Shown here: positions 1 through 64,000 of the stretch, piece by piece
How positions within the stretch are numbered: position 1 is the first letter of the stretch
Layout of the letters: the number at the start of each line of letters is the position of its first letter
From: a virus
Reading direction: 5' to 3' (one strand)
DNA length: 64,000 bases
Virus record (IMG/VR): IMGVR_UViG_3300029787_005452
Coordinates: 121,198 to 185,197 of that record
Position numbers and translations under genes: made by a program
The notes under the pieces: generated by a model
Told to the model about the DNA's origin: nothing
What the model saw: the letters and a program-made list of their open reading frames with translations, nothing else
The model's database searches: none

Positions 1-568
1 TATAATCTAATCGTTTTGCTTTTATTAAAAATACATAATGACCTTGTAAAGGGTTAATTTGAGCTATATCTTGATCTAATTTTTCAGTTATTTCAAAATA
101 TTTCGGTTGTCTATCACTAGGTCTATCATCTCCATACTCACTTAACTGGAATACATCACCGGCCTTAGGTTCTATAACATTAAATTGCTTTTCATATACT
201 GAACTTAAAGTAAAGAAGTTATCATAGAATGAAGATATATGAATATAAGCAGTTACCTCATCATCACTTTCAAAACCAAATTTAGAAAGCTGTATTGCAT
301 TTTCATTTAAAGTTACTGCTAAAATAATTTCTCTTGGTTGAGCAAATATTTTAGTGGTTTCTTCTCCGTAAAAATTATCAGCACTTAATAAGTTGTATGT
401 ATTAACAAAGTAATTTACTTTAGTTCCGTATAAATTTATTTGCTCTCTCCAATAATTAGAAAAAAGAGTACGTTCATTCGATTGTATAGACTTATCTGTG
501 AATCTAAAACAAGTTTCATCAGTCTGTACAATTCCTGGAAAATCACAATTATAATTAGGTTGACTCAT
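1..568 (-). CDS. Neck protein, T4 gp14-like (partial, 3' end outside window)
   Basis: The frame is open from ATG at 568 to the left edge, 189 codons, so the C-terminus is missing. The visible protein has the pattern of T4-type gp14 neck proteins: an early LYG...Y...NTYN segment, a YGE motif, then LSKFGFESDDEVTAYI, which matches the LSKFGLEIRDQVTF region of the family, followed by a GDVFQLSEY...FEI stretch. In T4, gp14 joins gp13 at the head-tail junction and stabilises filled heads. Its ATG overlaps the TGA of the upstream gene in an ATGA quadruplet, so translation is probably coupled. Assignment is by remembered family pattern, not by alignment. Confidence 0.7.
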   Translation of the reverse strand, partial: MSQPNYNCDFPGIVQTDETCFRFTDKSIQSNERTLFSNYWREQINLYGTKVNYFVNTYNLLSADNFYGEETTKIFAQPREIILAVTLNENAIQLSKFGFESDDEVTAYIHISSFYDNFFTLSSVYEKQFNVIEPKAGDVFQLSEYGDDRPSDRQPKYFEITEKLDQDIAQINPLQGHYVFLIKAKRLDY

Positions 569-906
569 TTTTCAATAACGAATTTTTTTAATTTTTCATC
601 AAAATATAACTTAATACCAGTACTACCCAATTTTTTTACTTCACCTTTGAAAGGTATTACATTATATTCTTTTCTTATATATTCAAGATCAGGGGTACCG
701 CAAACTTTTTTACCTGAGCCTTGTCTTAAAAGTTCAATATTTGAATTTTTAGTTGGGTCTGTTTTAACATAATCAGGTACTATGTTTTGATGAATTCTCA
801 TATAATGGGGATCACCAGCACCTGGTATAGCCCTTCTATGTCTATGATTTATTCCAGGTTTAGCCCCCTGATATTTATTTTCATAAAATTTGCAAAATCT
901 TAACAT
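565..906 (-). CDS. Hypothetical basic protein, 113 aa, upstream of neck gene
   Basis: I do not recognise this protein. It is basic and has a His/Arg-rich N-terminal segment (NHRHRRAIPGAG) and no membrane helix or signal peptide. Its ATG lies five bases after a TTAAATA late-type box, and its TGA overlaps the ATG of the gp14-like gene, so the two form one late operon. Position suggests a head-completion or neck role, but that is inference only. Confidence 0.75.
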   Translation of the reverse strand: MLRFCKFYENKYQGAKPGINHRHRRAIPGAGDPHYMRIHQNIVPDYVKTDPTKNSNIELLRQGSGKKVCGTPDLEYIRKEYNVIPFKGEVKKLGSTGIKLYFDEKLKKFVIEK

Positions 907-911
907 AATTA

Positions 912-918
912 TATTTAA
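912..918 (-). promoter_or_regulatory. Late-type promoter box TTAAATA
   Basis: On the minus strand TTAAATA is followed by TAATT and then the ATG at 906, a spacing of 5. It matches the T4 late consensus TATAAATA at six of seven shared positions. Confidence 0.65.
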
Positions 919-919
919 G

Positions 920-952
920 CAAAAAAAAGCGCAACCAAATTAATGGTTACGC
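920..952 (-). terminator. Rho-independent terminator of the 976-1866 gene
   Basis: On the minus strand GCG-T-AACC and GGTT-G-CGC form a stem with one mismatch and an eight-base loop, followed directly by eight T residues. It lies between the acidic-protein gene and the next late promoter, so the two units are transcribed separately. Confidence 0.75.
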
Positions 953-975
953 AATTTAAATTGAAATCTAATCTT

Positions 976-1866
976 TTATTGTATGAAATCTGCCCCAGCT
1001 TGTAATGCTACTTTATTTGCTTTACTTTGGAGCTTGCCTTTAGCATCAGCTAATGGTTTTGGTTCTGCTTCAACATACTTCTTAGTTGAATCGGATGCTT
1101 TACCACTTTTTGGTTTAACCTTACCAACTTTATTATTACCACCGTGTGTTAAACCTGAATCCTTTTGATTAACCAATGCGTGACCCATTTCTTCAGCATC
1201 TACTGCTTCTTTATGTGTATCGTCTTCGTCTTCGTCTTCTCCATCTTCTTCAGCTTCTTCAAAGCTTTCAAATCCATTTTCTTCCATTTCAGCAGAATAA
1301 TCTTCTTCACCATCTGCATCATCATCATCACCATCTTCTTCTTCGCCCATTGCTGCTTGCAGCATGTCGCAAAGTGACTTGGCCATATCACGATCTAACG
1401 TAATTGTAACTTCGTCTGATTCGGTGTCTGCTACTTCGGTATCAATACCAAGTGCATCCAATTCTTGTGTTTCTTGATCTGAGTGCATTTCTTCACCCAT
1501 AACGTTTTCAAAGAGTTTGTCAAAAGTTGATTTCATATTATTATTTATACTCTCTTTTACCTTTTTCTCTAGTTTTTTATTTTTTTTGTTATATTCTTGT
1601 GAAGAATATATCTCACTATTATATAATTCATCTTCTACACCGTTATGTTTAGGGTCTATAACGTTGCTATATATTTCCCCCTTATCAGCATTTTCTGGAC
1701 CAGAACTATTATCATTAGCAAAGCCATGTTTAACGTCGTTAGGTTTCACCGGCGGTTTACCTACTTTTGTTCCCATTTTAGCTGCTTTTACACCTGGTGC
1801 GTTTTCAGATAGAATGCTATTATTATATGTATTCCATATTTCGGTTAGAGTATTTGATCTAGACAT
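976..1866 (-). CDS. Acidic hypothetical protein, 296 aa, divergent from terminase
   Basis: I do not recognise a family. The first usable ATG is at 1866: it sits five bases after a perfect TATAAATA late box, whereas the longer frame to 1902 would start inside the promoter. The N-terminal half is polar and lysine-rich with a short KKNKKLEKKVKES stretch. The middle (about residues 175-225) is an almost continuous run of Asp and Glu, and the C-terminus is Lys/Ala-rich. Strong charge segregation and a late promoter would suit a scaffold or head-core protein, but no motif proves this. It is followed by a good terminator. Confidence 0.7.
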   Translation of the reverse strand: MSRSNTLTEIWNTYNNSILSENAPGVKAAKMGTKVGKPPVKPNDVKHGFANDNSSGPENADKGEIYSNVIDPKHNGVEDELYNSEIYSSQEYNKKNKKLEKKVKESINNNMKSTFDKLFENVMGEEMHSDQETQELDALGIDTEVADTESDEVTITLDRDMAKSLCDMLQAAMGEEEDGDDDDADGEEDYSAEMEENGFESFEEAEEDGEDEDEDDTHKEAVDAEEMGHALVNQKDSGLTHGGNNKVGKVKPKSGKASDSTKKYVEAEPKPLADAKGKLQSKANKVALQAGADFIQ

Positions 1867-1871
1867 GTAAA

Positions 1872-1879
1872 TATTTATA
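1872..1879 (-). promoter_or_regulatory. Late promoter, exact T4 consensus TATAAATA
   Basis: The minus strand reads TATAAATA, then TTTAC, then ATG at 1866. The plus-strand complement gives a partly overlapping GTAAATA at 1867-1873, 11 bases before the terminase ATG, so this segment may fire in both directions. Confidence 0.75.
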
Positions 1880-1884
1880 GCAAA

Positions 1885-3570
1885 ATGCCTAAAGATAAAC
1901 AAAATTATATGAACAACCCAAATCTCCCTACAACTGGGGCTGAATTTGAATATACTCCAGCAATGGTAAAAGAGTTAAAAAAATGTGAAAAAAATATTTT
2001 ACATTTTGCTGAAAAGTTTTTTTACATTATATCATTAGATGAAGGTAAGAAGACTATCAACTTACATTATTGTCAAAAAAGAGCTTTACGTAAAATGAGA
2101 GATAATAGATTTTTTATATTATTAGCTTCTAGACAGATTGGTAAGACCACAATGATGACGATATATGCTTTATGGGTTGCATGCTTTAATAATGACCAGC
2201 GCATACTTATTGTAGCTAATAAGGAAGGTACTGCTTTAGAAATAATGAGTAGAATTAGACTAGCATATGAAGAATTACCAAATTGGTTGAAACCCGGTGT
2301 AAAAGAATATGGTAAAACATCTATTGTATTAGCTAACGGTACGAGAATAGGTATATCTACTACTACCGGTACAGCTGCTCGTGGTCAATCAGTTAACTGT
2401 TTAATACTTGATGAGTTGGCGTTTATTGAACCTCATTTAGTGGAAGATTTCTGGAAATCAGTATACCCTATTGTTTCATCGTCTAAAAAATCAAAAATCT
2501 TTATAGCATCTACCGCTAATGGTACTGATAACCTATTTTATAAATTATATTCAGGCGCTGAATCAGATGAAAACGGGTGGGCTTCAGATAAAATTTTATG
2601 GAATGAAATACCTGGTAGAAATGAAAGATGGAAGCAAGAAACTATTAATAGCATTGGTAGTTTTGAAGCTTTTCAGCAAGAATTTAACTGTGAATTTATT
2701 TCTAATAGTGAAAGTTCATTGGATGATGAGCTTTTTCAAAAATTAAAGAGTAAAACCAATGAACCGGCATTTGTATTTGATGACGGTAAATATCTTTTAT
2801 GGGATGAACCTAAAGAAGATAGAATATATGTAGTAAGTGTAGATACTAGTGAGGGTCTAGGTAAAGATGCTTCAGTTGTACAAGTTTTAGATTATACTGA
2901 TCTTACCCATATTAATCAAGTTGCAGTTTATCATAATAATGAAATATCTCCATATAATTTTACTGAAAAGGTTTATGAAATATTGCAACATTGGGGTAAC
3001 CCTTTAGTTTGCGTTGAAAGAAATAATAGTGGTGGTCAAATAGTTGATATTTTAAAAAATACCCATGATTATGAAAATATAGTTTCATGGGGCGGTGCAA
3101 TAGCAAATAGAAAAAAACAACAATTAGGTATAATATCTCATACTAATACTAAATATAAAGCAGTAACTAACATGAGGTATTGGATAAATGAGCTTGAGTC
3201 AGTTCAAATAAATGATTCAAGGACTATTAAAGAATTAAAAAACTATGTAAAGGCACCAAACGGTACATGGAATGCAAAGAAAGGTTATCATGATGATTTA
3301 GTCACCTCTCTCATGTGGAACCTTATTATATTATTAGATGATATAGTTGAACAGTATTTTGAAGTAATAAAAAGAGACACAAATAATAGACCATTAGAGT
3401 TGCAACAAATGGATTTTGGTATTAAATATTTTATGAACCCGACTTCTATTTATACAAATGAAAAATCAGGTTCACCCAATACATTACCAGTTATTATAGG
3501 CAACGCTTCAAATACAGATAGTGAAATAGATTATTTACAAAATCAAGGTTTTAAAATATGGCAGCAATAA
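1885..3570 (+). CDS. Terminase large subunit (T4 gp17-like packaging ATPase/nuclease)
   Basis: This is the DNA-packaging motor: it translocates DNA into the prohead by ATP hydrolysis and cuts concatemers. The N-terminal ATPase domain has Walker A SRQIGKTT at residues 82-89, close to T4 SRQLGKTT, and Walker B LILDELAF with D176 and E177. The C-terminal RNase H-like nuclease begins at VVSVDTSEGLGKD with D320 as the expected first metal ligand. Length (561 aa) is a little shorter than T4 gp17. ATG at 1885 lacks a Shine-Dalgarno. The 3' end overlaps the next gene by 13 bases, unlike T4, where gp17 is followed directly by the sheath. Confidence 0.95.
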   Translation: MPKDKQNYMNNPNLPTTGAEFEYTPAMVKELKKCEKNILHFAEKFFYIISLDEGKKTINLHYCQKRALRKMRDNRFFILLASRQIGKTTMMTIYALWVACFNNDQRILIVANKEGTALEIMSRIRLAYEELPNWLKPGVKEYGKTSIVLANGTRIGISTTTGTAARGQSVNCLILDELAFIEPHLVEDFWKSVYPIVSSSKKSKIFIASTANGTDNLFYKLYSGAESDENGWASDKILWNEIPGRNERWKQETINSIGSFEAFQQEFNCEFISNSESSLDDELFQKLKSKTNEPAFVFDDGKYLLWDEPKEDRIYVVSVDTSEGLGKDASVVQVLDYTDLTHINQVAVYHNNEISPYNFTEKVYEILQHWGNPLVCVERNNSGGQIVDILKNTHDYENIVSWGGAIANRKKQQLGIISHTNTKYKAVTNMRYWINELESVQINDSRTIKELKNYVKAPNGTWNAKKGYHDDLVTSLMWNLIILLDDIVEQYFEVIKRDTNNRPLELQQMDFGIKYFMNPTSIYTNEKSGSPNTLPVIIGNASNTDSEIDYLQNQGFKIWQQ

Positions 3571-4172
3571 ATCAATCACAGTTTAATAAAAGTAGATTAG
3601 ATAAGTTTTTACTTATATTAAATTTACCCCCTGTTCTTAAAGACATAAGTAAAAAAGATCTTGGAAGTAGAGATAATAAAGTTGTTATAGAAAATAGCTT
3701 ACAATTTTCAGTATACGGTGCTGTTGTACCATCTGTTCAAGTACCTGCTGAAGATCTTTTCTACGGGGGACAATCACTTAAAGTATCTAAACATACTAGA
3801 CCGGTTTATGAAAACGTAACGGTAAATTTTACTGTAGATAATGAATTTAATAATTATTGGGTATTATATAAATGGTTAGATTTACTTAATGATGAAGAAT
3901 TATCTAAATTTAACGGTAAAGATGTAGCTAATACAGTTAAAATGGAGCCAGTAAATAATAGAAATGGTAAAAGTTTAAGTCCGCAATCATTATATCAAGC
4001 TGATATAACTTTATTAGCATTAGACGAGTTTGATAAAAGTAAAGTAAAATTCATTTATACGAAAGCTTTTCCTATTAGTTTAGGAGGGCTTAATTTTAAT
4101 TATAGGACCGCAGGTGAAATTGAAACTACCTTTGAATTTGCGTTTTCTCAATTAAAAGTTGAACTGCTTTAG
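3558..4172 (+). CDS. Tail tube-fold virion protein (gp19/gp54 superfamily-like)
   Basis: This 204-residue protein overlaps the end of the terminase gene by 13 bases and has a weak AAGG nine bases before its ATG. It contains the alternating beta pattern typical of T4 tube-like proteins: VPSVQVPAEDLFYGGQ near the N-terminus, then NVTVNFTVDNEFNNYWVLYK, and a C-terminal beta segment ending EFAFSQLKVEL. The true gp19 candidate is at 7296, so this is probably a second tube-fold protein, such as a tail terminator, tube-end or hub-adjacent component. The exact role is unresolved. Confidence 0.65.
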   Translation: MAAINQSQFNKSRLDKFLLILNLPPVLKDISKKDLGSRDNKVVIENSLQFSVYGAVVPSVQVPAEDLFYGGQSLKVSKHTRPVYENVTVNFTVDNEFNNYWVLYKWLDLLNDEELSKFNGKDVANTVKMEPVNNRNGKSLSPQSLYQADITLLALDEFDKSKVKFIYTKAFPISLGGLNFNYRTAGEIETTFEFAFSQLKVELL

Positions 4173-4215
4173 TCTATATTTATAATTTCATTTAAAAAAA
4201 ATAGCATTAAAACCA

Positions 4216-4222
4216 TTAAATA
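4216..4222 (+). promoter_or_regulatory. Late-type promoter box TTAAATA (sheath gene)
   Basis: TTAAATA, spacer ATTGT of 5, then the sheath ATG at 4228. Confidence 0.65.
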
Positions 4223-4227
4223 ATTGT

Positions 4228-6627
4228 ATGCGTACGATACAATCTCCAGGGGTAGAAATAAAAGAAGTCGATTTAAGTTTGAGACCTGTTTTTCCAACAG
4301 GTACAAACATTATGGTTGCTGGTTATTCTGATAAAGGTCCAACAGACGAAGTTATTCAAGTAACAAGTCAGAGTGAATTTGAACAGATTTATGGGGTTCC
4401 ATCTACTCCAGCAGAAAGATATTTTTACCATACGGTAAGACCATTATTTCAATCTCCAGCTAACATTTTAACGTATAGATTACCATATGGTTCAGAATCC
4501 GGTAACGGTTTTGGTAACGATTACGGGGTTTTAGCCTATCCAGTAAGTGCTATTAATATTGGTAATACAATAACAGAAGGAGATGACATTCCATATGGTG
4601 GGGGCCTTAGAACATTGAATCAATCACCATCAGGGGTAATGTATACACTTGGTAGACCAAAACATTTCTCCTTAACACAAAAGCAATATAATCAGATTTT
4701 ACAAAAAGATGGTTTTGATTTTAGTAATATCGGTACCAAAGCAGAAGAATTATCTTCATTTGAAACTTTAGGTAAAGCAGGTTTATTAGTCCTTAATAAA
4801 GGACAAACTACAATTGATGAAAAATTCCAAGGTTTTTATATCGGGGCAGTTGATAACACTAATCTTAACCCAGCAACAGACTTTGACGGTATTTTAAATA
4901 CAAAAACAATTGGGCAATCAGCTGAAGTTACGACAAATTACCTCTCGTTACCATCAACTAGATTAGACTTTACTCTATCGTCAATATCTGACAATAATAC
5001 AAGTACTTTTGGTCAAGAAGATGATAGTGTTTCAGAAATAATGGAAAATCTTAGTAAATTTGATATTGCTACTAATGATTTTGATGATACAGTTTCGTTA
5101 GGGTTATTTAAACTAAGACAATCACCATTCTCACCTGATACAATTAAATTAAATTATGTATTAAGTGAATCTTATGTTGGTTCATTTGATAGCTTTAGAC
5201 AAATTAATACATCTGATGGTGGTGCCCCGGTAAGCTTTTATTTGGATACAAAAGAAAATGATTCACCAAATGTGCAGATCTTAACTAATAAGTATGTATC
5301 ACATGCAGAAGATGGTGGTACTTGGTTAGATATTAATGGTAAACCTTCTAATAAAGTAAGATTTACATCAACCAAATTTGCAACAGATACAAGTAGTATT
5401 AAGAATATAGAGACGTTATCAGCTTCATACGGGGCAACAACATTAGCTCAGGCAGCAGCGTTATCAGCTTCGTTGTTTCAAACAACGAATCAGCTTGGTG
5501 CCGCAGATAGTTTATTCCCACTAGGTTCATATGCAAGTCAAGATTCTAAAACCAAGGATCTTGGTAGTATACCTGCAAAACTTGATAGATTATTCGATAC
5601 AGTCGAAAATATTGACTTATTTGATATCGACTTAACCTTAGATGGTGGTATTAGTACTATTAATGCAGTTTCTGAATTCTTAGAAAGAACAGGTCAAGGT
5701 AAGTATTTTGATGATACAGCACCGATTTCAGCTTTCGACGGTTTCTATACATCAGACATTGTTAATAATTTAACAACTGAAGCAAAAGCATTCAGAAGTG
5801 ATTGGAAAACAATCTTTGATAGGTTTGCAGAATTTGCAGAGAAACGTAGAAAAGATCATATGTTTGTAGCGGACTTACCGAAACCAATTTTTATACAAGG
5901 TAAGAGTTTCTTAACATTAGATGATCCTAATAAAAACTTCTCACTCAATGTGCTTAAGCCAATCCAAGCTCATACTAGTATTGTTAATACAAGTTATGCA
6001 GCAACTTATGCGCAGTGGGCACAAGTTTATGATTCATATTTAGATGATCAATGTTATGTACCGTTTTCAGGGTTTGCCGGTGCAGCAATGGCTAATACAG
6101 ATGCTAATTTCCAACCTTGGTTTGCACCAGCTGGATTTACTAGAGGGGTTGTAACTGGTGTTAACGATCTTGCATTATATCCTAAGCAGAAGCAAAGAGA
6201 TCAACTTTATAAGATATCGACTAACCCAGTAGCATTCTTCCCAGGAGAAGGATTTGTAATATTTGGTCAGAAAACGTTACTCAAGAAACCAAGTGCATTT
6301 GATAGAATTAATGTAAGACGTTTATTCTTAAATCTAGAAAAAGCTACTAGACAAACAGTTAAGTATTTTGTTTTTGAACCTAATACATTATTAACTCGTA
6401 CGAGAGTGTTAAATACATTAACACCTATTTTTGATAATGCTAAAAATACTGAAGGGGTTTACGATTTCTTAGTAGTTTGTGATGAAAGAAATAATACACC
6501 AACAGTAATTGATCAGAACGAGCTTATTGTTGATATATATCTCAAACCAGTAAGAGCTGCAGAATTTATTTTAGTTAATTTCTACGCAACCAAGACTGGA
6601 GCTGATTTCAATGAATTGGTTGGTTAA
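4228..6627 (+). CDS. Contractile tail sheath protein (T4 gp18-like)
   Basis: The protein opens with IQSPGVEIKEVDLS, the hallmark N-terminus of phage sheath proteins (T4: SPGIELKE). It continues with a long body and a C-terminal domain that includes a typical VFEPNTLLTRTRV...L...F segment and LIVDIYLKPVRAAEFILVNF. Sheath subunits polymerise around the tube and contract to drive it through the envelope. At 799 aa it is longer than T4 gp18 (659 aa), the extra length lying in the middle domain that faces outward in T4. It has its own late box and no Shine-Dalgarno. Confidence 0.95.
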   Translation: MRTIQSPGVEIKEVDLSLRPVFPTGTNIMVAGYSDKGPTDEVIQVTSQSEFEQIYGVPSTPAERYFYHTVRPLFQSPANILTYRLPYGSESGNGFGNDYGVLAYPVSAINIGNTITEGDDIPYGGGLRTLNQSPSGVMYTLGRPKHFSLTQKQYNQILQKDGFDFSNIGTKAEELSSFETLGKAGLLVLNKGQTTIDEKFQGFYIGAVDNTNLNPATDFDGILNTKTIGQSAEVTTNYLSLPSTRLDFTLSSISDNNTSTFGQEDDSVSEIMENLSKFDIATNDFDDTVSLGLFKLRQSPFSPDTIKLNYVLSESYVGSFDSFRQINTSDGGAPVSFYLDTKENDSPNVQILTNKYVSHAEDGGTWLDINGKPSNKVRFTSTKFATDTSSIKNIETLSASYGATTLAQAAALSASLFQTTNQLGAADSLFPLGSYASQDSKTKDLGSIPAKLDRLFDTVENIDLFDIDLTLDGGISTINAVSEFLERTGQGKYFDDTAPISAFDGFYTSDIVNNLTTEAKAFRSDWKTIFDRFAEFAEKRRKDHMFVADLPKPIFIQGKSFLTLDDPNKNFSLNVLKPIQAHTSIVNTSYAATYAQWAQVYDSYLDDQCYVPFSGFAGAAMANTDANFQPWFAPAGFTRGVVTGVNDLALYPKQKQRDQLYKISTNPVAFFPGEGFVIFGQKTLLKKPSAFDRINVRRLFLNLEKATRQTVKYFVFEPNTLLTRTRVLNTLTPIFDNAKNTEGVYDFLVVCDERNNTPTVIDQNELIVDIYLKPVRAAEFILVNFYATKTGADFNELVG

Positions 6628-6640
6628 ACATTTATAGTTC

Positions 6641-6647
6641 ATAAATA
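6641..6647 (+). promoter_or_regulatory. Late-type promoter box ATAAATA
   Basis: ATAAATA, spacer TTATT of 5, then ATG at 6653. Confidence 0.65.
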
Positions 6648-6652
6648 TTATT

Positions 6653-7273
6653 ATGCCAGATACTAAATTAACAGATTTAGAGATAGTAACTCAACCTAAG
6701 GATGGAGACATATTATATATTGTCGATATTAATCAAGATGCGTCTAAACAAATAACCTATAATAACCTAGTAGGTACTAAAATAGATTCTTTAAGTGCAT
6801 CATTTGATACTCTTAATGTAAATTTGACTGCAGATATAGGTTCTAATACCACTAACATTACAACTGCTCAGAATGATATACTTGAAAATTCAACTGATAT
6901 AAATACACTTAGTTCTGATACTTTAACTTTATCAGCTGATGTAGCTAATCTTAGCGCTAATGTCTTTACAAAAGACCCAACTATTAGTGGTGTAGATAAT
7001 GGTAATACTTTTAGCTTTGGTACTGCAATGACAATTAATTCTGCTGCACCTGTAACACAGCATGTTACTACATTTAATACACAAATAGGAGATGTTGGCG
7101 TGGTAGGTTTAAGTGCTGAAGGAGGTTTAAGTGGCTTAGAAACCAATTTTTATCCAATGAGTGCTAATAAATGTGAACTAATTATAAGTACAAGAGTAAA
7201 CGATGATAGAACTATTACAATTCCAGCAAATACAGTATTTACATATTTTCTAGTTAGATCTGTTATTCAATAA
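6653..7273 (+). CDS. Short coiled-coil fibre protein with shared anchor-like N-terminus
   Basis: The first 40 residues (TKLTDLEIV, GDILYIVDINQDASKQITYN) follow the same plan as the N-termini of the fibres at 22980, 30934, 46703 and 55355: a short helix, a G-D/S-x-x-I-P/V strand, then a Thr/Lys turn. Residues 45-110 are heptad-like, rich in Leu, Ser, Asn and Thr, as in trimeric phage whiskers and short fibres. The C-terminal 90 residues look beta-rich. Position between sheath and tube genes suggests a tail or neck fibre. It has its own late box. Confidence 0.65.
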   Translation: MPDTKLTDLEIVTQPKDGDILYIVDINQDASKQITYNNLVGTKIDSLSASFDTLNVNLTADIGSNTTNITTAQNDILENSTDINTLSSDTLTLSADVANLSANVFTKDPTISGVDNGNTFSFGTAMTINSAAPVTQHVTTFNTQIGDVGVVGLSAEGGLSGLETNFYPMSANKCELIISTRVNDDRTITIPANTVFTYFLVRSVIQ

Positions 7274-7283
7274 ACTATAAAGA

Positions 7284-7290
7284 TTAAATA
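7284..7290 (+). promoter_or_regulatory. Late-type promoter box TTAAATA (tube gene)
   Basis: TTAAATA, spacer ATTAT of 5, then ATG at 7296. Confidence 0.65.
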
Positions 7291-7295
7291 ATTAT

Positions 7296-7841
7296 ATGGC
7301 AGACACAACACAAACAATTCAAGGTTTTTATACACAAGCACAAGCTAAGGATTTTGCTAGAAATAATCTATTTAGAGTCTTAAATATCAATTTTGGAGGT
7401 GGTACTGAAGTATCATTTGATGAATCAGATTTAGTTTATGCTACAACAGCTACATTACCAGGTAAAACAATTGGTAATGTAGCAGTACCTTACATGGGTT
7501 TAAATTTTAATGTACCTGGTACAGTTACATATGATGGTAGCGACGCTTATACATTACAGTTTCGATCTGATGAATCTCATAACTTAAGAGAAAAATTCTT
7601 ACAAGTTCAAGCAGATACTTTTGACGATGAAGATAGTACAGGTAACTATTTTATGCCAACAGCTGATGCGGTTATTGATTTAGTTCTTTTAAATAAGGAA
7701 TTAGATAGAGTAGCGCAATATCAATTAGTAGGTTGTTCTATTCGGAATGTAGGTCCTCAATCATATGATTCTACTGGTGCAGGTGATGTCGTAACATTTG
7801 ATACAACAGTTGCTTACCATTACTTCAGAAAGACAGCATAA
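7296..7841 (+). CDS. Tail tube protein (T4 gp19-like)
   Basis: The 181-residue size is near T4 gp19 (163 aa). FARNNLFRVLNINF, ATLPGKTIGNVAVPYMGL, FNVPG and a later LREKF segment match the layout of T4-like tube subunits, which stack as hexameric rings inside the sheath. The gene has its own late promoter and is followed by a strong terminator at 7865-7890, so a short high-level transcript is likely, as expected for a major tail protein. Confidence 0.85.
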   Translation: MADTTQTIQGFYTQAQAKDFARNNLFRVLNINFGGGTEVSFDESDLVYATTATLPGKTIGNVAVPYMGLNFNVPGTVTYDGSDAYTLQFRSDESHNLREKFLQVQADTFDDEDSTGNYFMPTADAVIDLVLLNKELDRVAQYQLVGCSIRNVGPQSYDSTGAGDVVTFDTTVAYHYFRKTA

Positions 7842-7864
7842 CACATATAAAAACATCTAAATCT

Positions 7865-7890
7865 AAAAGCTCTCTTTGAGAGCTTTTTTT
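7865..7890 (+). terminator. Rho-independent terminator after tail tube gene
   Basis: AAAAGCTCTC and GAGAGCTTTT form a ten-base-pair stem around a TTT loop and run into a T-tract. It follows the tube gene stop by about 23 bases and precedes the next late box. Confidence 0.88.
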
Positions 7891-7894
7891 ATGC

Positions 7895-7901
7895 ATAAAT
7901 A
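7895..7901 (+). promoter_or_regulatory. Late-type promoter box ATAAATA
   Basis: ATAAATA, spacer TTATT of 5, then ATG at 7907. It lies directly downstream of the terminator. Confidence 0.68.
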
Positions 7902-7906
7902 TTATT

Positions 7907-8758
7907 ATGCCAGGTATTTTAAATTCTATAAACAATGCTGTTCAAAGTATTGGTAATAAAGCAAATAGTCTTATAGGTGGCTCATTAGCTCAACCTGGTT
8001 TAAGTTTATTTGGTACTAATTTACCATTCACACCTTTAATTAGCTTTAGAGATAGATTTTTAAATAGTTTAGATCAGTGGAATACATCTATACCTTTAAA
8101 CACTCAGTTTATTGTTTTAATAGATAATTTTCCATTAGGTTTAACTACTAACGTTTTACAAAATTTAGAACCAATTGTACAACGCACTGGTTTTGATATA
8201 AATTTACCCAAAGCAACTTTAACTAATTATAAAAATCAAGCTATAGTAGGTTGTATTTTTACTAATGGGTTTAATATAGGTGATGATAGTTTAGAAGCAG
8301 ATTCAGCTAAAATTGAAAATAATAGGGGATTCATACAAGGAACTATATTAAAAAATAGGTCAGATTTCGCGTCAAATAAATTTACCCTTAGCCTTAGGGA
8401 AACTAACTCATCATTTGTAGATTTTGTAATAAGGCCTTGGGTTATAATGGCATCTCATTTTGGTATGGTAGCTAGAGATAAATCTAATCCTGCAGAGTTA
8501 TTAAAAGACCCTAAAGTTAATTTAACAGTGGTCCAATATACAAGAAGTGATAAAGGTCTGTCACAGATACCAAGAAAAACTTGGAGATTTTATAACTGCG
8601 TACCTACATCAGTAAGTACAAGAGATTATCAATATGGTGAAGCAGAAGACGTAAAAAACTTTGATACAACATGGGTATACGATAGATATGAAATTAGTAG
8701 TAACTTATATATGAATGTAGGTGAGCTTATTAAAGCTATTAATCCGTTCCCTTTCTAA
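7907..8758 (+). CDS. Baseplate tube-initiator-like protein (gp54-like)
   Basis: The 283-residue protein has a Gly/Asn-rich N-terminus and a tube-like beta domain. The C-terminal segment KTWRFYNCVPTSVSTRDYQY, followed by TTWVYDRYEIS, has the form seen in T4-type gp54/gp48 and other tube-fold baseplate caps. In T4, gp54 caps the hub and nucleates tube growth. The neighbours (tube gene before, gp26/gp51-like chaperones and tape measure after) fit. Which T4 protein it equals is uncertain, because the gene at 12126 resembles gp48 more. Confidence 0.65.
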   Translation: MPGILNSINNAVQSIGNKANSLIGGSLAQPGLSLFGTNLPFTPLISFRDRFLNSLDQWNTSIPLNTQFIVLIDNFPLGLTTNVLQNLEPIVQRTGFDINLPKATLTNYKNQAIVGCIFTNGFNIGDDSLEADSAKIENNRGFIQGTILKNRSDFASNKFTLSLRETNSSFVDFVIRPWVIMASHFGMVARDKSNPAELLKDPKVNLTVVQYTRSDKGLSQIPRKTWRFYNCVPTSVSTRDYQYGEAEDVKNFDTTWVYDRYEISSNLYMNVGELIKAINPFPF

Positions 8759-8759
8759 A

Positions 8760-9515
8760 ATGAATCAATATTTCTATGAAAGTTATGAAATAACAGAGTT
8801 AAGTTATTTTGAATATAAAAATTTGGTAAAGAATCTTTTCACCGATGACCCATGGGTATTAAATCAAGTTTTTAATAATACTATTAATAATTCAGTTAAA
8901 GGTAATAAAGAAATAGATATTTTTGATAAAGTAAAAATACTTTTATTTTTAAGATCGTTAACTTTAGGGGAAGATTTTGATATAACTTTTAAAGAAAAAA
9001 ATTATAAAATGAATATTAATTCAATTGTGAATAATATATCGATTAACAGTAACGAAATAGTTTCAGATAGGGTAACTTTTAAAAAATCAAATAGTTTTTA
9101 TGTTGAAAATTTATTAAATGAAGTAATTATATCAATTGAAAAAATAGTTTTGGATAACGGTGAAATAAATTTTTCTAAATTAACTAACGAACAAAAAAAT
9201 ATTATATTTAACGAAATTTCAGATTCTAACATATCTCATATAGTAAATAGTATCGCTGATAATTTAAAACAAGATAATCTTAATTTATTTGATATGAATT
9301 TTAATTTACATAATGGAGATATTTTATATTTTTTAAAAAATATATTCAAAACTGATTTAAATAGTTTATACGATTTAGAATATACGTTAATAAAAAATTT
9401 AAATTTGAATACTGTAGATTTTCAAAATTATTCTTTAAGTGAAATGAAAATTTTGTTAAACAAACTAAAAGATGAATATAAAGATAATAAGCAGAGTGGT
9501 GTTCCTGTTAAATAA
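8760..9515 (+). CDS. Baseplate hub assembly protein candidate (gp51/gp26-like), 251 aa
   Basis: The ATG at 8760 follows the preceding TAA after one base, so it is preferred over the longer frame beginning inside that gene. The protein is Asn/Lys/Ile-rich and mostly helical, with an N-terminal ELSYFEYKNLVKNLF motif and a central KVKILLFLRSLTLGEDF segment. It resembles the next gene in size and layout: an N-terminal strand-helix motif, an ILLFLR/ISLSLR helix, then helices. T4 has two such small hub-assembly factors, gp26 and gp51. The assignment rests on size, context and pattern only. Confidence 0.5.
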   Translation: MNQYFYESYEITELSYFEYKNLVKNLFTDDPWVLNQVFNNTINNSVKGNKEIDIFDKVKILLFLRSLTLGEDFDITFKEKNYKMNINSIVNNISINSNEIVSDRVTFKKSNSFYVENLLNEVIISIEKIVLDNGEINFSKLTNEQKNIIFNEISDSNISHIVNSIADNLKQDNLNLFDMNFNLHNGDILYFLKNIFKTDLNSLYDLEYTLIKNLNLNTVDFQNYSLSEMKILLNKLKDEYKDNKQSGVPVK

Positions 9516-9517
9516 AT

Positions 9518-9524
9518 GTAAATA
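9518..9524 (+). promoter_or_regulatory. Late-type promoter box GTAAATA
   Basis: GTAAATA, spacer TTTCAA of 6, then ATG at 9531. Confidence 0.55.
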
Positions 9525-9530
9525 TTTCAA

Positions 9531-10265
9531 ATGGAAAATTTTAATGATATTTTAAATCAAGTAAAAAGTCTCAAAAAAGAGATTACTTTTTATTCACCAA
9601 TAAACGATAAAGAACTAAATATTTACCCTTTAAGTCTTAAGCAACAAAAAGATATATTAGAAAATACCTTTTCAACAACTTTATCATTGTTATATTTTAA
9701 CAATTGCATTTATAATATTATTAAAGAAAATTTTTCTGGAAATATTAAAGATTTAGATACTATTGATAGGGTATCAATTTCATTATCTTTGAGAAATAAG
9801 ATTTCAAGTTTATATAAATCAGAAGACGTAGAGGTTAACTTGTCTGATATTATAGAAAAAAATAAAAATAAAGCAACTTTTAAATCTGAAAATGTTACTA
9901 GTAATGAATTTACTTTTAGACTAAAAAAACCAAATTTAGAATTAGATAATAAAATTAATAATATTGTCTTAAGAAAATATAAAAATGAAAAAATTACTGA
10001 AGATAATGTGAATAACGTTATTAGTGATTTATACATATATGAATTAGTTAAGTTTATTGATGTATTAGAATTTGGTGAGAATATAATTAAAGTAGAAGAA
10101 AATATTAATAATACAGTAAAAATTTTAAATGAAATTGATTCAAATAATTTTAATAAGGTATTTGATTATATTAATAAACTCAGAGAAATAGAAACTTCTC
10201 TAACTAAAATACCTAATTCAGATGATAGTATTTCTATTACCCCGGACTTCTTTATAGTTCGTTAG
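9531..10265 (+). CDS. Baseplate hub assembly protein candidate (gp26-like), 244 aa
   Basis: The N-terminal part ITFYSPINDKELNIYPLSLK, followed by QQKDILENTF, resembles T4-like base plate proteins of the gp26 type, which start with a strand-rich segment followed by a K-E/Q-(K/E)-x-(L/I)-L motif. The body is helical with a DRVSISLSLRNKI segment parallel to the one in the previous gene. It lies directly upstream of the tape measure gene, where a hub chaperone would be expected. No catalytic motif is visible. Confidence 0.5.
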   Translation: MENFNDILNQVKSLKKEITFYSPINDKELNIYPLSLKQQKDILENTFSTTLSLLYFNNCIYNIIKENFSGNIKDLDTIDRVSISLSLRNKISSLYKSEDVEVNLSDIIEKNKNKATFKSENVTSNEFTFRLKKPNLELDNKINNIVLRKYKNEKITEDNVNNVISDLYIYELVKFIDVLEFGENIIKVEENINNTVKILNEIDSNNFNKVFDYINKLREIETSLTKIPNSDDSISITPDFFIVR

Positions 10266-10270
10266 GGTAA

Positions 10271-10277
10271 TTAAATA
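10271..10277 (+). promoter_or_regulatory. Late-type promoter box TTAAATA (tape measure)
   Basis: TTAAATA, spacer TTATTG of 6, then ATG at 10284. The spacing supports ATG 10284 over the TTG at 10281. Confidence 0.65.
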
Positions 10278-10283
10278 TTATTG

Positions 10284-12110
10284 ATGAACCCAAAAGTCGA
10301 CCACGCAAAAATATTATCCCTATTATCAGGGGTTTCAGATAAGTTAACGGATAGGGTCCTAGCTTTAGAGGATGCTGTTAGTAATACTATTGGAATGAGT
10401 ACTAATAGTATTAAAGCTCAACCTGAAAGTATAGTGGAAAAAGCTGAACCTGTTATTATAGCTGATATAGGTAAAGAAGCTAAAAAAGATTTTAGAGATG
10501 TTTTAACAACCCCGGAATCCAAAGAAGCAGCAGGAGGCGAAGGCGATGGTGGTGTAATGGCTTATGTCAAAAAACTAATAGGTCCTGCATTAATTATTCT
10601 TGGTAGTTTAGGAGCTTTAGTCGGTGGTCTATTTGCTGGAGGTGGTACTGGGATGCAAGACGCTCTCCAAGCTATAGGTAAAGGAGGATTAGCACTTGGG
10701 TTAAAATTAGCAGCAAAAACAGCAGGTACATTGTTAAAACCGGTACTAGGGAAATTACCATTAATAGGTGCATTAATTAGCTTTGGATTTGCTTATTCAG
10801 CATTTAAAAACGATGATTTTGTTGGGGGTTTATTTGACTTAGCCAGTGGTTTGGCTGGGTTACTTTACTTTGTACCAGGTGGTCAAGCATTTGCATTTCC
10901 TTTACAAATGGGTATTGACACTTTAAGTGCTATGTTAAGTCTTAGTACAACGCAAGAAGAAGGCGAAACACTGGGACAAGCTAAATTAAGGACATTAAAA
11001 GAGTTTATGGGTCCAATTTTCGGAATAATTAAAAAAGTACAACCTATGAGAATGTTTTTTGCAATAGGGGAAGGTATTCAAGAAATTTTTAAAGGTAATA
11101 TTGTTTCAGGTTTAACTAAAATAGCAACTTCAAATCCCATTTTTGATATTATAAATTTATTTAATAATGTATTTTTAGGTGGAGATGGCGGTTCAGTTGA
11201 TGATATGGCATCAGGTATGAGTGATAAAATTAGTTCTACTATCGGAGGAGCTAAAGAATTTATATCTACTTTGATCGAACCTATTAAAGATAAATACCCT
11301 ATGAAAAATTTTATAGGTATAGGTGAAGGTATAAGTAAAGTTTTTAAGGGTAATTTTAAAGAAGGTTTAATTCAAATTGGTGAAAACGGTCTGCCTGGAT
11401 TAAAAGCTATAGCTAATTTCTTTTTCGGTAGTACTGATGCTGAGACTGGAGAGAAAAAAGATGCTGGTTATAAAAAAGTTTTAGGTACTCTAGGTGGATT
11501 TTTTGGTTCTATTAAAGATAAAATGTTGATGAAACTTTTAAATTTATTTCCTGAGAAATTTGGTATTAGAAATAAAATTGCTGGTTTATTGGGTATAGAC
11601 TTAGGTCCAGTTGAAGACGAAAATATGGAAGCTGCTAAAACTGCCGAAACCGAAAGAGCTGAAAATGTGGCTGATATTGAAAGTAATTCAGAACCTGGAT
11701 CTGCAGATATAGCTGAAGATATGGCTGCAGAATCAGCAGAAATAGAAAAGAAAGTTAGAACAGGAAGAAGAGGAAGAAGAAGAGGAGGACCAGTAAGAAA
11801 AAATGAACCATATATGGTAGGAGAAGCCGGGCCTGAATTATTTGTACCTACTAATAATGGAAGTGTAGTTGATAATACTTCAACTGAAAATTTAAAAAAT
11901 ATTTTAGATAAAAATACATTTGTAGATGTAACAAATATGAATATGAAAATTAGCAATCTTCAATTTGCTGAACTAAAAAAGAATAATATGTTATTGCAAG
12001 CTATATTAGAAAAATCTAATAGTGGTAATACTGTTATTAATAATAAGAGTAGCAGTGTTGTTAATAATCAAAGTAGATCAGGTTTTAGAGATATGCAATT
12101 TGCTGTTTAA
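10284..12110 (+). CDS. Tail tape measure protein (T4 gp29-like)
   Basis: The 608-residue protein is close to T4 gp29 (590 aa), which predicts a tail of about T4 length if the usual length rule holds. The central part (about residues 95-220) has several hydrophobic Gly/Ala-rich segments, typical of tape measures that later interact with membrane. Near the C-terminus, after an RRGRRRGGPVR linker, lies YMVGEAGPELFVPTNNG, the GEAGPE motif found in many tape measure proteins. Internal near-repeats such as GIGEGISKVFKGNF and AIGEGIQEIFKGNI also fit. It is flanked by hub chaperone candidates and a gp48-like cap. Confidence 0.88.
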   Translation: MNPKVDHAKILSLLSGVSDKLTDRVLALEDAVSNTIGMSTNSIKAQPESIVEKAEPVIIADIGKEAKKDFRDVLTTPESKEAAGGEGDGGVMAYVKKLIGPALIILGSLGALVGGLFAGGGTGMQDALQAIGKGGLALGLKLAAKTAGTLLKPVLGKLPLIGALISFGFAYSAFKNDDFVGGLFDLASGLAGLLYFVPGGQAFAFPLQMGIDTLSAMLSLSTTQEEGETLGQAKLRTLKEFMGPIFGIIKKVQPMRMFFAIGEGIQEIFKGNIVSGLTKIATSNPIFDIINLFNNVFLGGDGGSVDDMASGMSDKISSTIGGAKEFISTLIEPIKDKYPMKNFIGIGEGISKVFKGNFKEGLIQIGENGLPGLKAIANFFFGSTDAETGEKKDAGYKKVLGTLGGFFGSIKDKMLMKLLNLFPEKFGIRNKIAGLLGIDLGPVEDENMEAAKTAETERAENVADIESNSEPGSADIAEDMAAESAEIEKKVRTGRRGRRRGGPVRKNEPYMVGEAGPELFVPTNNGSVVDNTSTENLKNILDKNTFVDVTNMNMKISNLQFAELKKNNMLLQAILEKSNSGNTVINNKSSSVVNNQSRSGFRDMQFAV

Positions 12111-12112
12111 TA

Positions 12113-12119
12113 CTAAATA
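12113..12119 (+). promoter_or_regulatory. Late-type promoter box CTAAATA
   Basis: CTAAATA, spacer TTATAA of 6, then ATG at 12126. Confidence 0.6.
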
Positions 12120-12125
12120 TTATAA

Positions 12126-13433
12126 ATGGCTAATAATTTATGGAGTTTAAAATTTGGTAAAGACAATACTATACCAGTTCTTATAAGAGCTGGAACTAAT
12201 ACCAACTCTGCTAATTTAAATTTACAAAATAACGAAGTTTATAGTAAATTAAATGGAGGAGATACACCATATATTCCTATTGATGTAAGGGAAGATTTTC
12301 AATGGACGAAGAGTCCTAAAAGCTCTAGATTAGATGTTCCTTCATTATCTCTTAAAGAAAAACGTATTATTAAAAACAGTACAGTCACTAATCTAGCTTA
12401 TTCAGTAAATGCAACAGCGGATTTAGCTAAAACTTTGTCAGATAAGATTTCTCAAGGGGATTTTATATTTTTTAATGAAGATGCTATTAAAGAAGGTTCA
12501 ATATTAGAAAGTACAACAAATTTAGTGAAGGGGGGCGCATCTACTATTTCAGATACTTTAGAAGCTACCCAGTCTTTAATTAACGAAAAATTATTAGGCA
12601 CGCAAACATTTAAGAGTAGTGTTTTACAACCGTATAATGGGTTATATAGTATCGAAAGTACAGGTTTTCAATATATTCTACCATTTTTAAACAGTGAATA
12701 TAGGAGTATGACTACTGCTATGGGAGAAGATCAAGAAAATATAATTAGTAATATAGCAGGAGCTGCTGCTGACGCAGCTTCACAAGTTGCTGGTACCGTA
12801 TTTGCCCTAAGACCTGGTGTTTATATAGAAGAATCAAGACAATTTCAAATGTCTCAAGATGGTAGATCAGTAAATATAGTTTTACCCTTATTAAATACAG
12901 GTAGTTATGAGGATATATTGCAAAACTGGCAGCTAATATTTGGATTAACTTACCAGAACAGACCTGGTAGGATAACTAAAAATTTAGTTGATATACCTGT
13001 TATATATGAAGCTATAGTAGAAGATATACTTTTTATGCCTTATGCTTATATTTCAGAGTTATCAGTTAATTTTTTAGGTAATAGACGTACAATGGAAATA
13101 ACAGTACCAGTAGAAGGTAGCGATAGTTCAAATAATTTAACATTAAATGCAACTATACCCGATGCTTATGAATTGAATTTAACGTTAAAAGGTTTAAATG
13201 AAGAAACGAGAAACTTTATATATGAAAGTATAAACCCGGGTGTAGTAAGAGCATCAGAAACTGGTGGAGACGTAACTCCTAGCGAAGCACCTATACCAGA
13301 TGATAGTAATACAAAAGCAGGTCCTACTAATTTTAGTTCTAGAAGTAACCCTGGAAGAAGATCAGTTAGAAATAAACCAACAGATCCTACTCCTAGACCG
13401 AAACCTAAAAAAATTAAAAGGAGGAATAACTAA
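12126..13433 (+). CDS. Baseplate tail-tube cap protein (T4 gp48-like)
   Basis: Residues around 180-310 contain YILPFLNSEYRSM, LRPGVYIEESRQF, NIVLPLLNTGSYEDIL, LTYQNRPGRITKN and IPVIYEAIVEDILFMPYAYI. Together these follow the YILPYF / PG-YIE / FPLLNT / YQN-P / PP-IYEV order I associate with T4-type gp48 tube caps. The last 60 residues are a Pro/Arg/Lys-rich low-complexity tail that contains the coding sequence for the next gene's Shine-Dalgarno. In T4, gp48 sits on the hub and with gp54 starts tube assembly. Its stop overlaps the next ATG (TAATG). Confidence 0.75.
   Translation: MANNLWSLKFGKDNTIPVLIRAGTNTNSANLNLQNNEVYSKLNGGDTPYIPIDVREDFQWTKSPKSSRLDVPSLSLKEKRIIKNSTVTNLAYSVNATADLAKTLSDKISQGDFIFFNEDAIKEGSILESTTNLVKGGASTISDTLEATQSLINEKLLGTQTFKSSVLQPYNGLYSIESTGFQYILPFLNSEYRSMTTAMGEDQENIISNIAGAAADAASQVAGTVFALRPGVYIEESRQFQMSQDGRSVNIVLPLLNTGSYEDILQNWQLIFGLTYQNRPGRITKNLVDIPVIYEAIVEDILFMPYAYISELSVNFLGNRRTMEITVPVEGSDSSNNLTLNATIPDAYELNLTLKGLNEETRNFIYESINPGVVRASETGGDVTPSEAPIPDDSNTKAGPTNFSSRSNPGRRSVRNKPTDPTPRPKPKKIKRRNN
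13419..13424 (+). promoter_or_regulatory. Strong Shine-Dalgarno AGGAGG for the gp53-like gene
   Basis: AGGAGG stands eight bases before the ATG at 13433. It is the best Shine-Dalgarno I saw in the window and serves a gene that has no promoter box of its own. Confidence 0.75.
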
Positions 13434-13816
13434 TGGAAGGAAAATTTCAAAATAACATTAATGAGTTACCAGAACTAGAAACGTATAGGTATGAAAATAT
13501 ATTTAAAGTTTACGAGACTAAAGATTTAGGCATATCAGGCAATGAAAACTTTTTTATGTATAATATAGTTAAAAAAATACATATACCTGATAATCTTGAT
13601 AATTCATTTTTTGATTTTTTTACTTTAAATAAAAATCTACCTTTAACTACAATATCATACCAGATTTATAGTACGACTTATCTTTGGTGGCTTATTATGT
13701 TGGTAAACAAGATATTAAACCCGTATAAAAACTTACCAGTGGGTCAAAAAATTAGATATATAAAGCCTGAGTATGTAAAAATAGTTATAGATGCAATCAC
13801 TAAACAGCTACAATGA
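13433..13816 (+). CDS. Baseplate wedge protein (T4 gp53-like)
   Basis: The 127-residue protein ends with PLTTISYQIYSTTYLWWLIM followed by LVNKILNPYKNLPVGQKIRY. This is the LysM-like segment seen in T4-type gp53 wedge proteins: an SYQIYG-type start, a WWLI helix, an N-NP turn and an L-x-x-G-x-x-I/L strand. It is shorter than T4 gp53 (196 aa). Translation is likely coupled to the preceding gene by TAATG and helped by AGGAGG. The stop overlaps the next ATG (ATGA). Confidence 0.8.
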   Translation: MEGKFQNNINELPELETYRYENIFKVYETKDLGISGNENFFMYNIVKKIHIPDNLDNSFFDFFTLNKNLPLTTISYQIYSTTYLWWLIMLVNKILNPYKNLPVGQKIRYIKPEYVKIVIDAITKQLQ

Positions 13817-15381
13817 GATACAAATTTTTAGAGGGATTTATATATGATGATAAGAAAAAGTTTTTATATGTAGTAGATCAACAAAACTATATTTTTAAAA
13901 CTTTATTATTTAACCCCGATAGCAATGTATCGGTTCTAGCAAAGTCGTCTATTAGAAATATCACTATCACAGATAACATAATGAACCCCTTTACAAAGGG
14001 GTCGTTAACCATTTTAAATAATGGTGAATCGTTAGAAAGGTTAGCTACCCCTAAAAACGTTAAAGAGTTTGATGCTAATTCCGACCTACTAAAAGGATAT
14101 ACATATAGAGGAGATGGACGAGATTTATTTTATTTGGAAATTGTACCGGTAGAAAATGTTGATGAAAGTTTTGGTAAACTAGGCAATAAATTTAACGACA
14201 CTTTTTCCTTAAAAAATGTCTTTGCATTAGTTAATGATGAGCAATTATTTGATGGTACTGATGAATTGAAAAGATTTGATTTCATAGATTTTGATGAAAA
14301 ATTATTAAAAGAAAAAAATATATTTTTCTCTACAACAAAATTACTAAAAACTGATACCCCTATAGAATTATTATCTAATACAGGTAGGGAGGTACCTACT
14401 GGCGAGTGTTTAAAATTAATTTTAAAAGATGGGTTGTTTCAAAATGATATAAATGAAATAATAAAAACTGAAAACGGAGAAACCCCTGATTTTGACTCCG
14501 GAGCTAGTAAAATATTCTATACTTCACCTTCTAGTAATACTGCTTATGAAGATTTAATGTATATTTACGATAAACATACTACCGATAAAACTGGTCAAGA
14601 TTTTTCATTTCTAAAAAAGAGGTACTATGATGGGCAGTATGAACTAAAAAGTGTAAAAGAAAAATTTGATGAAGCTTTTAATAAAAGCGACGATACTGCT
14701 GGTAAATTAAATATGGAAAAACTTGTTATAACAGGTGGCGCTGGTACCGGTGAAAATGTAGTTCAAAGTAGTAAAAAATCTCCATCTACTATTGCATATT
14801 TCGGAGAAAAGGGAAATGTTATTGATTATAAATTTTTTAATGTTAATGCAAATATTAGCAGCAAAAAAAATAATACTAAAATTGTACATTCATATAGCCC
14901 CGGCGATAAGGCATTTAATTTAGAGCAAAAAGATAGTAATATAATTTCAGCTAAAAATACTTTTGATGAAAATTATGTAAGTAACATGAAAGGTTATAAT
15001 AATTCCCCTTCACCAAGTGTAGTATTAAATTCATCTAAAACTACTAATTTATCTTACGAAAATGTCTTTTCTTTATATAGTGGGGATGAATTTATTAGAA
15101 AATCCAGCGGAATTAATAAACTATTGAAAAACTTATTATTAACTAATATTGGTGTAGAGCTTACATTGAAAGGTCAAATGTTTAGAAAAGCTGGTAATTT
15201 TTTTACTTTAGATAGAAGTGAAAATTATGTTGAAAATAATTTTGATGATAAACTATTAGGTATATATTTTATAGTAGAAGTTACTCACACTTTTAACAGT
15301 GATAACACATACAATAATAAAATATTTGCAGTAAAAACATATAACTTTAAAGATTTAAAATATAAGGAAAATATACTATGA
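13813..15381 (+). CDS. Baseplate hub protein (T4 gp27-like)
   Basis: The 522-residue protein starts with beta-rich sequence including ITDNIMNPFTKGSLTILNNG. It ends with GVELTLKGQMFRKAGNFFTL followed by LLGIYFIVEVTHTF and a tail ending in AVKTYN. That C-terminal arrangement is typical of gp27-type tail hub domains, which form the trimeric platform between tube and spike. No lysozyme domain like T4 gp5 was seen in the window, so the spike must lie elsewhere. ATGA overlaps occur at both ends, so translation is coupled with the gp53-like gene and the next gene. Confidence 0.75.
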   Translation: MRYKFLEGFIYDDKKKFLYVVDQQNYIFKTLLFNPDSNVSVLAKSSIRNITITDNIMNPFTKGSLTILNNGESLERLATPKNVKEFDANSDLLKGYTYRGDGRDLFYLEIVPVENVDESFGKLGNKFNDTFSLKNVFALVNDEQLFDGTDELKRFDFIDFDEKLLKEKNIFFSTTKLLKTDTPIELLSNTGREVPTGECLKLILKDGLFQNDINEIIKTENGETPDFDSGASKIFYTSPSSNTAYEDLMYIYDKHTTDKTGQDFSFLKKRYYDGQYELKSVKEKFDEAFNKSDDTAGKLNMEKLVITGGAGTGENVVQSSKKSPSTIAYFGEKGNVIDYKFFNVNANISSKKNNTKIVHSYSPGDKAFNLEQKDSNIISAKNTFDENYVSNMKGYNNSPSPSVVLNSSKTTNLSYENVFSLYSGDEFIRKSSGINKLLKNLLLTNIGVELTLKGQMFRKAGNFFTLDRSENYVENNFDDKLLGIYFIVEVTHTFNSDNTYNNKIFAVKTYNFKDLKYKENIL

Positions 15382-16238
15382 GTTACGAATTATCATTATT
15401 ACCAAGTTACCTTGATACAGTTATTTTACAGAAAACTGATTATTATAAAAATAATACTAATTTATTAGAATTATTTGATGATTTTATTGATATGTTGAAA
15501 CTTAATATAGATTATGAAAAAGGTAAATCTTCGGGTGATTTTATTAAAGATATATCTGGTATATATGAAAAATTAAACAATAATAAATTTATTATAGATG
15601 GTTATGAAATAGATATTCAAAATAAAAATTATTATATCGAAAAATATCAATCATTAGCATCTAATTTTAAAAATGTAATAGAAAAAATATTAGGTAATAA
15701 AAATATTTACTTTAAAAAATTATCTGATGATGTTGGGACTTTATTAGATACAAATACAATATTTGATGATTCTATATGCCCATTTTTCGATATATTTTAT
15801 AATGAATCTAAAAATATTCCCACAAATATACCCAATACCGTTTTTAATAAGGTATCATTGCAGAATAAAAAACTTCAAAAAAACTTTTCATTATTAAATG
15901 ATGCAGTATTAAAAAATAATTTAAAAGATATAGCAAATTATACAGAAACCACAATTACTAAAACTTCACACGGAAGCAATTTAGTAACAGATTATGACTA
16001 TTATGAAAGATTATTATCATTTTCAGAAGAAATAAGACAATCAATTTTTATTGATTTAACTGCAGATTTAGGTGAATACATATACTTTTTAAAAAATTTA
16101 AATATTAGAAATCAAAGTAATAATGAAGCAATATTATTGCAATTTAAAAGTACTTTAGAGGGTGTAGAAGAAAATTTGGATATATTAAAAAATCAAATAG
16201 TAAGTAAAGCCTATAAAGATAATACTATTTTAAATTAA
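15378..16238 (+). CDS. Hypothetical hub-operon protein, 286 aa
   Basis: I do not recognise this protein. It is Asn/Lys/Ile-rich, mostly helical, with no membrane helix and two Cys-free amphipathic blocks (about 30-110 and 200-280). It is the last gene of the hub operon, linked to the hub gene by ATGA and by an AAGGA sequence nine bases before its ATG. A hub-assembly factor comparable to T4 gp28 is possible from position alone. Its TAA shares the palindrome TTAA with the convergent gene at 16235. Confidence 0.7.
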   Translation: MSYELSLLPSYLDTVILQKTDYYKNNTNLLELFDDFIDMLKLNIDYEKGKSSGDFIKDISGIYEKLNNNKFIIDGYEIDIQNKNYYIEKYQSLASNFKNVIEKILGNKNIYFKKLSDDVGTLLDTNTIFDDSICPFFDIFYNESKNIPTNIPNTVFNKVSLQNKKLQKNFSLLNDAVLKNNLKDIANYTETTITKTSHGSNLVTDYDYYERLLSFSEEIRQSIFIDLTADLGEYIYFLKNLNIRNQSNNEAILLQFKSTLEGVEENLDILKNQIVSKAYKDNTILN

Positions 16239-16684
16239 TTATCTATTTCTATTACCTTAGCATCATCTATAAGTTGCTTTAGTAATTCTTCTCTATTAAT
16301 AGTTAACCCTAAACGTTTTTCATTTTCTTGAGCTAGCTCTTTTTTACTATCAATATCCATTTGTTTTATTTCTTTTCTGCTATCATTTTGTTTATTGGAT
16401 ATTAATATTTTATTTAAGCTTTCAATAGCTGATGCTGATGCACCTACCAATTTACTTAAAGCTTCGACATCTCTAGCATCAGGAGCCGATGTAATAAATT
16501 GCTTTACATCTTCTACATAATCTACACTATCTTTAATTAGCTTACCTGAGTATTTTAATAAAAAATCTTCTAACTTATCTTTATCTAAGTTAAATTCATT
16601 TTTTTCCACTTCTTTGGCAGCTAAATTAGTCCCTTTTAATTGAGAAAGTAAATCATCTACAACTATATCAACATCATCATCCAT
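16235..16684 (-). CDS. Candidate terminase small subunit (gp16-like), 149 aa
   Basis: The protein is acidic at the N-terminus, then helical with DSVDYVEDVKQFITSAPDAR, DVEALSKLVGASASAIESLN and a long charged C-terminal helix. T4-type small terminases have a similar order: a helix, a D-x-P/A-R-x-x-E-x-x-x-x-L motif, then a coiled coil that builds the ring. The size (149 aa) is near T4 gp16 (164 aa). No other small terminase is visible near the large subunit. It has its own late box and converges on the hub operon. The assignment is tentative. Confidence 0.5.
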   Translation of the reverse strand: MDDDVDIVVDDLLSQLKGTNLAAKEVEKNEFNLDKDKLEDFLLKYSGKLIKDSVDYVEDVKQFITSAPDARDVEALSKLVGASASAIESLNKILISNKQNDSRKEIKQMDIDSKKELAQENEKRLGLTINREELLKQLIDDAKVIEIDN

Positions 16685-16691
16685 ATAAAAA

Positions 16692-16698
16692 TATTTAT
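16692..16698 (-). promoter_or_regulatory. Late-type promoter box ATAAATA
   Basis: On the minus strand ATAAATA, spacer of 7, then ATG at 16684. Confidence 0.55.
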
Positions 16699-16706
16699 TA
16701 ATAAAG

Positions 16707-16734
16707 TTGAATAACTAAACTAATACAGTATAAT
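16707..16734 (+). promoter_or_regulatory. Sigma70-like promoter of dUTPase gene
   Basis: TTGAAT and TATAAT are 16 bases apart, and the dUTPase ATG lies six bases after TATAAT. The predicted transcription start therefore falls on the start codon. Confidence 0.6.
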
Positions 16735-16740
16735 AGTTAT

Positions 16741-17202
16741 ATGGATAATGTTAAAATTAAATTTATAAAGACGCATGAAGATGCTATTTTACCTACCAAA
16801 GCACACGATGGTGATAATTGTTTTGACTTATATGCGGTAGAAGATACTGAAGTACCAGGAAGTAGTTCATGGATAGGAGATGTAAAAATTGGTAATGCAA
16901 TAGTGCCTGTTGGTATTACAGTAGCAGATATTACAACAGGGTTCGGCTTTGTATTAAGACCTAAATCAGGGTTAGGTTTTAAAGCAGGTTTACAACCTCA
17001 TTTAGGTGAAATAGATAATGGATATCGTGGAGACTGTGCGGTAAAAATGTATAATTTTTCTAGTAAAGACTATACTTTTAAGAAAGGTGATAAAGTAGCT
17101 CAAATTAAGATAGAAAAAATTTATGATACATCTGTTGAATGGACCGGTAAGTTAACAAAAGCTGAACGAGGGGATGCAGGTTTCGGTTCATCTGGTAAAT
17201 AG
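16741..17202 (+). CDS. dut: dUTP diphosphatase (trimeric dUTPase)
   Basis: The enzyme hydrolyses dUTP to dUMP and pyrophosphate, keeping uracil out of phage DNA and feeding dTMP synthesis. The five dUTPase motifs are present: motif 1 AHDGDNCFDLYA (residues 21-32), motif 2 RPKSGLGF (73-80), motif 3 GEIDNGYRGD (89-98, with catalytic-type D92 and Y95), motif 4 KKGDKVAQIKI, and the flexible C-terminal motif 5 GDAGFGSSGK. The length of 153 aa is normal for the homotrimeric class. It is expressed from its own TATAAT box, so it is probably early, although it sits among late tail genes. Confidence 0.95.
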   Translation: MDNVKIKFIKTHEDAILPTKAHDGDNCFDLYAVEDTEVPGSSSWIGDVKIGNAIVPVGITVADITTGFGFVLRPKSGLGFKAGLQPHLGEIDNGYRGDCAVKMYNFSSKDYTFKKGDKVAQIKIEKIYDTSVEWTGKLTKAERGDAGFGSSGK

Positions 17203-17217
17203 GAACTTTGATATAAT
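17202..17217 (+). promoter_or_regulatory. Early-type promoter GGAAC-N5-TATAAT
   Basis: GGAAC at 17202-17206 and TATAAT at 17212-17217 are separated by five bases; the next ATG is at 17223, five bases after TATAAT. Confidence 0.7.
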
Positions 17218-17222
17218 AGATT

Positions 17223-17330
17223 ATGGGGAAAGTAACAAGACAAAAGATAACCGAAAGAAAAGTAGGTAATGCGAAGGTGAGAAAGACGGTAACTGTAACA
17301 GTTACAAAGCCATCAAAAAGAAAAAAATAA
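17223..17330 (+). CDS. Small basic protein, 35 aa, leader of clamp-loader operon
   Basis: This short frame encodes a Lys/Arg/Thr/Val-rich peptide with no hydrophobic segment. It begins at the promoter-proximal ATG, five bases after TATAAT, and its TAA shares its last base with the gp44 ATG (TAATG). It could be a small nucleic-acid-binding protein or simply a leader that delivers ribosomes to gp44 by coupling. No family is recognised. Confidence 0.5.
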   Translation: MGKVTRQKITERKVGNAKVRKTVTVTVTKPSKRKK

Positions 17331-18244
17331 TGTTTAATAACTTATACGTAGAAAAGTATAGACCTAAAACGTTATCAGATTTGGTATTATCTGACAGTAA
17401 TAGAAAGTATTTTGAATCTATTACTGAAGAAATACCAAATCTGCTTTTTGTTGGTACCCCAGGGTTAGGTAAAACTACATTAGCTAGAATATTAGTAAAT
17501 GATATATTAGAGTGTCAATATCTGTATATCAATGCTTCAGATGAAAATGGTATAGATACCATACGCTCCAAGGTAGTTGGCTTTAGTCAGACTAAGTCTC
17601 TCGATGGGAAACATAAAGTAGTCATATTAGATGAGGCTGATGGTATCACCATTGACGGGCAGCGCGCACTACGTAATACGATGGAGGAATATAGTAGTAT
17701 GACTCGGTTTATTTTAACTGCTAATTATAAGCATAAAATTATACCTGCTGTTCAAAGTAGAACTCAATTCTTTGATTTGACACCCCCGTTTGACGATGTA
17801 GTTAAGCGTGTTATTGATATTGTAAAGCAGGAAGGTATTAAGATTGAAACTGATCAAAAACCTAATTTTGTAAATGTTATTAAGCAAAGTTATCCTGATA
17901 TTCGTAAGGTACTAAATAGTATTCAAAAAGCTACTATAGGTAATATCTTTACGGTAGATCATAGCGTTGATAGTAAAGAGATAGTTAACGTTATACACAA
18001 GCATATTGTATCTAAAGATTCTTTAAAGCTAAGAAAGTATCTAATTGAAAACGAAAACGAGTTTCAAGGTGATTACCATAACTTAATGAAGCAATATTTA
18101 AATTATGTTTATACTTCTAGTTTAGATGACAATAAAAAACGTCAATATATAGTGACTATTTCAGATCACATGTATAAAGACGTATTTGTATTAGATAAAG
18201 AAATTAATGCTTTTGCATGCTGGGTTAATCTTGAGAAGATTTAA
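17330..18244 (+). CDS. Sliding clamp loader ATPase subunit (T4 gp44-like)
   Basis: The 304-residue AAA+ protein has Walker A GTPGLGKTT (residues 42-50), Walker B with DEAD at 101-104, a sensor 1 region ending FILTANY, and the clamp-loader SRC-type motif as QSRTQFFDL. T4 gp44 is 319 aa. With gp62 it loads the gp45 clamp onto primer-template junctions, and the clamp also activates late promoters in T4. That makes its presence consistent with the T4-late-like boxes here. It sits alone among structural genes, translated by TAATG coupling to a 35-residue frame. Its stop shares TTAA with the convergent gene. Confidence 0.92.
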   Translation: MFNNLYVEKYRPKTLSDLVLSDSNRKYFESITEEIPNLLFVGTPGLGKTTLARILVNDILECQYLYINASDENGIDTIRSKVVGFSQTKSLDGKHKVVILDEADGITIDGQRALRNTMEEYSSMTRFILTANYKHKIIPAVQSRTQFFDLTPPFDDVVKRVIDIVKQEGIKIETDQKPNFVNVIKQSYPDIRKVLNSIQKATIGNIFTVDHSVDSKEIVNVIHKHIVSKDSLKLRKYLIENENEFQGDYHNLMKQYLNYVYTSSLDDNKKRQYIVTISDHMYKDVFVLDKEINAFACWVNLEKI

Positions 18245-18822
18245 CCATTAATTGGCATATACTGAGAAGTATAATTTTCATTAACTGCAGGTGATTTAGT
18301 CGCTGGGGATGAAGGGATCTTAGTATTCTGGGTTGGGTTAGACATTTCAGTCTTTTTTAAACTATCACCTTGCTGGGTCATTGTTTGCTGTTGTTCTTCA
18401 TTTTCTTCAGCTTCAACTGGATCAATTTGAACTTTATTATCATATTTTTGCGAACCCGGTACAGGGTGTCTATTAATACCTAAATCAATAGGCTCTAACA
18501 TGTCACTTGTAACTGTAACTTGACCTTGAGTATCTGATAACCCGTTAGCTAATTCCCTAGCAACTGTGATATAGAAAAAATTTCCTCTATTATCACTATT
18601 ATTAGGGGCATCCGTAGGGTATTCAGTAGATACATTTTTTATAAGATAATTACTGTCTGAATCAAAATAATCGTCGATATATTTTTGCTGTTCTTTATTT
18701 TGATTTTTGTAACCTTCTTTGGATTTATAATTACTAGCTAATTTTACCAATCCCCCAGTTTGAAATCCACTATTCATCTTAGCAGATATCTGCTCTATTA
18801 AATTTAAGAATTTTTTTGCCAT
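18241..18822 (-). CDS. Hypothetical late protein, 193 aa
   Basis: I do not recognise this protein. It starts with a basic helix (AKKFLNLIEQISAKM), has a central ordered part including FFYITVARELANG and VTVTSDMLEPIDLGINRHP, and ends in about 70 residues of Gln/Pro/Ser/Thr/Asn-rich disordered sequence. The perfect TATAAATA box five bases before its ATG marks it as late, so it may be a minor virion or assembly protein. It converges on gp44 with a shared TTAA stop. Confidence 0.7.
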   Translation of the reverse strand: MAKKFLNLIEQISAKMNSGFQTGGLVKLASNYKSKEGYKNQNKEQQKYIDDYFDSDSNYLIKNVSTEYPTDAPNNSDNRGNFFYITVARELANGLSDTQGQVTVTSDMLEPIDLGINRHPVPGSQKYDNKVQIDPVEAEENEEQQQTMTQQGDSLKKTEMSNPTQNTKIPSSPATKSPAVNENYTSQYMPING

Positions 18823-18827
18823 AATAA

Positions 18828-18835
18828 TATTTATA
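18828..18835 (-). promoter_or_regulatory. Late promoter, exact TATAAATA
   Basis: The minus strand reads TATAAATA, TTATT, then ATG at 18822. Confidence 0.72.
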
Positions 18836-18858
18836 TTTAATCAACTAACTATCTATAA

Positions 18859-18865
18859 TTAAATA
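18859..18865 (+). promoter_or_regulatory. Late-type promoter box TTAAATA (gp25-like gene)
   Basis: TTAAATA, spacer TTTAAA of 6, then ATG at 18872. It is divergent from the box at 18828-18835. Confidence 0.65.
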
Positions 18866-18871
18866 TTTAAA

Positions 18872-19348
18872 ATGGCTAAATTAAATTTAGATATATTAAA
18901 AGGTTCAAATAAACCAGATGAAAAAATCTTTAGTGATTTAAGATTAGATCTTGTTATAGGTGAATTGAAAAGGAATGAAGCTTTACCCAATAAACAAAAT
19001 GTTGATATAGAATCGTCAGATAATTTAGCTGCAATAAGAAACTCTATTATAAGTATAATTACTACATCTCCAGGGGAAAAAATTCTAAACCCGACATTTG
19101 GTCTTAATTTTGGAGATTTATTATTTCTACCTGTTTCTAAAGTACGTGCGCAAAATATAGGTGAAATAATAGTTAATGGTGTAGAAAAATTTGAACCACG
19201 TATAACTATTACGAGCCTAAATGTTACAGCTAATATATCTGAACAAGAATATAATATTGATATAGTATATATTGTACCAAGATTCCCGAACCAAAGTCTT
19301 AATTTAACTGGTTCAATTAACAAATCAGATTTTACATTTTTTAATTAA
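18872..19348 (+). CDS. Baseplate wedge protein (T4 gp25-like)
   Basis: The middle of this 158-residue protein reads AIRNSIISIITTSPGEKILN followed by PTFGLNFGDLLF. This matches the gp25/GpW family signature (I-x-x-I-L-x-T-x-x-G-E-R...FG). The first 45 residues are an extra N-terminal arm compared with T4 gp25 (132 aa). In T4, gp25 links wedge to hub and helps start sheath assembly. The next gene is gp6-like, the usual neighbour in contractile systems. Confidence 0.88.
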   Translation: MAKLNLDILKGSNKPDEKIFSDLRLDLVIGELKRNEALPNKQNVDIESSDNLAAIRNSIISIITTSPGEKILNPTFGLNFGDLLFLPVSKVRAQNIGEIIVNGVEKFEPRITITSLNVTANISEQEYNIDIVYIVPRFPNQSLNLTGSINKSDFTFFN

Positions 19349-19351
19349 ATA
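19345..19351 (+). promoter_or_regulatory. Late-type promoter box TTAAATA (gp6-like gene)
   Basis: TTAAATA overlaps the gp25-like stop codon; spacer TTTTT of 5, then ATG at 19357. Confidence 0.65.
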
Positions 19352-19356
19352 TTTTT

Positions 19357-21189
19357 ATGGCAAACGAAAACCTCACAGATTTCACTCTTTCTAAAAAAAG
19401 TTATGCTTCATTTGACGCATTAACGTTAAAACAGCTAATAAAAGATAGGTTAAACGAAGAAGGAGTATTTACCGATCAAATATTTGAAGGTAGTAATATA
19501 TCTTCAATTATTGATATAATTGCTTATTCATACCATACTTTACTATTTTATCTCAATCAATCATCAAATGAAACTTTATTTAATGAAGCTTCTATATATG
19601 AAAATATGAATAGAATAGTTAAACTTATAGATTACAAACCTATAGGTTATCAGACATCATTATTACCGTTTAAAGTTTCAGCAAATGCAAATATTGATAG
19701 AAATTTATACACATTAAAAAGATATTCATTTTTTATAGTTAATGGAACTTATTTTTCATTTAAAAATGATATAACTTTTAATAAAACTTTAACAATAGAT
19801 GAAGAATTAAAATCATTTTCAGAGGATAATTTACTTTTACAGGGTAGGTATTTTGAATACCCACCACAAAGGGCTATAGGGGAAGATTTTGAAATATTTA
19901 CCCTTCTTGTTAAAGATAATATTAATAATGAACCTATCAATATAGAAGATAGTTCAATAGACGTATATGTGTTTGATGTTAAAAATGGTCAATACACTTA
20001 TTATACTGAAACAAATAATCTATTTTTAGAAAACCCCACTTCACCGGTTTATGAAAAAAGATTAAATGAAAATGGTTTTTATGAAATTAAATTTGGTAAT
20101 GGGGTCTTTGGTAAAAAAGTTGCACCTGGTGATCAAGTTTATATATATTATCTAAAAAGTGACGGTGAAAATGGGGTAATAGAAGCTAATGCATTAAATG
20201 GTAAAACTATAAATTATTTTACATCAGTTCAATTTGAAAGCATTGGTAAAGATATATATAAAGATAAAAACTACGAATTTTTAACACCTGATAAATTACA
20301 AGACTTAGCATTTACCAATACGATTGAATCAACCTTTCCTAAAGAAAAAGAAAGCGTTGAAGAAATACAAGTAAATGCGCCGAAATTATTTACTGCGCAA
20401 GATAGACTTGTAACTAATGATGATTTCAATAGTTTTATTACAAAGAATTTTTCAAATATATTAGATTCATATAACGTTGTAAATAACAAAACATTCATAC
20501 AAAGATATATTCAATATTTTTATGATTTAGGTCTTGATACCCCTAATGAAGATCCTAGATTTTTATTTAACCAAGTTAAATTTTCATCATCAGCTGAATT
20601 AAACAATATATACCTTTTTGCTGTACCAAAAATTCGAAATGTAGATGAAAATAACACTTTATCTTTCTTAACGTTATCTCAAAAAAATTCTATTATAAAT
20701 TCTTTAGAAGATAAGAAATTAGTTACAATGGAAATAATTCCACAAGACCCTGTTTATATGGGGTTCAATTTAGGTCTAGAAAAAAACAATACTGAAAAAA
20801 TAAGTACAGATTTTATAGATGATACTTTCCTTGTACTAAAAAGAAAAATTTCAGAAAGAGTAAGTGAAGAAAGTCTAAAACAGCAAACAGATTTAATTTT
20901 TAAAAATTACTTTAAATCTTTAAAACTAGGTGACACAATAAGTTTAAATGAATTAAAAGTTTCAATACTAAGTTTAGATGGTATTGATCGTATTTTTACC
21001 CGAAGAATAAATCCATTAGATGGTACAACTTTAAATGAAACCCCAAATATATCATTAGTAGGGTTTAATGCTATATATTCTGATTTAGATATAAAAATTT
21101 ATTCAAATGATACAGAATTGGACTTTTTCAAATATCCATTCTTATTTAACGGTAACATACGAAATAATATAATAGTAGAAGATGCCTGA
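19357..21189 (+). CDS. Baseplate wedge protein (T4 gp6-like, baseplate J family)
   Basis: The 610-residue protein is close to T4 gp6 (660 aa) and follows gp25. The N-terminal IIDIIAYSYHTLLFYLNQSS followed by NETLFNEASIYENM is the typical start of gp6/baseplate J proteins. FYEIKFGNGVFGKKVAPGDQVYIYYL, seen as two adjoining segments here, is the central G-D/N-G-x-x-G-x-x-P-x-G-x-x-I motif. APKLFTAQDRLVTNDDF is the conserved R-x-V-T-x-x-D-Y-like motif. Gp6 dimers form the ring that holds the wedges together. Its 3' end overlaps the PKD gene by eight bases. Confidence 0.88.
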   Translation: MANENLTDFTLSKKSYASFDALTLKQLIKDRLNEEGVFTDQIFEGSNISSIIDIIAYSYHTLLFYLNQSSNETLFNEASIYENMNRIVKLIDYKPIGYQTSLLPFKVSANANIDRNLYTLKRYSFFIVNGTYFSFKNDITFNKTLTIDEELKSFSEDNLLLQGRYFEYPPQRAIGEDFEIFTLLVKDNINNEPINIEDSSIDVYVFDVKNGQYTYYTETNNLFLENPTSPVYEKRLNENGFYEIKFGNGVFGKKVAPGDQVYIYYLKSDGENGVIEANALNGKTINYFTSVQFESIGKDIYKDKNYEFLTPDKLQDLAFTNTIESTFPKEKESVEEIQVNAPKLFTAQDRLVTNDDFNSFITKNFSNILDSYNVVNNKTFIQRYIQYFYDLGLDTPNEDPRFLFNQVKFSSSAELNNIYLFAVPKIRNVDENNTLSFLTLSQKNSIINSLEDKKLVTMEIIPQDPVYMGFNLGLEKNNTEKISTDFIDDTFLVLKRKISERVSEESLKQQTDLIFKNYFKSLKLGDTISLNELKVSILSLDGIDRIFTRRINPLDGTTLNETPNISLVGFNAIYSDLDIKIYSNDTELDFFKYPFLFNGNIRNNIIVEDA

Positions 21190-22174
21190 TATTAAATACA
21201 ATTTTGACAAAAGTTATGATAATTTATCGAAAATTAGCGTACCAATAAAAGTTTTAGATCATTCATTTAGACGATTTTTAGATAATGTAAAACTATCAGC
21301 ATATGCGGATTTTACTTCAATTAAAGTTGCTCCAGACTTTGATAATGCTGACCTTTCGGTAAGTGATAATAATTACTTTATTGATTTTGGAGATGGTACT
21401 AAATCAACTGAATTAACAGCATCCCACACTTATAAATATCCAGGCTCTTACAATTTAACTTTAGTTGTAACTGATAGTGCTAATAATATTTTTAAAAGTT
21501 CAGATAGCAAATTAGTTGAAGTTACTAACTTAATACCAGATAGTATATTTTTAAATTATCTATCAGCAACTGATGTTGAGCAACATTATTCAGCTTTTAG
21601 CGTAGACCCTATATTTTTAACTCGATACAACTCTAAAAGTATGTCACAATTATTATCTACTAATAATTATAAAATAGACTTATCAGTCGAGGGTAATAGA
21701 ATGGCTTTTGTTACCGAAGATCAATATAATAGTAATAAAAATTTTCATCTTGAAGGCTGTAGTTTTTTTGCAAATACTAGGGGTAAAGATTTTAAGGTAA
21801 TTGATGGAGTTGAAACTAATAGTGTTAATATATTTGCTGGTATTAGTGGTGGTGAAATAATTATTAAAACTGAAAAAGCAGATGATATCTCTAATATATT
21901 TGTTGGTACATCTGGCTTTGGTACTTTTTACTATTATGAAGATATATTAGAATTCGATGCAGATAGTGACATAAATAGTATTTTTATCAACGTACCAGTA
22001 GACCCACCACCGTTCGAATTTGTACCAGACCCTGAGATTGTTCGTTTACCACCAGAAGTCGTTTCCCTACCGGTTGATCCTACATCAGATGACGATGGCC
22101 GTGTCCTTTTAGTAGATTCTGAAAACGAGTTTGTGGTAGATGATTCAGGAGATAATATAGAAATTAATGAATAA
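21182..22174 (+). CDS. PKD-domain virion protein, 330 aa
   Basis: Residues about 60-115 contain YFIDFGDGTKSTELTASHTY followed by PGSYNLTLVVTDSANN, a clear PKD (Ig-like) domain with the FGDGT and H-x-Y-x-x-x-G motifs. The rest is beta-rich. The C-terminus (about 270-330) is a Pro/Asp/Val-rich tail with repeated P-P-E-x-V segments. It overlaps gp6 by eight bases and so is made with the baseplate. PKD domains in phage tails commonly decorate surfaces or bind carbohydrate. It may take a gp7/gp8-like slot in the wedge, but no sequence evidence shows that. Confidence 0.7.
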   Translation: MPDIKYNFDKSYDNLSKISVPIKVLDHSFRRFLDNVKLSAYADFTSIKVAPDFDNADLSVSDNNYFIDFGDGTKSTELTASHTYKYPGSYNLTLVVTDSANNIFKSSDSKLVEVTNLIPDSIFLNYLSATDVEQHYSAFSVDPIFLTRYNSKSMSQLLSTNNYKIDLSVEGNRMAFVTEDQYNSNKNFHLEGCSFFANTRGKDFKVIDGVETNSVNIFAGISGGEIIIKTEKADDISNIFVGTSGFGTFYYYEDILEFDADSDINSIFINVPVDPPPFEFVPDPEIVRLPPEVVSLPVDPTSDDDGRVLLVDSENEFVVDDSGDNIEINE

Positions 22175-22185
22175 TATTATTATAT

Positions 22186-22219
22186 AGAATCTTGATATAA
22201 TATATTTTTGCTATATAAT
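22186..22219 (+). promoter_or_regulatory. Tandem early-type promoters of ParB-like gene
   Basis: A first box reads AGAAT-N5-TATAAT (22186-22201), six bases before an in-frame TTG at 22208. A second TATAAT at 22214-22219 lies six bases before the ATG at 22226. Both fit the window's early promoter geometry. Confidence 0.55.
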
Positions 22220-22225
22220 AACAAT

Positions 22226-22732
22226 ATGGCTTCAGATAGAGTTAGTAAAGAAGTAAGTGAATTATGCCCTATACCATCTCATACGTGGTATTGGAAACCA
22301 GCGTCAGTGATACTCGAGCGACCAACAGTTAAGAGTAATCTTGATAAAGTAGCGTTAAATGAACCGTTAATGGAAAATCTTAAAAAGGAGTCAATTAAAA
22401 ATCCTTTTTTATGCCTTTCAAACTGGTGGCCTTTAGTTGGTAGTCAGAGACTAAGAGCTATTAGGGAGATAAGAGAAAACGATAAAGATTATGATCCACT
22501 TCTACAATTAGCTGTCTTTGATAAGCCATATGAAAATGTATGGCATTTATGGGGTGATAAAAAATTTAGATCTAAAGCTTCTGCTATACAGTATCAACTA
22601 TGGGAACTAGTATTTAAGAGTCAGTGGCATTCTGTACCATTAACTGAAGATGGTATTGATATGAAATATTACGAAACGCTCGGTGACCAGCTATCGGGGT
22701 GGAGCGAGGTAACTAATCCTTCGGAAACTTAG
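22226..22732 (+). CDS. ParB-like domain protein, 168 aa
   Basis: The segment LMENLKKESIKNPFLCLSNW followed by PLVGSQRLRAIREI has the ParB N-domain layout: a helix, a short strand, then a G-S/H-x-R-x-x-A motif. Such small ParB-like proteins in phages can be DNA-binding or nuclease proteins; which applies here is unknown. ATG 22226 was chosen over an in-frame TTG at 22208, though both have a TATAAT box six bases upstream. It has early-type promoters and ends in a 20-base overlap with a convergent gene. Confidence 0.55.
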   Translation: MASDRVSKEVSELCPIPSHTWYWKPASVILERPTVKSNLDKVALNEPLMENLKKESIKNPFLCLSNWWPLVGSQRLRAIREIRENDKDYDPLLQLAVFDKPYENVWHLWGDKKFRSKASAIQYQLWELVFKSQWHSVPLTEDGIDMKYYETLGDQLSGWSEVTNPSET

Positions 22733-22964
22733 CTTTAATAGCTTTTCTATGATCTATCTTAACTTGATCACCTTTAAGATCAATATCAATATTATACTGG
22801 GTGGATAAGGTGTCAATTATTGTAGATAAAATATCATATATATGCCCAATGTCTGCATCGGATGCTTCAGGGTAATGCAATTCTCTTTTCGCATAATAAG
22901 GAAGATTATCAAAATTACCCGATATTGCACCCCAGTCGGTGTTTTGTTTATTTTTGAATGACAT
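22713..22964 (-). CDS. Hypothetical protein, 83 aa
   Basis: I do not recognise this protein. It is polar with a central helix (DADIGHIYDILSTIIDTLST) and a basic C-terminus. It converges on the ParB-like gene with a 20-base overlap. An ATAAATA box lies nine bases upstream of its ATG, a longer spacing than usual for this genome. Confidence 0.6.
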   Translation of the reverse strand: MSFKNKQNTDWGAISGNFDNLPYYAKRELHYPEASDADIGHIYDILSTIIDTLSTQYNIDIDLKGDQVKIDHRKAIKAKFPKD

Positions 22965-22973
22965 ATGTTTAAT

Positions 22974-22980
22974 TATTTAT
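22974..22980 (-). promoter_or_regulatory. Late-type promoter box ATAAATA, long spacing
   Basis: ATAAATA is nine bases before ATG 22964 and overlaps the stop of the upstream fibre gene. It is the least regular of the late boxes. Confidence 0.4.
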
Positions 22981-24602
22981 TAATAAGCGTTGTAGCTGAA
23001 TGGCCAGTAATCATTTGCAGAGGTTGTATCTAATAAGCTTTGCATACTTCTATTTGTATTGGTAAGAGTTCCGGAAGCGTTTATTATTAATCTCATATCA
23101 GTTGATGCTTTAATTTTTATACCTATTGTATCAGATTCGGCAAAGGCTTGGTATGGACCCCCGGCTACTGAATTTCTAATAGCAAAGTAAGGGTATACAT
23201 GAATATATCTATTTGTGTTGAATAAATTTGCTGGAGATATAAGATTAACATTAGCTAATGTATAATCGACTTTGGCTACTGGAAACACCGGGTTTGAGAT
23301 TTGGAAGAAGGTCCCCTGGCCACTTCCTTGAACATTCACAAAATCAGTTAAAGAATCTGACGGAGTCGCTAAAAATCCTATATTGCATAATCCATTTATA
23401 GCAGCAAGGTTTTGTATATTTGTATAATCAACTTCAAATGTAATGTTATATAATCTTATACCGGTAACTGCAGATGGTCCTGACACATGGTCAAGTAAAT
23501 CGATGGTAAACATTGAAGCAGCAGCGCGCCGAGCTATAAAATCTCCTACTGTATATTCACCAGCAAAAGGGGCTATTGTGTTACCAACACCTATTACCGA
23601 TGAGTATACATCACCCGTTCCTCTAGAATATGTACCAATTGCTTTTTCAGTAGTAGCCCCGGAATAAGTTATATCACCAGTCGGAGTATAATTAGCTGTT
23701 GATGGTACACTTTTAATAGCTAATTTACCATCTTGAATAGATAGGGTATCATCATCAACAACTACTTCTAATTCACCGGTATCAGAGTTAGATGTTAATG
23801 CTTTGCCGTCAGAAAATTTTATCATATTACCGGTGATAATATCATCTCTTGCAACTAAAGTATTAGCTATAATAGTACCTGTGTTACCTTCTAGATAAAA
23901 TCCTTGTGTACCGAGAACTATTACCCCTGTACCTGAATTATATGAACCATCAAAGTTTTTACTCTGTATTGAACCAGTAATAATAGCATTAGAAGATATA
24001 GATTGAGCGGTAATAATATTTGATGCTATCATTGATTCAGATGCTATAGTACCATTAGATATTTTATCAGCTGTAATTGCATTAGCTGCTAGGGTATCAG
24101 CTGTAATTGCATTAGCTGCTAGGGTATCAGTTGTAATACTATTCGCTGCTATTTGATCGGCTGTAATTACATTCGCTGCTATTTGATCAGCTGTAATTAT
24201 ATTGGCTGCTAGGGTATCAGTTGTAATACTATTCGCTGCTATTTGATCAACTGTAATACTATTTGATGCTATGCTATCACTTGTAATATTATTTGCTGCT
24301 ATTTCATCAGCTGTAATTGCATTAGAAGCAATATCATTACTTGTAATTGCATTTGCTGCTATCTTGTCAGCTGTAACACTATTGGCTTGTAGGTGTCTAG
24401 AGGCAATTGCCAAGTCAGCGATCTTATCTTCTACAATTGCATTTTTGTTAATCTCACCAGTGTTTATAGAATTTTCATGAATAAAATCATCTACCGAGAC
24501 TGAACGGGTTTTATTGATGCCTGATTTAACTACTAGCAATTTATCAGACCCATCAATTTGCCTTGTTATCTGAACATCTTGTATTTGTTTAACGTTTGCC
24601 AT
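22980..24602 (-). CDS. Tail fibre with decapeptide repeats and shared anchor module
   Basis: The N-terminal 45 residues (IDGSDKLLVVKSGINKTRSV) fit the anchor-like module also seen at 6653, 30934, 46703 and 55355. Residues 73-182 are eleven unbroken ten-residue repeats of the form (A/S)N-x-(I/V)T-x-(D/N)-x-(I/L)A, expected to form a thin beta or coiled shaft. A beta-rich stem follows (GTQGFYLEGNTGTIIANTLV). The last 250 residues are a globular tip without a recognised fold. This suits a trimeric receptor-binding fibre. It has its own late box. Confidence 0.8.
   Translation of the reverse strand: MANVKQIQDVQITRQIDGSDKLLVVKSGINKTRSVSVDDFIHENSINTGEINKNAIVEDKIADLAIASRHLQANSVTADKIAANAITSNDIASNAITADEIAANNITSDSIASNSITVDQIAANSITTDTLAANIITADQIAANVITADQIAANSITTDTLAANAITADTLAANAITADKISNGTIASESMIASNIITAQSISSNAIITGSIQSKNFDGSYNSGTGVIVLGTQGFYLEGNTGTIIANTLVARDDIITGNMIKFSDGKALTSNSDTGELEVVVDDDTLSIQDGKLAIKSVPSTANYTPTGDITYSGATTEKAIGTYSRGTGDVYSSVIGVGNTIAPFAGEYTVGDFIARRAAASMFTIDLLDHVSGPSAVTGIRLYNITFEVDYTNIQNLAAINGLCNIGFLATPSDSLTDFVNVQGSGQGTFFQISNPVFPVAKVDYTLANVNLISPANLFNTNRYIHVYPYFAIRNSVAGGPYQAFAESDTIGIKIKASTDMRLIINASGTLTNTNRSMQSLLDTTSANDYWPFSYNAY
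24057..24386 (-). repeat. Eleven 30-base coding repeats (decapeptide array)
   Basis: The repeat region encodes residues 73-182 of the fibre. Copies such as the two reading ATTAGCTGCTAGGGTATCAG on the plus strand are identical over long stretches, showing recent duplication. The period is exactly 30 bases with no spacers. Confidence 0.9.
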
Positions 24603-24608
24603 TTAAAT

Positions 24609-24615
24609 TATTTAA
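24609..24615 (-). promoter_or_regulatory. Late-type promoter box TTAAATA
   Basis: On the minus strand TTAAATA, spacer ATTTAA of 6, then ATG at 24602. Confidence 0.62.
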
Positions 24616-24635
24616 TCGTTATTTACTCCGATTAA

Positions 24636-24642
24636 TTAAATA
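24636..24642 (+). promoter_or_regulatory. Late-type promoter box TTAAATA
   Basis: TTAAATA, spacer ATTTT of 5, then ATG at 24648. It is divergent from the box at 24609. Confidence 0.65.
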
Positions 24643-24647
24643 ATTTT

Positions 24648-26213
24648 ATGCCATTTGCAGGTAACAGAACTATTTTTGCTAATTTTAATTTAAAAGGTCT
24701 ACAAGACCCTGAGTCTAATTATTATAATTACAATGAAGATCAATTTAATGTACTAAATAATGTTTCTGAGTCATTAACTTTAAGGGTTGATAAATCTCAT
24801 ACTCCTTTTTCTTTATCATTTACAACGAATGGAGTAGATGGTATAGGTTTTAGTGATGATACTTTCAGTTTAAATAAGTTCTATTTTCAAAATCAAAAAA
24901 TTTATTTTACCATCCGGGTTAAAAGTATATTTAATACACCAATAAAATATCTACCTAAGTTAGTAATAGGTACTAACAATAATCAATTATCTTTAAGTGC
25001 TACTAGTAATGGTAAATATGTAGATACCTTTTTTTACAGTAATACAATTATTATAGATGATAAAGCAGGTGGATATTTTAAAGGTTATATTATTTTAGAT
25101 AAACCATATGATAATGTAAAACTAACAGGTGAAGTAAAAACTACTGTAGAAAATGTTAATGAATTTGCAACTAATGCTGGTAACGGGGTCGTGACTGGAG
25201 ATTCTTCACTATTTAACGTTTACCCGATTAAGGGTAAAAATATATATAGAAAAATAAATGAAGATAATGATCAGAAAGAAAATTACAAAAAATTGATATT
25301 TCAAAATATTTTAACTGATAAGAATAATTTCTTTGATAATTTTCTAGGGACAATGGTAGGAGATATTAGCGGAGATCCAAATAATTTAGGTACTAAAATT
25401 TATGAAAAGATTAGCAATATGCCTTCAAATATTGCAGATGTAAATTATAGCAATGTTAGATCTTTAATAAGTATGCTAGAATCTACTGATATAGATGTAG
25501 AAAAATACTTTATAAGTATACCACCTAGCCTTCAAAGAATTGTAGATAATCTATCTGTACCAGCTTCATTGCAAATTGGGTCAATTAATAATTTTAATGA
25601 AAATTTTGATAGTAAAGGCTATGAAAATTCTAAAATTTATGGTACTAATAAAGGAGCAGAGTTAGACTTTAACACAACTGAATTAAAAACTGGCCCCGAC
25701 TCAAAACCTATAGTAGCATATGAAAAATTTAGCGAAAACTATACATTACTAGATACTAATTTATTAAGTACTAATGATTTTCGATATAATAATATTAATT
25801 CAAATACATATAGTCTATCTGACTATAATAGGTCATGGGGTTGGAATTTATTAGTACCTCAAGATATATTTGATAATAGAAACCCTATTGCTTTTGAAAC
25901 AAATACATTTAGCAATAAAGGGGTAAGTTTAAGCAGTTCAAGATTTAAATTACAAGATAATATTTGGAGATTATTAGACCAAAAATTTGATACGATCAAA
26001 GGTGATCCAAATAATATTAAAAATTTCTATAAATTTTATGAATATATAGAAGGTGTAGATGGGTCTTACGAGCAAAAATTTATAGATTATAATAACCCAG
26101 CTACGAAGTTTGAAACTATAACAGCATATAGTCAATTTGAAGATGAAGGTGGTTTAATAGATCAGTTTGTTATGCAAAATATATATACTGGTTTATCTCT
26201 TTTATCTTCATAA
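24648..26213 (+). CDS. Hypothetical virion protein, 521 aa
   Basis: I do not recognise this protein. The first 190 residues are beta-rich (LTLRVDKSHTPFSLSFTTNG, IYFTIRVKSIF). The middle is helical with NVRSLISMLESTDIDVEKYF, and the C-terminal third is rich in Asn, Asp and aromatic residues. Late promoter and position in the baseplate/fibre block point to a virion component, perhaps a wedge or connector protein replacing T4 gp7-gp10. No motif distinguishes these options. A glycosyltransferase gene follows after eight bases. Confidence 0.7.
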   Translation: MPFAGNRTIFANFNLKGLQDPESNYYNYNEDQFNVLNNVSESLTLRVDKSHTPFSLSFTTNGVDGIGFSDDTFSLNKFYFQNQKIYFTIRVKSIFNTPIKYLPKLVIGTNNNQLSLSATSNGKYVDTFFYSNTIIIDDKAGGYFKGYIILDKPYDNVKLTGEVKTTVENVNEFATNAGNGVVTGDSSLFNVYPIKGKNIYRKINEDNDQKENYKKLIFQNILTDKNNFFDNFLGTMVGDISGDPNNLGTKIYEKISNMPSNIADVNYSNVRSLISMLESTDIDVEKYFISIPPSLQRIVDNLSVPASLQIGSINNFNENFDSKGYENSKIYGTNKGAELDFNTTELKTGPDSKPIVAYEKFSENYTLLDTNLLSTNDFRYNNINSNTYSLSDYNRSWGWNLLVPQDIFDNRNPIAFETNTFSNKGVSLSSSRFKLQDNIWRLLDQKFDTIKGDPNNIKNFYKFYEYIEGVDGSYEQKFIDYNNPATKFETITAYSQFEDEGGLIDQFVMQNIYTGLSLLSS

Positions 26214-26216
26214 ATT
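26210..26216 (+). promoter_or_regulatory. Degenerate late-type box ATAAATT
   Basis: ATAAATT overlaps the stop of the preceding gene and lies five bases before ATG 26222. It differs from the consensus at the last position. Confidence 0.35.
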
Positions 26217-26221
26217 ATAGT

Positions 26222-27031
26222 ATGTTTACGGTAGGTATTGCTACTTATGATGATTATTCAGGTCTTTATTATACTATACAATCGATCCGTTTATTTCACC
26301 CATTAGTTACTGAAGTTGTTGTAATCGATAATAACCCCGAATCAAATGATGGTAAATTAAATGAAAAATTGTGTAACCATAAAAGTAATTTAAAGATACA
26401 ATATATAAAATATACAGAAAAGAAGACTTCATTTTGTAAAGAAGAAGCTTTTAAATATGCATCCAATGAATACGTTGTTATTTGTGATAGTCATATTTTA
26501 TTCCTTCCTAATGCTTTTGAAAAATTGAAAAAGTTTTACGAAAATGGTCATAAAAAATATGATTTTGTCCAAGGCCCATTAATTTATGATGATGGTAAAA
26601 CTATTAGCACCCATTTAGATTCAGAATGGGGTTCTAATTTTTATGGTAAATGGCAAACTAAAATAACTAATGATGAATGGTTTGAAATTGAAGCGCAAGG
26701 TATGGGAGTATTTTCATGTAAAAAAAATGAATGGTTAGGTTTTAATAAGTTATTTACAGGTTTTGGAGGGGAAGAACACTATATACATGAAAAGTACAGG
26801 CAAGCAGGGGGTAGATGTATATGTGTCAATGATTTTAGATGGATGCATAGATTTGATAGACCAGAAGGGGCACCTTTTCCTAATATTTTAGAAGATAGAT
26901 TTAGAAATTATATCATTGGTCGAATAGAATTAAATTTAGAATATCAAGATGTTATATTTGCATTTTCTGATAAATTACATGCATTTTCAATGCATAAAAT
27001 AATACAAGAGGTAAAAATGTGCATTGCATAA
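26222..27031 (+). CDS. Glycosyltransferase, GT-A fold (GT2-like)
   Basis: The N-terminus FTVGIATYDDYSGLYYTIQS is the GT2 start with a nucleotide-sugar binding strand, followed by VVVIDNNPESND. The expected DXD position reads VICDSHILF (D89-S-H91), a D-x-H variant like that of polypeptide GalNAc-transferases. Further on, FTGFGGEEHYIHEKYRQAGG resembles the W/F-GGE(D/E) motif that follows in the same group, with a C-terminal WMHRFDRP motif. It probably transfers a sugar in the cytoplasm. Embedded between virion genes, it could glycosylate a structural protein or alter host glycans. A degenerate late box (ATAAATT, spacing 5) at 26210 lies upstream. Confidence 0.8.
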   Translation: MFTVGIATYDDYSGLYYTIQSIRLFHPLVTEVVVIDNNPESNDGKLNEKLCNHKSNLKIQYIKYTEKKTSFCKEEAFKYASNEYVVICDSHILFLPNAFEKLKKFYENGHKKYDFVQGPLIYDDGKTISTHLDSEWGSNFYGKWQTKITNDEWFEIEAQGMGVFSCKKNEWLGFNKLFTGFGGEEHYIHEKYRQAGGRCICVNDFRWMHRFDRPEGAPFPNILEDRFRNYIIGRIELNLEYQDVIFAFSDKLHAFSMHKIIQEVKMCIA

Positions 27032-27038
27032 GTTTTAA

Positions 27039-27046
27039 TATAAATA
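27039..27046 (+). promoter_or_regulatory. Late promoter, exact TATAAATA
   Basis: TATAAATA, spacer CTTTAT of 6, then ATG at 27053. Confidence 0.7.
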
Positions 27047-27052
27047 CTTTAT

Positions 27053-28825
27053 ATGGCAGATGATTTAGATTTTTTCAATAAAGAGTTTGACTCGTTAAAC
27101 AGAAATGATATTTTCTATACTGAAACTCACCCTGTTTGTTCTAATAACTTTTTAGATTTCAATCAAGCCTTAATTGATGTTATAAATGAAAAAAATATTA
27201 CTTTAAGTGAATTAAGTGCTATACAAGGACCATTTGTAACATTTAATGAATTAGATGTAAATTTATTAGATAGGTCTGATTATATTGATTATACAAAAGA
27301 TGGGGAAAATAATTTAAAACTTCCTTTTGACAATCAATTAGTTGCTAAAACTATCGGAACTGATTATTACTATTTATCAACTGATAGCCAATATAATTCA
27401 GTATCCGGTATAATGTTTGAAGCAACTAATAAAGTTAATAATTTACTTAATATTAATCACCCTACTACGCTATCTATTTCAACGTCTTCACAAGTATTTG
27501 AAAGAGATATATCTTATTATTTTAGACCTACTGATTTTTCAGTATTAAAAATGCAAGGTGAATTTGATTTTGTTAAAAAAGATAATTTAAAAGATAATAA
27601 CGTTTATATGTTTCCAGATCCTAATAATTATGGTAGCGTTAGTTGGTTAGGTAAATCTCCAAGACCTAGCCCTTTTGATTTTATTTTAAAAGAAGACATT
27701 TACAAAAATAAATCTTCTTCATTCGGTGTAAAAAATACAAAAAGTACAAATAAAAATCAAAATTTTTATTCATATGATACATTAGAACAAAAACGATATA
27801 AGCCTAATTATTTAAGTTCATTTCCAACTAAATACCCTGAAAAATTTAATAATGGTATTATTGAAAATGTTAACTACGATATATATGGTAATGAATTTAT
27901 TGAATACATTAACACAAAAAGTGTTATTGAAAATAAAAATAATGATTCTTATATACAAGACAGAACCATTTTTACAGGTAGTAATACTATAGTAGATCAA
28001 GAAAATGTTAATGGTACAATTGAAACTAAAAAAGATTTTTTAACTAATAAACTTTCCGTTAAAAACGTTTTTACTTTTAATTTATCTTCCAATAAGTTTG
28101 AACCTATTAGTGCTGCTTTTAATGACGTATTTAAAAAATACAATTATGATGAAAAGCTATATGACGAACTTAACAACTCTATTATTAATATAAATTTATA
28201 TGAGGATGTTTTTTCAATTACCACACCATCATATAATGTAATTGATAGTTATGTTTATAATGGTGAATTTATACAAGATGATTTCCACCCATTAATATTA
28301 GAATACGGTTCAGATGATTCTTTCTTTAATAAAGTATCTAATGATTATTTGATCGGTAGCAAAATTTATAAAGTTGAGACATCATTGCTACCTCAAGCAT
28401 CTGCAACAAATGATATTTTAATTTATGAAATATACAACTATGATATAACTACAAATAAAATAGACAAAATATTAGATAAAAATAAAAAAAGTAATAATGC
28501 AACGTATTATGATAATTTTAATTTTGATTTGCCAGTCAAACCAAAATATATTAAAAATATAAATATTACATATAGTTCTAAACTTGAGGTATTTAATATA
28601 ACTACTCAGATAAATGACCTATGTGATAATTTTTATATAAACAGTGTATTATATAAAGTTATAGATGATGTATTTTATTTTTATGAAAATGATTTTTACC
28701 AACCTGATAACTTTTTTGCCACTACTAATTTTTATTTATCAGGGGACTTTACTAGAGCTTATACATTTGCATCTTTAAGCGGGTCCCCAACTCAAGATAA
28801 ACTTAACGGAATTTTATACTTATAA
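27053..28825 (+). CDS. Hypothetical virion protein, 590 aa
   Basis: I do not recognise this protein. It is rich in Asn, Asp, Tyr, Phe and Lys and is predicted by eye to be mostly beta with long loops. Segments such as TTLSISTSSQVFERDISYYF and GKSPRPSPFDFILK occur in the first half. It is led by a perfect late box and coupled to the next gene by TAATG. Size (near T4 gp10, 602 aa) and location suit a baseplate or fibre-attachment protein, but sequence evidence is lacking. Confidence 0.7.
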   Translation: MADDLDFFNKEFDSLNRNDIFYTETHPVCSNNFLDFNQALIDVINEKNITLSELSAIQGPFVTFNELDVNLLDRSDYIDYTKDGENNLKLPFDNQLVAKTIGTDYYYLSTDSQYNSVSGIMFEATNKVNNLLNINHPTTLSISTSSQVFERDISYYFRPTDFSVLKMQGEFDFVKKDNLKDNNVYMFPDPNNYGSVSWLGKSPRPSPFDFILKEDIYKNKSSSFGVKNTKSTNKNQNFYSYDTLEQKRYKPNYLSSFPTKYPEKFNNGIIENVNYDIYGNEFIEYINTKSVIENKNNDSYIQDRTIFTGSNTIVDQENVNGTIETKKDFLTNKLSVKNVFTFNLSSNKFEPISAAFNDVFKKYNYDEKLYDELNNSIININLYEDVFSITTPSYNVIDSYVYNGEFIQDDFHPLILEYGSDDSFFNKVSNDYLIGSKIYKVETSLLPQASATNDILIYEIYNYDITTNKIDKILDKNKKSNNATYYDNFNFDLPVKPKYIKNINITYSSKLEVFNITTQINDLCDNFYINSVLYKVIDDVFYFYENDFYQPDNFFATTNFYLSGDFTRAYTFASLSGSPTQDKLNGILYL

Positions 28826-29457
28826 TGGAATTTAATAAAACAGTTAAAATAGAAAGCGACTTTCCTTTTGTAAGTGAATCAAGCGTTAAAATATTTTCAG
28901 TTTCAGACATTACTACTGTTACTTTTGATATAAACGGGGTAGCTAAATATCAAGGTTCTAACTATAATTTAGGTATTTTGAAAACTATAGCTCATTACGG
29001 TGATAATGAAATAGAGATTATACCTAGTCAGTTGAACCCCACTACGCTAGGTTTTGAACCAGTCAGTTCATTTGATCATACTTATCATGTAGATACAGAA
29101 GATAGTAACCTATTAGGAAAACTTGAATTTAAATATAAAAATGGTGAGACACATACTGTATTTTTATCAGTATTTACATCTCAAAGTAATAATATAGATT
29201 TAGAGCTTTATACAGCCAATAATCAATCATTTTTTAGCAATGGTGAAGTAAGAGAATTAATAAACTTTACTAATCATGAAAATACCTTATATAGTATGGC
29301 ATATACACCTACCCCTCTGTATAAATTTGATGATAAAACTGGTAGTATAGAATTCTTTACTTTAACAGGTGCAGGTAATTTCTTAGCAACTGAAGATGGT
29401 ACCCCTATACTGTTGAAAGGATTTAGCTACAATGACCTATTTATAAATGTAACTTAA
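28825..29457 (+). CDS. Hypothetical virion protein, 210 aa
   Basis: I do not recognise this protein. It is beta-rich, with SVKIFSVSDITTVTFDINGV near the start and LTGAGNFLATEDGTPILLKG near the end, suggesting a compact globular domain. It overlaps the preceding stop by one base and so is co-translated with the 590-residue protein. The two may form one structure, as with T4 gp10-gp11. Its TAA shares TTAA with the convergent oxygenase gene. Confidence 0.7.
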   Translation: MEFNKTVKIESDFPFVSESSVKIFSVSDITTVTFDINGVAKYQGSNYNLGILKTIAHYGDNEIEIIPSQLNPTTLGFEPVSSFDHTYHVDTEDSNLLGKLEFKYKNGETHTVFLSVFTSQSNNIDLELYTANNQSFFSNGEVRELINFTNHENTLYSMAYTPTPLYKFDDKTGSIEFFTLTGAGNFLATEDGTPILLKGFSYNDLFINVT

Positions 29458-30080
29458 ACTAATTTTACGTTAAAACAAATAGTAATTCTTAATTCATCTG
29501 ATTCGTTCTTTTTTACTCTGTGATAAGTTTCACTGGGAAAAACAATTAGATCATCTTGAATTACTTCAGGGGTATATTCTTCTTCCAAATAATCTACATT
29601 TTTATATTTTGCATTCTTTTTAGTGTAGTATCTATTCAACACTCTTCTATTATTACAAAATGTTACTGAGTTATGTAATTTAGGGTCAAATTTAAAAAAA
29701 TGAATACATGAAAAATTTTTTTCATGAGCACCATTTGCATGTTGATGAATTGTAGCTTCTTTACCTTTATCATAAGCATTATACCATATCTCATCTATTT
29801 TTACTTTATAATCAATACTTAAATTTTCTTTATTATAATCATTTAAATTTTTTTCATATATAGGTATTATTTTTTCATAATTTATTTTTTTTAAACCTTC
29901 TAAATCGGTAGTAGTTCTATTTTCATCAGTATTAACTCCCCACCAGGTACAATTATTATTTTTTAAATTATAATTATAGATAATATCATTTAAAATTTCA
30001 TCTCTAACCAACTTAAAGTCATCCTTTAAATTTTTTTTTAAGAAAAATGGACTAAAAAAATTTATTTTTTTAAAGCTCAT
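29454..30080 (-). CDS. 2-oxoglutarate/Fe(II)-dependent oxygenase
   Basis: This 208-residue protein has the plan of the 2OG-Fe(II) oxygenases often found in marine T4-like phages. IDEIWYNAYDKGKEATIHQH puts H112 and H114 in the first metal-binding strand. DDLIVFPSETYHRVKKN supplies the second His (H187). ELRITICFNV has the Arg that binds 2-oxoglutarate. Such enzymes hydroxylate protein side chains or small molecules. ATG 30080 was chosen because it overlaps the upstream stop by 11 bases; the longer frame overlaps 62 bases. It ends a minus-strand operon that begins with a tail fibre, so a virion protein is a plausible substrate. Confidence 0.8.
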   Translation of the reverse strand: MSFKKINFFSPFFLKKNLKDDFKLVRDEILNDIIYNYNLKNNNCTWWGVNTDENRTTTDLEGLKKINYEKIIPIYEKNLNDYNKENLSIDYKVKIDEIWYNAYDKGKEATIHQHANGAHEKNFSCIHFFKFDPKLHNSVTFCNNRRVLNRYYTKKNAKYKNVDYLEEEYTPEVIQDDLIVFPSETYHRVKKNESDELRITICFNVKLV

Positions 30081-30489
30081 ATAGGTTATCATAATCATTC
30101 TGCGTGAATGATGTATCATATAAATCTTCAAAAAATGCAGAAGCTCCTTCGTAATACGTTATTACTTCTTCAGCTGATAAACTATTTTTAAATAAATTAT
30201 ATCTTTTACTTATTATATTAAATCTTGTACCTAAATTACTTTCAATAAGAGGTATATAGGTATTTTTCAATTCAGATCCTGATAAACTTAATATATTATT
30301 ATTAGCGTCTTTAAATTCTATTTCATCATTAATATTTGATATCATTTTTAATCTTACTAATGAAGCATCATCAACATCAAAAGGAATACTATCAATCGTT
30401 AAGGGTGAATTTTCAAAAATACCTTTTAATTCACGCAAGTTTTCATTATCTAAATAAATTGTTTCTATTAATTTAATATCTATATTCAT
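30070..30489 (-). CDS. Hypothetical fibre-operon protein, 139 aa
   Basis: I do not recognise a family with certainty. The segment IEFKDANNNILSLSGSELKN followed by a helical C-terminus resembles small proteins encoded after tail fibres (DUF4376/fibre assembly-like), in which a short beta motif precedes a helix. It lies four bases after the 143-residue gene and overlaps the oxygenase start. A chaperone or hinge role for the fibre at 30934 is the simplest guess. Confidence 0.6.
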   Translation of the reverse strand: MNIDIKLIETIYLDNENLRELKGIFENSPLTIDSIPFDVDDASLVRLKMISNINDEIEFKDANNNILSLSGSELKNTYIPLIESNLGTRFNIISKRYNLFKNSLSAEEVITYYEGASAFFEDLYDTSFTQNDYDNLYEL

Positions 30490-30493
30490 TTTA

Positions 30494-30925
30494 TTAAAGA
30501 GCAGTAATGCTGTAGGTGGTTGACGATAAATTATTATATAATGAATTACTAAATTCTAATGTATATACACCGGCTGTATCAGTTGTAAAGGTTAATATTC
30601 CATCATCGATCGATGGGGCACTTTCAATAATATTGCTATTATATTCTAATTCAAATTGTGTATTAACCGGTATCGATGAAAATGATATGCTATTTGATGA
30701 GCTTATTTCATAAGATAGGGTATTATATTGTATTGGTAAAGTTTGTAATTCTTTAATTTCTGAACTTGATAAAACAAAATAACTATTTCTTATATCTACC
30801 TGTAAGGTTCCTATATCATATAATGATACTGTATCAGAACTATACAATGAAATATCTTCTTCATGTATAGTTCTTAAGGCATTTATACTTCCATCGCTTA
30901 TATTATATTCTATATATCTTTTCAT
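30494..30925 (-). CDS. Hypothetical beta-rich fibre-operon protein, 143 aa
   Basis: The protein is rich in Ser, Thr, Ile and Tyr. The C-terminal 80 residues, including FELEYNSNIIESAPSIDDG then GVYTLEFSN, look like an Ig-type beta sandwich. It has its own late box overlapping the end of the upstream fibre gene, and it leads the small genes that follow. A fibre-tip, adaptor or decoration protein is possible. Confidence 0.6.
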   Translation of the reverse strand: MKRYIEYNISDGSINALRTIHEEDISLYSSDTVSLYDIGTLQVDIRNSYFVLSSSEIKELQTLPIQYNTLSYEISSSNSISFSSIPVNTQFELEYNSNIIESAPSIDDGILTFTTDTAGVYTLEFSNSLYNNLSSTTYSITAL

Positions 30926-30930
30926 TATTT

Positions 30931-30937
30931 TATTTAT
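30931..30937 (-). promoter_or_regulatory. Late-type promoter box ATAAATA
   Basis: ATAAATA, spacer AAATA of 5, then ATG at 30925. It overlaps the last codons of the fibre gene. Confidence 0.6.
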
Positions 30938-32943
30938 CTCTTATTTTGCCTAACTTCAATAAACGGGTCAGTAATTGTTATTGTTTGAGTTGATGGTGAA
31001 ATTGATTGCACATTACCCATACATCTCAAAAGTGTACATGTAGTCGTCGTTATATTACCTCCGGAGGTGCTTTTACCAAAGGTAAAAGACGCACTACATC
31101 TATCAATAGTAATATTACCGTAGTTACGAATAAATCTGGCCTGTAATTTATATGTAACACTACCTGTACCTGGATTATCATCAAAAAAGGTCGATGTATT
31201 AGTTGCCGGTAATACTGTACTGCCTCTTAATACACGTACTTGAGCCTCATATGAAAAAGTCGCCGAGTTCATACGGCACATATTCGTACCATTTCTACCA
31301 CTTACATTGTCACATCTTACCGCAGTCCTTGCAGTTTTTAGTAAAGTACCTCCGTATCCAATCGATACTGCAGTCGGGCATCCTAATGATACTATCGTTG
31401 CTGTAGCTAAATTTACATATTCTCCAAGAGGTGTGGTATCCGTCTTGGAAGTCATTGAGCCTACGGAAAAACGCTTATCATTTCCGGCGCTTGCTGAACA
31501 TGAACTAATTGCCTGTTCACCTATTTGTAAAGTGTCAACTGAAAGGTCTTTAATACATGCACCGCACATTCTTACGCAGTTATTAATTACTGAAAAAGGC
31601 GACCCACAATTACTGTTAGTTTGGTCAGCAAGTATAAAACAATCAGCTTGTATTATAAAATCAGAACTACCACCGCTAGAATTAAGGCAAAAACCAGAAA
31701 CAATATTATTAGTATTTAATTGAACACCATATTTAGCTTTAATACATGTAATATCACTATTAGCATTAGTTATTAGACTGCAAACTGATGTTATACTACC
31801 AGTGCCGCTACCGTTAATTGTATTTACATTAGTTGTTAACGTTGAAATACTACTTGCTTGCCCGGTAATACAACCATCAATACAGCTAATACAACTATCT
31901 AAAGTAGTCTTATCAGTTTGTAGCTGTGTAATATTGCTATCAGCAGTAGATGCTTGAGATTGAAGAGTAGCTATAGCTGAACCTTGACTACTAACGTCTA
32001 TATTAGTAATTTGTGTTTGTAAATTTGCTGTAAGAGTTTGTAAAGAAGTAACTTTAGAAGATTCAGTAGCAATAGATGATGCTAATGATTCTATTACGCT
32101 AGAATTTGCTTTGCCTGATAAGGTACCATTAATAGTTGTGATTTCATTATTAATGGAAGTAACACTACTTGCAGCTCCTTCTGCTACGCCTTCAGTTACA
32201 GTAATCCTACTTTCTAACCCATTAACACATTCTGCAGTCGCTGTAGCATTAACTCTTCCATCTAAAGTACTGATACGTCCATCTATAGTGCAAATACTAG
32301 TACCGTTATTACATATATCGGTCTCATTTTTAGTAATTCTTTGATTTAAACAATCAACTGCTATAGCATTACCACATACATCCAAAGCATTTATTTGACT
32401 TTGTATATCAACAATTTTATTAGATTCAGTTTCTACACAACTATCTAAAGAATTTACTTGACTAAGTAGGTTATCTACACTAGATGCTGATGCTTTTAAA
32501 AGAAGATCACCGTTTATCGTATCAACGCATGAGCTTAAAGTGGTAAATCTGGTCCTAACGTTATTAATTGCATTACTATTATTTTCTACCGTATTTCTTA
32601 ATATATCAATCTCAGTAATACATGATCTTACATCTACACAGCCACTTAAATCAGTTAAACAGCTATATATATTAGTTATATTACTTTGTAAATTAGTTAT
32701 ATCAGTATCATTGCATTCAATTGAAGCACATAATGAAACAGTGTCCGTAATACATTGGGTTATTGTAGCACTTTGTTGCTCAACGATCGTTTCAAAATTA
32801 TTCGTCCGATTAGTTGTTTCCTGTAAAAAAGTACTAGCTTTTATCTTAAAAGTATTATCATTTATCGATATTGGTATAAAACCATTCGGTACATCAATTG
32901 TATCTTCTTTATTAATTAACTCTGAAATAGAAATACCTGCCAT
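30934..32943 (-). CDS. Cysteine-rich tail fibre with lambda J-like (DUF1983) domain
   Basis: Residues 1-45 (SISELINKEDTIDVPNGFIP) fit the shared anchor-like module. Residues about 45-400 are a heptad-like coiled coil unusually rich in Cys, spaced as in ITQCITDTVSLCASIEC. Residues about 403-478 (YGVQLNTNNIVSGFCLNSSG, DFIIQADCFIL, PFSVINNCVRMCGACIKDLS) match the domain downstream of the coiled coil in lambda-type tip proteins (DUF1983). The last 190 residues are a beta-rich tip. It is probably a trimeric receptor-binding fibre. It has its own late box and heads an operon ending in a 2OG oxygenase. Confidence 0.8.
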   Translation of the reverse strand: MAGISISELINKEDTIDVPNGFIPISINDNTFKIKASTFLQETTNRTNNFETIVEQQSATITQCITDTVSLCASIECNDTDITNLQSNITNIYSCLTDLSGCVDVRSCITEIDILRNTVENNSNAINNVRTRFTTLSSCVDTINGDLLLKASASSVDNLLSQVNSLDSCVETESNKIVDIQSQINALDVCGNAIAVDCLNQRITKNETDICNNGTSICTIDGRISTLDGRVNATATAECVNGLESRITVTEGVAEGAASSVTSINNEITTINGTLSGKANSSVIESLASSIATESSKVTSLQTLTANLQTQITNIDVSSQGSAIATLQSQASTADSNITQLQTDKTTLDSCISCIDGCITGQASSISTLTTNVNTINGSGTGSITSVCSLITNANSDITCIKAKYGVQLNTNNIVSGFCLNSSGGSSDFIIQADCFILADQTNSNCGSPFSVINNCVRMCGACIKDLSVDTLQIGEQAISSCSASAGNDKRFSVGSMTSKTDTTPLGEYVNLATATIVSLGCPTAVSIGYGGTLLKTARTAVRCDNVSGRNGTNMCRMNSATFSYEAQVRVLRGSTVLPATNTSTFFDDNPGTGSVTYKLQARFIRNYGNITIDRCSASFTFGKSTSGGNITTTTCTLLRCMGNVQSISPSTQTITITDPFIEVRQNKR

Positions 32944-32948
32944 AATTA

Positions 32949-32955
32949 TATTTAT
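32949..32955 (-). promoter_or_regulatory. Late-type promoter box ATAAATA (fibre operon)
   Basis: On the minus strand ATAAATA, spacer TAATT of 5, then ATG at 32943. Confidence 0.65.
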
Positions 32956-32972
32956 TTAATCGATACTTTACA

Positions 32973-32979
32973 CTAAATA
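32973..32979 (+). promoter_or_regulatory. Late-type promoter box CTAAATA
   Basis: CTAAATA, spacer TTTTAA of 6, then ATG at 32986. It is divergent from the fibre operon promoter. Confidence 0.6.
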
Positions 32980-32985
32980 TTTTAA

Positions 32986-35900
32986 ATGCCTATCAATAAG
33001 AAATCATTTAAAACCTTAGAACCTATTTTCTTTGAAACTCCTGATAAAGATACTGAAATAGTTAAAGACACCATTTCTACATCTCAAGGTCTAACTCTTA
33101 ACAAATACAAAATATTTGAAAATTTAAACGACTTAAAAGTTAAAAACTTTAGTGTAAACGTTCTTACAGATGAAGTCGATTATAATGATTTTTATAAATA
33201 CGATTTAGATAAAAACTTTCAATTACTAGATTACAATACATCTATTGGATTCAATGCGTTAAATAATTTATCTGCTAGTTCGTTCTTAAGTTTTGATAGA
33301 TCTAAAAATTTTAATAGTTCTCTTACAAATATAGATTTTTATGGAGGCGCGGATAATCAATCATTTGTATTAGATTTTATTGATGATAAATTATGCACTA
33401 TAAAAGGAGTAGATAATGGTATAATTAAATTTCTTACTGTTTTAGAAGAAGAATCTAATGATTTAAAATTTACATCTCTTACAAATAACTACATATCAAC
33501 CAGTTCATTTATGTTTGAATATGATTTAGATAAAACTAATTTGTTTATTACCCTTTTTAAAACCTTGACAGGTGGAGGGTTTAAAGTATTAGCCCCGTTA
33601 AGTGGGTCTATATCATTACAAACCCCTAGTAACGATACCGTAGGAGCTGGAACTATAAAAATATCTGAACAACAGCCTACTATAACAAAAGATAATTTAA
33701 ATAGTTTTATTTTTTATGATAAAGAACATAATATTAGCAATGAAACTTTAAAAAATCAAAAAAATAATTTTATTGGTTGGTACCCGTATGAAATTACAGC
33801 TTTAAGTGGTGATGTCAGTGAAGGGCAATCTCAAAGATTTATAAATGTTATAGATTTTATGAATCTTAGAAATCAAGTTTCTAATGATAATTTTATAAAC
33901 CCTACATTACCGTTATCGGGTAACAAAGTAAGTCAAAAAAAATATAGCTCTCTTTTAAACGTTGATAATAAAGAATTTGAAAATGAAGAAATGTTATTGG
34001 GGTATAATTTCTTTACTAAAGAATATAACTTTTTACCAGATAAATATACTAAATTTACTTTACCTGATAGTTTATTCCCGTATAGAAGGTTAAATATAAA
34101 TGATAGTAATTTATCAAAAGCTGGTGCCTATGCTGGAAATTCACCTTATTTTAGTGATAAAGTATTTAAACTTCTTGATGCTAATAAAAATAAAAATAGA
34201 GGGGCTGGTGATTTAGTTAATATTATCTTACTAGAAGATAAAGGGTTCTTATTACTGCAAAATGGGTTTAAATTGGGTAATGAAGATTATAATGACCCCG
34301 GTGATACCGATAACAACGGTTCATTGCTTTGTTCATGGTTAAGTGGTAATAGTAATGAAGAAGGTATTTGGTTTGATAGGTATTATAACCCTCAAAAAGT
34401 ATCATATTTAACAGCTATAACAGGGGTCGAAGAACAAGCATTTGAAAAGCAATCCCAAGCCAAAAGATATTTTAAACAAAATGGTATTGATTCAGTTTTT
34501 TACGATATAAAGAGTAATTTAGTCTTTGAGCCTCGGGCTACTTATTTTTACCAAAGAATAGGAGAAAAATATATCAATAAAATTATAGACGGTATTGATG
34601 GTAAATTGATAAAAGATACATTTAATTTAAAACTATCCGGTCAAGAATTATTTAATGAACCTGAATTAGTGTTTGATAAAAAAGCATACGATATTACAGA
34701 TTTTGACTTATTCAACTTGAAAGACTTTAATATAAGTTTTGATTTAAAATTAGATACTTTAAAATCTTTAGACTCTTATCAAATATTTGGTAATTTATAT
34801 CAAGATGGGTTCGCATTGAAGAATAATTTTTATTTTACTCCATTCATATTTATACCTCAAGGAAATAAATTAATAATATATGACAAGGATTTTAATTTAT
34901 TAACTGAAAATACATATTCTAGTATAAGCGCTATTAAAGATGTCTTGTACCTGGAACAACATAATAATATAGTAATTGTCGGTAATGATAAAATTATTAA
35001 AACAAGCTTTACTGGAGAATTGTTAGATCAAAGATTATTAAATACATCTATATTAGGGGACTCTACTATTAATTCAATTATTAGTTCATATGATAATAGA
35101 TATTTTTATGATTATAATAGAGTATTATTTTTAACTAGAGGGGATGATCAAATTAAAAGTTTAGATTTAAATAATTTATCTCTATCATCTTCAAAAAATG
35201 AACGTTTATCATCTGGTTCATCAATAATTCAAAATGCTTCAGGTGATTTTGTACCATTAACAGGTTTTAGGGGAAAATATTTAAACAATGATACAGGTGT
35301 AGCTTTAACCGATAGAAATACTATTCTCTTTCAAAATATAGAGAATTCTACAACGTTAGGTAATTTATCTACGAATAGACATGTTTATGATATTAACACT
35401 TATGATGAAAAATTATATATTCAAAGTTTCACTACTAACCCTGCCAGTTCAGGTTTTATACATGTGTTTTCATCTGAAAGAGATTTATTAAGTACTATTA
35501 ATTTATCTACTTCAGCAGTTTCAGGAGCGAGTTTAGATTTTGTTAATGATGATGGTAAAATAAAAGTACTATCATTTGGTAAAAGTTCTAGCGGTAATTT
35601 AATTGTAGATAAAATTGATGTTGAAGACCCCTATAAATCTGAAAATACTAGAACATATTCTTTACCCTTAACTACAAATAATATTAGTTTTGATAATGGG
35701 CAACACCCTACATATTATTTCAACCCTGTTAATTTCCAAAGTATATATTTTAAGCACAAAGAAAGGCAAAACAAATTACATTTTGTTGTTAGTTTAGATA
35801 CATTTTTTGATTCTTCTTTAAATAAAACTAAATGGAATACTGCTGGTTATACTTATACAAATCCACAAACAGCTTTAAGCGGGTGGGGTACATCATTTTT

Positions 35901-36492
35901 AACTACTAGTATTGATAATTTGTTGAGTAAAGAATCTTTTATAGAATTAAAAGATTTAAAGCTTAAAAATGATATGTCTTTTAATTTTAAATTAAATGAT
36001 GGCTTAATAGAAGTATTTTTAAACGGTAATTTAGCTGGAATTATAAACTTTACACCTAATAGATCAGCCCTTAATAGACTAATTTTTCCAGATATTTTTT
36101 ATAATACACCTAATATCAAGAATAATCCAATTAATAAATTAATTACTACAGATGAATACTACGGTAAGGGTGGCACTATTAGTAATTTTAAATTATATAA
36201 TAATATATTAGAAGATAATTTTATAGACTTTTTACATTTAAAAGATAAAAAAATAGATAATATTAATTTTGATATAACTACTGGTACAAGGAGTAATGTT
36301 GAAGAAATGAATAATATATATAATGTTAATTTACCAGGTATAAAAAATAATAACTTAAAAATTTATATTAAAAATGCTAATTTATCTAAAACTGATAGAG
36401 AAAAATTTGAAAAGTTTTTGAACAATAAATTAAAAAGAGTTTTACCTTCTAATATAGATACAATTGAGTACGACTTTGATATAAACATATAA
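32986..36492 (+). CDS. Large virion protein, propeller-like and LamG-like regions, 1168 aa
   Basis: No single family is recognised. Residues about 620-870 contain repeated short strands with hydrophobic-D turns (NKLIIYDKDFNLLTENTY, DDQIKSLDLNNLSLSSS, RHVYDINTYDEKLYIQSF), which looks like a beta-propeller. Residues about 980-1110 (DMSFNFKLNDGLIEVFLNGN, GGTISNFKLYNNILEDNF) fit a LamG/concanavalin-like sandwich. Size is similar to T4 gp7 (1032 aa), but the sequence gives no direct link. It is linked by a one-base gap to a second propeller-like protein, so the pair is probably one peripheral baseplate or adhesin complex. Confidence 0.7.
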   Translation: MPINKKSFKTLEPIFFETPDKDTEIVKDTISTSQGLTLNKYKIFENLNDLKVKNFSVNVLTDEVDYNDFYKYDLDKNFQLLDYNTSIGFNALNNLSASSFLSFDRSKNFNSSLTNIDFYGGADNQSFVLDFIDDKLCTIKGVDNGIIKFLTVLEEESNDLKFTSLTNNYISTSSFMFEYDLDKTNLFITLFKTLTGGGFKVLAPLSGSISLQTPSNDTVGAGTIKISEQQPTITKDNLNSFIFYDKEHNISNETLKNQKNNFIGWYPYEITALSGDVSEGQSQRFINVIDFMNLRNQVSNDNFINPTLPLSGNKVSQKKYSSLLNVDNKEFENEEMLLGYNFFTKEYNFLPDKYTKFTLPDSLFPYRRLNINDSNLSKAGAYAGNSPYFSDKVFKLLDANKNKNRGAGDLVNIILLEDKGFLLLQNGFKLGNEDYNDPGDTDNNGSLLCSWLSGNSNEEGIWFDRYYNPQKVSYLTAITGVEEQAFEKQSQAKRYFKQNGIDSVFYDIKSNLVFEPRATYFYQRIGEKYINKIIDGIDGKLIKDTFNLKLSGQELFNEPELVFDKKAYDITDFDLFNLKDFNISFDLKLDTLKSLDSYQIFGNLYQDGFALKNNFYFTPFIFIPQGNKLIIYDKDFNLLTENTYSSISAIKDVLYLEQHNNIVIVGNDKIIKTSFTGELLDQRLLNTSILGDSTINSIISSYDNRYFYDYNRVLFLTRGDDQIKSLDLNNLSLSSSKNERLSSGSSIIQNASGDFVPLTGFRGKYLNNDTGVALTDRNTILFQNIENSTTLGNLSTNRHVYDINTYDEKLYIQSFTTNPASSGFIHVFSSERDLLSTINLSTSAVSGASLDFVNDDGKIKVLSFGKSSSGNLIVDKIDVEDPYKSENTRTYSLPLTTNNISFDNGQHPTYYFNPVNFQSIYFKHKERQNKLHFVVSLDTFFDSSLNKTKWNTAGYTYTNPQTALSGWGTSFLTTSIDNLLSKESFIELKDLKLKNDMSFNFKLNDGLIEVFLNGNLAGIINFTPNRSALNRLIFPDIFYNTPNIKNNPINKLITTDEYYGKGGTISNFKLYNNILEDNFIDFLHLKDKKIDNINFDITTGTRSNVEEMNNIYNVNLPGIKNNNLKIYIKNANLSKTDREKFEKFLNNKLKRVLPSNIDTIEYDFDINI

Positions 36493-36493
36493 A

Positions 36494-38386
36494 ATGAAAA
36501 ATAAAAATACAATTTACGAAACAACAGTTAGTGAAAAGGTAGGTTTTACCTCAGGTAATGAATTTGCTTTAACAGGTAGCAATTATATTGGTTATTATAA
36601 TATTCTTGATAATAAAGCTTATGCAGGAAAATTTAATAGAGATGTACTTTTACAGCCATATGGTACTATTGAAACAAGAATTATTTTAAATAAAGATTTA
36701 AACTTCGATAGAGTAGTTGAAGATGGAATTTTATTACCTTTTGAATTAAATGAAATTTTATTTCAACCTAATGAAATAGTTAATAAAAATACTCTTAATT
36801 TAAAACTTACTCAATTATTTGATAATTTTACTGAAATATTTAGATATGGAAAATTTCCGAGTCCTAAGATACCAGTACAATTTACCGGATTTGCTCTTTT
36901 ATCATCAGATGGTCCTGCTGCTGGTTATAGTAATACGTACATTAAATGGGTACCAACAAATACTGAATTGGTATCAGCAGCAATAGAAACTGCATCATTT
37001 GGGAATTATAATGAAACATTTAATGGTACGGATGATATTAATCTTGATATATTAAAGAATAAATTTGCAGATAAGTATACTATATTTTTATCTGCAAAAG
37101 ATACTATCTTTTCATTTGAAGTGGATGACCCGGGTATAGGCGAACAACATACAACGTTTAATTTTATTGCAAGTGCTAATGCAGTAGGCGATTATAAAAG
37201 TTTATCATTTAATAAAATTTCTAACACAGCAAATAATAGTAGAAATACTTTATTTGTAGCTGATTCTGGTAATAATACTATTACAAAGTTAGATGTTACA
37301 AATATAGTTAATTTGGATAGAACTGGTATTAGAGATTTTAAATATATCGAACAAATTGGAGGATCTGGAAGCAATGAAACGAATTTTCAAAATTTAGAAA
37401 AAATTATATACGGAGGAGATTTTATATATACATATGATGCGGGTGAAAAAGTTATAAAACAATTTACTGAAGATTTAGTTTTTATTAAAAAATATGTAAA
37501 TAATAAATTATTCGAAAATAATAAATTTGTAAATTTTGCTTATAATATTTTTAATAGAAATTTGTATATATTATTTGCTAATAAAAAAATAGTCGTGGTT
37601 GAAACTGAATATTTTCAAACAATAGATGAATATACTCTGGATCAAAATAATTTTAATGATGAAAAATTAGAAAAAATAATCTTTTCTGAAAATAATTCTA
37701 ACATATACTATATACAATCCAATTTCGGAGTTTATAAATATCTTTTAAGCCGTAAAAATAAATTAATAGCTGAATGGCAATTGCTAAAAAATGTAGCTTT
37801 TTCACCTACATGGGAACAAACTAATTCTATATATAACTTTAATCTAGATAATTGGGAAGGGTTTATGCAAGGACCTGATAACTTTAATTATATTGATATA
37901 GATGTTTTACCTTCTGATAACAACTTTGATAAATTAGTGTTTATGTCTAAAAGGAATATATTAGAATATTCAGAAAATGAAGAATTTTTAACATTATTCA
38001 GTAAAGATTCACCTGACCTATATAACCTTAATGAAATATTATTTGAATTCGAATACTTTAATTCAATAACTTTAAATACAGCATTGTATAAGTTATTATA
38101 CAATCATAATTTACTATCAAATAGAATATCTAAAAAGGTCTCTTTAAAATTTGATAGAGGTAGAAAAATATTTAATGATATATCACATTTGAACCCTGAA
38201 AAAAAATTAGAAATGACCTTATCTGGTACTGAAAATTTTTATGCTGGTGTTAATGAAACGATGTCCACATTAGTTTTTAACCGAATATTAAAAAGTTTTT
38301 ACGACTATCAAATAGATATATTAAAACTATTACAGGTAGAAACTATTAATTTAAAAAATCCGCCTTTATCTACTATCACCTTTTAA
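36494..38386 (+). CDS. Virion protein with NHL/propeller-like region, 630 aa
   Basis: The middle (about residues 235-430) has propeller-type repeats: NTLFVADSGNNTITKLDVTN is a good NHL-like blade, followed by IIYGGDFIYTYDAGEKVIKQF, LYILFANKKIVVVETEY and NNSNIYYIQSNFGVYKYLL. The N-terminal 230 residues and C-terminal 150 residues are unassigned. The first residues (VGFTSGNEFALTGSNYIGYY) may join it to the preceding 1168-residue protein, whose stop lies one base upstream. A sugar- or protein-binding virion appendage is likely. Confidence 0.65.
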   Translation: MKNKNTIYETTVSEKVGFTSGNEFALTGSNYIGYYNILDNKAYAGKFNRDVLLQPYGTIETRIILNKDLNFDRVVEDGILLPFELNEILFQPNEIVNKNTLNLKLTQLFDNFTEIFRYGKFPSPKIPVQFTGFALLSSDGPAAGYSNTYIKWVPTNTELVSAAIETASFGNYNETFNGTDDINLDILKNKFADKYTIFLSAKDTIFSFEVDDPGIGEQHTTFNFIASANAVGDYKSLSFNKISNTANNSRNTLFVADSGNNTITKLDVTNIVNLDRTGIRDFKYIEQIGGSGSNETNFQNLEKIIYGGDFIYTYDAGEKVIKQFTEDLVFIKKYVNNKLFENNKFVNFAYNIFNRNLYILFANKKIVVVETEYFQTIDEYTLDQNNFNDEKLEKIIFSENNSNIYYIQSNFGVYKYLLSRKNKLIAEWQLLKNVAFSPTWEQTNSIYNFNLDNWEGFMQGPDNFNYIDIDVLPSDNNFDKLVFMSKRNILEYSENEEFLTLFSKDSPDLYNLNEILFEFEYFNSITLNTALYKLLYNHNLLSNRISKKVSLKFDRGRKIFNDISHLNPEKKLEMTLSGTENFYAGVNETMSTLVFNRILKSFYDYQIDILKLLQVETINLKNPPLSTITF

Positions 38387-38393
38387 TTAAATA
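38387..38393 (+). promoter_or_regulatory. Late-type promoter box TTAAATA
   Basis: TTAAATA, spacer ATTTAT of 6, then ATG at 38400. Confidence 0.62.
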
Positions 38394-38399
38394 ATTTAT

Positions 38400-39095
38400 A
38401 TGGCAGGACAAGATCTAACAGGTAATCAAATATCGACAACATATAAGTCATTATTAAAAACTACTGATAATAATGAATTTCCAGCCTCTGGTAAAGTCAG
38501 AATAACAGATGGTAAGGGTAATGATTCATCTCTATTCATTGCAAAAAATACTGGAGGGGCTTCAGTTTGTGGTAACTTTAGTGCAACTGGTGACGCGTCA
38601 GCAGCTAATTTAATAGCTACTACTAAAGGTACATTCGCTAATATTGAAACTACTGGAGCCGCTACTATAGGCGGCGCCGCTACTATAGCAAGTAATTTAG
38701 GTGTAAGCGGTACAACAACTTTAGCAAATGTAAATGCTGTTGCTGGTACTTTTTCTGGTAATATTATCGCATCTGGGTCCGTAACTGCTGGTGGTGATGT
38801 TATAGCTTTTTCTTCATCAGATAAAAAACTAAAAGATAATTTAAATAAAATTAACGATTCAGAGAATATTATAAATGGTTTAACAGGTTATACATTCGAC
38901 TGGAATGATAAATCAGATAGAGAAGGTTCTGATATAGGAGTAATTGCTCAAGATGTTGAAAAGGTATTACCAACTATTGTTAATCAAAGAGATGATGGTT
39001 ACCTGGCGGTAGATTATATTAAATTGATTCCAGTGTTAATCGAAGAAGTTAAAAGATTAAATTCAGAAATAAACGAACTAAAAAATAAAAATTAA
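38400..39095 (+). CDS. Tail fibre with C-terminal S74 chaperone domain, 231 aa
   Basis: The first 130 residues are beta-repeat-like (GNFSATGDASAANLIA, AATIGGAATIASNLGVSG), typical of a triple-beta fibre stem. Residues about 137-231 are an intramolecular chaperone of endosialidase (peptidase S74): SSSDKKLKDN (138-147) around the S140-D141 self-cleavage site, then YTFDWNDKS, IGVIAQDVEKVLPTIV and LAVDYIKLIPVLIEEVKRLN. The domain trimerises the fibre and then cuts itself off in known cases. The usual Arg after S-D-x is Lys here. A Cys-rich paralogue follows. Confidence 0.88.
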   Translation: MAGQDLTGNQISTTYKSLLKTTDNNEFPASGKVRITDGKGNDSSLFIAKNTGGASVCGNFSATGDASAANLIATTKGTFANIETTGAATIGGAATIASNLGVSGTTTLANVNAVAGTFSGNIIASGSVTAGGDVIAFSSSDKKLKDNLNKINDSENIINGLTGYTFDWNDKSDREGSDIGVIAQDVEKVLPTIVNQRDDGYLAVDYIKLIPVLIEEVKRLNSEINELKNKN

Positions 39096-39098
39096 ATA
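39092..39098 (+). promoter_or_regulatory. Late-type promoter box TTAAATA
   Basis: TTAAATA overlaps the preceding stop codon; spacer ATATAT of 6, then ATG at 39105. Confidence 0.62.
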
Positions 39099-39104
39099 AT
39101 ATAT

Positions 39105-39986
39105 ATGGCAACTTTACAAGATCAGAATATTCAAGATACCTATTTCGGTTTAATTAAAACTGAAAATAACTGTTTACTTACCCATCAATCCGGTAGAATA
39201 AATTTAACCGATGGTCATGGTACTTGTTCATCTTTAAGTATCGGTAAGCAGTCTGATACAGCTGGAATTGCAGTTTGCGGCGCTTTAACTACAACAGGTA
39301 ATGCGAGTATAAATGGAGCAATTGACGCAACTGGATTAATATGTACAACGGGTAAAATTTGTGCTAATGGTTGCATCGATACTGATGAAAATGTGGTCGC
39401 TTCAAATGGTATATTTGCTAATAATATATCAATTGGTAAAGATTCATTTGGGTGTTGTTTAACAAATCCAGGGGAAACTATTCAAGTATCAGAAAATAAT
39501 AGTTTAAGATTAGTTTTTGGTGGGTCGGAAAAAAGCAAATTACAAAATAATGGAGATTTTTGTGCTACAGGTAAAGCTACTTTTGGTGGTATTTGTTCTA
39601 CTGCTGCTGTTGCTATTAACGGAGATATAACGGCTTGTAACGCTTCGTTTGCCGGTAATTTAGATACCACCGGAGTAATTAGAGCTACTGGAGATGTTAT
39701 AGCTTTCTATTCTTCGGATAAAAAACTAAAAGATAATTTAAATAAAATTGAATCTAATAATGTAATTGACAATATAGATAGTTATGAATTTAATTGGAAT
39801 TCAAAATCAGATAGAGAAGGTAAAGGTTATGGTTTTATTGCTCAAGAAGTTCAAGAGGTATTACCTCACGTAGTTAAAGAGAGTAGTAATGGTTATTTAG
39901 GGGTAGATTATATTCAGTTTATACCTCTACTTGTAAAAGAAATTAAAGATCTTAAGACTAGAGTCAACGAATTAGAAAATAATTAA
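39105..39986 (+). CDS. Cys-rich tail fibre with C-terminal S74 chaperone domain, 293 aa
   Basis: This is a longer paralogue of the preceding fibre. The N-terminus (QNIQDTYFGLIKTENNCLLT) parallels the first copy (NQISTTYKSLLKTTDNN). The stem is rich in Gly, Ala and Cys (ICTTGKICANGCIDTDENV). The S74 domain starts at YSSDKKLKDN with S204-D205 and continues YEFNWNSKSDREGKG, YGFIAQEVQEVLPHVV and LGVDYIQFIPLLVKEIKDL. The stem has about a dozen Cys, almost absent from the first copy. Its stop shares TTAA with the convergent gene. Confidence 0.88.
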   Translation: MATLQDQNIQDTYFGLIKTENNCLLTHQSGRINLTDGHGTCSSLSIGKQSDTAGIAVCGALTTTGNASINGAIDATGLICTTGKICANGCIDTDENVVASNGIFANNISIGKDSFGCCLTNPGETIQVSENNSLRLVFGGSEKSKLQNNGDFCATGKATFGGICSTAAVAINGDITACNASFAGNLDTTGVIRATGDVIAFYSSDKKLKDNLNKIESNNVIDNIDSYEFNWNSKSDREGKGYGFIAQEVQEVLPHVVKESSNGYLGVDYIQFIPLLVKEIKDLKTRVNELENN

Positions 39987-42900
39987 TAAACGTTAGCTGA
40001 ATACGTTATATCTTTTACTGGTAAATTTTGTTCACCACTGTAAGTAAGACCTATTTTTACACCTCTTGGTACTGATGCTAAATCTATATTAGTCTCATAA
40101 CTAACCAAATTAGTATACTTATCAGAAAAATTATCCTTAATATCAAAAAATACCCTATTTAAATGTTCTTTAAATCTTACCCTATATACTTTTATTGGTG
40201 AGTTGTATTTGAAAATTTTATCATTAAAGGTAGTCGATGATAGAAAATTATATTGTGATTCAGTTGTACTTAATCTTGTAGATATGGAAAATGGTCTCGG
40301 ATTTAAATAGCCTCGGTTACCTGAATCTTTAAATAAATTTCTTAATCCATAAAAACCAGCAAAATCAAAAGCAATACTCATTATATGACCTGACATAGCT
40401 GATAGACTTGTATCATTGGTCGCTAATAACCCTAATCCAGGACCAGGTTCACCACCTACATTATCTAATGGTTGCTCACCTTGCACTAAGAATACTGAAA
40501 AACCACTACCTTGAATTATATCAAACTCACCAATAATATTGATACCGTCATCAGTAGTTATTTCAACACCACTACCAGGTACAGTTAATAAATTTACTGC
40601 ATCTCTATTAGTTTGCAATGATATGCAAATATCTTTTGCTGGGTTAATTAATTCTTTTAACACAATACGGTTGCAAGACTCATCATCTGTAGGTTCAGCT
40701 GATAACGATGTAACCGGTACAGTTAAAGATTTACCTAAAATTACATCTAATGTATGGTCAGGATTTATTCCTTCAGATGGTATATATTGGTCAGGTAAAT
40801 TTAATGTAAAAGTTTGTTCTTTATTAACTTGTAGAACATCAATAGATATGGTATCAATTACGGAAGTTATAAAATTATTCGATGATGGAAATATATCATT
40901 GTTTTCATCTATATTAACAAAATTTAAATTTACATCTACAGGTTGAGGTATTATATTAGTTGATAATCTAACGTTAAACGTCTCACCTTCAAATGCTGAT
41001 AATCTATCAGCTGATAATTTAAATTCATTAGTGAATTGAAACTCTCCAAAGGCTAAAGAATTTTGAGTTCCATCACCACCTGCAATATTACTTGCTACAA
41101 ATGATTGACCCCAATTACCTGAGCTAAGACTTAATTGTTCAATTGATGAAAAGTCACTAAAATCGACACCTGTTAACTGAAAGTATCTTACTGTTTGACC
41201 GGCATTAGATCGAGTTATTATACCAGGGGCTCCTGCAGATGAAAATTGTAATGAAGTACCGTTTGATGTAGCACTACTAATTGCTTCTAAAGCCCAACTT
41301 GATAATTTAAAAGTATCTGATCCAGTTAGCTGAGTATATGATAATTTACCACTGCTATTTATAAATGAAATTGCAGGTTTATTATTATTAGGGTTAACTT
41401 GTAAAGATAATTCTTCATTAGTATCAACTTCATGTAACCTTATATTACCCCAGCTAGATAATTTAAATGAATCCGACCCTGTTAATTGAGTATAGTAAAA
41501 ATAATCATTATCATCGTCCATATGTGCAATTGCAGGTTCATTAGTAGATAAAAATTGTAAAGAAGAAAATTTACCTACAGCTCCATCACTTGATTTCGGT
41601 ACTGTTATTCTACCCCAGCTATCTAAACTTGTAACATCACTACCGGTTAACTGAGTAAATTTTAAATTATCATTTGCCTTATAAGATATTGATGGTTTAG
41701 AATCATTTGAAATTGCTAAAGATATACCCGGTGAGGCACCCTCTACTGTATCTTCTAAAATTAAACTACCCCAATTGGATATGTCATAAAAATTAGTACC
41801 GGTAAGCTCTATATATTTTAAATCGTCATCGGTTTGGTTAAGATAAGCTATTGCTGGTCTATTATTAATAAGCTCTAAAGAAGTAAATTCTCCAGTATCA
41901 TTTATAGAGTCTAGAGTTAAAATACCCCAATTCGATTGTGAAGGGGTACCATCAAAATCTGCACCAGTTAATTGAGCATATTTTAAATCTCCTAAAACAT
42001 TATCATGATATGATATGCCAGGTATACTACCCGATAAAAACTTTAATGATGAAAACTTACCGGTAACATTAGCATCATCTACAGTATAAACACCAAAACT
42101 ATTTGCACTACTAAAATCTGTACCTGTTAGCTCAGCATATTTTAGAGCATCAGAAGTATCATCAAAGAAACTCATTCCTACTTTATCAGCTATAGGATAT
42201 GTTCTAGGGTCTTTTAAAGGTAGAAAATCTAAAACTATAGGGTCAGGAGCGCTAACTGCCTGGATATAAGTAGTAACGTTTCCTGTTATAAGTGTATCAG
42301 AATTTTCTAATAATGAATGATTACCCCAATTACCCGAACCTGTTAACGCAAAATAATCAGATCCAGTTAATTGAATAACGTTTAGAGTATCATTCATACC
42401 TGATATATAAGATATAACTGGTGAACATGGATAAAAACTATTCTCTGGTTGAAAATTAAAATTACAATAAGATGCAGATACCCCTAAGTTAGTATTTTTC
42501 CAATGATTAATATTGTGGATACTATCCCCAGTCAAACTAAAATAGTTTAAATTGTTATTACCATCATAATAAACTATTGCAGGTTTGCTATCTTTGGTAG
42601 AAAAATTTAATTTAGGCTTATTAACTCCTGATAAGTTTTCAAAGGTTACAAATACAAGGTGGTCTCTATTTTCATAATTTGAACCTGTAAGCTGTACATA
42701 TGATAGTGTATTGTAATATTCATTCCCAGTAAATTTACCCTTACTAGAAGCAATTGCTACTTTACCTGCTGAATTAAAATCAATGCTAGTATGAATAGGG
42801 TTTTCAAGGCCTGAATCAGATGATAATATTCCAGTTTTGGTGTAAGGACCTCTTATATCAACTCCAGTTAGTTGATAATAGAACAATTCACCACCATATA

Positions 42901-43495
42901 TAGATACTATACCTGGTTTGTCATTTCCTTTAGAAAGAGCTATATCGCATGTATATTGATCGAAAACGTAACCGTCTGCTTCCCCTATAGGTCCAGAATA
43001 AATCCATTGATTAGTATTATGTATATCTGACCCAGTTAATTCAATTAATGAAATAAAACTATCATCTACATTTTTTATTATTGGTTTTCCTCCAGTTAAA
43101 TGTAATAATTTTGTACTTTTAAATGTGTCAAAACTAATATTATTTAAAAAAGCAAAAGAGTAATGGTTTTTATTAATTAAATCTGAACCTGTTAATATGG
43201 TATATACTGAACCTGATAAAGTATTATTGAATAAAAAACTTGGTTTACCTGAATAAGTTACTTCATTATCTTCAATATTAAATTTGGGTGCTGAGGAAGA
43301 ACTGTAACTGGGTATATTAAAGCTAACTAAAGGAGTTGGATATGACTGGCCACTAACATTTGGAATAGTATCTATAAAATCAAATTTATTAAAATCCATT
43401 TCACTATAATTTGATATAGATTCAAAAGCTGAACCAGCTGTATTTAAAGTTAATTGTAGATACTTATTACCCTGAGTTGTACCGAACGTATACAT
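39983..43495 (-). CDS. Giant adhesin-like protein: LTGSD repeats, Calx-beta-like and lectin-like domains
   Basis: Residues about 45-810 hold roughly 13 repeats of 50-60 residues. Each ends L-x-Y-x-Q/E-LTG-(S/T/A)-D, often followed after 6-10 residues by WG; the pattern suggests propeller blades. Residues about 840-930 (FKLSADRLSAFEGETFNVRL then PVDVNLNFV) resemble a Calx-beta domain. Residues about 980-1060 (GSGFSVFLVQGEQPLDNVGG, then SGHIMSIAFDFAGFYGL) resemble an L-type lectin sandwich. The protein is 1170 residues with its own late box. It probably forms a glycan-binding appendage. The domain calls come from pattern only. Confidence 0.7.
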   Translation of the reverse strand: MYTFGTTQGNKYLQLTLNTAGSAFESISNYSEMDFNKFDFIDTIPNVSGQSYPTPLVSFNIPSYSSSSAPKFNIEDNEVTYSGKPSFLFNNTLSGSVYTILTGSDLINKNHYSFAFLNNISFDTFKSTKLLHLTGGKPIIKNVDDSFISLIELTGSDIHNTNQWIYSGPIGEADGYVFDQYTCDIALSKGNDKPGIVSIYGGELFYYQLTGVDIRGPYTKTGILSSDSGLENPIHTSIDFNSAGKVAIASSKGKFTGNEYYNTLSYVQLTGSNYENRDHLVFVTFENLSGVNKPKLNFSTKDSKPAIVYYDGNNNLNYFSLTGDSIHNINHWKNTNLGVSASYCNFNFQPENSFYPCSPVISYISGMNDTLNVIQLTGSDYFALTGSGNWGNHSLLENSDTLITGNVTTYIQAVSAPDPIVLDFLPLKDPRTYPIADKVGMSFFDDTSDALKYAELTGTDFSSANSFGVYTVDDANVTGKFSSLKFLSGSIPGISYHDNVLGDLKYAQLTGADFDGTPSQSNWGILTLDSINDTGEFTSLELINNRPAIAYLNQTDDDLKYIELTGTNFYDISNWGSLILEDTVEGASPGISLAISNDSKPSISYKANDNLKFTQLTGSDVTSLDSWGRITVPKSSDGAVGKFSSLQFLSTNEPAIAHMDDDNDYFYYTQLTGSDSFKLSSWGNIRLHEVDTNEELSLQVNPNNNKPAISFINSSGKLSYTQLTGSDTFKLSSWALEAISSATSNGTSLQFSSAGAPGIITRSNAGQTVRYFQLTGVDFSDFSSIEQLSLSSGNWGQSFVASNIAGGDGTQNSLAFGEFQFTNEFKLSADRLSAFEGETFNVRLSTNIIPQPVDVNLNFVNIDENNDIFPSSNNFITSVIDTISIDVLQVNKEQTFTLNLPDQYIPSEGINPDHTLDVILGKSLTVPVTSLSAEPTDDESCNRIVLKELINPAKDICISLQTNRDAVNLLTVPGSGVEITTDDGINIIGEFDIIQGSGFSVFLVQGEQPLDNVGGEPGPGLGLLATNDTSLSAMSGHIMSIAFDFAGFYGLRNLFKDSGNRGYLNPRPFSISTRLSTTESQYNFLSSTTFNDKIFKYNSPIKVYRVRFKEHLNRVFFDIKDNFSDKYTNLVSYETNIDLASVPRGVKIGLTYSGEQNLPVKDITYSANVY

Positions 43496-43501
43496 TAAAA
43501 A

Positions 43502-43508
43502 TATTTAT
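43502..43508 (-). promoter_or_regulatory. Late-type promoter box ATAAATA
   Basis: On the minus strand ATAAATA, spacer TTTTTA of 6, then ATG at 43495. Confidence 0.62.
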
Positions 43509-43562
43509 TACTTTATTGGCATTATCAAATACATAAAAGTTGATTAGTTACTATCTATAGTA

Positions 43563-43568
43563 TATAAT
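43563..43568 (+). promoter_or_regulatory. TATAAT box of the GMP reductase/glycan operon
   Basis: TATAAT lies seven bases before ATG 43576. GGAAC is absent at the usual place. It is divergent from the late box at 43502. Confidence 0.5.
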
Positions 43569-43575
43569 ATAGCAT

Positions 43576-43773
43576 ATGAGTAAATATAATACTATACGAG
43601 AGCAATTGCGTGTGGAAGTAGATAAAAAACAACAAGGTACAGTTGATACAGTTTTAAGAGATATAGAACGAAAACATATGCAAGATGAATTTTGTGATCA
43701 GTATGTTAAATTACAAGACGTAGGCTTTAGCCCGTATGATTGTCTAATAGCATTTATGAAAGGAAATAAATAA
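43576..43773 (+). CDS. Hypothetical protein, 65 aa
   Basis: I do not recognise this protein. It is charged and helical, with a heptad-like KQQGTVDTVLRDIERKHMQD segment, and contains no membrane helix. It is the first gene of the metabolic operon, and its TAA overlaps the next ATG (TAATG). The end of the gene carries an AGGA that may act as Shine-Dalgarno for the next gene. Confidence 0.65.
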   Translation: MSKYNTIREQLRVEVDKKQQGTVDTVLRDIERKHMQDEFCDQYVKLQDVGFSPYDCLIAFMKGNK

Positions 43774-44795
43774 TGAATACATTTTATAGTTACAAAGATA
43801 TAGTATTGCAACCTGCGTACTCTGAAATTAAATCAAGATCATCTTTAGATGCATCAGTAAAGTTCTTAGGTAAAACATTTGAAAGTGCTGCTATACCAGC
43901 TAATATGAAATGTACTATCGATTTTAAGAAGGCGAGAGAGTTGAGTGAAGCTGGTTACTTTTATGTACTGCATAGATTCTATGATTACGATGAAATCCTA
44001 GATTGGATGATTAAAAACAAAGATATGAAAACTATTTCAATATCTGTTGGTGTGAATAAAAAAGATCGAGATTTTATTGATAAGATTGCAGTAAAAGGTG
44101 TAGGTGTAGATTTCATTACTATTGATGTAGCTCACGGTCATCATATATTAGTGAGAGATATGATAACCTATATCAAAGATAGATTAAGCGTAAAAATTAT
44201 TGCTGGTAATGTTGGTACTTTCGCTGCTGCTCAAGACTTATATGAATGGGGTGCAGATGCAGTAAAGGTAGGTTTATCAATGGGTAAAAGCTGTACCACA
44301 TATAACTGCACCGGGGTAGGTACCCCTATGTTCTCTACTGTAGAAACTATAGCTAAACAAAAGTATATTAAATGGATGCCTAATGATGAAACTGATTGGC
44401 AAAAAGGTAATTATAAAAATATTTCTATACCAGTTATAGCTGATGGTCAAATACGAGAGGTAGGAGATGTATGTAAAGCATTAGTAGCAGGAGCTAATAT
44501 GGTAATGATTGGTAGTGAGTTTGCAAAGTGTGAAGATAGCCCTGCTGATATTATAGGGGGGCCTGCAATAGGTAATACTAACAAGAAAGTTTTTTACGGT
44601 AGCGCATCATCTACAAATAAAGGACATGAAGGTTACGTGGAAGGTCAAACAGTATATATGGATATGAGAAATGAAACATATTTACAATACTTTGATAGAA
44701 TCAATCAAGGTGTGCAAAGTTGTATGAGTTATGCAGGGGTTAGTAAAATAACTTTATTATCTGATATGGAGTTTTATATACATACGAATAATTAA
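43773..44795 (+). CDS. GMP reductase-like enzyme (IMPDH/GMPR family)
   Basis: The protein is a single TIM barrel of 340 residues without CBS domains, matching GMP reductase (about 345 aa) better than IMP dehydrogenase (about 480 aa). Key segments are YKDIVLQPAYSEIKSRSSLD (family N-terminus DVLLxPxxS), FITIDVAHGHH, IAGNVGTFAAAQDL, and the active-site loop KVGLSMGKSCTTYNCTGVGT with Cys174 as nucleophile. VIADGQIREVGDVCKAL, GANMVMIGS and FYGSASS follow. GMP reductase converts GMP to IMP with NADPH. The operon also encodes a GT9-like transferase and a sulfotransferase. AGGA lies eight bases before the ATG. Confidence 0.85.
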   Translation: MNTFYSYKDIVLQPAYSEIKSRSSLDASVKFLGKTFESAAIPANMKCTIDFKKARELSEAGYFYVLHRFYDYDEILDWMIKNKDMKTISISVGVNKKDRDFIDKIAVKGVGVDFITIDVAHGHHILVRDMITYIKDRLSVKIIAGNVGTFAAAQDLYEWGADAVKVGLSMGKSCTTYNCTGVGTPMFSTVETIAKQKYIKWMPNDETDWQKGNYKNISIPVIADGQIREVGDVCKALVAGANMVMIGSEFAKCEDSPADIIGGPAIGNTNKKVFYGSASSTNKGHEGYVEGQTVYMDMRNETYLQYFDRINQGVQSCMSYAGVSKITLLSDMEFYIHTNN

Positions 44796-44799
44796 TTAA

Positions 44800-45720
44800 A
44801 TGCCGACTAAAGATAATTATGTAATTTTTAACCCTGAAGGAGGGTTAGGTAAAATTATTGCTGCAACTGCTTTAATTGAACCTATAAAAGAAAAATATCC
44901 TGATCATAAAATAATTGTATTAACACCATGGGCTGAAGTATTTGTAAATAATCCTCATGTTTATAGAGTTTTTCGATCAGGTGTTACACCCTATTTTTAT
45001 AGAGACTATCTTGAAGGAAGAGAGAGTGTCGTATTAAAAGGTGAACCTTATTTCAATACACCTCACTTATACAGTAAACAGCATTTAATTAAATCTTGGT
45101 GTGAGCTTCACGATTTAACTTTTAAAGATACACTTAGACCTCAGATATTTTTTAATGTTGCTGAAAAGACATATTATAGTTCCAATATACAAGCAACTGA
45201 TAAGCCTATTTTGATAATGCAAACTAATGGTGGTCCTTATGATGATGGTCGTTCTTATGCATGGACAAGAGATTTACCTCATGAGCAGTCTCAAATTTTA
45301 GTTAATGAATTATCCAAACTATATAAGATTTATCACGTAACTCGTAAAAATGGTCCTCAATTAGCTGGTGTAGATAGAGTAGAAGACGTACCTAATAAGA
45401 GAATTTTAATATCATTATTACTTAAATCAGAAAAAAGACTTTTAATTGATAGCTGTTTGCAGCATGCTGCTGCTGCATTAAACCTACCATCTACTGTATG
45501 TTGGGTCGGTACTAATCCGAAAGTATTCGGATATAAAATACATAAAAATATACTACCAGTTAAAGAAAAACAAGATATTGGAGGCTGTCATATGATTGAT
45601 AGTTTATTCTTTGATCACGATTTTAATGGACCAGAGCATGAATATCCATATGACGATTTCAATATATTTAACTTACAAAATATTTATGATAGTATAACAA
45701 ATGAAAAAAATAATATTTAA
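44800..45720 (+). CDS. GT-B glycosyltransferase (GT9/heptosyltransferase-like)
   Basis: The N-terminus YVIFNPEGGLGKIIAATALI, followed by IKEKYPDHKIIVLTPW, is the Rossmann start of GT9 enzymes (R-x-x-x-x-GD-x-x-x-x-T-P-x-x-x-x-L with P-x-x-x-I). The C-terminal half has RLLIDSCLQHAAAALNLPST then VCWVGTNPKVFGY, the D-S-x-x-x-H-x-A-x-x-L motif that holds the nucleotide-sugar in heptosyltransferases. It probably adds a sugar to LPS, another surface glycan or a protein. It follows the GMP reductase gene by four bases and overlaps the sulfotransferase gene by 20. Confidence 0.8.
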   Translation: MPTKDNYVIFNPEGGLGKIIAATALIEPIKEKYPDHKIIVLTPWAEVFVNNPHVYRVFRSGVTPYFYRDYLEGRESVVLKGEPYFNTPHLYSKQHLIKSWCELHDLTFKDTLRPQIFFNVAEKTYYSSNIQATDKPILIMQTNGGPYDDGRSYAWTRDLPHEQSQILVNELSKLYKIYHVTRKNGPQLAGVDRVEDVPNKRILISLLLKSEKRLLIDSCLQHAAAALNLPSTVCWVGTNPKVFGYKIHKNILPVKEKQDIGGCHMIDSLFFDHDFNGPEHEYPYDDFNIFNLQNIYDSITNEKNNI

Positions 45721-46528
45721 CTCGTCAATGCCTAGAGCTTGTAGTACTTTACTACAAAATATATTTGCTCAAAACCCTAATTTTTATGCAACCCCAACTG
45801 ACGGTGCTATTGAACTATTAGATGGGGCAAGACAAAGATTTACTGATAGTGTTGAATTTAAAGCTTCGGTTGATCAAGACTTATCTTTATCATCATGGCG
45901 TAATTTTTGTAAAGGTGGTTTAATAAGTTATTGCAATACTTTAACTGATAAACCTAATATAGTTTTAAAAGGTAGAGGGTGGAAAGGTAATATAAACTGG
46001 ATGGAAAACTTTTTAAATGAAGAGCCTAAAATATTTTGCTGTGTTAGAAATTTAAAAAGTATAATAGCTTCATTTGAAAAACTGCATAGAAAAAATCCTG
46101 ATAAAACTTCTCAGTGGTTGATTAATCATGAAGCTAGAGGTACTACAGTCTTTAAAAGAGTTGATATGTATTTAAAAAATATACCAGTTAGTATAAGTCT
46201 AGATAGGATTCAAGAAATTTTAGAAATGGGTAATGAAAGTAAAATAAGATTTATAAGAGCAGAAAATCTTACTTCCAATCCTCAAGAAATAATGAATCAA
46301 GTATATGATATATTAGGTGAGGAAAGATACCAGCATAATTTTAATAATATAGAACAAATAACGAAAGAAAACGACGTTATCCATGCATTAGATAATGATC
46401 TGCATACAATTAAAAATAAGGTAGAACCTTTAGTAGATGATTATGCTGAAATATTAGGTAAAGATGCATGTGATATGATCGATAGAGATTACGCTTGGTA
46501 TCAAAAATACTTTGGTTATATAGATTAA
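45701..46528 (+). CDS. Sulfotransferase-like protein
   Basis: Residues 4-18 (IIFNSSMPRACSTLL) match the 5' PAPS-binding loop of sulfotransferases (x-x-x-G/S-x-P-R-S/A-G/C-S/T-T-L-L). After it come IFCCVRNLKSIIASFEK, which carries the R-D/N-x-x-x-x-x-x-S 3' phosphate-binding motif, and IRFIRAENLTSNPQEIMNQV, the family's E-D/N-L-x-x-x-P-x-x-x-x-x-x-I segment. At 275 residues it suits a carbohydrate or tyrosylprotein-type enzyme. It would need host PAPS. The start overlaps the GT9-like gene, so both are made together and may act on the same glycan. Confidence 0.8.
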   Translation: MKKIIFNSSMPRACSTLLQNIFAQNPNFYATPTDGAIELLDGARQRFTDSVEFKASVDQDLSLSSWRNFCKGGLISYCNTLTDKPNIVLKGRGWKGNINWMENFLNEEPKIFCCVRNLKSIIASFEKLHRKNPDKTSQWLINHEARGTTVFKRVDMYLKNIPVSISLDRIQEILEMGNESKIRFIRAENLTSNPQEIMNQVYDILGEERYQHNFNNIEQITKENDVIHALDNDLHTIKNKVEPLVDDYAEILGKDACDMIDRDYAWYQKYFGYID

Positions 46529-46536
46529 AATAGGTA

Positions 46537-46702
46537 TTATAAACCTACCCTACCTCTTAGATTGTTCCAATTTTGATCTATTTGAGCATCTGTTAAAAAA
46601 GAATCATAAGCATGAAAAGCCCATACTTTTATGCTTGAGTCATTAGTTTGTCCTGACCCAGTCGGAGCTCCAATTTTAAATGGTTCAGTATTGTTTAATA
46701 AA
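46537..46702 (-). pseudogene. C-terminal LamG-type fragment after the giant fibre gene
   Basis: On the minus strand, just past the TAA of the 1628-residue fibre gene and in another frame, an open stretch reads YYNLLNNTEPFKIGAPTGSG, then IKVWAFHAYDSFLTDAQIDQ and NWNNLRGRVGL, ending in TAA at 46539-46537. Its start is blocked by an in-frame TAG inside the fibre gene, and there is no ATG. The ending NWxxLRGRxGL is typical of the C-terminus of LamG-like fibre domains. I read it as the remnant of an earlier fibre end replaced by recombination. Confidence 0.6.
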
Positions 46703-49700
46703 TTATAATATTGTTTGCAACCAAGCTGCTACTCTACCACTAGTCATAGCAGTATCACCATCTTTATTAGTTCTAAAGTTAATTATATCATTTTCATCAA
46801 ATGTAATATTTGAAGATGTAACATCAGTTACTTGAGATTTTTTAGCATCAGTATCAGCTAACCCACTAGTTATTATACCTTTTGCGCCAGTTGCAACACC
46901 ATTTTTGTATACCTCTATCTCAATGTCATCAGCCATTGTACCACTGTTTATTTCTGCATTAACAGATATTTTTAATAGCTTAGATTTAAATGCTATTGGT
47001 ATACCATGTGCTGCTGGTGTTAAATCTCCATTACCGAAGGACCATTCGTGGCTACCGTCAGTTAAATCTTCTGCTTCCTCAGCCCATATAGAATATATTG
47101 AACCGTATACTGCTGATAAAGATAAAATCGAACCAGTAGCTGATAAATTACCTTGCACACTAACATTTTCAGAATATAAAGTATTAGGTTGACTACCTGA
47201 TAAAGCATTACCAACAATAAATGATTTATCAGCTGCTACTGATAGTTCATTATGACTGCCTCCTAATATACCACTATCATTTGAATTTATTATATTCTTC
47301 ATACCACCGCCTATAAACGTTGCAGAACCTGATGCGGTATTTGAAAATCCACCGCCTATAAACGATGCAGCACTTAGAGAGCAATTAGCTTGACCTCCAC
47401 CTATAAATGAATTAATAGATTTATTACAAATTTTATTATAAGTACCCCCTGCAATTGCTGATCTGGTTGCACCTGTAAAAATTTGATTTTCATTTCCTCC
47501 TGCAATAACACTTGTATTTCCTCTTGCTTTATTTAGACGACCACCACCTACGGTAGAATACTCACCAATAGCTAAACCATAATATCCACCTGCAACAGTA
47601 GTCGCGCATGCACATGCATGATTTTGATAGCCTCCTCCAACAGTTGAATATTCCGCTGCAGTCCGGTTTGAATTGCCTCCTCCAATAGTATTTTCATCAC
47701 CTGCAGCACAGTTAAAATTACCCCCACCAATAGTTGAACGATTACCGGAGGAACAATTTTTAAACCCCCCTCCAATAGTAGCATAAGCTCCGGTAATTAA
47801 ATTTTTATAACCACCGGCTATAGTTGTATTAGTTCCTTTTGCTTCATTAATAAAACCTCCCCCAACAAATGAACGACCACCTGAAGCTTTAGAGCTAAAA
47901 CCACCAACTAATGTTGAATATTCACCTGAAGTTAAGTTTTTAGTACCACCTGCTATAGTATTTACTTTACCAGAAGCTTCGTTAAGTGTACCACCACCTA
48001 TAAATGATGCTGAACCTGAAGCAGTATTACTAAATCCTCCACCGATAACATCACCTGAACTTAAAGTACTATTTAAATTACCTCCTCCGATAAAAGCACA
48101 AGTTGATTTATTTAAAACTTCATTATTTTTACCACCCGCAATTGATGAAAAATTACTATTACGGAAAACAAAATTTTGATTACCACTACCTACAAAAGAA
48201 TAATCGCCGAGAGCTTTGTTTAGTAAACCACCGACTATAACTGATTTTTCTGAGAGTGCTAGATTATTTACACCACTACCTACGAATGAATAACCTCCAC
48301 ATGCACAATTCTGATAACCTCCTGCAATACTACCTCCTGTACCGTTTACGCAATGCCTAGTACCACCACCTATAAATGTATAATCTTGAGATGACTTATT
48401 TAACGTACCTCCAGCAATTGTAGCATACATACCATTAACACAATTAGTGTGACCTCCACCCACGGTGTTGTATTGACCTAAATTGCAATTAGCAAATCCA
48501 CCGGCAATGGTTCCAAATTCATCATTAACATGATTCCTACCTCCTCCACCTATAGTTGAACACGCTCCTTTAGCACAATGACACATACCTCCCCCAACAA
48601 ATGATCTTATACCTTCAGCTTTAGAACTAAAGCCTCCTACTACTGTTGAATAATTACCTGAAGCATCATTTTTAGAACCTCCACCTATAATTGATGCTTT
48701 ACCTGAAGCAGTATTAAATAAACCACCGCCAATAACTGATCCTGAACCTGATGTAGTATTACTAAATCCTCCTGCAATAACCTCTAATGCACTTAAAGAT
48801 ATATTACTTTTACCTCCAAGTACTGAAGAACATCCACCTTGGCTACAAACTTTATTAATTGAACCTAAAACTACACTGTACGTACCATGTGCTTGACCAC
48901 CAGTACCAACAAATGAATTACCCCCTATTGCACAAGCAGCGAAACCAGAACCTACAAAACTTTGATTTCCTATTGCTTTATTAAGTCCCCCGGAGCCAAC
49001 AAATGAATAATTACCTACTGCACAGTTAGTGGTACCTCCAGCAACAACACTGTTATTTCCAGTAGCTTTGTTCGTATTACCACCAGCAACAGTAGACGAG
49101 TTACCAGTAGCAAAATTAGAAGTTCCTCCACCTACAGCAGCAGTACTACAAGATGTATTATTAGCACCTCCAGCTACTACTGAGTTTGCAGCAGCAGCAA
49201 CATTATTTTGACCACCACCAATAAATGAATTTTGACCATTTGCTCTATTATTAAAACCACCTGCAACAGTCGAAGCTAAAGTTCCTGCAGCACTATTATT
49301 GCAACCACCTCCCACAACACCAAAATTTTCAAGAGTAGTATTACTTAAACCACCAGTTACAGTAGATGCTAAACCTGAGGATTGGTTAAATACACCTGCT
49401 CCAATGAATGCTCCTGAACCTGATGAAGTATTGGTAAGACCTCCTACAACAGCTCCATGTGCACTTAAAGATATGTTATTTTGACCTGTACCTATAAATG
49501 AATAGCTACCAGGAGCTTCGATTGTATTATTTTTACCACCAAGTATACCTGAATTAGTAGCTTTAGCACAATTTTTAAATTGACTGGTACTATGACCTCC
49601 ACCGACGACAGTTGAAAAAGCTCCTGTAGCATAATTATAACCTCCTCCAACGACAATTGAATTGCCACCAGAAGCTTTATTGACAAAGCCTCCAACTACT

Positions 49701-51589
49701 ACAGAACAAGTACCAACAGCACAACTATTAAAACCACCTCCTACAGTTGAACATGCGCCGGAAGCCTTATTTACATAACCACCAACGACAACTGAATGAT
49801 TACCAACAGCACAACTATTAAAACCACCTCCTATAAATGAACATACGCCGCAAGCTTTACTCAGGACACCGCCGACTGCAACTGAAAAATTACCTATTGA
49901 TTGTACCTGGTAACCGCCTCCGACAAAGCTACAATTACCACTAGCTGTATTACAATTCCCTCCTCCTATAGCTGAATTATTAGCAGTTGCTTTATTATTA
50001 ACACCTCCTCCTATTCTAGATTGATCACCACTTGCGCAATTGCCAATACCTCCTCCAACTGAAGCCCAATTAGCAACTGCTGAAACTCCTTCTCCAAAAG
50101 CAGTACTCGCAACTCCAGTTGATTTAGATAAAGAACCTCCAGCTATTGAATAATTGCCTGTTGCGCAATTATTGTTACCACCTACGATGCTTGCACAATT
50201 ACCTGATGCTGTATTGCATAAACCACCAGCTACGGTAGATTTTTTACCAGAAGCGATATTTTGAGAACCTCCTCCTATAAACGATGCTGAGCCTGATGCT
50301 GTGTTACTATAACCCCCTCCAACAACTGAATGTATACCTGAGGCAGAACTACCTTTATTATAACCTCCACCACCTCCAACAGTTGAAAAAGCTCCTGTAG
50401 CATAATTACTTTGACCTCCACCAACAAATGAAGAACCACCAATTGCTCGATTATTATTACCAGCACCAACAAATGAAACATTCCCTGAAGCTCTATTACC
50501 ACTACCTCCTCCTACAGTAGCACCGGGTACGGTGGCGCAATTATAGTATCCTCCTCCTACTACTGAGTATGAACCGGTAGCACAATTATTTAAACCTCCT
50601 CCTATTACTGAGTCAGTACTGGTAATTTTATTTAAACAACCACCACCTATAAAAGAACCACCCGCAGCACTATTACCTACACCTCCAATAATTTTATTTG
50701 CTGATAAACTTACTGCTGATAAACCATTTACAACAATTGGTATTCCTCCAGGTCCAACTAACCCAGTGGTAAATATATCTCCAGTTGCAGATATATTACC
50801 TACTACAGTAAGCTTTTCATTAGCAGATAAAGTACCTATTCCTATACGACCCATATCATCAATTACAACATCATCTCCATTTACGTCTATAAAGTGTGCT
50901 ATTGGTTGGCTTCCATTTTGCTGTACATATAAAGCAGGTCCTGTACCATCATTAGTAACACTTAAAGAAGAAGTAGTTGTTGTAACTGTGTTAAAGATTA
51001 CTTCATCCCCTAATACTGATAAGTTTTGAGTAACGAGAAAATCAGTAACTTCAATTGTAGGTGAAGAAAATTTACTCATTACCGATAAATTATCTACATA
51101 AGTAAAATCTGGAATTGCAGTTTGTACACCTGAACCTCCTATTATAACTGTACCACTATGGCTTATTGTATTAGAGCAACCACCAATCATAACACTATTA
51201 CAATTATCAGGATCACAATTATCAATTAAATTGCTATTACCACCAATAATAACTGAATTTTCAGCACAATTAAAATTATTAACACCTCCAGCAACTAGTG
51301 AATTACTTTTTTCCACTCTATTCAAATTGCCACCTACAATAGTACCATACGTACCAGATGCATAATTAGACGACCCTCCAATGACAGAAGCTTGGGTACC
51401 CGGGTTTTGATTGGAATGTGGGTTGGTAAGTATTGTACTAGCTGATAAATCCGCCATGTTTAGTGTACCTAACACTGCAGTAGATAGTGAAGTTTTTCTT
51501 GTTGTTCCGTTCTCAACTATCGGTATTACTTGAGAACCGTTTTGAGATAATGAACAAGTAAGGTTAGAAATTTTAATACCAGTGGACAT
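46703..51589 (-). CDS. Giant YadA-head-like tail fibre, 1628 aa
   Basis: Residues 1-45 (ISNLTCSLSQNGSQVIPIVE then NGTTRKTSL) fit the shared anchor-like module. Residues about 60-160 and 300-1490 are dozens of repeats of 13-17 residues built on (S/T)-x-(V/I)-x-GG(G)-x-x-N-x-A-x-G, the left-handed parallel beta-roll motif of YadA-like adhesin heads. Between them (about 165-290) lies a stem segment. The last 130 residues form a different C-terminal domain. About 45 Cys occur, mostly in N-C-A-x-G positions. Such a trimeric roll would be a long, stiff receptor-binding fibre. It has its own late box. Confidence 0.85.
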   Translation of the reverse strand: MSTGIKISNLTCSLSQNGSQVIPIVENGTTRKTSLSTAVLGTLNMADLSASTILTNPHSNQNPGTQASVIGGSSNYASGTYGTIVGGNLNRVEKSNSLVAGGVNNFNCAENSVIIGGNSNLIDNCDPDNCNSVMIGGCSNTISHSGTVIIGGSGVQTAIPDFTYVDNLSVMSKFSSPTIEVTDFLVTQNLSVLGDEVIFNTVTTTTSSLSVTNDGTGPALYVQQNGSQPIAHFIDVNGDDVVIDDMGRIGIGTLSANEKLTVVGNISATGDIFTTGLVGPGGIPIVVNGLSAVSLSANKIIGGVGNSAAGGSFIGGGCLNKITSTDSVIGGGLNNCATGSYSVVGGGYYNCATVPGATVGGGSGNRASGNVSFVGAGNNNRAIGGSSFVGGGQSNYATGAFSTVGGGGGYNKGSSASGIHSVVGGGYSNTASGSASFIGGGSQNIASGKKSTVAGGLCNTASGNCASIVGGNNNCATGNYSIAGGSLSKSTGVASTAFGEGVSAVANWASVGGGIGNCASGDQSRIGGGVNNKATANNSAIGGGNCNTASGNCSFVGGGYQVQSIGNFSVAVGGVLSKACGVCSFIGGGFNSCAVGNHSVVVGGYVNKASGACSTVGGGFNSCAVGTCSVVVGGFVNKASGGNSIVVGGGYNYATGAFSTVVGGGHSTSQFKNCAKATNSGILGGKNNTIEAPGSYSFIGTGQNNISLSAHGAVVGGLTNTSSGSGAFIGAGVFNQSSGLASTVTGGLSNTTLENFGVVGGGCNNSAAGTLASTVAGGFNNRANGQNSFIGGGQNNVAAAANSVVAGGANNTSCSTAAVGGGTSNFATGNSSTVAGGNTNKATGNNSVVAGGTTNCAVGNYSFVGSGGLNKAIGNQSFVGSGFAACAIGGNSFVGTGGQAHGTYSVVLGSINKVCSQGGCSSVLGGKSNISLSALEVIAGGFSNTTSGSGSVIGGGLFNTASGKASIIGGGSKNDASGNYSTVVGGFSSKAEGIRSFVGGGMCHCAKGACSTIGGGGRNHVNDEFGTIAGGFANCNLGQYNTVGGGHTNCVNGMYATIAGGTLNKSSQDYTFIGGGTRHCVNGTGGSIAGGYQNCACGGYSFVGSGVNNLALSEKSVIVGGLLNKALGDYSFVGSGNQNFVFRNSNFSSIAGGKNNEVLNKSTCAFIGGGNLNSTLSSGDVIGGGFSNTASGSASFIGGGTLNEASGKVNTIAGGTKNLTSGEYSTLVGGFSSKASGGRSFVGGGFINEAKGTNTTIAGGYKNLITGAYATIGGGFKNCSSGNRSTIGGGNFNCAAGDENTIGGGNSNRTAAEYSTVGGGYQNHACACATTVAGGYYGLAIGEYSTVGGGRLNKARGNTSVIAGGNENQIFTGATRSAIAGGTYNKICNKSINSFIGGGQANCSLSAASFIGGGFSNTASGSATFIGGGMKNIINSNDSGILGGSHNELSVAADKSFIVGNALSGSQPNTLYSENVSVQGNLSATGSILSLSAVYGSIYSIWAEEAEDLTDGSHEWSFGNGDLTPAAHGIPIAFKSKLLKISVNAEINSGTMADDIEIEVYKNGVATGAKGIITSGLADTDAKKSQVTDVTSSNITFDENDIINFRTNKDGDTAMTSGRVAAWLQTIL
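47225..50700 (-). repeat. YadA-like coding repeat array with ~0.7 kb superrepeat
   Basis: Short repeats of about 40-50 bases encode the GGG-x-x-N motif. On top of these, a longer unit recurs: the boundary encoding N-x-S-L-S-(A/S) followed by GG-x-(S/T)-NT-x-SGS occurs near 47370, 48057, 48789 and 49461. Intervals are about 690, 730 and 670 bases, so blocks of about 230 residues were duplicated in tandem. Confidence 0.75.
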
Positions 51590-51595
51590 ATTAAT

Positions 51596-51602
51596 TATTT
51601 AT
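51596..51602 (-). promoter_or_regulatory. Late-type promoter box ATAAATA (giant fibre)
   Basis: On the minus strand ATAAATA, spacer ATTAAT of 6, then ATG at 51589. It overlaps the stop of the 80-residue gene. Confidence 0.62.
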
Positions 51603-51841
51603 TCATCATACACATCTATTATCTGGGGTACACATGCAAGAATGGTTAATATATTCTTTTCAATTTCTTTTTGAAAAATAATCTCTAAGGATAGCCAATT
51701 ATTTTTAAGAATTTTTATAATTTCGTCCAAATAATCTTTACGCACCTCTAAGAGAACACTTTCTCTCTCGTAATCAATATAAATAACATCAGTAAATTCA
51801 TCTAATCTAGATTTTATATCGACAAATATATCATCTTCCAT
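51599..51841 (-). CDS. Hypothetical acidic protein, 80 aa
   Basis: I do not recognise this protein. It is acidic, with a beta-type segment (VIYIDYERESVLLEVRKDY) followed by amphipathic helices, compatible with a small alpha/beta fold. It has a CTAAATA late box five bases before its ATG and precedes the giant fibre gene, so it may be a late assembly factor for that fibre. Confidence 0.6.
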   Translation of the reverse strand: MEDDIFVDIKSRLDEFTDVIYIDYERESVLLEVRKDYLDEIIKILKNNWLSLEIIFQKEIEKNILTILACVPQIIDVYDE

Positions 51842-51846
51842 ATAAC

Positions 51847-51853
51847 TATTTAG
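51847..51853 (-). promoter_or_regulatory. Late-type promoter box CTAAATA
   Basis: On the minus strand CTAAATA, spacer GTTAT of 5, then ATG at 51841. Its first base pair (51853) is also the first base of the divergent GGAAC element. Confidence 0.6.
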
Positions 51854-51868
51854 GAACTGTTATATAAT
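51853..51868 (+). promoter_or_regulatory. Early-type promoter GGAAC-N5-TATAAT
   Basis: GGAAC 51853-51857, five bases, TATAAT 51863-51868, five bases, ATG 51874. Confidence 0.7.
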
Positions 51869-51873
51869 AATAT

Positions 51874-52290
51874 ATGGCTCGAAAGAAAAAACTGTTTAAT
51901 TATAAATTTATTGATTGTGAAAAATCTTTTTCTTCTTCGATAGTTGTGACTTGTACGCAAACTAAAGAGAAGGTAAGAATGTATCATAAGCAATTAGCTA
52001 GATTAATTGAAAATAAATATCGCAATAACTATAGTGTATTCAAAGCTACTTATATCAAAAAAGGTAACAAGCCAGAAGAAAATAATAGAGATGAATATGG
52101 AGAATATAATACTGCTCCGGAAGGTTATAGACAATTTTTAGTTTCACAATACCTATTTACTAAAAGAGATAAATCATTAGATGATTCTACTCGTTCAGGT
52201 AAGCTAAGCTTTTTAAGTGAATGCTATATGAAAAGATATAAAAATAGTTTAGATGAGGTAGTTAAATTAGCGGAACAGTCATATAATTAA
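51874..52290 (+). CDS. Hypothetical early protein, 138 aa
   Basis: I do not recognise this protein. It is basic, starts ARKKKLFNYKFIDCEKSFS, has two Cys (CEKS, VTCTQTKEKV), then a helical, lysine- and tyrosine-rich body including RMYHKQLARLIENKYRNNY. The composition would suit a nucleic-acid-binding protein. It is driven by a GGAAC-type promoter, and the next promoter lies inside its 3' end. Confidence 0.65.
   Translation: MARKKKLFNYKFIDCEKSFSSSIVVTCTQTKEKVRMYHKQLARLIENKYRNNYSVFKATYIKKGNKPEENNRDEYGEYNTAPEGYRQFLVSQYLFTKRDKSLDDSTRSGKLSFLSECYMKRYKNSLDEVVKLAEQSYN
52272..52287 (+). promoter_or_regulatory. Early-type promoter GGAAC-N5-TATAAT
   Basis: GGAAC 52272-52276, five bases, TATAAT 52282-52287, six bases, ATG 52294. 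It overlaps the end of the preceding gene. Confidence 0.68.
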
Positions 52291-52293
52291 AGA

Positions 52294-52470
52294 ATGAGAA
52301 AATTCCTTTATGAACTAGGAGCAGCAGCAACCGTTGTATTCGGAATAATTCCTATGTGTATTGTTGCCGGAGTTTATTCTGCATACCTTACAATAATAGA
52401 AACAGCTAAAATCTTTCCTTTACAAATATATACGCTATTTGAGATATGGTACAGAAATAAGGAACAGTGA
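52294..52470 (+). CDS. Small membrane protein, 58 aa
   Basis: The frame begins six bases after a GGAAC-type promoter, which supports it as a real gene despite its size. A short basic start (MRKFLYELG) is followed by a long hydrophobic segment (AAATVVFGIIPMCIVAGVYS) and a second, weaker one (AKIFPLQIYTLFEIW). One or two inner-membrane helices are likely. The function is unknown; phage proteins of this kind often act in superinfection exclusion or lysis. The next promoter overlaps its stop. Confidence 0.6.
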   Translation: MRKFLYELGAAATVVFGIIPMCIVAGVYSAYLTIIETAKIFPLQIYTLFEIWYRNKEQ

Positions 52471-52476
52471 TATAAT
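52461..52476 (+). promoter_or_regulatory. Early-type promoter GGAAC-N5-TATAAT (RadA-like gene)
   Basis: GGAAC 52461-52465, five bases, TATAAT 52471-52476, six bases, ATG 52483. Confidence 0.7.
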
Positions 52477-52482
52477 AATAGC

Positions 52483-53388
52483 ATGAACCTAAATTATACA
52501 AATACTAACTTCAAGACAGTAAGTGATATCGAGATACCCGATATCTTCTACCGCAGATATAAAAGCGGTATTTCAGTAATGGATGAACTATTCGGTGAAG
52601 GTATACTTCCTGGTAGTTCAGTAACGATGTGTGCAGCAGCTGGCTGTGGTAAAACTACTCTTCTTCTTCAGTTACTAGAAGGTTTGAGCAAGAATGGTTA
52701 TAACGTTGGTTATTCTTCTGGTGAAGAAAATACCTATCAGTTGGCTTTTACTTGCAATCGTATCGGTGTTAAAAAGGTAGCAGTTGCTAATATGACTGAT
52801 ATTGATGAGCTTGTCGATGCGATGGATGATCTAGATGCTCTTGTAGTAGATAGCTTTCAGGCTCTAACTACTAAGAAGAAGATGAATAGTAGAGCTCTTG
52901 AAAAGTATGCTGTAAGTAAGCTTACTAGAGCTGCAAAAGATAAAGAGTGTACTGTATTCTTTATCATGCATCTTACTAAAGATGGTAAGTTAAAGGGTGG
53001 TACTATTGTACCTCATACCGTTGATGTTAATATGAATATCGAAATTGATGGAGATATCGATGATAATGCTCGTAAGATCTTCTTTACTAAGAATCGTTTT
53101 GGTCCTTTAAATGAGTTAACTCTATTTATCGGAGCTCATGGTTATGATTTTAATACTCCTGTGGTAGTTGAGACCGAAACTAAAGCTAAAAGTAAGAAGA
53201 GTAAGAAGAAAGAAGAGCTTGAGAAAATTTTAGATATGAAAGAGCCGCCTCTAATAAATTGCGATCGAGTAATGGGTACCTTAGGTATTGATTATATGAG
53301 AGCTAGTTACTTACTTAGAGACTTAGTCAATAATAGTAAGATGGCCAAGTACGGTAAAGGTAAGACTGCTATCTATAAGTTAATTTAG
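52483..53388 (+). CDS. RadA/Sms-like recombination ATPase
   Basis: The RecA-fold core reads GILPGSSVTMCAAAGCGKTT (Walker A, K57), NVGYSSGEENTYQLAF (RadA VLYVSGEES-x-x-Q), LVVDSFQAL (Walker B) and FFIMHLTKDGKLKGG (RadA HVTKDG-x-x-G). TKNRFGPLNEL carries the KNRFG motif (203-207), diagnostic of RadA. RadA drives branch migration of recombination intermediates. The usual N-terminal four-Cys zinc finger and C-terminal Lon-like domain are absent. After a Lys-rich linker the C-terminal 60 residues look like a winged helix (VMGTLGIDYMRASYLLRDLV). Codon choice is visibly richer in C and G than in the fibre genes. Confidence 0.82.
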   Translation: MNLNYTNTNFKTVSDIEIPDIFYRRYKSGISVMDELFGEGILPGSSVTMCAAAGCGKTTLLLQLLEGLSKNGYNVGYSSGEENTYQLAFTCNRIGVKKVAVANMTDIDELVDAMDDLDALVVDSFQALTTKKKMNSRALEKYAVSKLTRAAKDKECTVFFIMHLTKDGKLKGGTIVPHTVDVNMNIEIDGDIDDNARKIFFTKNRFGPLNELTLFIGAHGYDFNTPVVVETETKAKSKKSKKKEELEKILDMKEPPLINCDRVMGTLGIDYMRASYLLRDLVNNSKMAKYGKGKTAIYKLI

Positions 53389-53424
53389 GTTCATGCTGAC
53401 CTAGGCAAGTCTATAAACTGCCTA
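53386..53424. terminator. Weak hairpin pair at convergent junction
   Basis: TAGGT/ACCTA (53386-53403) and TAGGCA/TGCCTA (53402-53424) can form two short stems between the convergent RadA-like and protease-like genes. There is no T-tract, so termination is doubtful. Confidence 0.25.
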
Positions 53425-55353
53425 ATCTAATTGAACGGCTGAAAGTTGATAGCCTTCTCTACCTAAAGCTTCCATTCCATCTATTATACGATCATGGAAA
53501 CCTTTTGTACTATAAGCAGGACCTAAGCCTTGGCTTTCATATAATTTCTTAAACCCAAAGTGACTTGGATCGAGATACTGAGCAGAGAACGATTGAGAAG
53601 GAGACAAGAAACTAGTACTAAGGAAAGTAATTGATAAAAGTAATTCATTATTATGTACAATAAATGATGGACTGCTACTATCACCATTGGCTAGCTTCAT
53701 CTGCGGAAAGCCTAATTTTTTATTTTCAAATATTGAAGAAACACCCATAAGAGATGTATAACCTACTGCAACACTACCACTACCTGACAATGGAGCTCCG
53801 TTGGATGGGAATATTGTCGAACCTAATGCAGCAAATTCATCCCCGTCACTGTATGAAAAACTGCCAGTAAACTCAGGATTTCTTAATTTACCTAAACTGT
53901 AGTTACCTGCTTGAGTAAGGGTTGGAAATCTTTTAGGTCTTTGAACTTCATTATCAAATAAGGGTAATTTATAAGTTTTAACTTTACCTCCGGCGTCCGG
54001 TCGACCGGCTTCAGCAGTTATATCATTACTTAACTTAATTAAGTTAGCATCATTTCCTAAATTAAGTTCTCCCACCACTGTAGCAGAAACAATTTTATTT
54101 TCAGTAGTTAAAAATCTAGCAGTAGAACCAGGGTTAGTAGCACCTCCAAAATGCGTATTAGAAAGACCAAACTTACCATTTATTAAAGTTATATTATTAT
54201 CACCTCTTAAAGATATACCTGTAAGGTCATATATATCTCTATATGGATATAAATACCATGCTGTATTATAATTAGCAGAGTTTGTATTTCTATCATTAAC
54301 GTACCTATATTTGGTTCTTATTGCTTCATTAGTTGCGTTATCTAATGCATCACTATAATGCAAATTAGCATCGGGTCTAAAAAATTCTTCTTGATAAAAT
54401 AAACTCTGTGACGGAAATCTTAATGATCCTCTATACTCAGGAGTATCTTCTAACATAACTCCTGATAATGTTTGATATTCATCTAAAGGATTAGAAAGAG
54501 ATGATACTGTAGTCCATACTGTATGTATGCTATTAGCTCTTGATTCTTCATAAGGAGCTGCACTTATATCAATAACATAACTTTTTGTACTAGTATAAAG
54601 ACCTTCTATATCAGTTCTATTTGTAGAGAAAGTTATTGTATAAGTATCGTTTGCTGATAAATCATTGATAGGAACAGTCATTCGCCTGCTTGTTTGTGAT
54701 AAGTTTGCTTGCTCTAAAGTATCAAAAGATTTAAAATTTGTTTCAATATTAAAGTTATCACCAACATTAAAATTTACAAAATCTCCTAATAATCTTCCAT
54801 TCTCATGTATTGCAGATATTTCAATAGTAAAAGAAGTCGTATCGAAACTTCCGGTAAATCCAGTCGTATCTGTAGATAAATTTACCTGTAAATTACTAAA
54901 GTCGTAAGAAGTTAATACAACTGATTGGGTCTCTATATCACTATTATAATTAAAAAACTTTCTATCAAAAGTTAACTCTCCCACATCATTAATAGTATCG
55001 TTAAAATTAATACTTTTTTGTATAAACGTGTTATTAATAAAATATAAACTATCAAAAAGATAATCTGTAGATGTAATAAATCTATATTTACTATAAAATT
55101 CTAATAAAGGGTAATCTATAAATTTTCTTGCGTTAATAAAATCTAATTGATTCCCATTTGCCCCTAATTCATCTCCAGTTGCAACATAATTATTATCTAT
55201 ACTCAAAAAATTAAAAGTAAAGTCAGGTACAGTTAAAGATGGAGTTCCGATTTTAAGTGGAATTGAGCTACCTAATAAAATTTTATTTCTTTGTTGAGAG
55301 TTATATAAATTCCTAGCCCTCTTTAAGTCGTTAAATGTTGGAGGGTTACTCAT
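53422..55353 (-). CDS. Virion protein with probable trypsin-like (S1) protease domain, 643 aa
   Basis: The N-terminal half is beta-rich with Ig-like stretches (TYTITFSTNRTD). The C-terminal half has the order of a chymotrypsin-fold protease: ITLINGKFGLSNTHFGG with H401, LGNDANLIKLSND with D435 (compare DIALLKL), and NGDSSSPSFIVHNNELLLSI with S559 (compare GDSGGP-x-x-x-x-x-G-x-L). Family spacing is H to D about 45 and D to S about 93; here 34 and 124, so the loops differ. S560 and S561 replace the two Gly after the nucleophile. The start follows the upstream fibre stop by one base. A virion protease or a catalytically dead binding domain are both possible. Confidence 0.65.
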   Translation of the reverse strand: MSNPPTFNDLKRARNLYNSQQRNKILLGSSIPLKIGTPSLTVPDFTFNFLSIDNNYVATGDELGANGNQLDFINARKFIDYPLLEFYSKYRFITSTDYLFDSLYFINNTFIQKSINFNDTINDVGELTFDRKFFNYNSDIETQSVVLTSYDFSNLQVNLSTDTTGFTGSFDTTSFTIEISAIHENGRLLGDFVNFNVGDNFNIETNFKSFDTLEQANLSQTSRRMTVPINDLSANDTYTITFSTNRTDIEGLYTSTKSYVIDISAAPYEESRANSIHTVWTTVSSLSNPLDEYQTLSGVMLEDTPEYRGSLRFPSQSLFYQEEFFRPDANLHYSDALDNATNEAIRTKYRYVNDRNTNSANYNTAWYLYPYRDIYDLTGISLRGDNNITLINGKFGLSNTHFGGATNPGSTARFLTTENKIVSATVVGELNLGNDANLIKLSNDITAEAGRPDAGGKVKTYKLPLFDNEVQRPKRFPTLTQAGNYSLGKLRNPEFTGSFSYSDGDEFAALGSTIFPSNGAPLSGSGSVAVGYTSLMGVSSIFENKKLGFPQMKLANGDSSSPSFIVHNNELLLSITFLSTSFLSPSQSFSAQYLDPSHFGFKKLYESQGLGPAYSTKGFHDRIIDGMEALGREGYQLSAVQLD

Positions 55354-55354
55354 T

Positions 55355-56326
55355 TTATGAAAGACCTGTTATAATACCATCTGTAATAACCATTGATTTA
55401 TCACCTGCGTTACTTGATATTGTAACTGTTCCTGTAAAACCATTACCTGCATGTATGGAGCATGTTGCGCTTAATTTATTAACGAATGTTGTACAATCAC
55501 CACACCCTTTTATACCAGTTCCTATTATAAAAGAATTATTACCAGATAAACCATTATTTAATCCTCCTAAAATACCACCGTTACTTCCGGATAAAATAGA
55601 ATTACTACTTCCTCCAACGATAATATTTCTTTCTCCTGAAGTTATATTATTACCTAGACCTGTACCTATAAAACTACAACTTGAGCTTAAAACTTGATTA
55701 AACGACCCGGCACCAATAAATGAATCACCTGACCGTCTTATGATATTAATCATCCCTGAGCCAATAACTGTTCCAGTATTATCACAACTAAAATTTGTAC
55801 CAGCTAAAATAATATTGCAACTAGATGCAATATTAGATTGTAAAATGGAAGCACTATCCCCTCCTAATATTATATTATTTTTATTACCTGGAGTGTTTAT
55901 AGTATTAGAAAGACCCCCCAATAAAGATCCACAACCAGCACATATTTTATTATTTTGCCCATTTAAAATTGTAGAAAATTTATTGTTATTATTACAACCT
56001 GCTATTAAATGACATCTTCCGCCTATAATTGTACCATAACCAATACTTAAATTATTATTATCTAAGCCGTTTAATACGGTATTAAATATACTACTAGTAG
56101 CGGAATTATTACAGCCTTGTACAACAACACCAAAGCTACTTAAAGCTTTATTGTTACACCCCGCTAAAACTATAGCTTGGGTCCCATTAGTTTCTGAATT
56201 TTCTCCTCCTCCTGATATTGCTGAAACAGGAAGACGTTTAGTCGTACCACATTGATTAACAGGAATAACTTCTGAACCTGATAATTTATCAGCTTCAGTT
56301 AAATTTAATAATGAAACGATTGCCAT
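55355..56326 (-). CDS. Small YadA-like tail fibre with shared anchor module, 323 aa
   Basis: The first 45 residues (LLNLTEADKLSGSEVIPVNQ then CGTTKRLPVSAI) are the clearest copy of the shared anchor-like module. Residues about 45-275 are beta-roll repeats with I-x-GG/I-G-(A/S/T)-G and N-x-x motifs (TIIGGRCHLIAGCNNNN), rich in Cys and Asn. A short C-terminal domain ends in GDKSMVITDGIITGLS. It forms an operon with the protease-like protein, led by a late box. Confidence 0.78.
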   Translation of the reverse strand: MAIVSLLNLTEADKLSGSEVIPVNQCGTTKRLPVSAISGGGENSETNGTQAIVLAGCNNKALSSFGVVVQGCNNSATSSIFNTVLNGLDNNNLSIGYGTIIGGRCHLIAGCNNNNKFSTILNGQNNKICAGCGSLLGGLSNTINTPGNKNNIILGGDSASILQSNIASSCNIILAGTNFSCDNTGTVIGSGMINIIRRSGDSFIGAGSFNQVLSSSCSFIGTGLGNNITSGERNIIVGGSSNSILSGSNGGILGGLNNGLSGNNSFIIGTGIKGCGDCTTFVNKLSATCSIHAGNGFTGTVTISSNAGDKSMVITDGIITGLS

Positions 56327-56331
56327 AATTA

Positions 56332-56338
56332 TATTTAG
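56332..56338 (-). promoter_or_regulatory. Late-type promoter box CTAAATA
   Basis: On the minus strand CTAAATA, spacer TAATT of 5, then ATG at 56326. It directly abuts the divergent GGAAC at 56339. Confidence 0.62.
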
Positions 56339-56354
56339 GGAACTATGATATAAT
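56339..56354 (+). promoter_or_regulatory. Early-type promoter GGAAC-N5-TATAAT
   Basis: GGAAC 56339-56343, five bases, TATAAT 56349-56354, six bases, ATG 56361. Confidence 0.7.
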
Positions 56355-56360
56355 TAACAT

Positions 56361-56597
56361 ATGTTAACTGAAGAAAATTTAATGGATGCAAGGTATCATA
56401 TAATCCTCTTGCAAGAGAAGCAAGAAAAGATTTTTCAAGAGCTTTTAGATGAAATAAAAGATAAACATAAAGAAATGTTTCCGGATTTTGAAAATGAATT
56501 AGTAGATTTTTGCTATAATAATATATATTATTCTGCAAAAGATATAAATAAATTCATAACTGAATTATATTCTAAGGAAATACTCCTTGAAATTTAA
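56361..56597 (+). CDS. Hypothetical early protein, 78 aa
   Basis: I do not recognise this protein. It is acidic and helical, with a coiled-coil-like LLQEKQEKIFQELLDEIKDK segment and a short aromatic C-terminal part. It starts six bases after a GGAAC-type promoter, and the next such promoter lies two bases after its stop. Confidence 0.62.
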   Translation: MLTEENLMDARYHIILLQEKQEKIFQELLDEIKDKHKEMFPDFENELVDFCYNNIYYSAKDINKFITELYSKEILLEI

Positions 56598-56598
56598 A

Positions 56599-56614
56599 GG
56601 AACTACTATATAAT
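56599..56614 (+). promoter_or_regulatory. Early-type promoter GGAAC-N5-TATAAT (DUF932 gene)
   Basis: GGAAC 56599-56603, five bases, TATAAT 56609-56614. Unlike the others, the gene start (56661) is 46 bases downstream; a seven-codon frame (56617-56640) intervenes. Confidence 0.65.
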
Positions 56615-56660
56615 ATATGTATAAAGTTTATGAAAAGTAACAATAAAGTGTAATAAAAAA

Positions 56661-57662
56661 ATGCATAATATAACAGAAAGAGATGCTCAAGTAGGATTGA
56701 GCCAAGCATGGCACGGTTTAACCGATGTCGTTGATGAAATCGACGTTAGTGATAACGTCTTGACTAAATGGGATGTAGAGCGTAAGCCTCTTACATACGT
56801 TGATGTAGATGGTAATGAACAAGAGACAGGATATGGGATCTTAGTTGGTTCAGATGATGATAAAATTATCGGACGTCCTATGACCCCTTCTTATAAAGCT
56901 ATTAGTAATGAGAAGTTTTTAGATCTCGTTAGTGATGCTATGAATAAGCTACCTAAGGCTAAAATTGAATCTATTGGTTCAGTTTGTAATCGAGGTAAAG
57001 TATTCGTAACTGTAAGCTTGGATGGTAAGAGCAATTATAAAGTAGGTGATAGAGAGTTTAAAGACTATCTTAACTTTGGAAATGCTCATGATCAATCTTC
57101 TAAGCTCTGGATCAATAATACCAATACATGTACCGTATGTGATAATACGTTTACATATAACTTAAATGATAAGTCAGCCATGGTTGGTAGTGCTGTTCAT
57201 AGAGGTGATATTGAACTTAAACTTGCTGATCTATCTAATGTAGTGGATGACTTCTTAGGTACTCAAGCAGACTTCCGTCAGAAGTTTAATAGCCTTCTTA
57301 AGAAGAAGATTTCTGATAAGAAAGCCCAGTCATTATTTACTGGATTCTTAATGCGTAATAATCCTAAAGAAGGACTTAGTACACGCTGTTTAAATACAGT
57401 AGATAGCTTGAATACTTTGTTTAAGCGAGGTGCCGGTAACCGAGGTGAGAACTACGCAGATGCATTCTCAGCAGTAACTGACTATTATACGCATAATAGT
57501 ACCCGTGGTAAAGGTAAGAATCGTCTTAACCAATACGTATCATCTGAGTTTGGTTTAGGTCGTATGAATAAGCAAAGTTTCTGGACTGTTATTAATAACG
57601 ACGATCTTGCTAATCGTACTATAGAGAGAGGTACTAAACTTCTTTCTTTGGTAAATCAGTAA
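56661..57662 (+). CDS. DUF932 family protein (phage/plasmid-like, TIGR03299 type)
   Basis: The 333-residue protein has the usual DUF932 features: an N-terminal AWHGLTDVV region, MTPSYKAISNEKFLDLVSDA, GKVFVTVSLDGKSNYKVGDR, LNFGNAHDQSSKLWINNTNT and a C-terminal RGENYADAFSAVTDYYTHNS region. The family is common in phages and plasmids. It has no established biochemical activity that I know of. The gene has an early-type promoter and a leader of about 40 bases, so it is one of few genes here with a conventional untranslated region. Codon use is richer in C than in fibre genes. Confidence 0.82.
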   Translation: MHNITERDAQVGLSQAWHGLTDVVDEIDVSDNVLTKWDVERKPLTYVDVDGNEQETGYGILVGSDDDKIIGRPMTPSYKAISNEKFLDLVSDAMNKLPKAKIESIGSVCNRGKVFVTVSLDGKSNYKVGDREFKDYLNFGNAHDQSSKLWINNTNTCTVCDNTFTYNLNDKSAMVGSAVHRGDIELKLADLSNVVDDFLGTQADFRQKFNSLLKKKISDKKAQSLFTGFLMRNNPKEGLSTRCLNTVDSLNTLFKRGAGNRGENYADAFSAVTDYYTHNSTRGKGKNRLNQYVSSEFGLGRMNKQSFWTVINNDDLANRTIERGTKLLSLVNQ

Positions 57663-57671
57663 CCTATTGAA

Positions 57672-57678
57672 ATAAATA
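57672..57678 (+). promoter_or_regulatory. Late-type promoter box ATAAATA
   Basis: ATAAATA, spacer TAATT of 5, then ATG at 57684. The overlapping TATAAT at 57677-57682 is only one base from the ATG and is less likely to be used. Confidence 0.5.
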
Positions 57679-57683
57679 TAATT

Positions 57684-57878
57684 ATGCAATTCAAAGAAGT
57701 AAGTCAAGGATATACTTTCGTTCAAGAAGAAGGTGAAATGATTCATGCATACGATACAGTTGGGGATATTTCTGGTATACAGCCAGTATTTATTAGTCAG
57801 GTAAGTGTCGATAATCAAAAAGATTTTGAGGTAGAAATATCTTACATCTTAATGGATCACCTTGTAGTGGGTAGCTGA
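57684..57878 (+). CDS. Hypothetical protein, 64 aa
   Basis: I do not recognise this protein. It is acidic and beta-rich (FVQEEGEMIHAYDTVGDISG, FEVEISYILMDHLVV), compatible with a small barrel. It is followed by a strong terminator after about 15 bases and therefore ends the transcription unit that includes DUF932. Confidence 0.62.
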   Translation: MQFKEVSQGYTFVQEEGEMIHAYDTVGDISGIQPVFISQVSVDNQKDFEVEISYILMDHLVVGS

Positions 57879-57892
57879 TAACTTTAAATCGA

Positions 57893-57919
57893 GGGTCTCG
57901 TGAAAGCGAGACCCTTTTT
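57893..57919 (+). terminator. Rho-independent terminator
   Basis: GGGTCTCG and CGAGACCC form a perfect eight-base-pair stem around a six-base loop (TGAAAG), followed by TTTTTC. It is the strongest terminator in the window. Confidence 0.92.
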
Positions 57920-57929
57920 CTTTCTTATT

Positions 57930-58100
57930 ATGAAAATAACAGAACACATGACAACATCAATATTATTGAAATTAAAACTAATTAAAAAACAACTCGAAAA
58001 TAACGAAAAAGAAGAAGCTCTTTCCGGAGTTAATTCTATCTTAGATAACATAGATAGATTTGAAAGCAATGGACCCGATAGTAAAAGCAAAACTAAATAA
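57930..58100 (+). CDS. Hypothetical helical protein, 56 aa
   Basis: ATG 57930 lies just after the terminator; a longer frame would start inside the hairpin and is not credible. The protein is a charged amphipathic helix (LLKLKLIKKQLENNEKEEAL) with a polar tail. No promoter box is evident, so expression may depend on read-through. The family is unknown. Confidence 0.5.
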   Translation: MKITEHMTTSILLKLKLIKKQLENNEKEEALSGVNSILDNIDRFESNGPDSKSKTK

Positions 58101-58230
58101 GTTTTTTATTAAAAATTTTTCTAAAGTATATGACTCTACCCCAGAACTAAAATCCGGGGGTAACGATTACTATTACACAACCAACAAGAGTAGCAATATT
58201 ATATGTTTAATTCCCTTAGGTAAAATATAA
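58069..58230 (+). CDS. Possible small protein, 53 aa, overlapping upstream gene
   Basis: A frame from ATG 58069 overlaps the preceding gene by 32 bases. It encodes a basic, tyrosine-containing peptide (NKFFIKNFSKVYDSTPELKS, then YYYTTNKSSN). Its stop overlaps the TATAAATA of the next gene. It fills an otherwise empty 138-base stretch, but only size, position and composition support it. Confidence 0.4.
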   Translation: MDPIVKAKLNKFFIKNFSKVYDSTPELKSGGNDYYYTTNKSSNIICLIPLGKI

Positions 58231-58233
58231 ATA
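58226..58233 (+). promoter_or_regulatory. Late promoter, exact TATAAATA
   Basis: TATAAATA, spacer AATAT of 5, then ATG at 58239. Confidence 0.7.
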
Positions 58234-58238
58234 AATAT

Positions 58239-60215
58239 ATGCCTAATAGTTACAGTTTCAATAGTTATGGAGATGTACAAGTATTATTTTCTATAACTAA
58301 TAACCTTGATGATGTAAAGAAAGATTCTGTAAAACCATTTTCTTTTATCGAGTTTATAGATAATTCTAGACAAACTCAGAAAGATAACAACACTATAAAT
58401 TTATATAAAATTTATTTACAAAATTGGAATCAACTTAATAATAAATCTAATATTGAAAGCAGTAATATTGTTAAAGAACAATTTATAAATCTTTTTAAAG
58501 AAATAACATTAAAGTTCACATCTCCAGAAGAAAAAAGATATTTACAAAATATAGATTTTTCAAATGAAGAAAATATTTCTATTGCTGTACCTTTTTTCTC
58601 TAGCAAAATTAAAGAAATAATTTTATATTATCAAGAAAGACGTAAAACTCATACAAAAGATTTAAAAGAAATTAAATCAAAAGGTAATAAGACTAACGTG
58701 TCGAATTATATTAAAAGTAAATTACTTGATTTTTTTGAAAATAATGAGAGTGAAGATGTTGAAACAGTAGCGCAAAAATTATCTTCTATACAAAAGTTTG
58801 TTGAAGTAGATATAGAAGATAGTTACGATATATACAATGACTATTTTGATATAGACCCATCTAAGCCACCTGATTTTTATGCTGGAAGTGATACATTTAC
58901 ATTACCAAATATTAAATTTTTAGAAGAAATACCAAAGACTACTACAACTACAACTACTACACCAGAACCTTTACCTGTAATTGATCCATTACCTCCAGTA
59001 TTAGATTTTAAGTCTATTAGTATTACTAACGACGTAGTTGTAATTGCAGGTCAAGAAAACCTTCCCCCAGTCATAACTGAAGCAACTGAAGTGAATATAT
59101 TCTTTGATTCATCTGGCTCAATGAATTCTACATTAGCTCCTTTACAGACTATGAGAGATACTATACTAGATGCTGCCTTAATGCCATTCTATAATAATAA
59201 TAGAGCTCTTTATGAAGAAAAAGTTAACGTAATTGTAGATCCTTCTGAGCGGACCTTTTTAATGTTAGCTACTGCTAATACAAATCCTGCTGCTGATGTA
59301 TTAAATATTGTATTCCAAGATGAATCAACTCCATACGGGAATGAGTCGAGTTATTTAACCCCTACATCAACTTATTTATCTGATATAGTTGGAGCCAGAT
59401 CTAATCTTATTAATAGAACTAATAATAGATATGTTGTATTTCAAGTCGAAACCGACCCCTCTGGTTACTCACCGGCATTTGCGGCATTCTTAGCAGCAGT
59501 AGAAAATGGTACTGGTAGTTATGCTGGTAGTAATGGTTTAAGTCTAACCCCTTATAAAGAAAGAGTAAAATTTGCATTCAGTATTACTCCAGCATCAACA
59601 CCGATCTATTATGCTAACTTAATAGTTGGTGAAATGCAAAACTTTAATTTTGATATACCAGATCTACCGAATTTTATAATTGGACCTATTAACGATGTTG
59701 AAGTAAATGCAAGTATTGCAATAGGGCTTAATTTAAGTCAAAGTAATAATATTGAACTTAACGAGGCAGGTACAATATTTAAATTAATTGAAAATGAAAA
59801 TGATGTAACTGTTATCCAATCGACTAGTATAGGTATTAAAGAAATATCCAACAATAATAATATAAATGTTAACCAATCAACTACTTTCGGTGTTAATGAA
59901 ATATCCAATACAAATGGTATTAGTGTGTATTCATCAATTGATTCTACAAAACTTATATCCAATATAAATGGTATTAGTGTGTATTCATCAATTGATCTAG
60001 TAAATAACATATCCAATTCAAATAGTATTGGTGTTAATCAATCAATTGATCAAGTAAATAACATAGCTAATACAAATAGTATTAGTGTTAATCAATCAAT
60101 TGATCAAGTAAATAACATATCCAATTCAAATAGTATTGGTGTAAATTCATCAATTGATAATCTAGTAAATAACATAGCTAATTCAAATAGTATTAGTGTT
60201 AATGCTGCTGCTTAA
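58239..60215 (+). CDS. Virion protein with von Willebrand A (MIDAS) domain and C-terminal repeats
   Basis: Residues 1-220 are an Asn/Lys-rich helical region. A threonine run and Pro-rich linker (about 240-260) precede a domain that begins VNIFFDSSGSMNSTLAPL. Here D290-x-S292-x-S294 is the DxSxS metal-adhesion (MIDAS) motif of VWA domains, and RYVVFQVETDP plus VKFAFSIT are likely later strands. The last 110 residues are about six 18-residue repeats (N-x-IS/A-N-x-N-x-I-x-V-x-x-SID-x-V). The late promoter marks it as structural. A metal-dependent adhesin on the virion is the simplest reading. Confidence 0.7.
   Translation: MPNSYSFNSYGDVQVLFSITNNLDDVKKDSVKPFSFIEFIDNSRQTQKDNNTINLYKIYLQNWNQLNNKSNIESSNIVKEQFINLFKEITLKFTSPEEKRYLQNIDFSNEENISIAVPFFSSKIKEIILYYQERRKTHTKDLKEIKSKGNKTNVSNYIKSKLLDFFENNESEDVETVAQKLSSIQKFVEVDIEDSYDIYNDYFDIDPSKPPDFYAGSDTFTLPNIKFLEEIPKTTTTTTTTPEPLPVIDPLPPVLDFKSISITNDVVVIAGQENLPPVITEATEVNIFFDSSGSMNSTLAPLQTMRDTILDAALMPFYNNNRALYEEKVNVIVDPSERTFLMLATANTNPAADVLNIVFQDESTPYGNESSYLTPTSTYLSDIVGARSNLINRTNNRYVVFQVETDPSGYSPAFAAFLAAVENGTGSYAGSNGLSLTPYKERVKFAFSITPASTPIYYANLIVGEMQNFNFDIPDLPNFIIGPINDVEVNASIAIGLNLSQSNNIELNEAGTIFKLIENENDVTVIQSTSIGIKEISNNNNINVNQSTTFGVNEISNTNGISVYSSIDSTKLISNINGISVYSSIDLVNNISNSNSIGVNQSIDQVNNIANTNSISVNQSIDQVNNISNSNSIGVNSSIDNLVNNIANSNSISVNAAA
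59880..60202 (+). repeat. 54-base coding repeats at the 3' end of the VWA gene
   Basis: Units encoding NNI(S/A)N(S/T)NSI(G/S)VNQSIDQV repeat with an 18-residue period. Adjacent copies near 60000-60150 are nearly identical in DNA, so duplication is recent. Confidence 0.8.
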
Positions 60216-60256
60216 AAATAAATAAAAAATTTTTATTGTATTACTTTTAAAGATTA

Positions 60257-60263
60257 TTAAATA
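60257..60263 (+). promoter_or_regulatory. Late-type promoter box TTAAATA
   Basis: TTAAATA, spacer ATTAT of 5, then ATG at 60269. Confidence 0.65.
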
Positions 60264-60268
60264 ATTAT

Positions 60269-61180
60269 ATGTTCGAACTATTTTCAGAAGGCTATAGAGC
60301 TTTAATTAGAAACAATACAACCTCTCTTTCATCTGGTTTAAGCGCTGTTTTCTTAACTGATACAGCATCTAGCCCTACTAGTGAAAGTAATGCAAATATG
60401 ACTTATGTTAGAGCTAATACTGCTTCTAATTTACAGTTTACCTTTACTGATTTAGGATATGAAGATTCTGTATCAACTAGCGGAAGTACGAGTTATATAT
60501 ATTTAACATCTTCCGGATTAACAGTACCAGCTGGTACAGGCATTACTGCTAATACATTTGCTAATGATGTGGATCAATACGGTCATATAATTAGCGAGGT
60601 TGATGACTTAGTATATGGTTATTTCAGAGCTTCAGATACTTCTAAAACGTTTATGAATGCAGGTTTAACATTTACTTGGACTACCAACCGGATAGGTCAA
60701 TTAAGTATTGGTGATGAAAATTTATCAGGCTATGATGCATTTTATAAGACCGGTGTTGAATTAGATCTTTTAAATAAGGCTCGTATTGCGTTAGTAAGAA
60801 ACGTAGCAGGTTCAAATTCAAGTACTTTTCATGATACTATTGATGAAATGGTAAATCTAGGTCAAATAGGATCAGGTACAGTACCAGGTGCAGGTGATAA
60901 TAGTAGAGCTACAATAACAATGCTTACTTCCGGACACCAATTATCAGGTCTTAACTTTGGTTCTGGCACTAGTAAGTTTTTAACTGCTGGTGAAATGGTT
61001 ATACCAGCTGCTGGAACGCATACAAATGTAGTAATAATGCTTTATTCAGAATTAGGAGCTTTAAATGATGGTGGAGCTAATGCAATTCCATTGGCAATGT
61101 TCACTGATGATTTTAGCTTTACATTCTCAGAAAATGCGTTTGTGAAACCAACCACTAGTGGTATTATTGGATTTAGTTAA
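60269..61180 (+). CDS. Hypothetical virion protein, 303 aa
   Basis: I do not recognise this protein. It is rich in Ser, Thr, Gly and Ala with frequent beta motifs (FTFTDLGYEDSVSTSGSTSY, GLTFTWTTNRIGQLSI). It has no Cys. The late promoter and composition indicate a virion protein, possibly a decoration, fibre or head-surface component. It follows the VWA protein and may work with it, but it has its own promoter. Confidence 0.68.
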   Translation: MFELFSEGYRALIRNNTTSLSSGLSAVFLTDTASSPTSESNANMTYVRANTASNLQFTFTDLGYEDSVSTSGSTSYIYLTSSGLTVPAGTGITANTFANDVDQYGHIISEVDDLVYGYFRASDTSKTFMNAGLTFTWTTNRIGQLSIGDENLSGYDAFYKTGVELDLLNKARIALVRNVAGSNSSTFHDTIDEMVNLGQIGSGTVPGAGDNSRATITMLTSGHQLSGLNFGSGTSKFLTAGEMVIPAAGTHTNVVIMLYSELGALNDGGANAIPLAMFTDDFSFTFSENAFVKPTTSGIIGFS

Positions 61181-61190
61181 AAATTAATTA

Positions 61191-61206
61191 GGAACATCGA
61201 TATAAT
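61191..61206 (+). promoter_or_regulatory. Early-type promoter GGAAC-N5-TATAAT
   Basis: GGAAC 61191-61195, five bases, TATAAT 61201-61206. A GTG lies six bases downstream at 61213, the normal spacing for this genome. Confidence 0.68.
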
Positions 61207-61212
61207 AAAGAT

Positions 61213-61497
61213 GTGCCGAAGTTAAGTCAGGATCCAAAAAGAAAAAAATTTATCAAAAGTGATGAATATGATGTATGGAAATGTTTAGATTATAAGACGT
61301 TTTATATGACTGTTCGATTGCAGTCGACTGAAATGGATAAGAAACATAATCGAGACCCTAATAAGTTTACATTGTATATGAGTTCCTCTGAAATATTTTC
61401 AGATATTGATACAGCTGAGGAAGCTATGAAAAAAGGTTACAAAAGAGCTGATGAATTATTTGAAATGAGGTTGAAATCTAAACCTTATAAGTTATAA
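61213..61497 (+). CDS. Hypothetical early protein, 94 aa, GTG start
   Basis: I do not recognise this protein. It is basic, with a central mixed alpha/beta segment (VWKCLDYKTFYMTVRLQSTE) and a helical C-terminal part (TAEEAMKKGYKRADELFEMR). The start is GTG at 61213: the ATG two bases earlier leads into a stop after four codons. The six-base distance to TATAAT also agrees. The next gene's TATAAT overlaps its stop codon. Confidence 0.6.
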   Translation: MPKLSQDPKRKKFIKSDEYDVWKCLDYKTFYMTVRLQSTEMDKKHNRDPNKFTLYMSSSEIFSDIDTAEEAMKKGYKRADELFEMRLKSKPYKL

Positions 61498-61498
61498 T
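61493..61498 (+). promoter_or_regulatory. TATAAT box upstream of the 65-aa gene
   Basis: TATAAT overlaps the preceding TAA and lies six bases before ATG 61505. GGAAC is absent. Confidence 0.5.
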
Positions 61499-61504
61499 AT
61501 AATT

Positions 61505-61702
61505 ATGAAAGAGTATAAAGAAGGAGAATATATTACATATAATGTAAGATACCCAGGTAGTGAACCTATGGTTGCTTCTGGTAACGTCGTAAAGATGGTT
61601 AATGAAAATGGTAAAAAGCAATACTTAGTTGCTGAAGGTAACGGTGGTCAGAATATGACTTATGTGAATCCGGAAGATATTGTAACTTTAATAAACGGGT
61701 AG
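61505..61702 (+). CDS. Hypothetical protein, 65 aa (small barrel-like)
   Basis: The sequence (EGEYITYNVRYPGSEPMVAS, GNVVKMVNENGKKQYLV, TYVNPEDIVTL) reads as five short strands with a Gly-Asn turn, typical of a KOW/SH3-like barrel, but no family is certain. It lies in a run of small early genes. Confidence 0.6.
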   Translation: MKEYKEGEYITYNVRYPGSEPMVASGNVVKMVNENGKKQYLVAEGNGGQNMTYVNPEDIVTLING

Positions 61703-61704
61703 TT

Positions 61705-61875
61705 ATGAGTAAAAGAGCAAAACCTGGAGTAGATTTAAGAGCTCCTAACCCTACCCATACAAAACGAATGGGGCGTTCTTATGGACCATTAGTATATAAC
61801 GAGCATGTCGGTCATAAGGTAACACAAAAGATCGACAAAGCTATTAAAAATAATAGAAAGGATAAAGTTAATTAA
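61705..61875 (+). CDS. Small basic protein, 56 aa
   Basis: The frame starts two bases after the preceding stop and encodes a Lys/Arg/His-rich peptide (KRAKPGVDLRAPNPTHTKRM, VTQKIDKAIKNNRKDKVN). Tight spacing and a shared TTAA with the convergent gene argue that it is real. The charge suggests nucleic-acid or ribosome binding. The family is not recognised. Confidence 0.55.
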   Translation: MSKRAKPGVDLRAPNPTHTKRMGRSYGPLVYNEHVGHKVTQKIDKAIKNNRKDKVN

Positions 61876-62126
61876 TTAGCTGCAATATAATTTGATACTG
61901 CAGTTTGAAGACTAGCATTAGTCCATTCAGCAGGATTATCATAATTATCACCGCTAAGTTCATCTAAATCAATTTGACCAATATTGTCTATAAAAACTGA
62001 TACTCTCTTTTCACCAGGTATATCCACTATACGGCGAATTTCAATATCACCAGCAGCAAGTGAAACTGTTTGGGCTGGTTGAGTTGTTACTGTTTTTGAC
62101 GATGATAAAGTTACTTTTAAGCTCAT
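61872..62126 (-). CDS. Hypothetical late protein, 84 aa
   Basis: I do not recognise this protein. It is acidic, with N-terminal strands (KVTLSSSKTVTTQPAQTVSL) and a compact C-terminal part (ISVFIDN-like VSVFIDNIGQIDLDEL, ending in a helix). TTAAATA lies five bases before its ATG, so it is late. A small virion or decoration protein is possible. Confidence 0.62.
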   Translation of the reverse strand: MSLKVTLSSSKTVTTQPAQTVSLAAGDIEIRRIVDIPGEKRVSVFIDNIGQIDLDELSGDNYDNPAEWTNASLQTAVSNYIAAN

Positions 62127-62131
62127 AGAAA

Positions 62132-62138
62132 TATTTAA
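62132..62138 (-). promoter_or_regulatory. Late-type promoter box TTAAATA
   Basis: On the minus strand TTAAATA, spacer TTTCT of 5, then ATG at 62126. Confidence 0.62.
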
Positions 62139-62143
62139 TCAAA

Positions 62144-62359
62144 ATGAAAGAAAAAATTAAAAGAAAAATAATATTATTATTGATACCTACAATAGTAGTA
62201 GCAGGAATAATTAATGTTACCTATGGAATCTTTTTTGGAGTCCTTACTAATGTATTAATCAATGCATTTTGGAATAGTAAATTATTTCCCCCCAAGAAAA
62301 AAGAAGTAAAATCTGAAAGAGAGTTAATAGTTGAATGTGTATCTCCTCCTAATTTATAG
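62144..62359 (+). CDS. Small membrane protein, 71 aa
   Basis: After a basic start (MKEKIKRKI) a hydrophobic stretch (ILLLIPTIVVAGIINVTYGI) continues into a second one (FFGVLTNVLINAFW), followed by a charged tail. One or two inner-membrane helices are likely. No clear promoter box precedes it. Its TAG ends one base before the tRNA-Leu gene, so gene and tRNA probably share a transcript. Confidence 0.6.
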   Translation: MKEKIKRKIILLLIPTIVVAGIINVTYGIFFGVLTNVLINAFWNSKLFPPKKKEVKSERELIVECVSPPNL

Positions 62360-62446
62360 GCCGGAGTGGTGGAATAGGTAGACACTGCAGACTTAAAATC
62401 TGTTGCTCGTAAGAGCGTGCTGGTTCGAGTCCGGCCTTCGGTACCA
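62360..62446 (+). tRNA. tRNA-Leu (anticodon TAA)
   Basis: The 87-base cloverleaf has acceptor arm GCCGGAG/CTTCGGT (with G-U pairs at both the end and the middle), anticodon stem GCAGA/TCTGT with loop CTTAAAA and anticodon TAA, a long type II variable arm (GCTC-GTAA-GAGC), T arm GCTGG-TTCGAGT-CCGGC and encoded ACCA. It reads UUA, a dominant leucine codon in this AT-rich genome. Confidence 0.95.
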
Positions 62447-62448
62447 TA

Positions 62449-62455
62449 TTAAATA
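62449..62455 (+). promoter_or_regulatory. Late-type promoter box TTAAATA
   Basis: TTAAATA begins three bases after the tRNA CCA; spacer TTATT of 5, then ATG at 62461. Confidence 0.55.
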
Positions 62456-62460
62456 TTATT

Positions 62461-62580
62461 ATGAAAAGATCATTTAATAGCAAACAAAGTAATGAACTTA
62501 CAACAACTGATAAGATTGTAATTGCAATATTTTCCATTCAAATTATAGCAGCAGGTATTTTATTCTTTTTGTTGATATAA
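62461..62580 (+). CDS. Small membrane protein, 39 aa
   Basis: A polar N-terminus (MKRSFNSKQSNELTTTDK) is followed by one good hydrophobic helix (IVIAIFSIQIIAAGILFFLL) reaching the C-terminus. It is a single-span tail-anchored-like peptide. The late box with five-base spacing supports it. A holin-like or exclusion role would be speculation. Confidence 0.5.
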   Translation: MKRSFNSKQSNELTTTDKIVIAIFSIQIIAAGILFFLLI

Positions 62581-62592
62581 TATGTTATTTAC

Positions 62593-62599
62593 ATAAATT
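62593..62599 (+). promoter_or_regulatory. Degenerate late-type box ATAAATT and nearby TATAAT
   Basis: ATAAATT lies five bases before ATG 62605, the same variant as at 26210. A TATAAT at 62576-62581 lies further upstream without GGAAC. Confidence 0.35.
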
Positions 62600-62604
62600 A
62601 TTAT

Positions 62605-62916
62605 ATGGATAAGAAAACTAAAACTGTAATAGAATATTTACTTCAGTCTGAAGACTATGTACGTTATGATGTAACTAAGCATAATAAATTACATTTTAAT
62701 ATTAGTCGTCTAATTAAAGATGAGATTAGAACTCACAAATGGATTGAATCCGGAAAAGGAAGAGATATAAGTTGGGAGTATGCAGTAGCTGAATGGATGG
62801 ATGAACACTATGATGAATTTATTAATATGTTAATACCGAGGAGTCGTATTATAAAATATCTAAAAAAGTATACTAAAAACTCTCTTGAATTCATTAAGTT
62901 TATAACTATTCCTTAA
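62605..62916 (+). CDS. Hypothetical protein, 103 aa
   Basis: I do not recognise this protein. It is basic and helical, with KTVIEYLLQSEDYVRYDVTK near the start, an aromatic WEYAVAEWMDEHYDEFINML segment, and a basic helix RSRIIKYLKKYTKNS near the end. It is followed 13 bases later by the GT90 gene. Confidence 0.62.
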   Translation: MDKKTKTVIEYLLQSEDYVRYDVTKHNKLHFNISRLIKDEIRTHKWIESGKGRDISWEYAVAEWMDEHYDEFINMLIPRSRIIKYLKKYTKNSLEFIKFITIP

Positions 62917-62929
62917 TTATAAAACGTTA

Positions 62930-64000
<1,071 letters not shown>

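What the first reader, a model, noticed from the sequence alone, without database searches (positions are those of the whole stretch)
53422..55353. Probable trypsin-like protease triad inside a virion protein
H401 in SNTHFGG, D435 in NDANLIKL and S559 in GDSSSPSF lie in the correct order and local context for a chymotrypsin-fold protease. The strand after the Ser (FIVHNNELLLSI) also fits. The GDSSSP variant and longer D-to-S loop are unusual. Co-operonic with a YadA-like fibre, it could cleave a host surface protein, process virion fibres, or be an inactive binding module.
Basis: partly seen in the sequence, partly recalled or inferred. Interest (0 to 1): 0.75.

Follow-up and report, generated by a model that had tools for sequence, protein, structure and literature searches.

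The report
Serine protease on a phage fibre
A bacteria-infecting virus carries, next to the gene for one of its attachment fibres, a protein whose end is very probably a working trypsin-like protein-cutting enzyme from a family not in the reference databases, which hints that some phages cut surface proteins when they attach to a cell.

Summary
The 643-aa ORF (53422-55353, minus strand) has H401, D435 and S559 where stated. No Pfam, PHROGs, PDB-sequence or GenBank-phage match exists. I recovered eight relatives of the C-terminal domain from uncultured T4-like phages, including a second copy in this phage's own genome. The nine sequences are 18-58% identical to the window protein. Only 11 alignment columns are invariant; they include H401, D435 and G-D-S559-x-x-P. 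Two relatives carry canonical GDSGGP. A profile comparison with HtrA proteases puts D435 on the HtrA catalytic Asp (0 of 100 column shuffles score as high), and a weaker alignment puts S559 on the catalytic Ser. Foldseek on a low-confidence model ranks trypsin, plasmin and chymotrypsin first. So this is a divergent PA-clan (chymotrypsin-fold) serine peptidase family, probably active. The protein lies directly downstream of a YadA-like fibre gene in five loci. The fibre+protease pair is 52-61% identical between two phages whose flanking genes are 83-97% identical, and it is absent at the same site in a third. Best reading: a virion-displayed endopeptidase acting on host surface proteins. Fold and triad are well supported; virion location and target are inferred.

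The parts
53422..55353 (-). 643-aa fibre-linked protein with C-terminal trypsin-like (PA-clan) peptidase domain
   Evidence: ORF; homologues
54484..55353 (-). N-terminal part (about residues 1-290), conserved only in the fibre-linked homologues (opening motif M-x-x-PPTxxDLxR); proposed docking region to the fibre or virion
   Evidence: alignments A1 and A4; N-termini; function inferred
53425..54273 (-). C-terminal peptidase domain (residues 361-643)
   Evidence: A10 alignment; profile match to HtrA; Foldseek
54151..54153 (-). codon of H401, catalytic His (SNTHF)
54049..54051 (-). codon of D435, catalytic Asp (GNDANLIKL); aligned by profile comparison to the HtrA catalytic Asp
53677..53679 (-). 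codon of S559, catalytic Ser (GDSSSPSF); G557 is the expected oxyanion-hole glycine
55355..56326 (-). 323-aa YadA-head-repeat-like fibre gene, 1 base upstream of the protease gene; same gene pair in the homologues
52483..53388 (+). flanking conserved ATPase (DnaB/Sak4-like), left border of the cassette site
56661..57662 (+). flanking conserved 333-aa gene, right border of the cassette site; 97% identical in G002, 74% in G029

Best explanation
The C-terminal ~280 residues are a chymotrypsin-fold (PA-clan) serine endopeptidase with triad H401-D435-S559, belonging to a phage family absent from the reference databases. The N-terminal part docks the enzyme to the trimeric YadA-like fibre encoded just upstream (or to the baseplate), so it is carried on the outside of the virion near the fibre tip. 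During adsorption it most likely cleaves a protein on the host surface, clearing or irreversibly modifying the receptor layer, as tailspike depolymerases do for polysaccharides. Shown: ORF, triad conservation, gene pairing, cassette turnover. Supported but not proved: PA-clan fold and catalytic activity. Inferred: virion incorporation, docking, host-surface substrate. Step estimates: PA-clan fold with intact triad 0.9; active protease 0.8; virion-borne 0.75; host-surface substrate 0.5.
For: Triad and GDSxxP invariant in nine sequences 18-58% identical to the window protein, with only 11 invariant columns in all. Canonical GDSGGP in two relatives and GDSGNP in the same-genome paralogue. Local profile alignment to 36 HtrA sequences puts D435 on the HtrA Asp (P 0.026; 0 of 100 column shuffles and not the reversed profile reach the score); a weaker third alignment puts GDSSSPSF on GNSGGALL. 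Template-free model with strands flanking H, D and S; Foldseek top four in the PDB are trypsin, plasmin, chymotrypsin, trypsin. Same fibre-then-protease order in the window, G002, G031, G049 and the paralogue, plus a protein cut by its contig end before the domain. Related domain directly after gp25/gp6 baseplate wedge genes and two large proteins in two phages, and in large 1055-aa and ~1900-aa proteins. The pair diverges to 52-61% identity while flanking genes stay at 83-97%, and it is missing at the same site in G029, the pattern expected of host-recognition genes. Purifying selection: dN/dS about 0.25-0.45.
Against: No significant sequence match to any known protease: Pfam Trypsin and Trypsin_2 do not match these genomes at E up to 10, although the controls do. 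The structure model is low confidence, Foldseek's best PDB E-value is 0.013, and Foldseek scores amino acids as well as shape. No virion proteomics or cleavage data. Substrate and host unknown. S560 in place of the usual Gly after the catalytic Ser could lower activity.
Confidence: 0.55

Rival explanations
1. It is an active PA-clan protease, but its substrate is viral: it trims itself, the neighbouring fibre or another tail protein during assembly, in the manner of self-cleaving fibre chaperones.
For: Fixed pairing with the fibre gene in five loci, with gaps of 1-12 bases; the domain sits inside large multidomain virion-like proteins where self-release would be possible.
Against: The domain is attached to unrelated partners (fibre-linked, baseplate-operon, a 1055-aa protein, a ~1900-aa protein), which does not suit one fibre substrate. 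The domain is C-terminal in most members, so release of an N-terminal product is not required.
Confidence: 0.25
2. A catalytically dead protease fold used as a binding module of the adhesin.
For: Phages reuse enzyme folds for binding; Ser replaces Gly after the catalytic Ser in several members (GDSSSP, GDSSGP, GDSSRP).
Against: All three catalytic residues and the GDSxxP frame survive in all nine members, when almost nothing else does; a binding-only module would be expected to lose them in some lineages.
Confidence: 0.12
3. The resemblance is chance and the protein is an ordinary structural protein with no protease fold.
For: No database family match; low-confidence model.
Against: Independent recurrence of GDSGGP, H and D in distant relatives; profile match in register with HtrA Asp and Ser; unbiased Foldseek top hits.
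Confidence: 0.05

Closest known systems
PA-clan serine peptidases: family S1 (chymotrypsin/trypsin) and HtrA/DegP (S1C; Pfam Trypsin_2 PF13365, Trypsin PF00089)
   Same: Order H-D-S, spacing H-D 34 and D-S 92-129 in the family, GDSxxP around Ser, HtrA-like 'xAtvvg...D-a-x-x-L-k' strand around Asp, strand after Ser; weak profile and fold match.
   Different: No significant HMM hit to PF13365 or PF00089; long, variable loop between D and S; no PDZ domain, and no signal peptide or membrane anchor recognised by eye (no signal-peptide predictor was run); fused to a fibre-associated phage protein.
Trypsin-like serine protease of T4-like Sinorhizobium phage phiM9 (AKE44730.1)
   Same: A trypsin-like domain in a cultured T4-like phage, mentioned in PMC10783043.
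   Different: 230-aa stand-alone HtrA-type protein that does match PF13365 (E 5.5e-12), located next to gp23, no fibre partner, with a hydrophobic N-terminus; not matched by the profile of this family.
Tip adhesins downstream of trimeric fibres (T-even gp38 type)
   Same: Separate gene immediately downstream of a fibre gene, fast evolving; comparison from general knowledge.
   Different: gp38 is a non-enzymatic Gly-rich adhesin; this protein carries a protease triad. Location at the fibre tip is not shown.
Virion-associated depolymerases, including the poly-gamma-glutamate peptidase of Bacillus phage PhiNIT1 (reviewed in PMC5380687)
   Same: Works-like analogy: phage enzyme attacking a surface polymer.
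   Different: Different enzyme class and, here, presumably protein substrates; no sequence comparison was made.

Membership tests
PA-clan (chymotrypsin-fold) serine peptidase | Catalytic residues in order His-Asp-Ser | tested here: met
   H401-D435-S559 present and invariant in nine sequences
PA-clan (chymotrypsin-fold) serine peptidase | Gly two residues before Ser (oxyanion hole) and GxSxxP-like frame | tested here: met
   G557, D558, S559, P562 invariant; GDSGGP in L106 and L108
PA-clan (chymotrypsin-fold) serine peptidase | Double beta-barrel with the triad in the cleft | tested here: inconclusive
   Model mean pLDDT 36; strands around H and D and around S; best PDB hits are trypsins and HtrA but E 0.013 at best
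Pfam Trypsin PF00089 / Trypsin_2 PF13365 | HMM score above the curated cut-off | tested here: not met
   No match at E up to 10 in six phage records, controls positive
HtrA (S1C) | Profile similarity around Asp and Ser | tested here: inconclusive
   hhalign score 22.1, P 0.026, 0 of 100 shuffles as high, Asp in register; Ser in register at lower score
HtrA (S1C) | C-terminal PDZ domain | tested here: not met
   Protein ends about 84 residues after S559; no PDZ match in Pfam
PA-clan (chymotrypsin-fold) serine peptidase | Proteolytic activity lost on Ser mutation | not testable with these tools
   needs bench assay
Virion tail-fibre-associated protein | Gene pairing with a fibre gene across phages | tested here: met
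   Window, L086, L087, L090, L102; L091 is N-terminal only because the contig ends
Virion tail-fibre-associated protein | Presence in purified virions | not testable with these tools
   no proteomics available

The most novel reading that the evidence does not exclude
A previously unrecognised family of virion-displayed chymotrypsin-fold proteases, spread by domain shuffling among fibres, baseplate and other tail proteins of uncultured T4-like phages, acts as 'protein depolymerases': swappable enzymes that cut host surface proteins during adsorption and help set host range.
Probability: 0.45. Interest if true: 0.8.

Novelty: new variant of a known kind. Interest (0 to 1): 0.6.

Why it matters
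Virion enzymes of phages are mostly known to attack sugars and cell wall. In the sources searched I found no trypsin-like protease family tied to fibres. If active, it predicts that uncultured T4-like phages, probably aquatic, cleave surface proteins during adsorption, gives a testable role to a set of unannotated structural proteins, and supplies a profile (A10) with which to find more.

Tried and rejected
Direct searches with the single protein failed everywhere: Pfam, PHROGs, PDB, GenBank phages, IMG/VR. Single-sequence AlphaFold2 was useless (pLDDT 30). A six-sequence alignment improved the first barrel only. hhalign with three Deg sequences gave nothing; it worked only after both sides were deepened. 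The pattern scan of 84,980 prokaryote genomes gave 36 loci; the three best-scoring were inspected and are chance matches without a GDS motif, and none of the rest scored better than E 0.17. Cultured Pelagibacter phages and cyanophages (nine records with one Pseudoalteromonas phage) carry no detectable member. A late-promoter scan for TATAAATA gave fewer hits than chance. The idea that the GDSSSP variant signals an inactive protein was rejected as the lead because distant members keep the whole triad and some have GDSGGP.

Full report
WHAT WAS CHECKED. The ORF at 53422-55353 (minus) is 643 aa and contains H401, D435 and S559 in the stated motifs. It follows a 323-aa YadA-head-repeat-like fibre gene (55355-56326, minus) after one base. 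The window is bases 121198-185197 of a 185,197-base virus record, G000. Terminase, sheath and gp6 wedge match T4-like PHROGs. The nearest cultured phages by terminase are only about 33-38% identical: T4-like phages of Pelagibacter, rhizobia, Pseudoalteromonas and Synechococcus. The host is unknown; an aquatic setting is an inference.

NO DIRECT MATCH. Pfam, PHROGs, PDB sequences and GenBank phages give no credible hit for the protein. Pfam Trypsin and Trypsin_2, searched directly against this genome and five related records, do not ring at E up to 10, although control genomes do.

RELATIVES. IMG/VR phages related by terminase yielded a 61%-identical full-length homologue (G002) and a 34%-identical one (G031; the two regions found were 42% and 32% identical in the search), plus an N-terminal fragment at a contig end (G016). 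A profile search added G049 and a second copy in this phage's own genome (L102:6837-9026, 729 aa, GDSGNP), again directly behind a fibre gene. Pattern searches added two baseplate-operon versions with GDSGGP (L106, L108), whose operon begins with gp25 and gp6. Profiles then found versions inside ~1900-aa proteins of the same two phages (GDSSGP) and at the C-terminus of a 1055-aa protein of G029 (GDSSRP).

TRIAD CONSERVATION. In the nine-sequence alignment A10 (18-58% identity to the window) only 11 columns are invariant: L, H401, G, F, D435, G557, D558, S559, P562, L, V. H-D spacing is 33-38 in seven of nine and longer in two with insertions (56 and 88); D-S spacing is 92-129. One caveat: L108 was picked with a pattern that includes the His codon, so its His is not independent; Asp and Ser are. 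L106 was first found with a pattern that lacks the catalytic His.

FOLD. A local profile-profile comparison with 36 HtrA sequences aligns 'ARFLTTENKIVSATVVGELNLGNDANLIKLS' with the HtrA strand that ends in the catalytic Asp, Asp on Asp (score 22.1, P 0.026; reversed profile 15.6; maximum of 100 column shuffles 19.5). A third, weaker alignment puts 'GDSSSPSFIVHNNELLLSITF' on the HtrA 'GNSGGALLNLNGELIGINTA'. AlphaFold2 on six sequences is low confidence overall (pLDDT 35.8), about 50-68 over residues 31-90 of the 283-residue domain. Its best Foldseek hits among 350,542 PDB chains are trypsin, plasmin, chymotrypsin and trypsin, with HtrA2 following. No hit passes E 0.001 and Foldseek also scores amino acids, so this supports but does not prove the fold. 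In the viral library the best hit is an uncharacterised uncultured-phage protein, E 8e-4.

HOW IT PROBABLY WORKS. The N-terminal part is shared only among fibre-linked members (opening motif M-x-x-PPTxxDLxR), while baseplate-operon members have a different N-terminus; the simplest reading is docking part plus protease (inference). Between the window phage and G002 the protease is 61% and the fibre 52% identical, while four flanking genes are 93% (ATPase), 97%, 97% and 83% and a fifth small one 87%. In G029 the same two border genes (ATPase and the 333-aa gene) are 124 bases apart with no cassette. Other copies sit beside DNA polymerase/recombinase genes, terminase, or the tail-hub region. This turnover is typical of host-recognition genes and points to a host-facing substrate. 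Selection on the sequence is purifying. I therefore favour a virion-displayed endopeptidase acting on a host surface protein, with virion self-processing as the main rival.

WHAT IS KNOWN. Sinorhizobium phage phiM9 has a trypsin-like protein (AKE44730.1; PMC10783043), but it is a stand-alone 230-aa HtrA-type protein that does match PF13365 and is not matched by this family's profile. A phage peptidase acting on a poly-gamma-glutamate capsule is reviewed in PMC5380687. Literature searches found no fibre-linked trypsin-like family, but the library is partial.

LIMITS. No experiment, no virion proteomics, no confident structure, only nine members (several from the same phages), and no host. The record ends are unverified, so genome-wide absence claims are not made.

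Noticed in passing
L102:6837-9026 (G000:C1:28836-31025): The same phage carries a second, 26%-identical protease-type protein (729 aa, GDSGNP) directly behind another YadA-like fibre gene, outside the window.
   Followed up: yes
L164:6404-7072 and L165:4102-4770: Proteins of ~1900 aa with long TSTSTST linkers and Cys-rich repeats, each carrying a divergent member of the protease domain (SKHW, VDIS/ADIS, GDSSGP).
   Followed up: partly
window 46703-51589: A 1628-aa YadA-repeat fibre; the allele in phage G002 is only 915 aa, so the repeat stalk varies strongly in length between close relatives.
   Followed up: partly
window 53398-53424; L169 10440-10482 (minus): A short element ('GGCAAGTCTATAAACTGCC'-like, imperfect inverted repeat) after the ATPase gene is kept in G029, where the cassette is absent.
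   Followed up: no
L090, L091, L092 just upstream of the protease start: TATAAATATAATAAAATG, resembling a T4 late promoter, lies between fibre stop and protease start; not present in the window copy.
   Followed up: no
window 58239-60215: 658-aa protein with a TTTTTTT linker and a C-terminal series of near-identical 'NSNSIGVNxSID' repeats; repeat number differs in G002 (641 aa).
   Followed up: no
KP881232.1 59457-60149 (phage phiM9): A HtrA-type trypsin-like gene lies next to the major head gene on the opposite strand, a separate acquisition of a PA-clan protease by a T4-like phage.
   Followed up: partly
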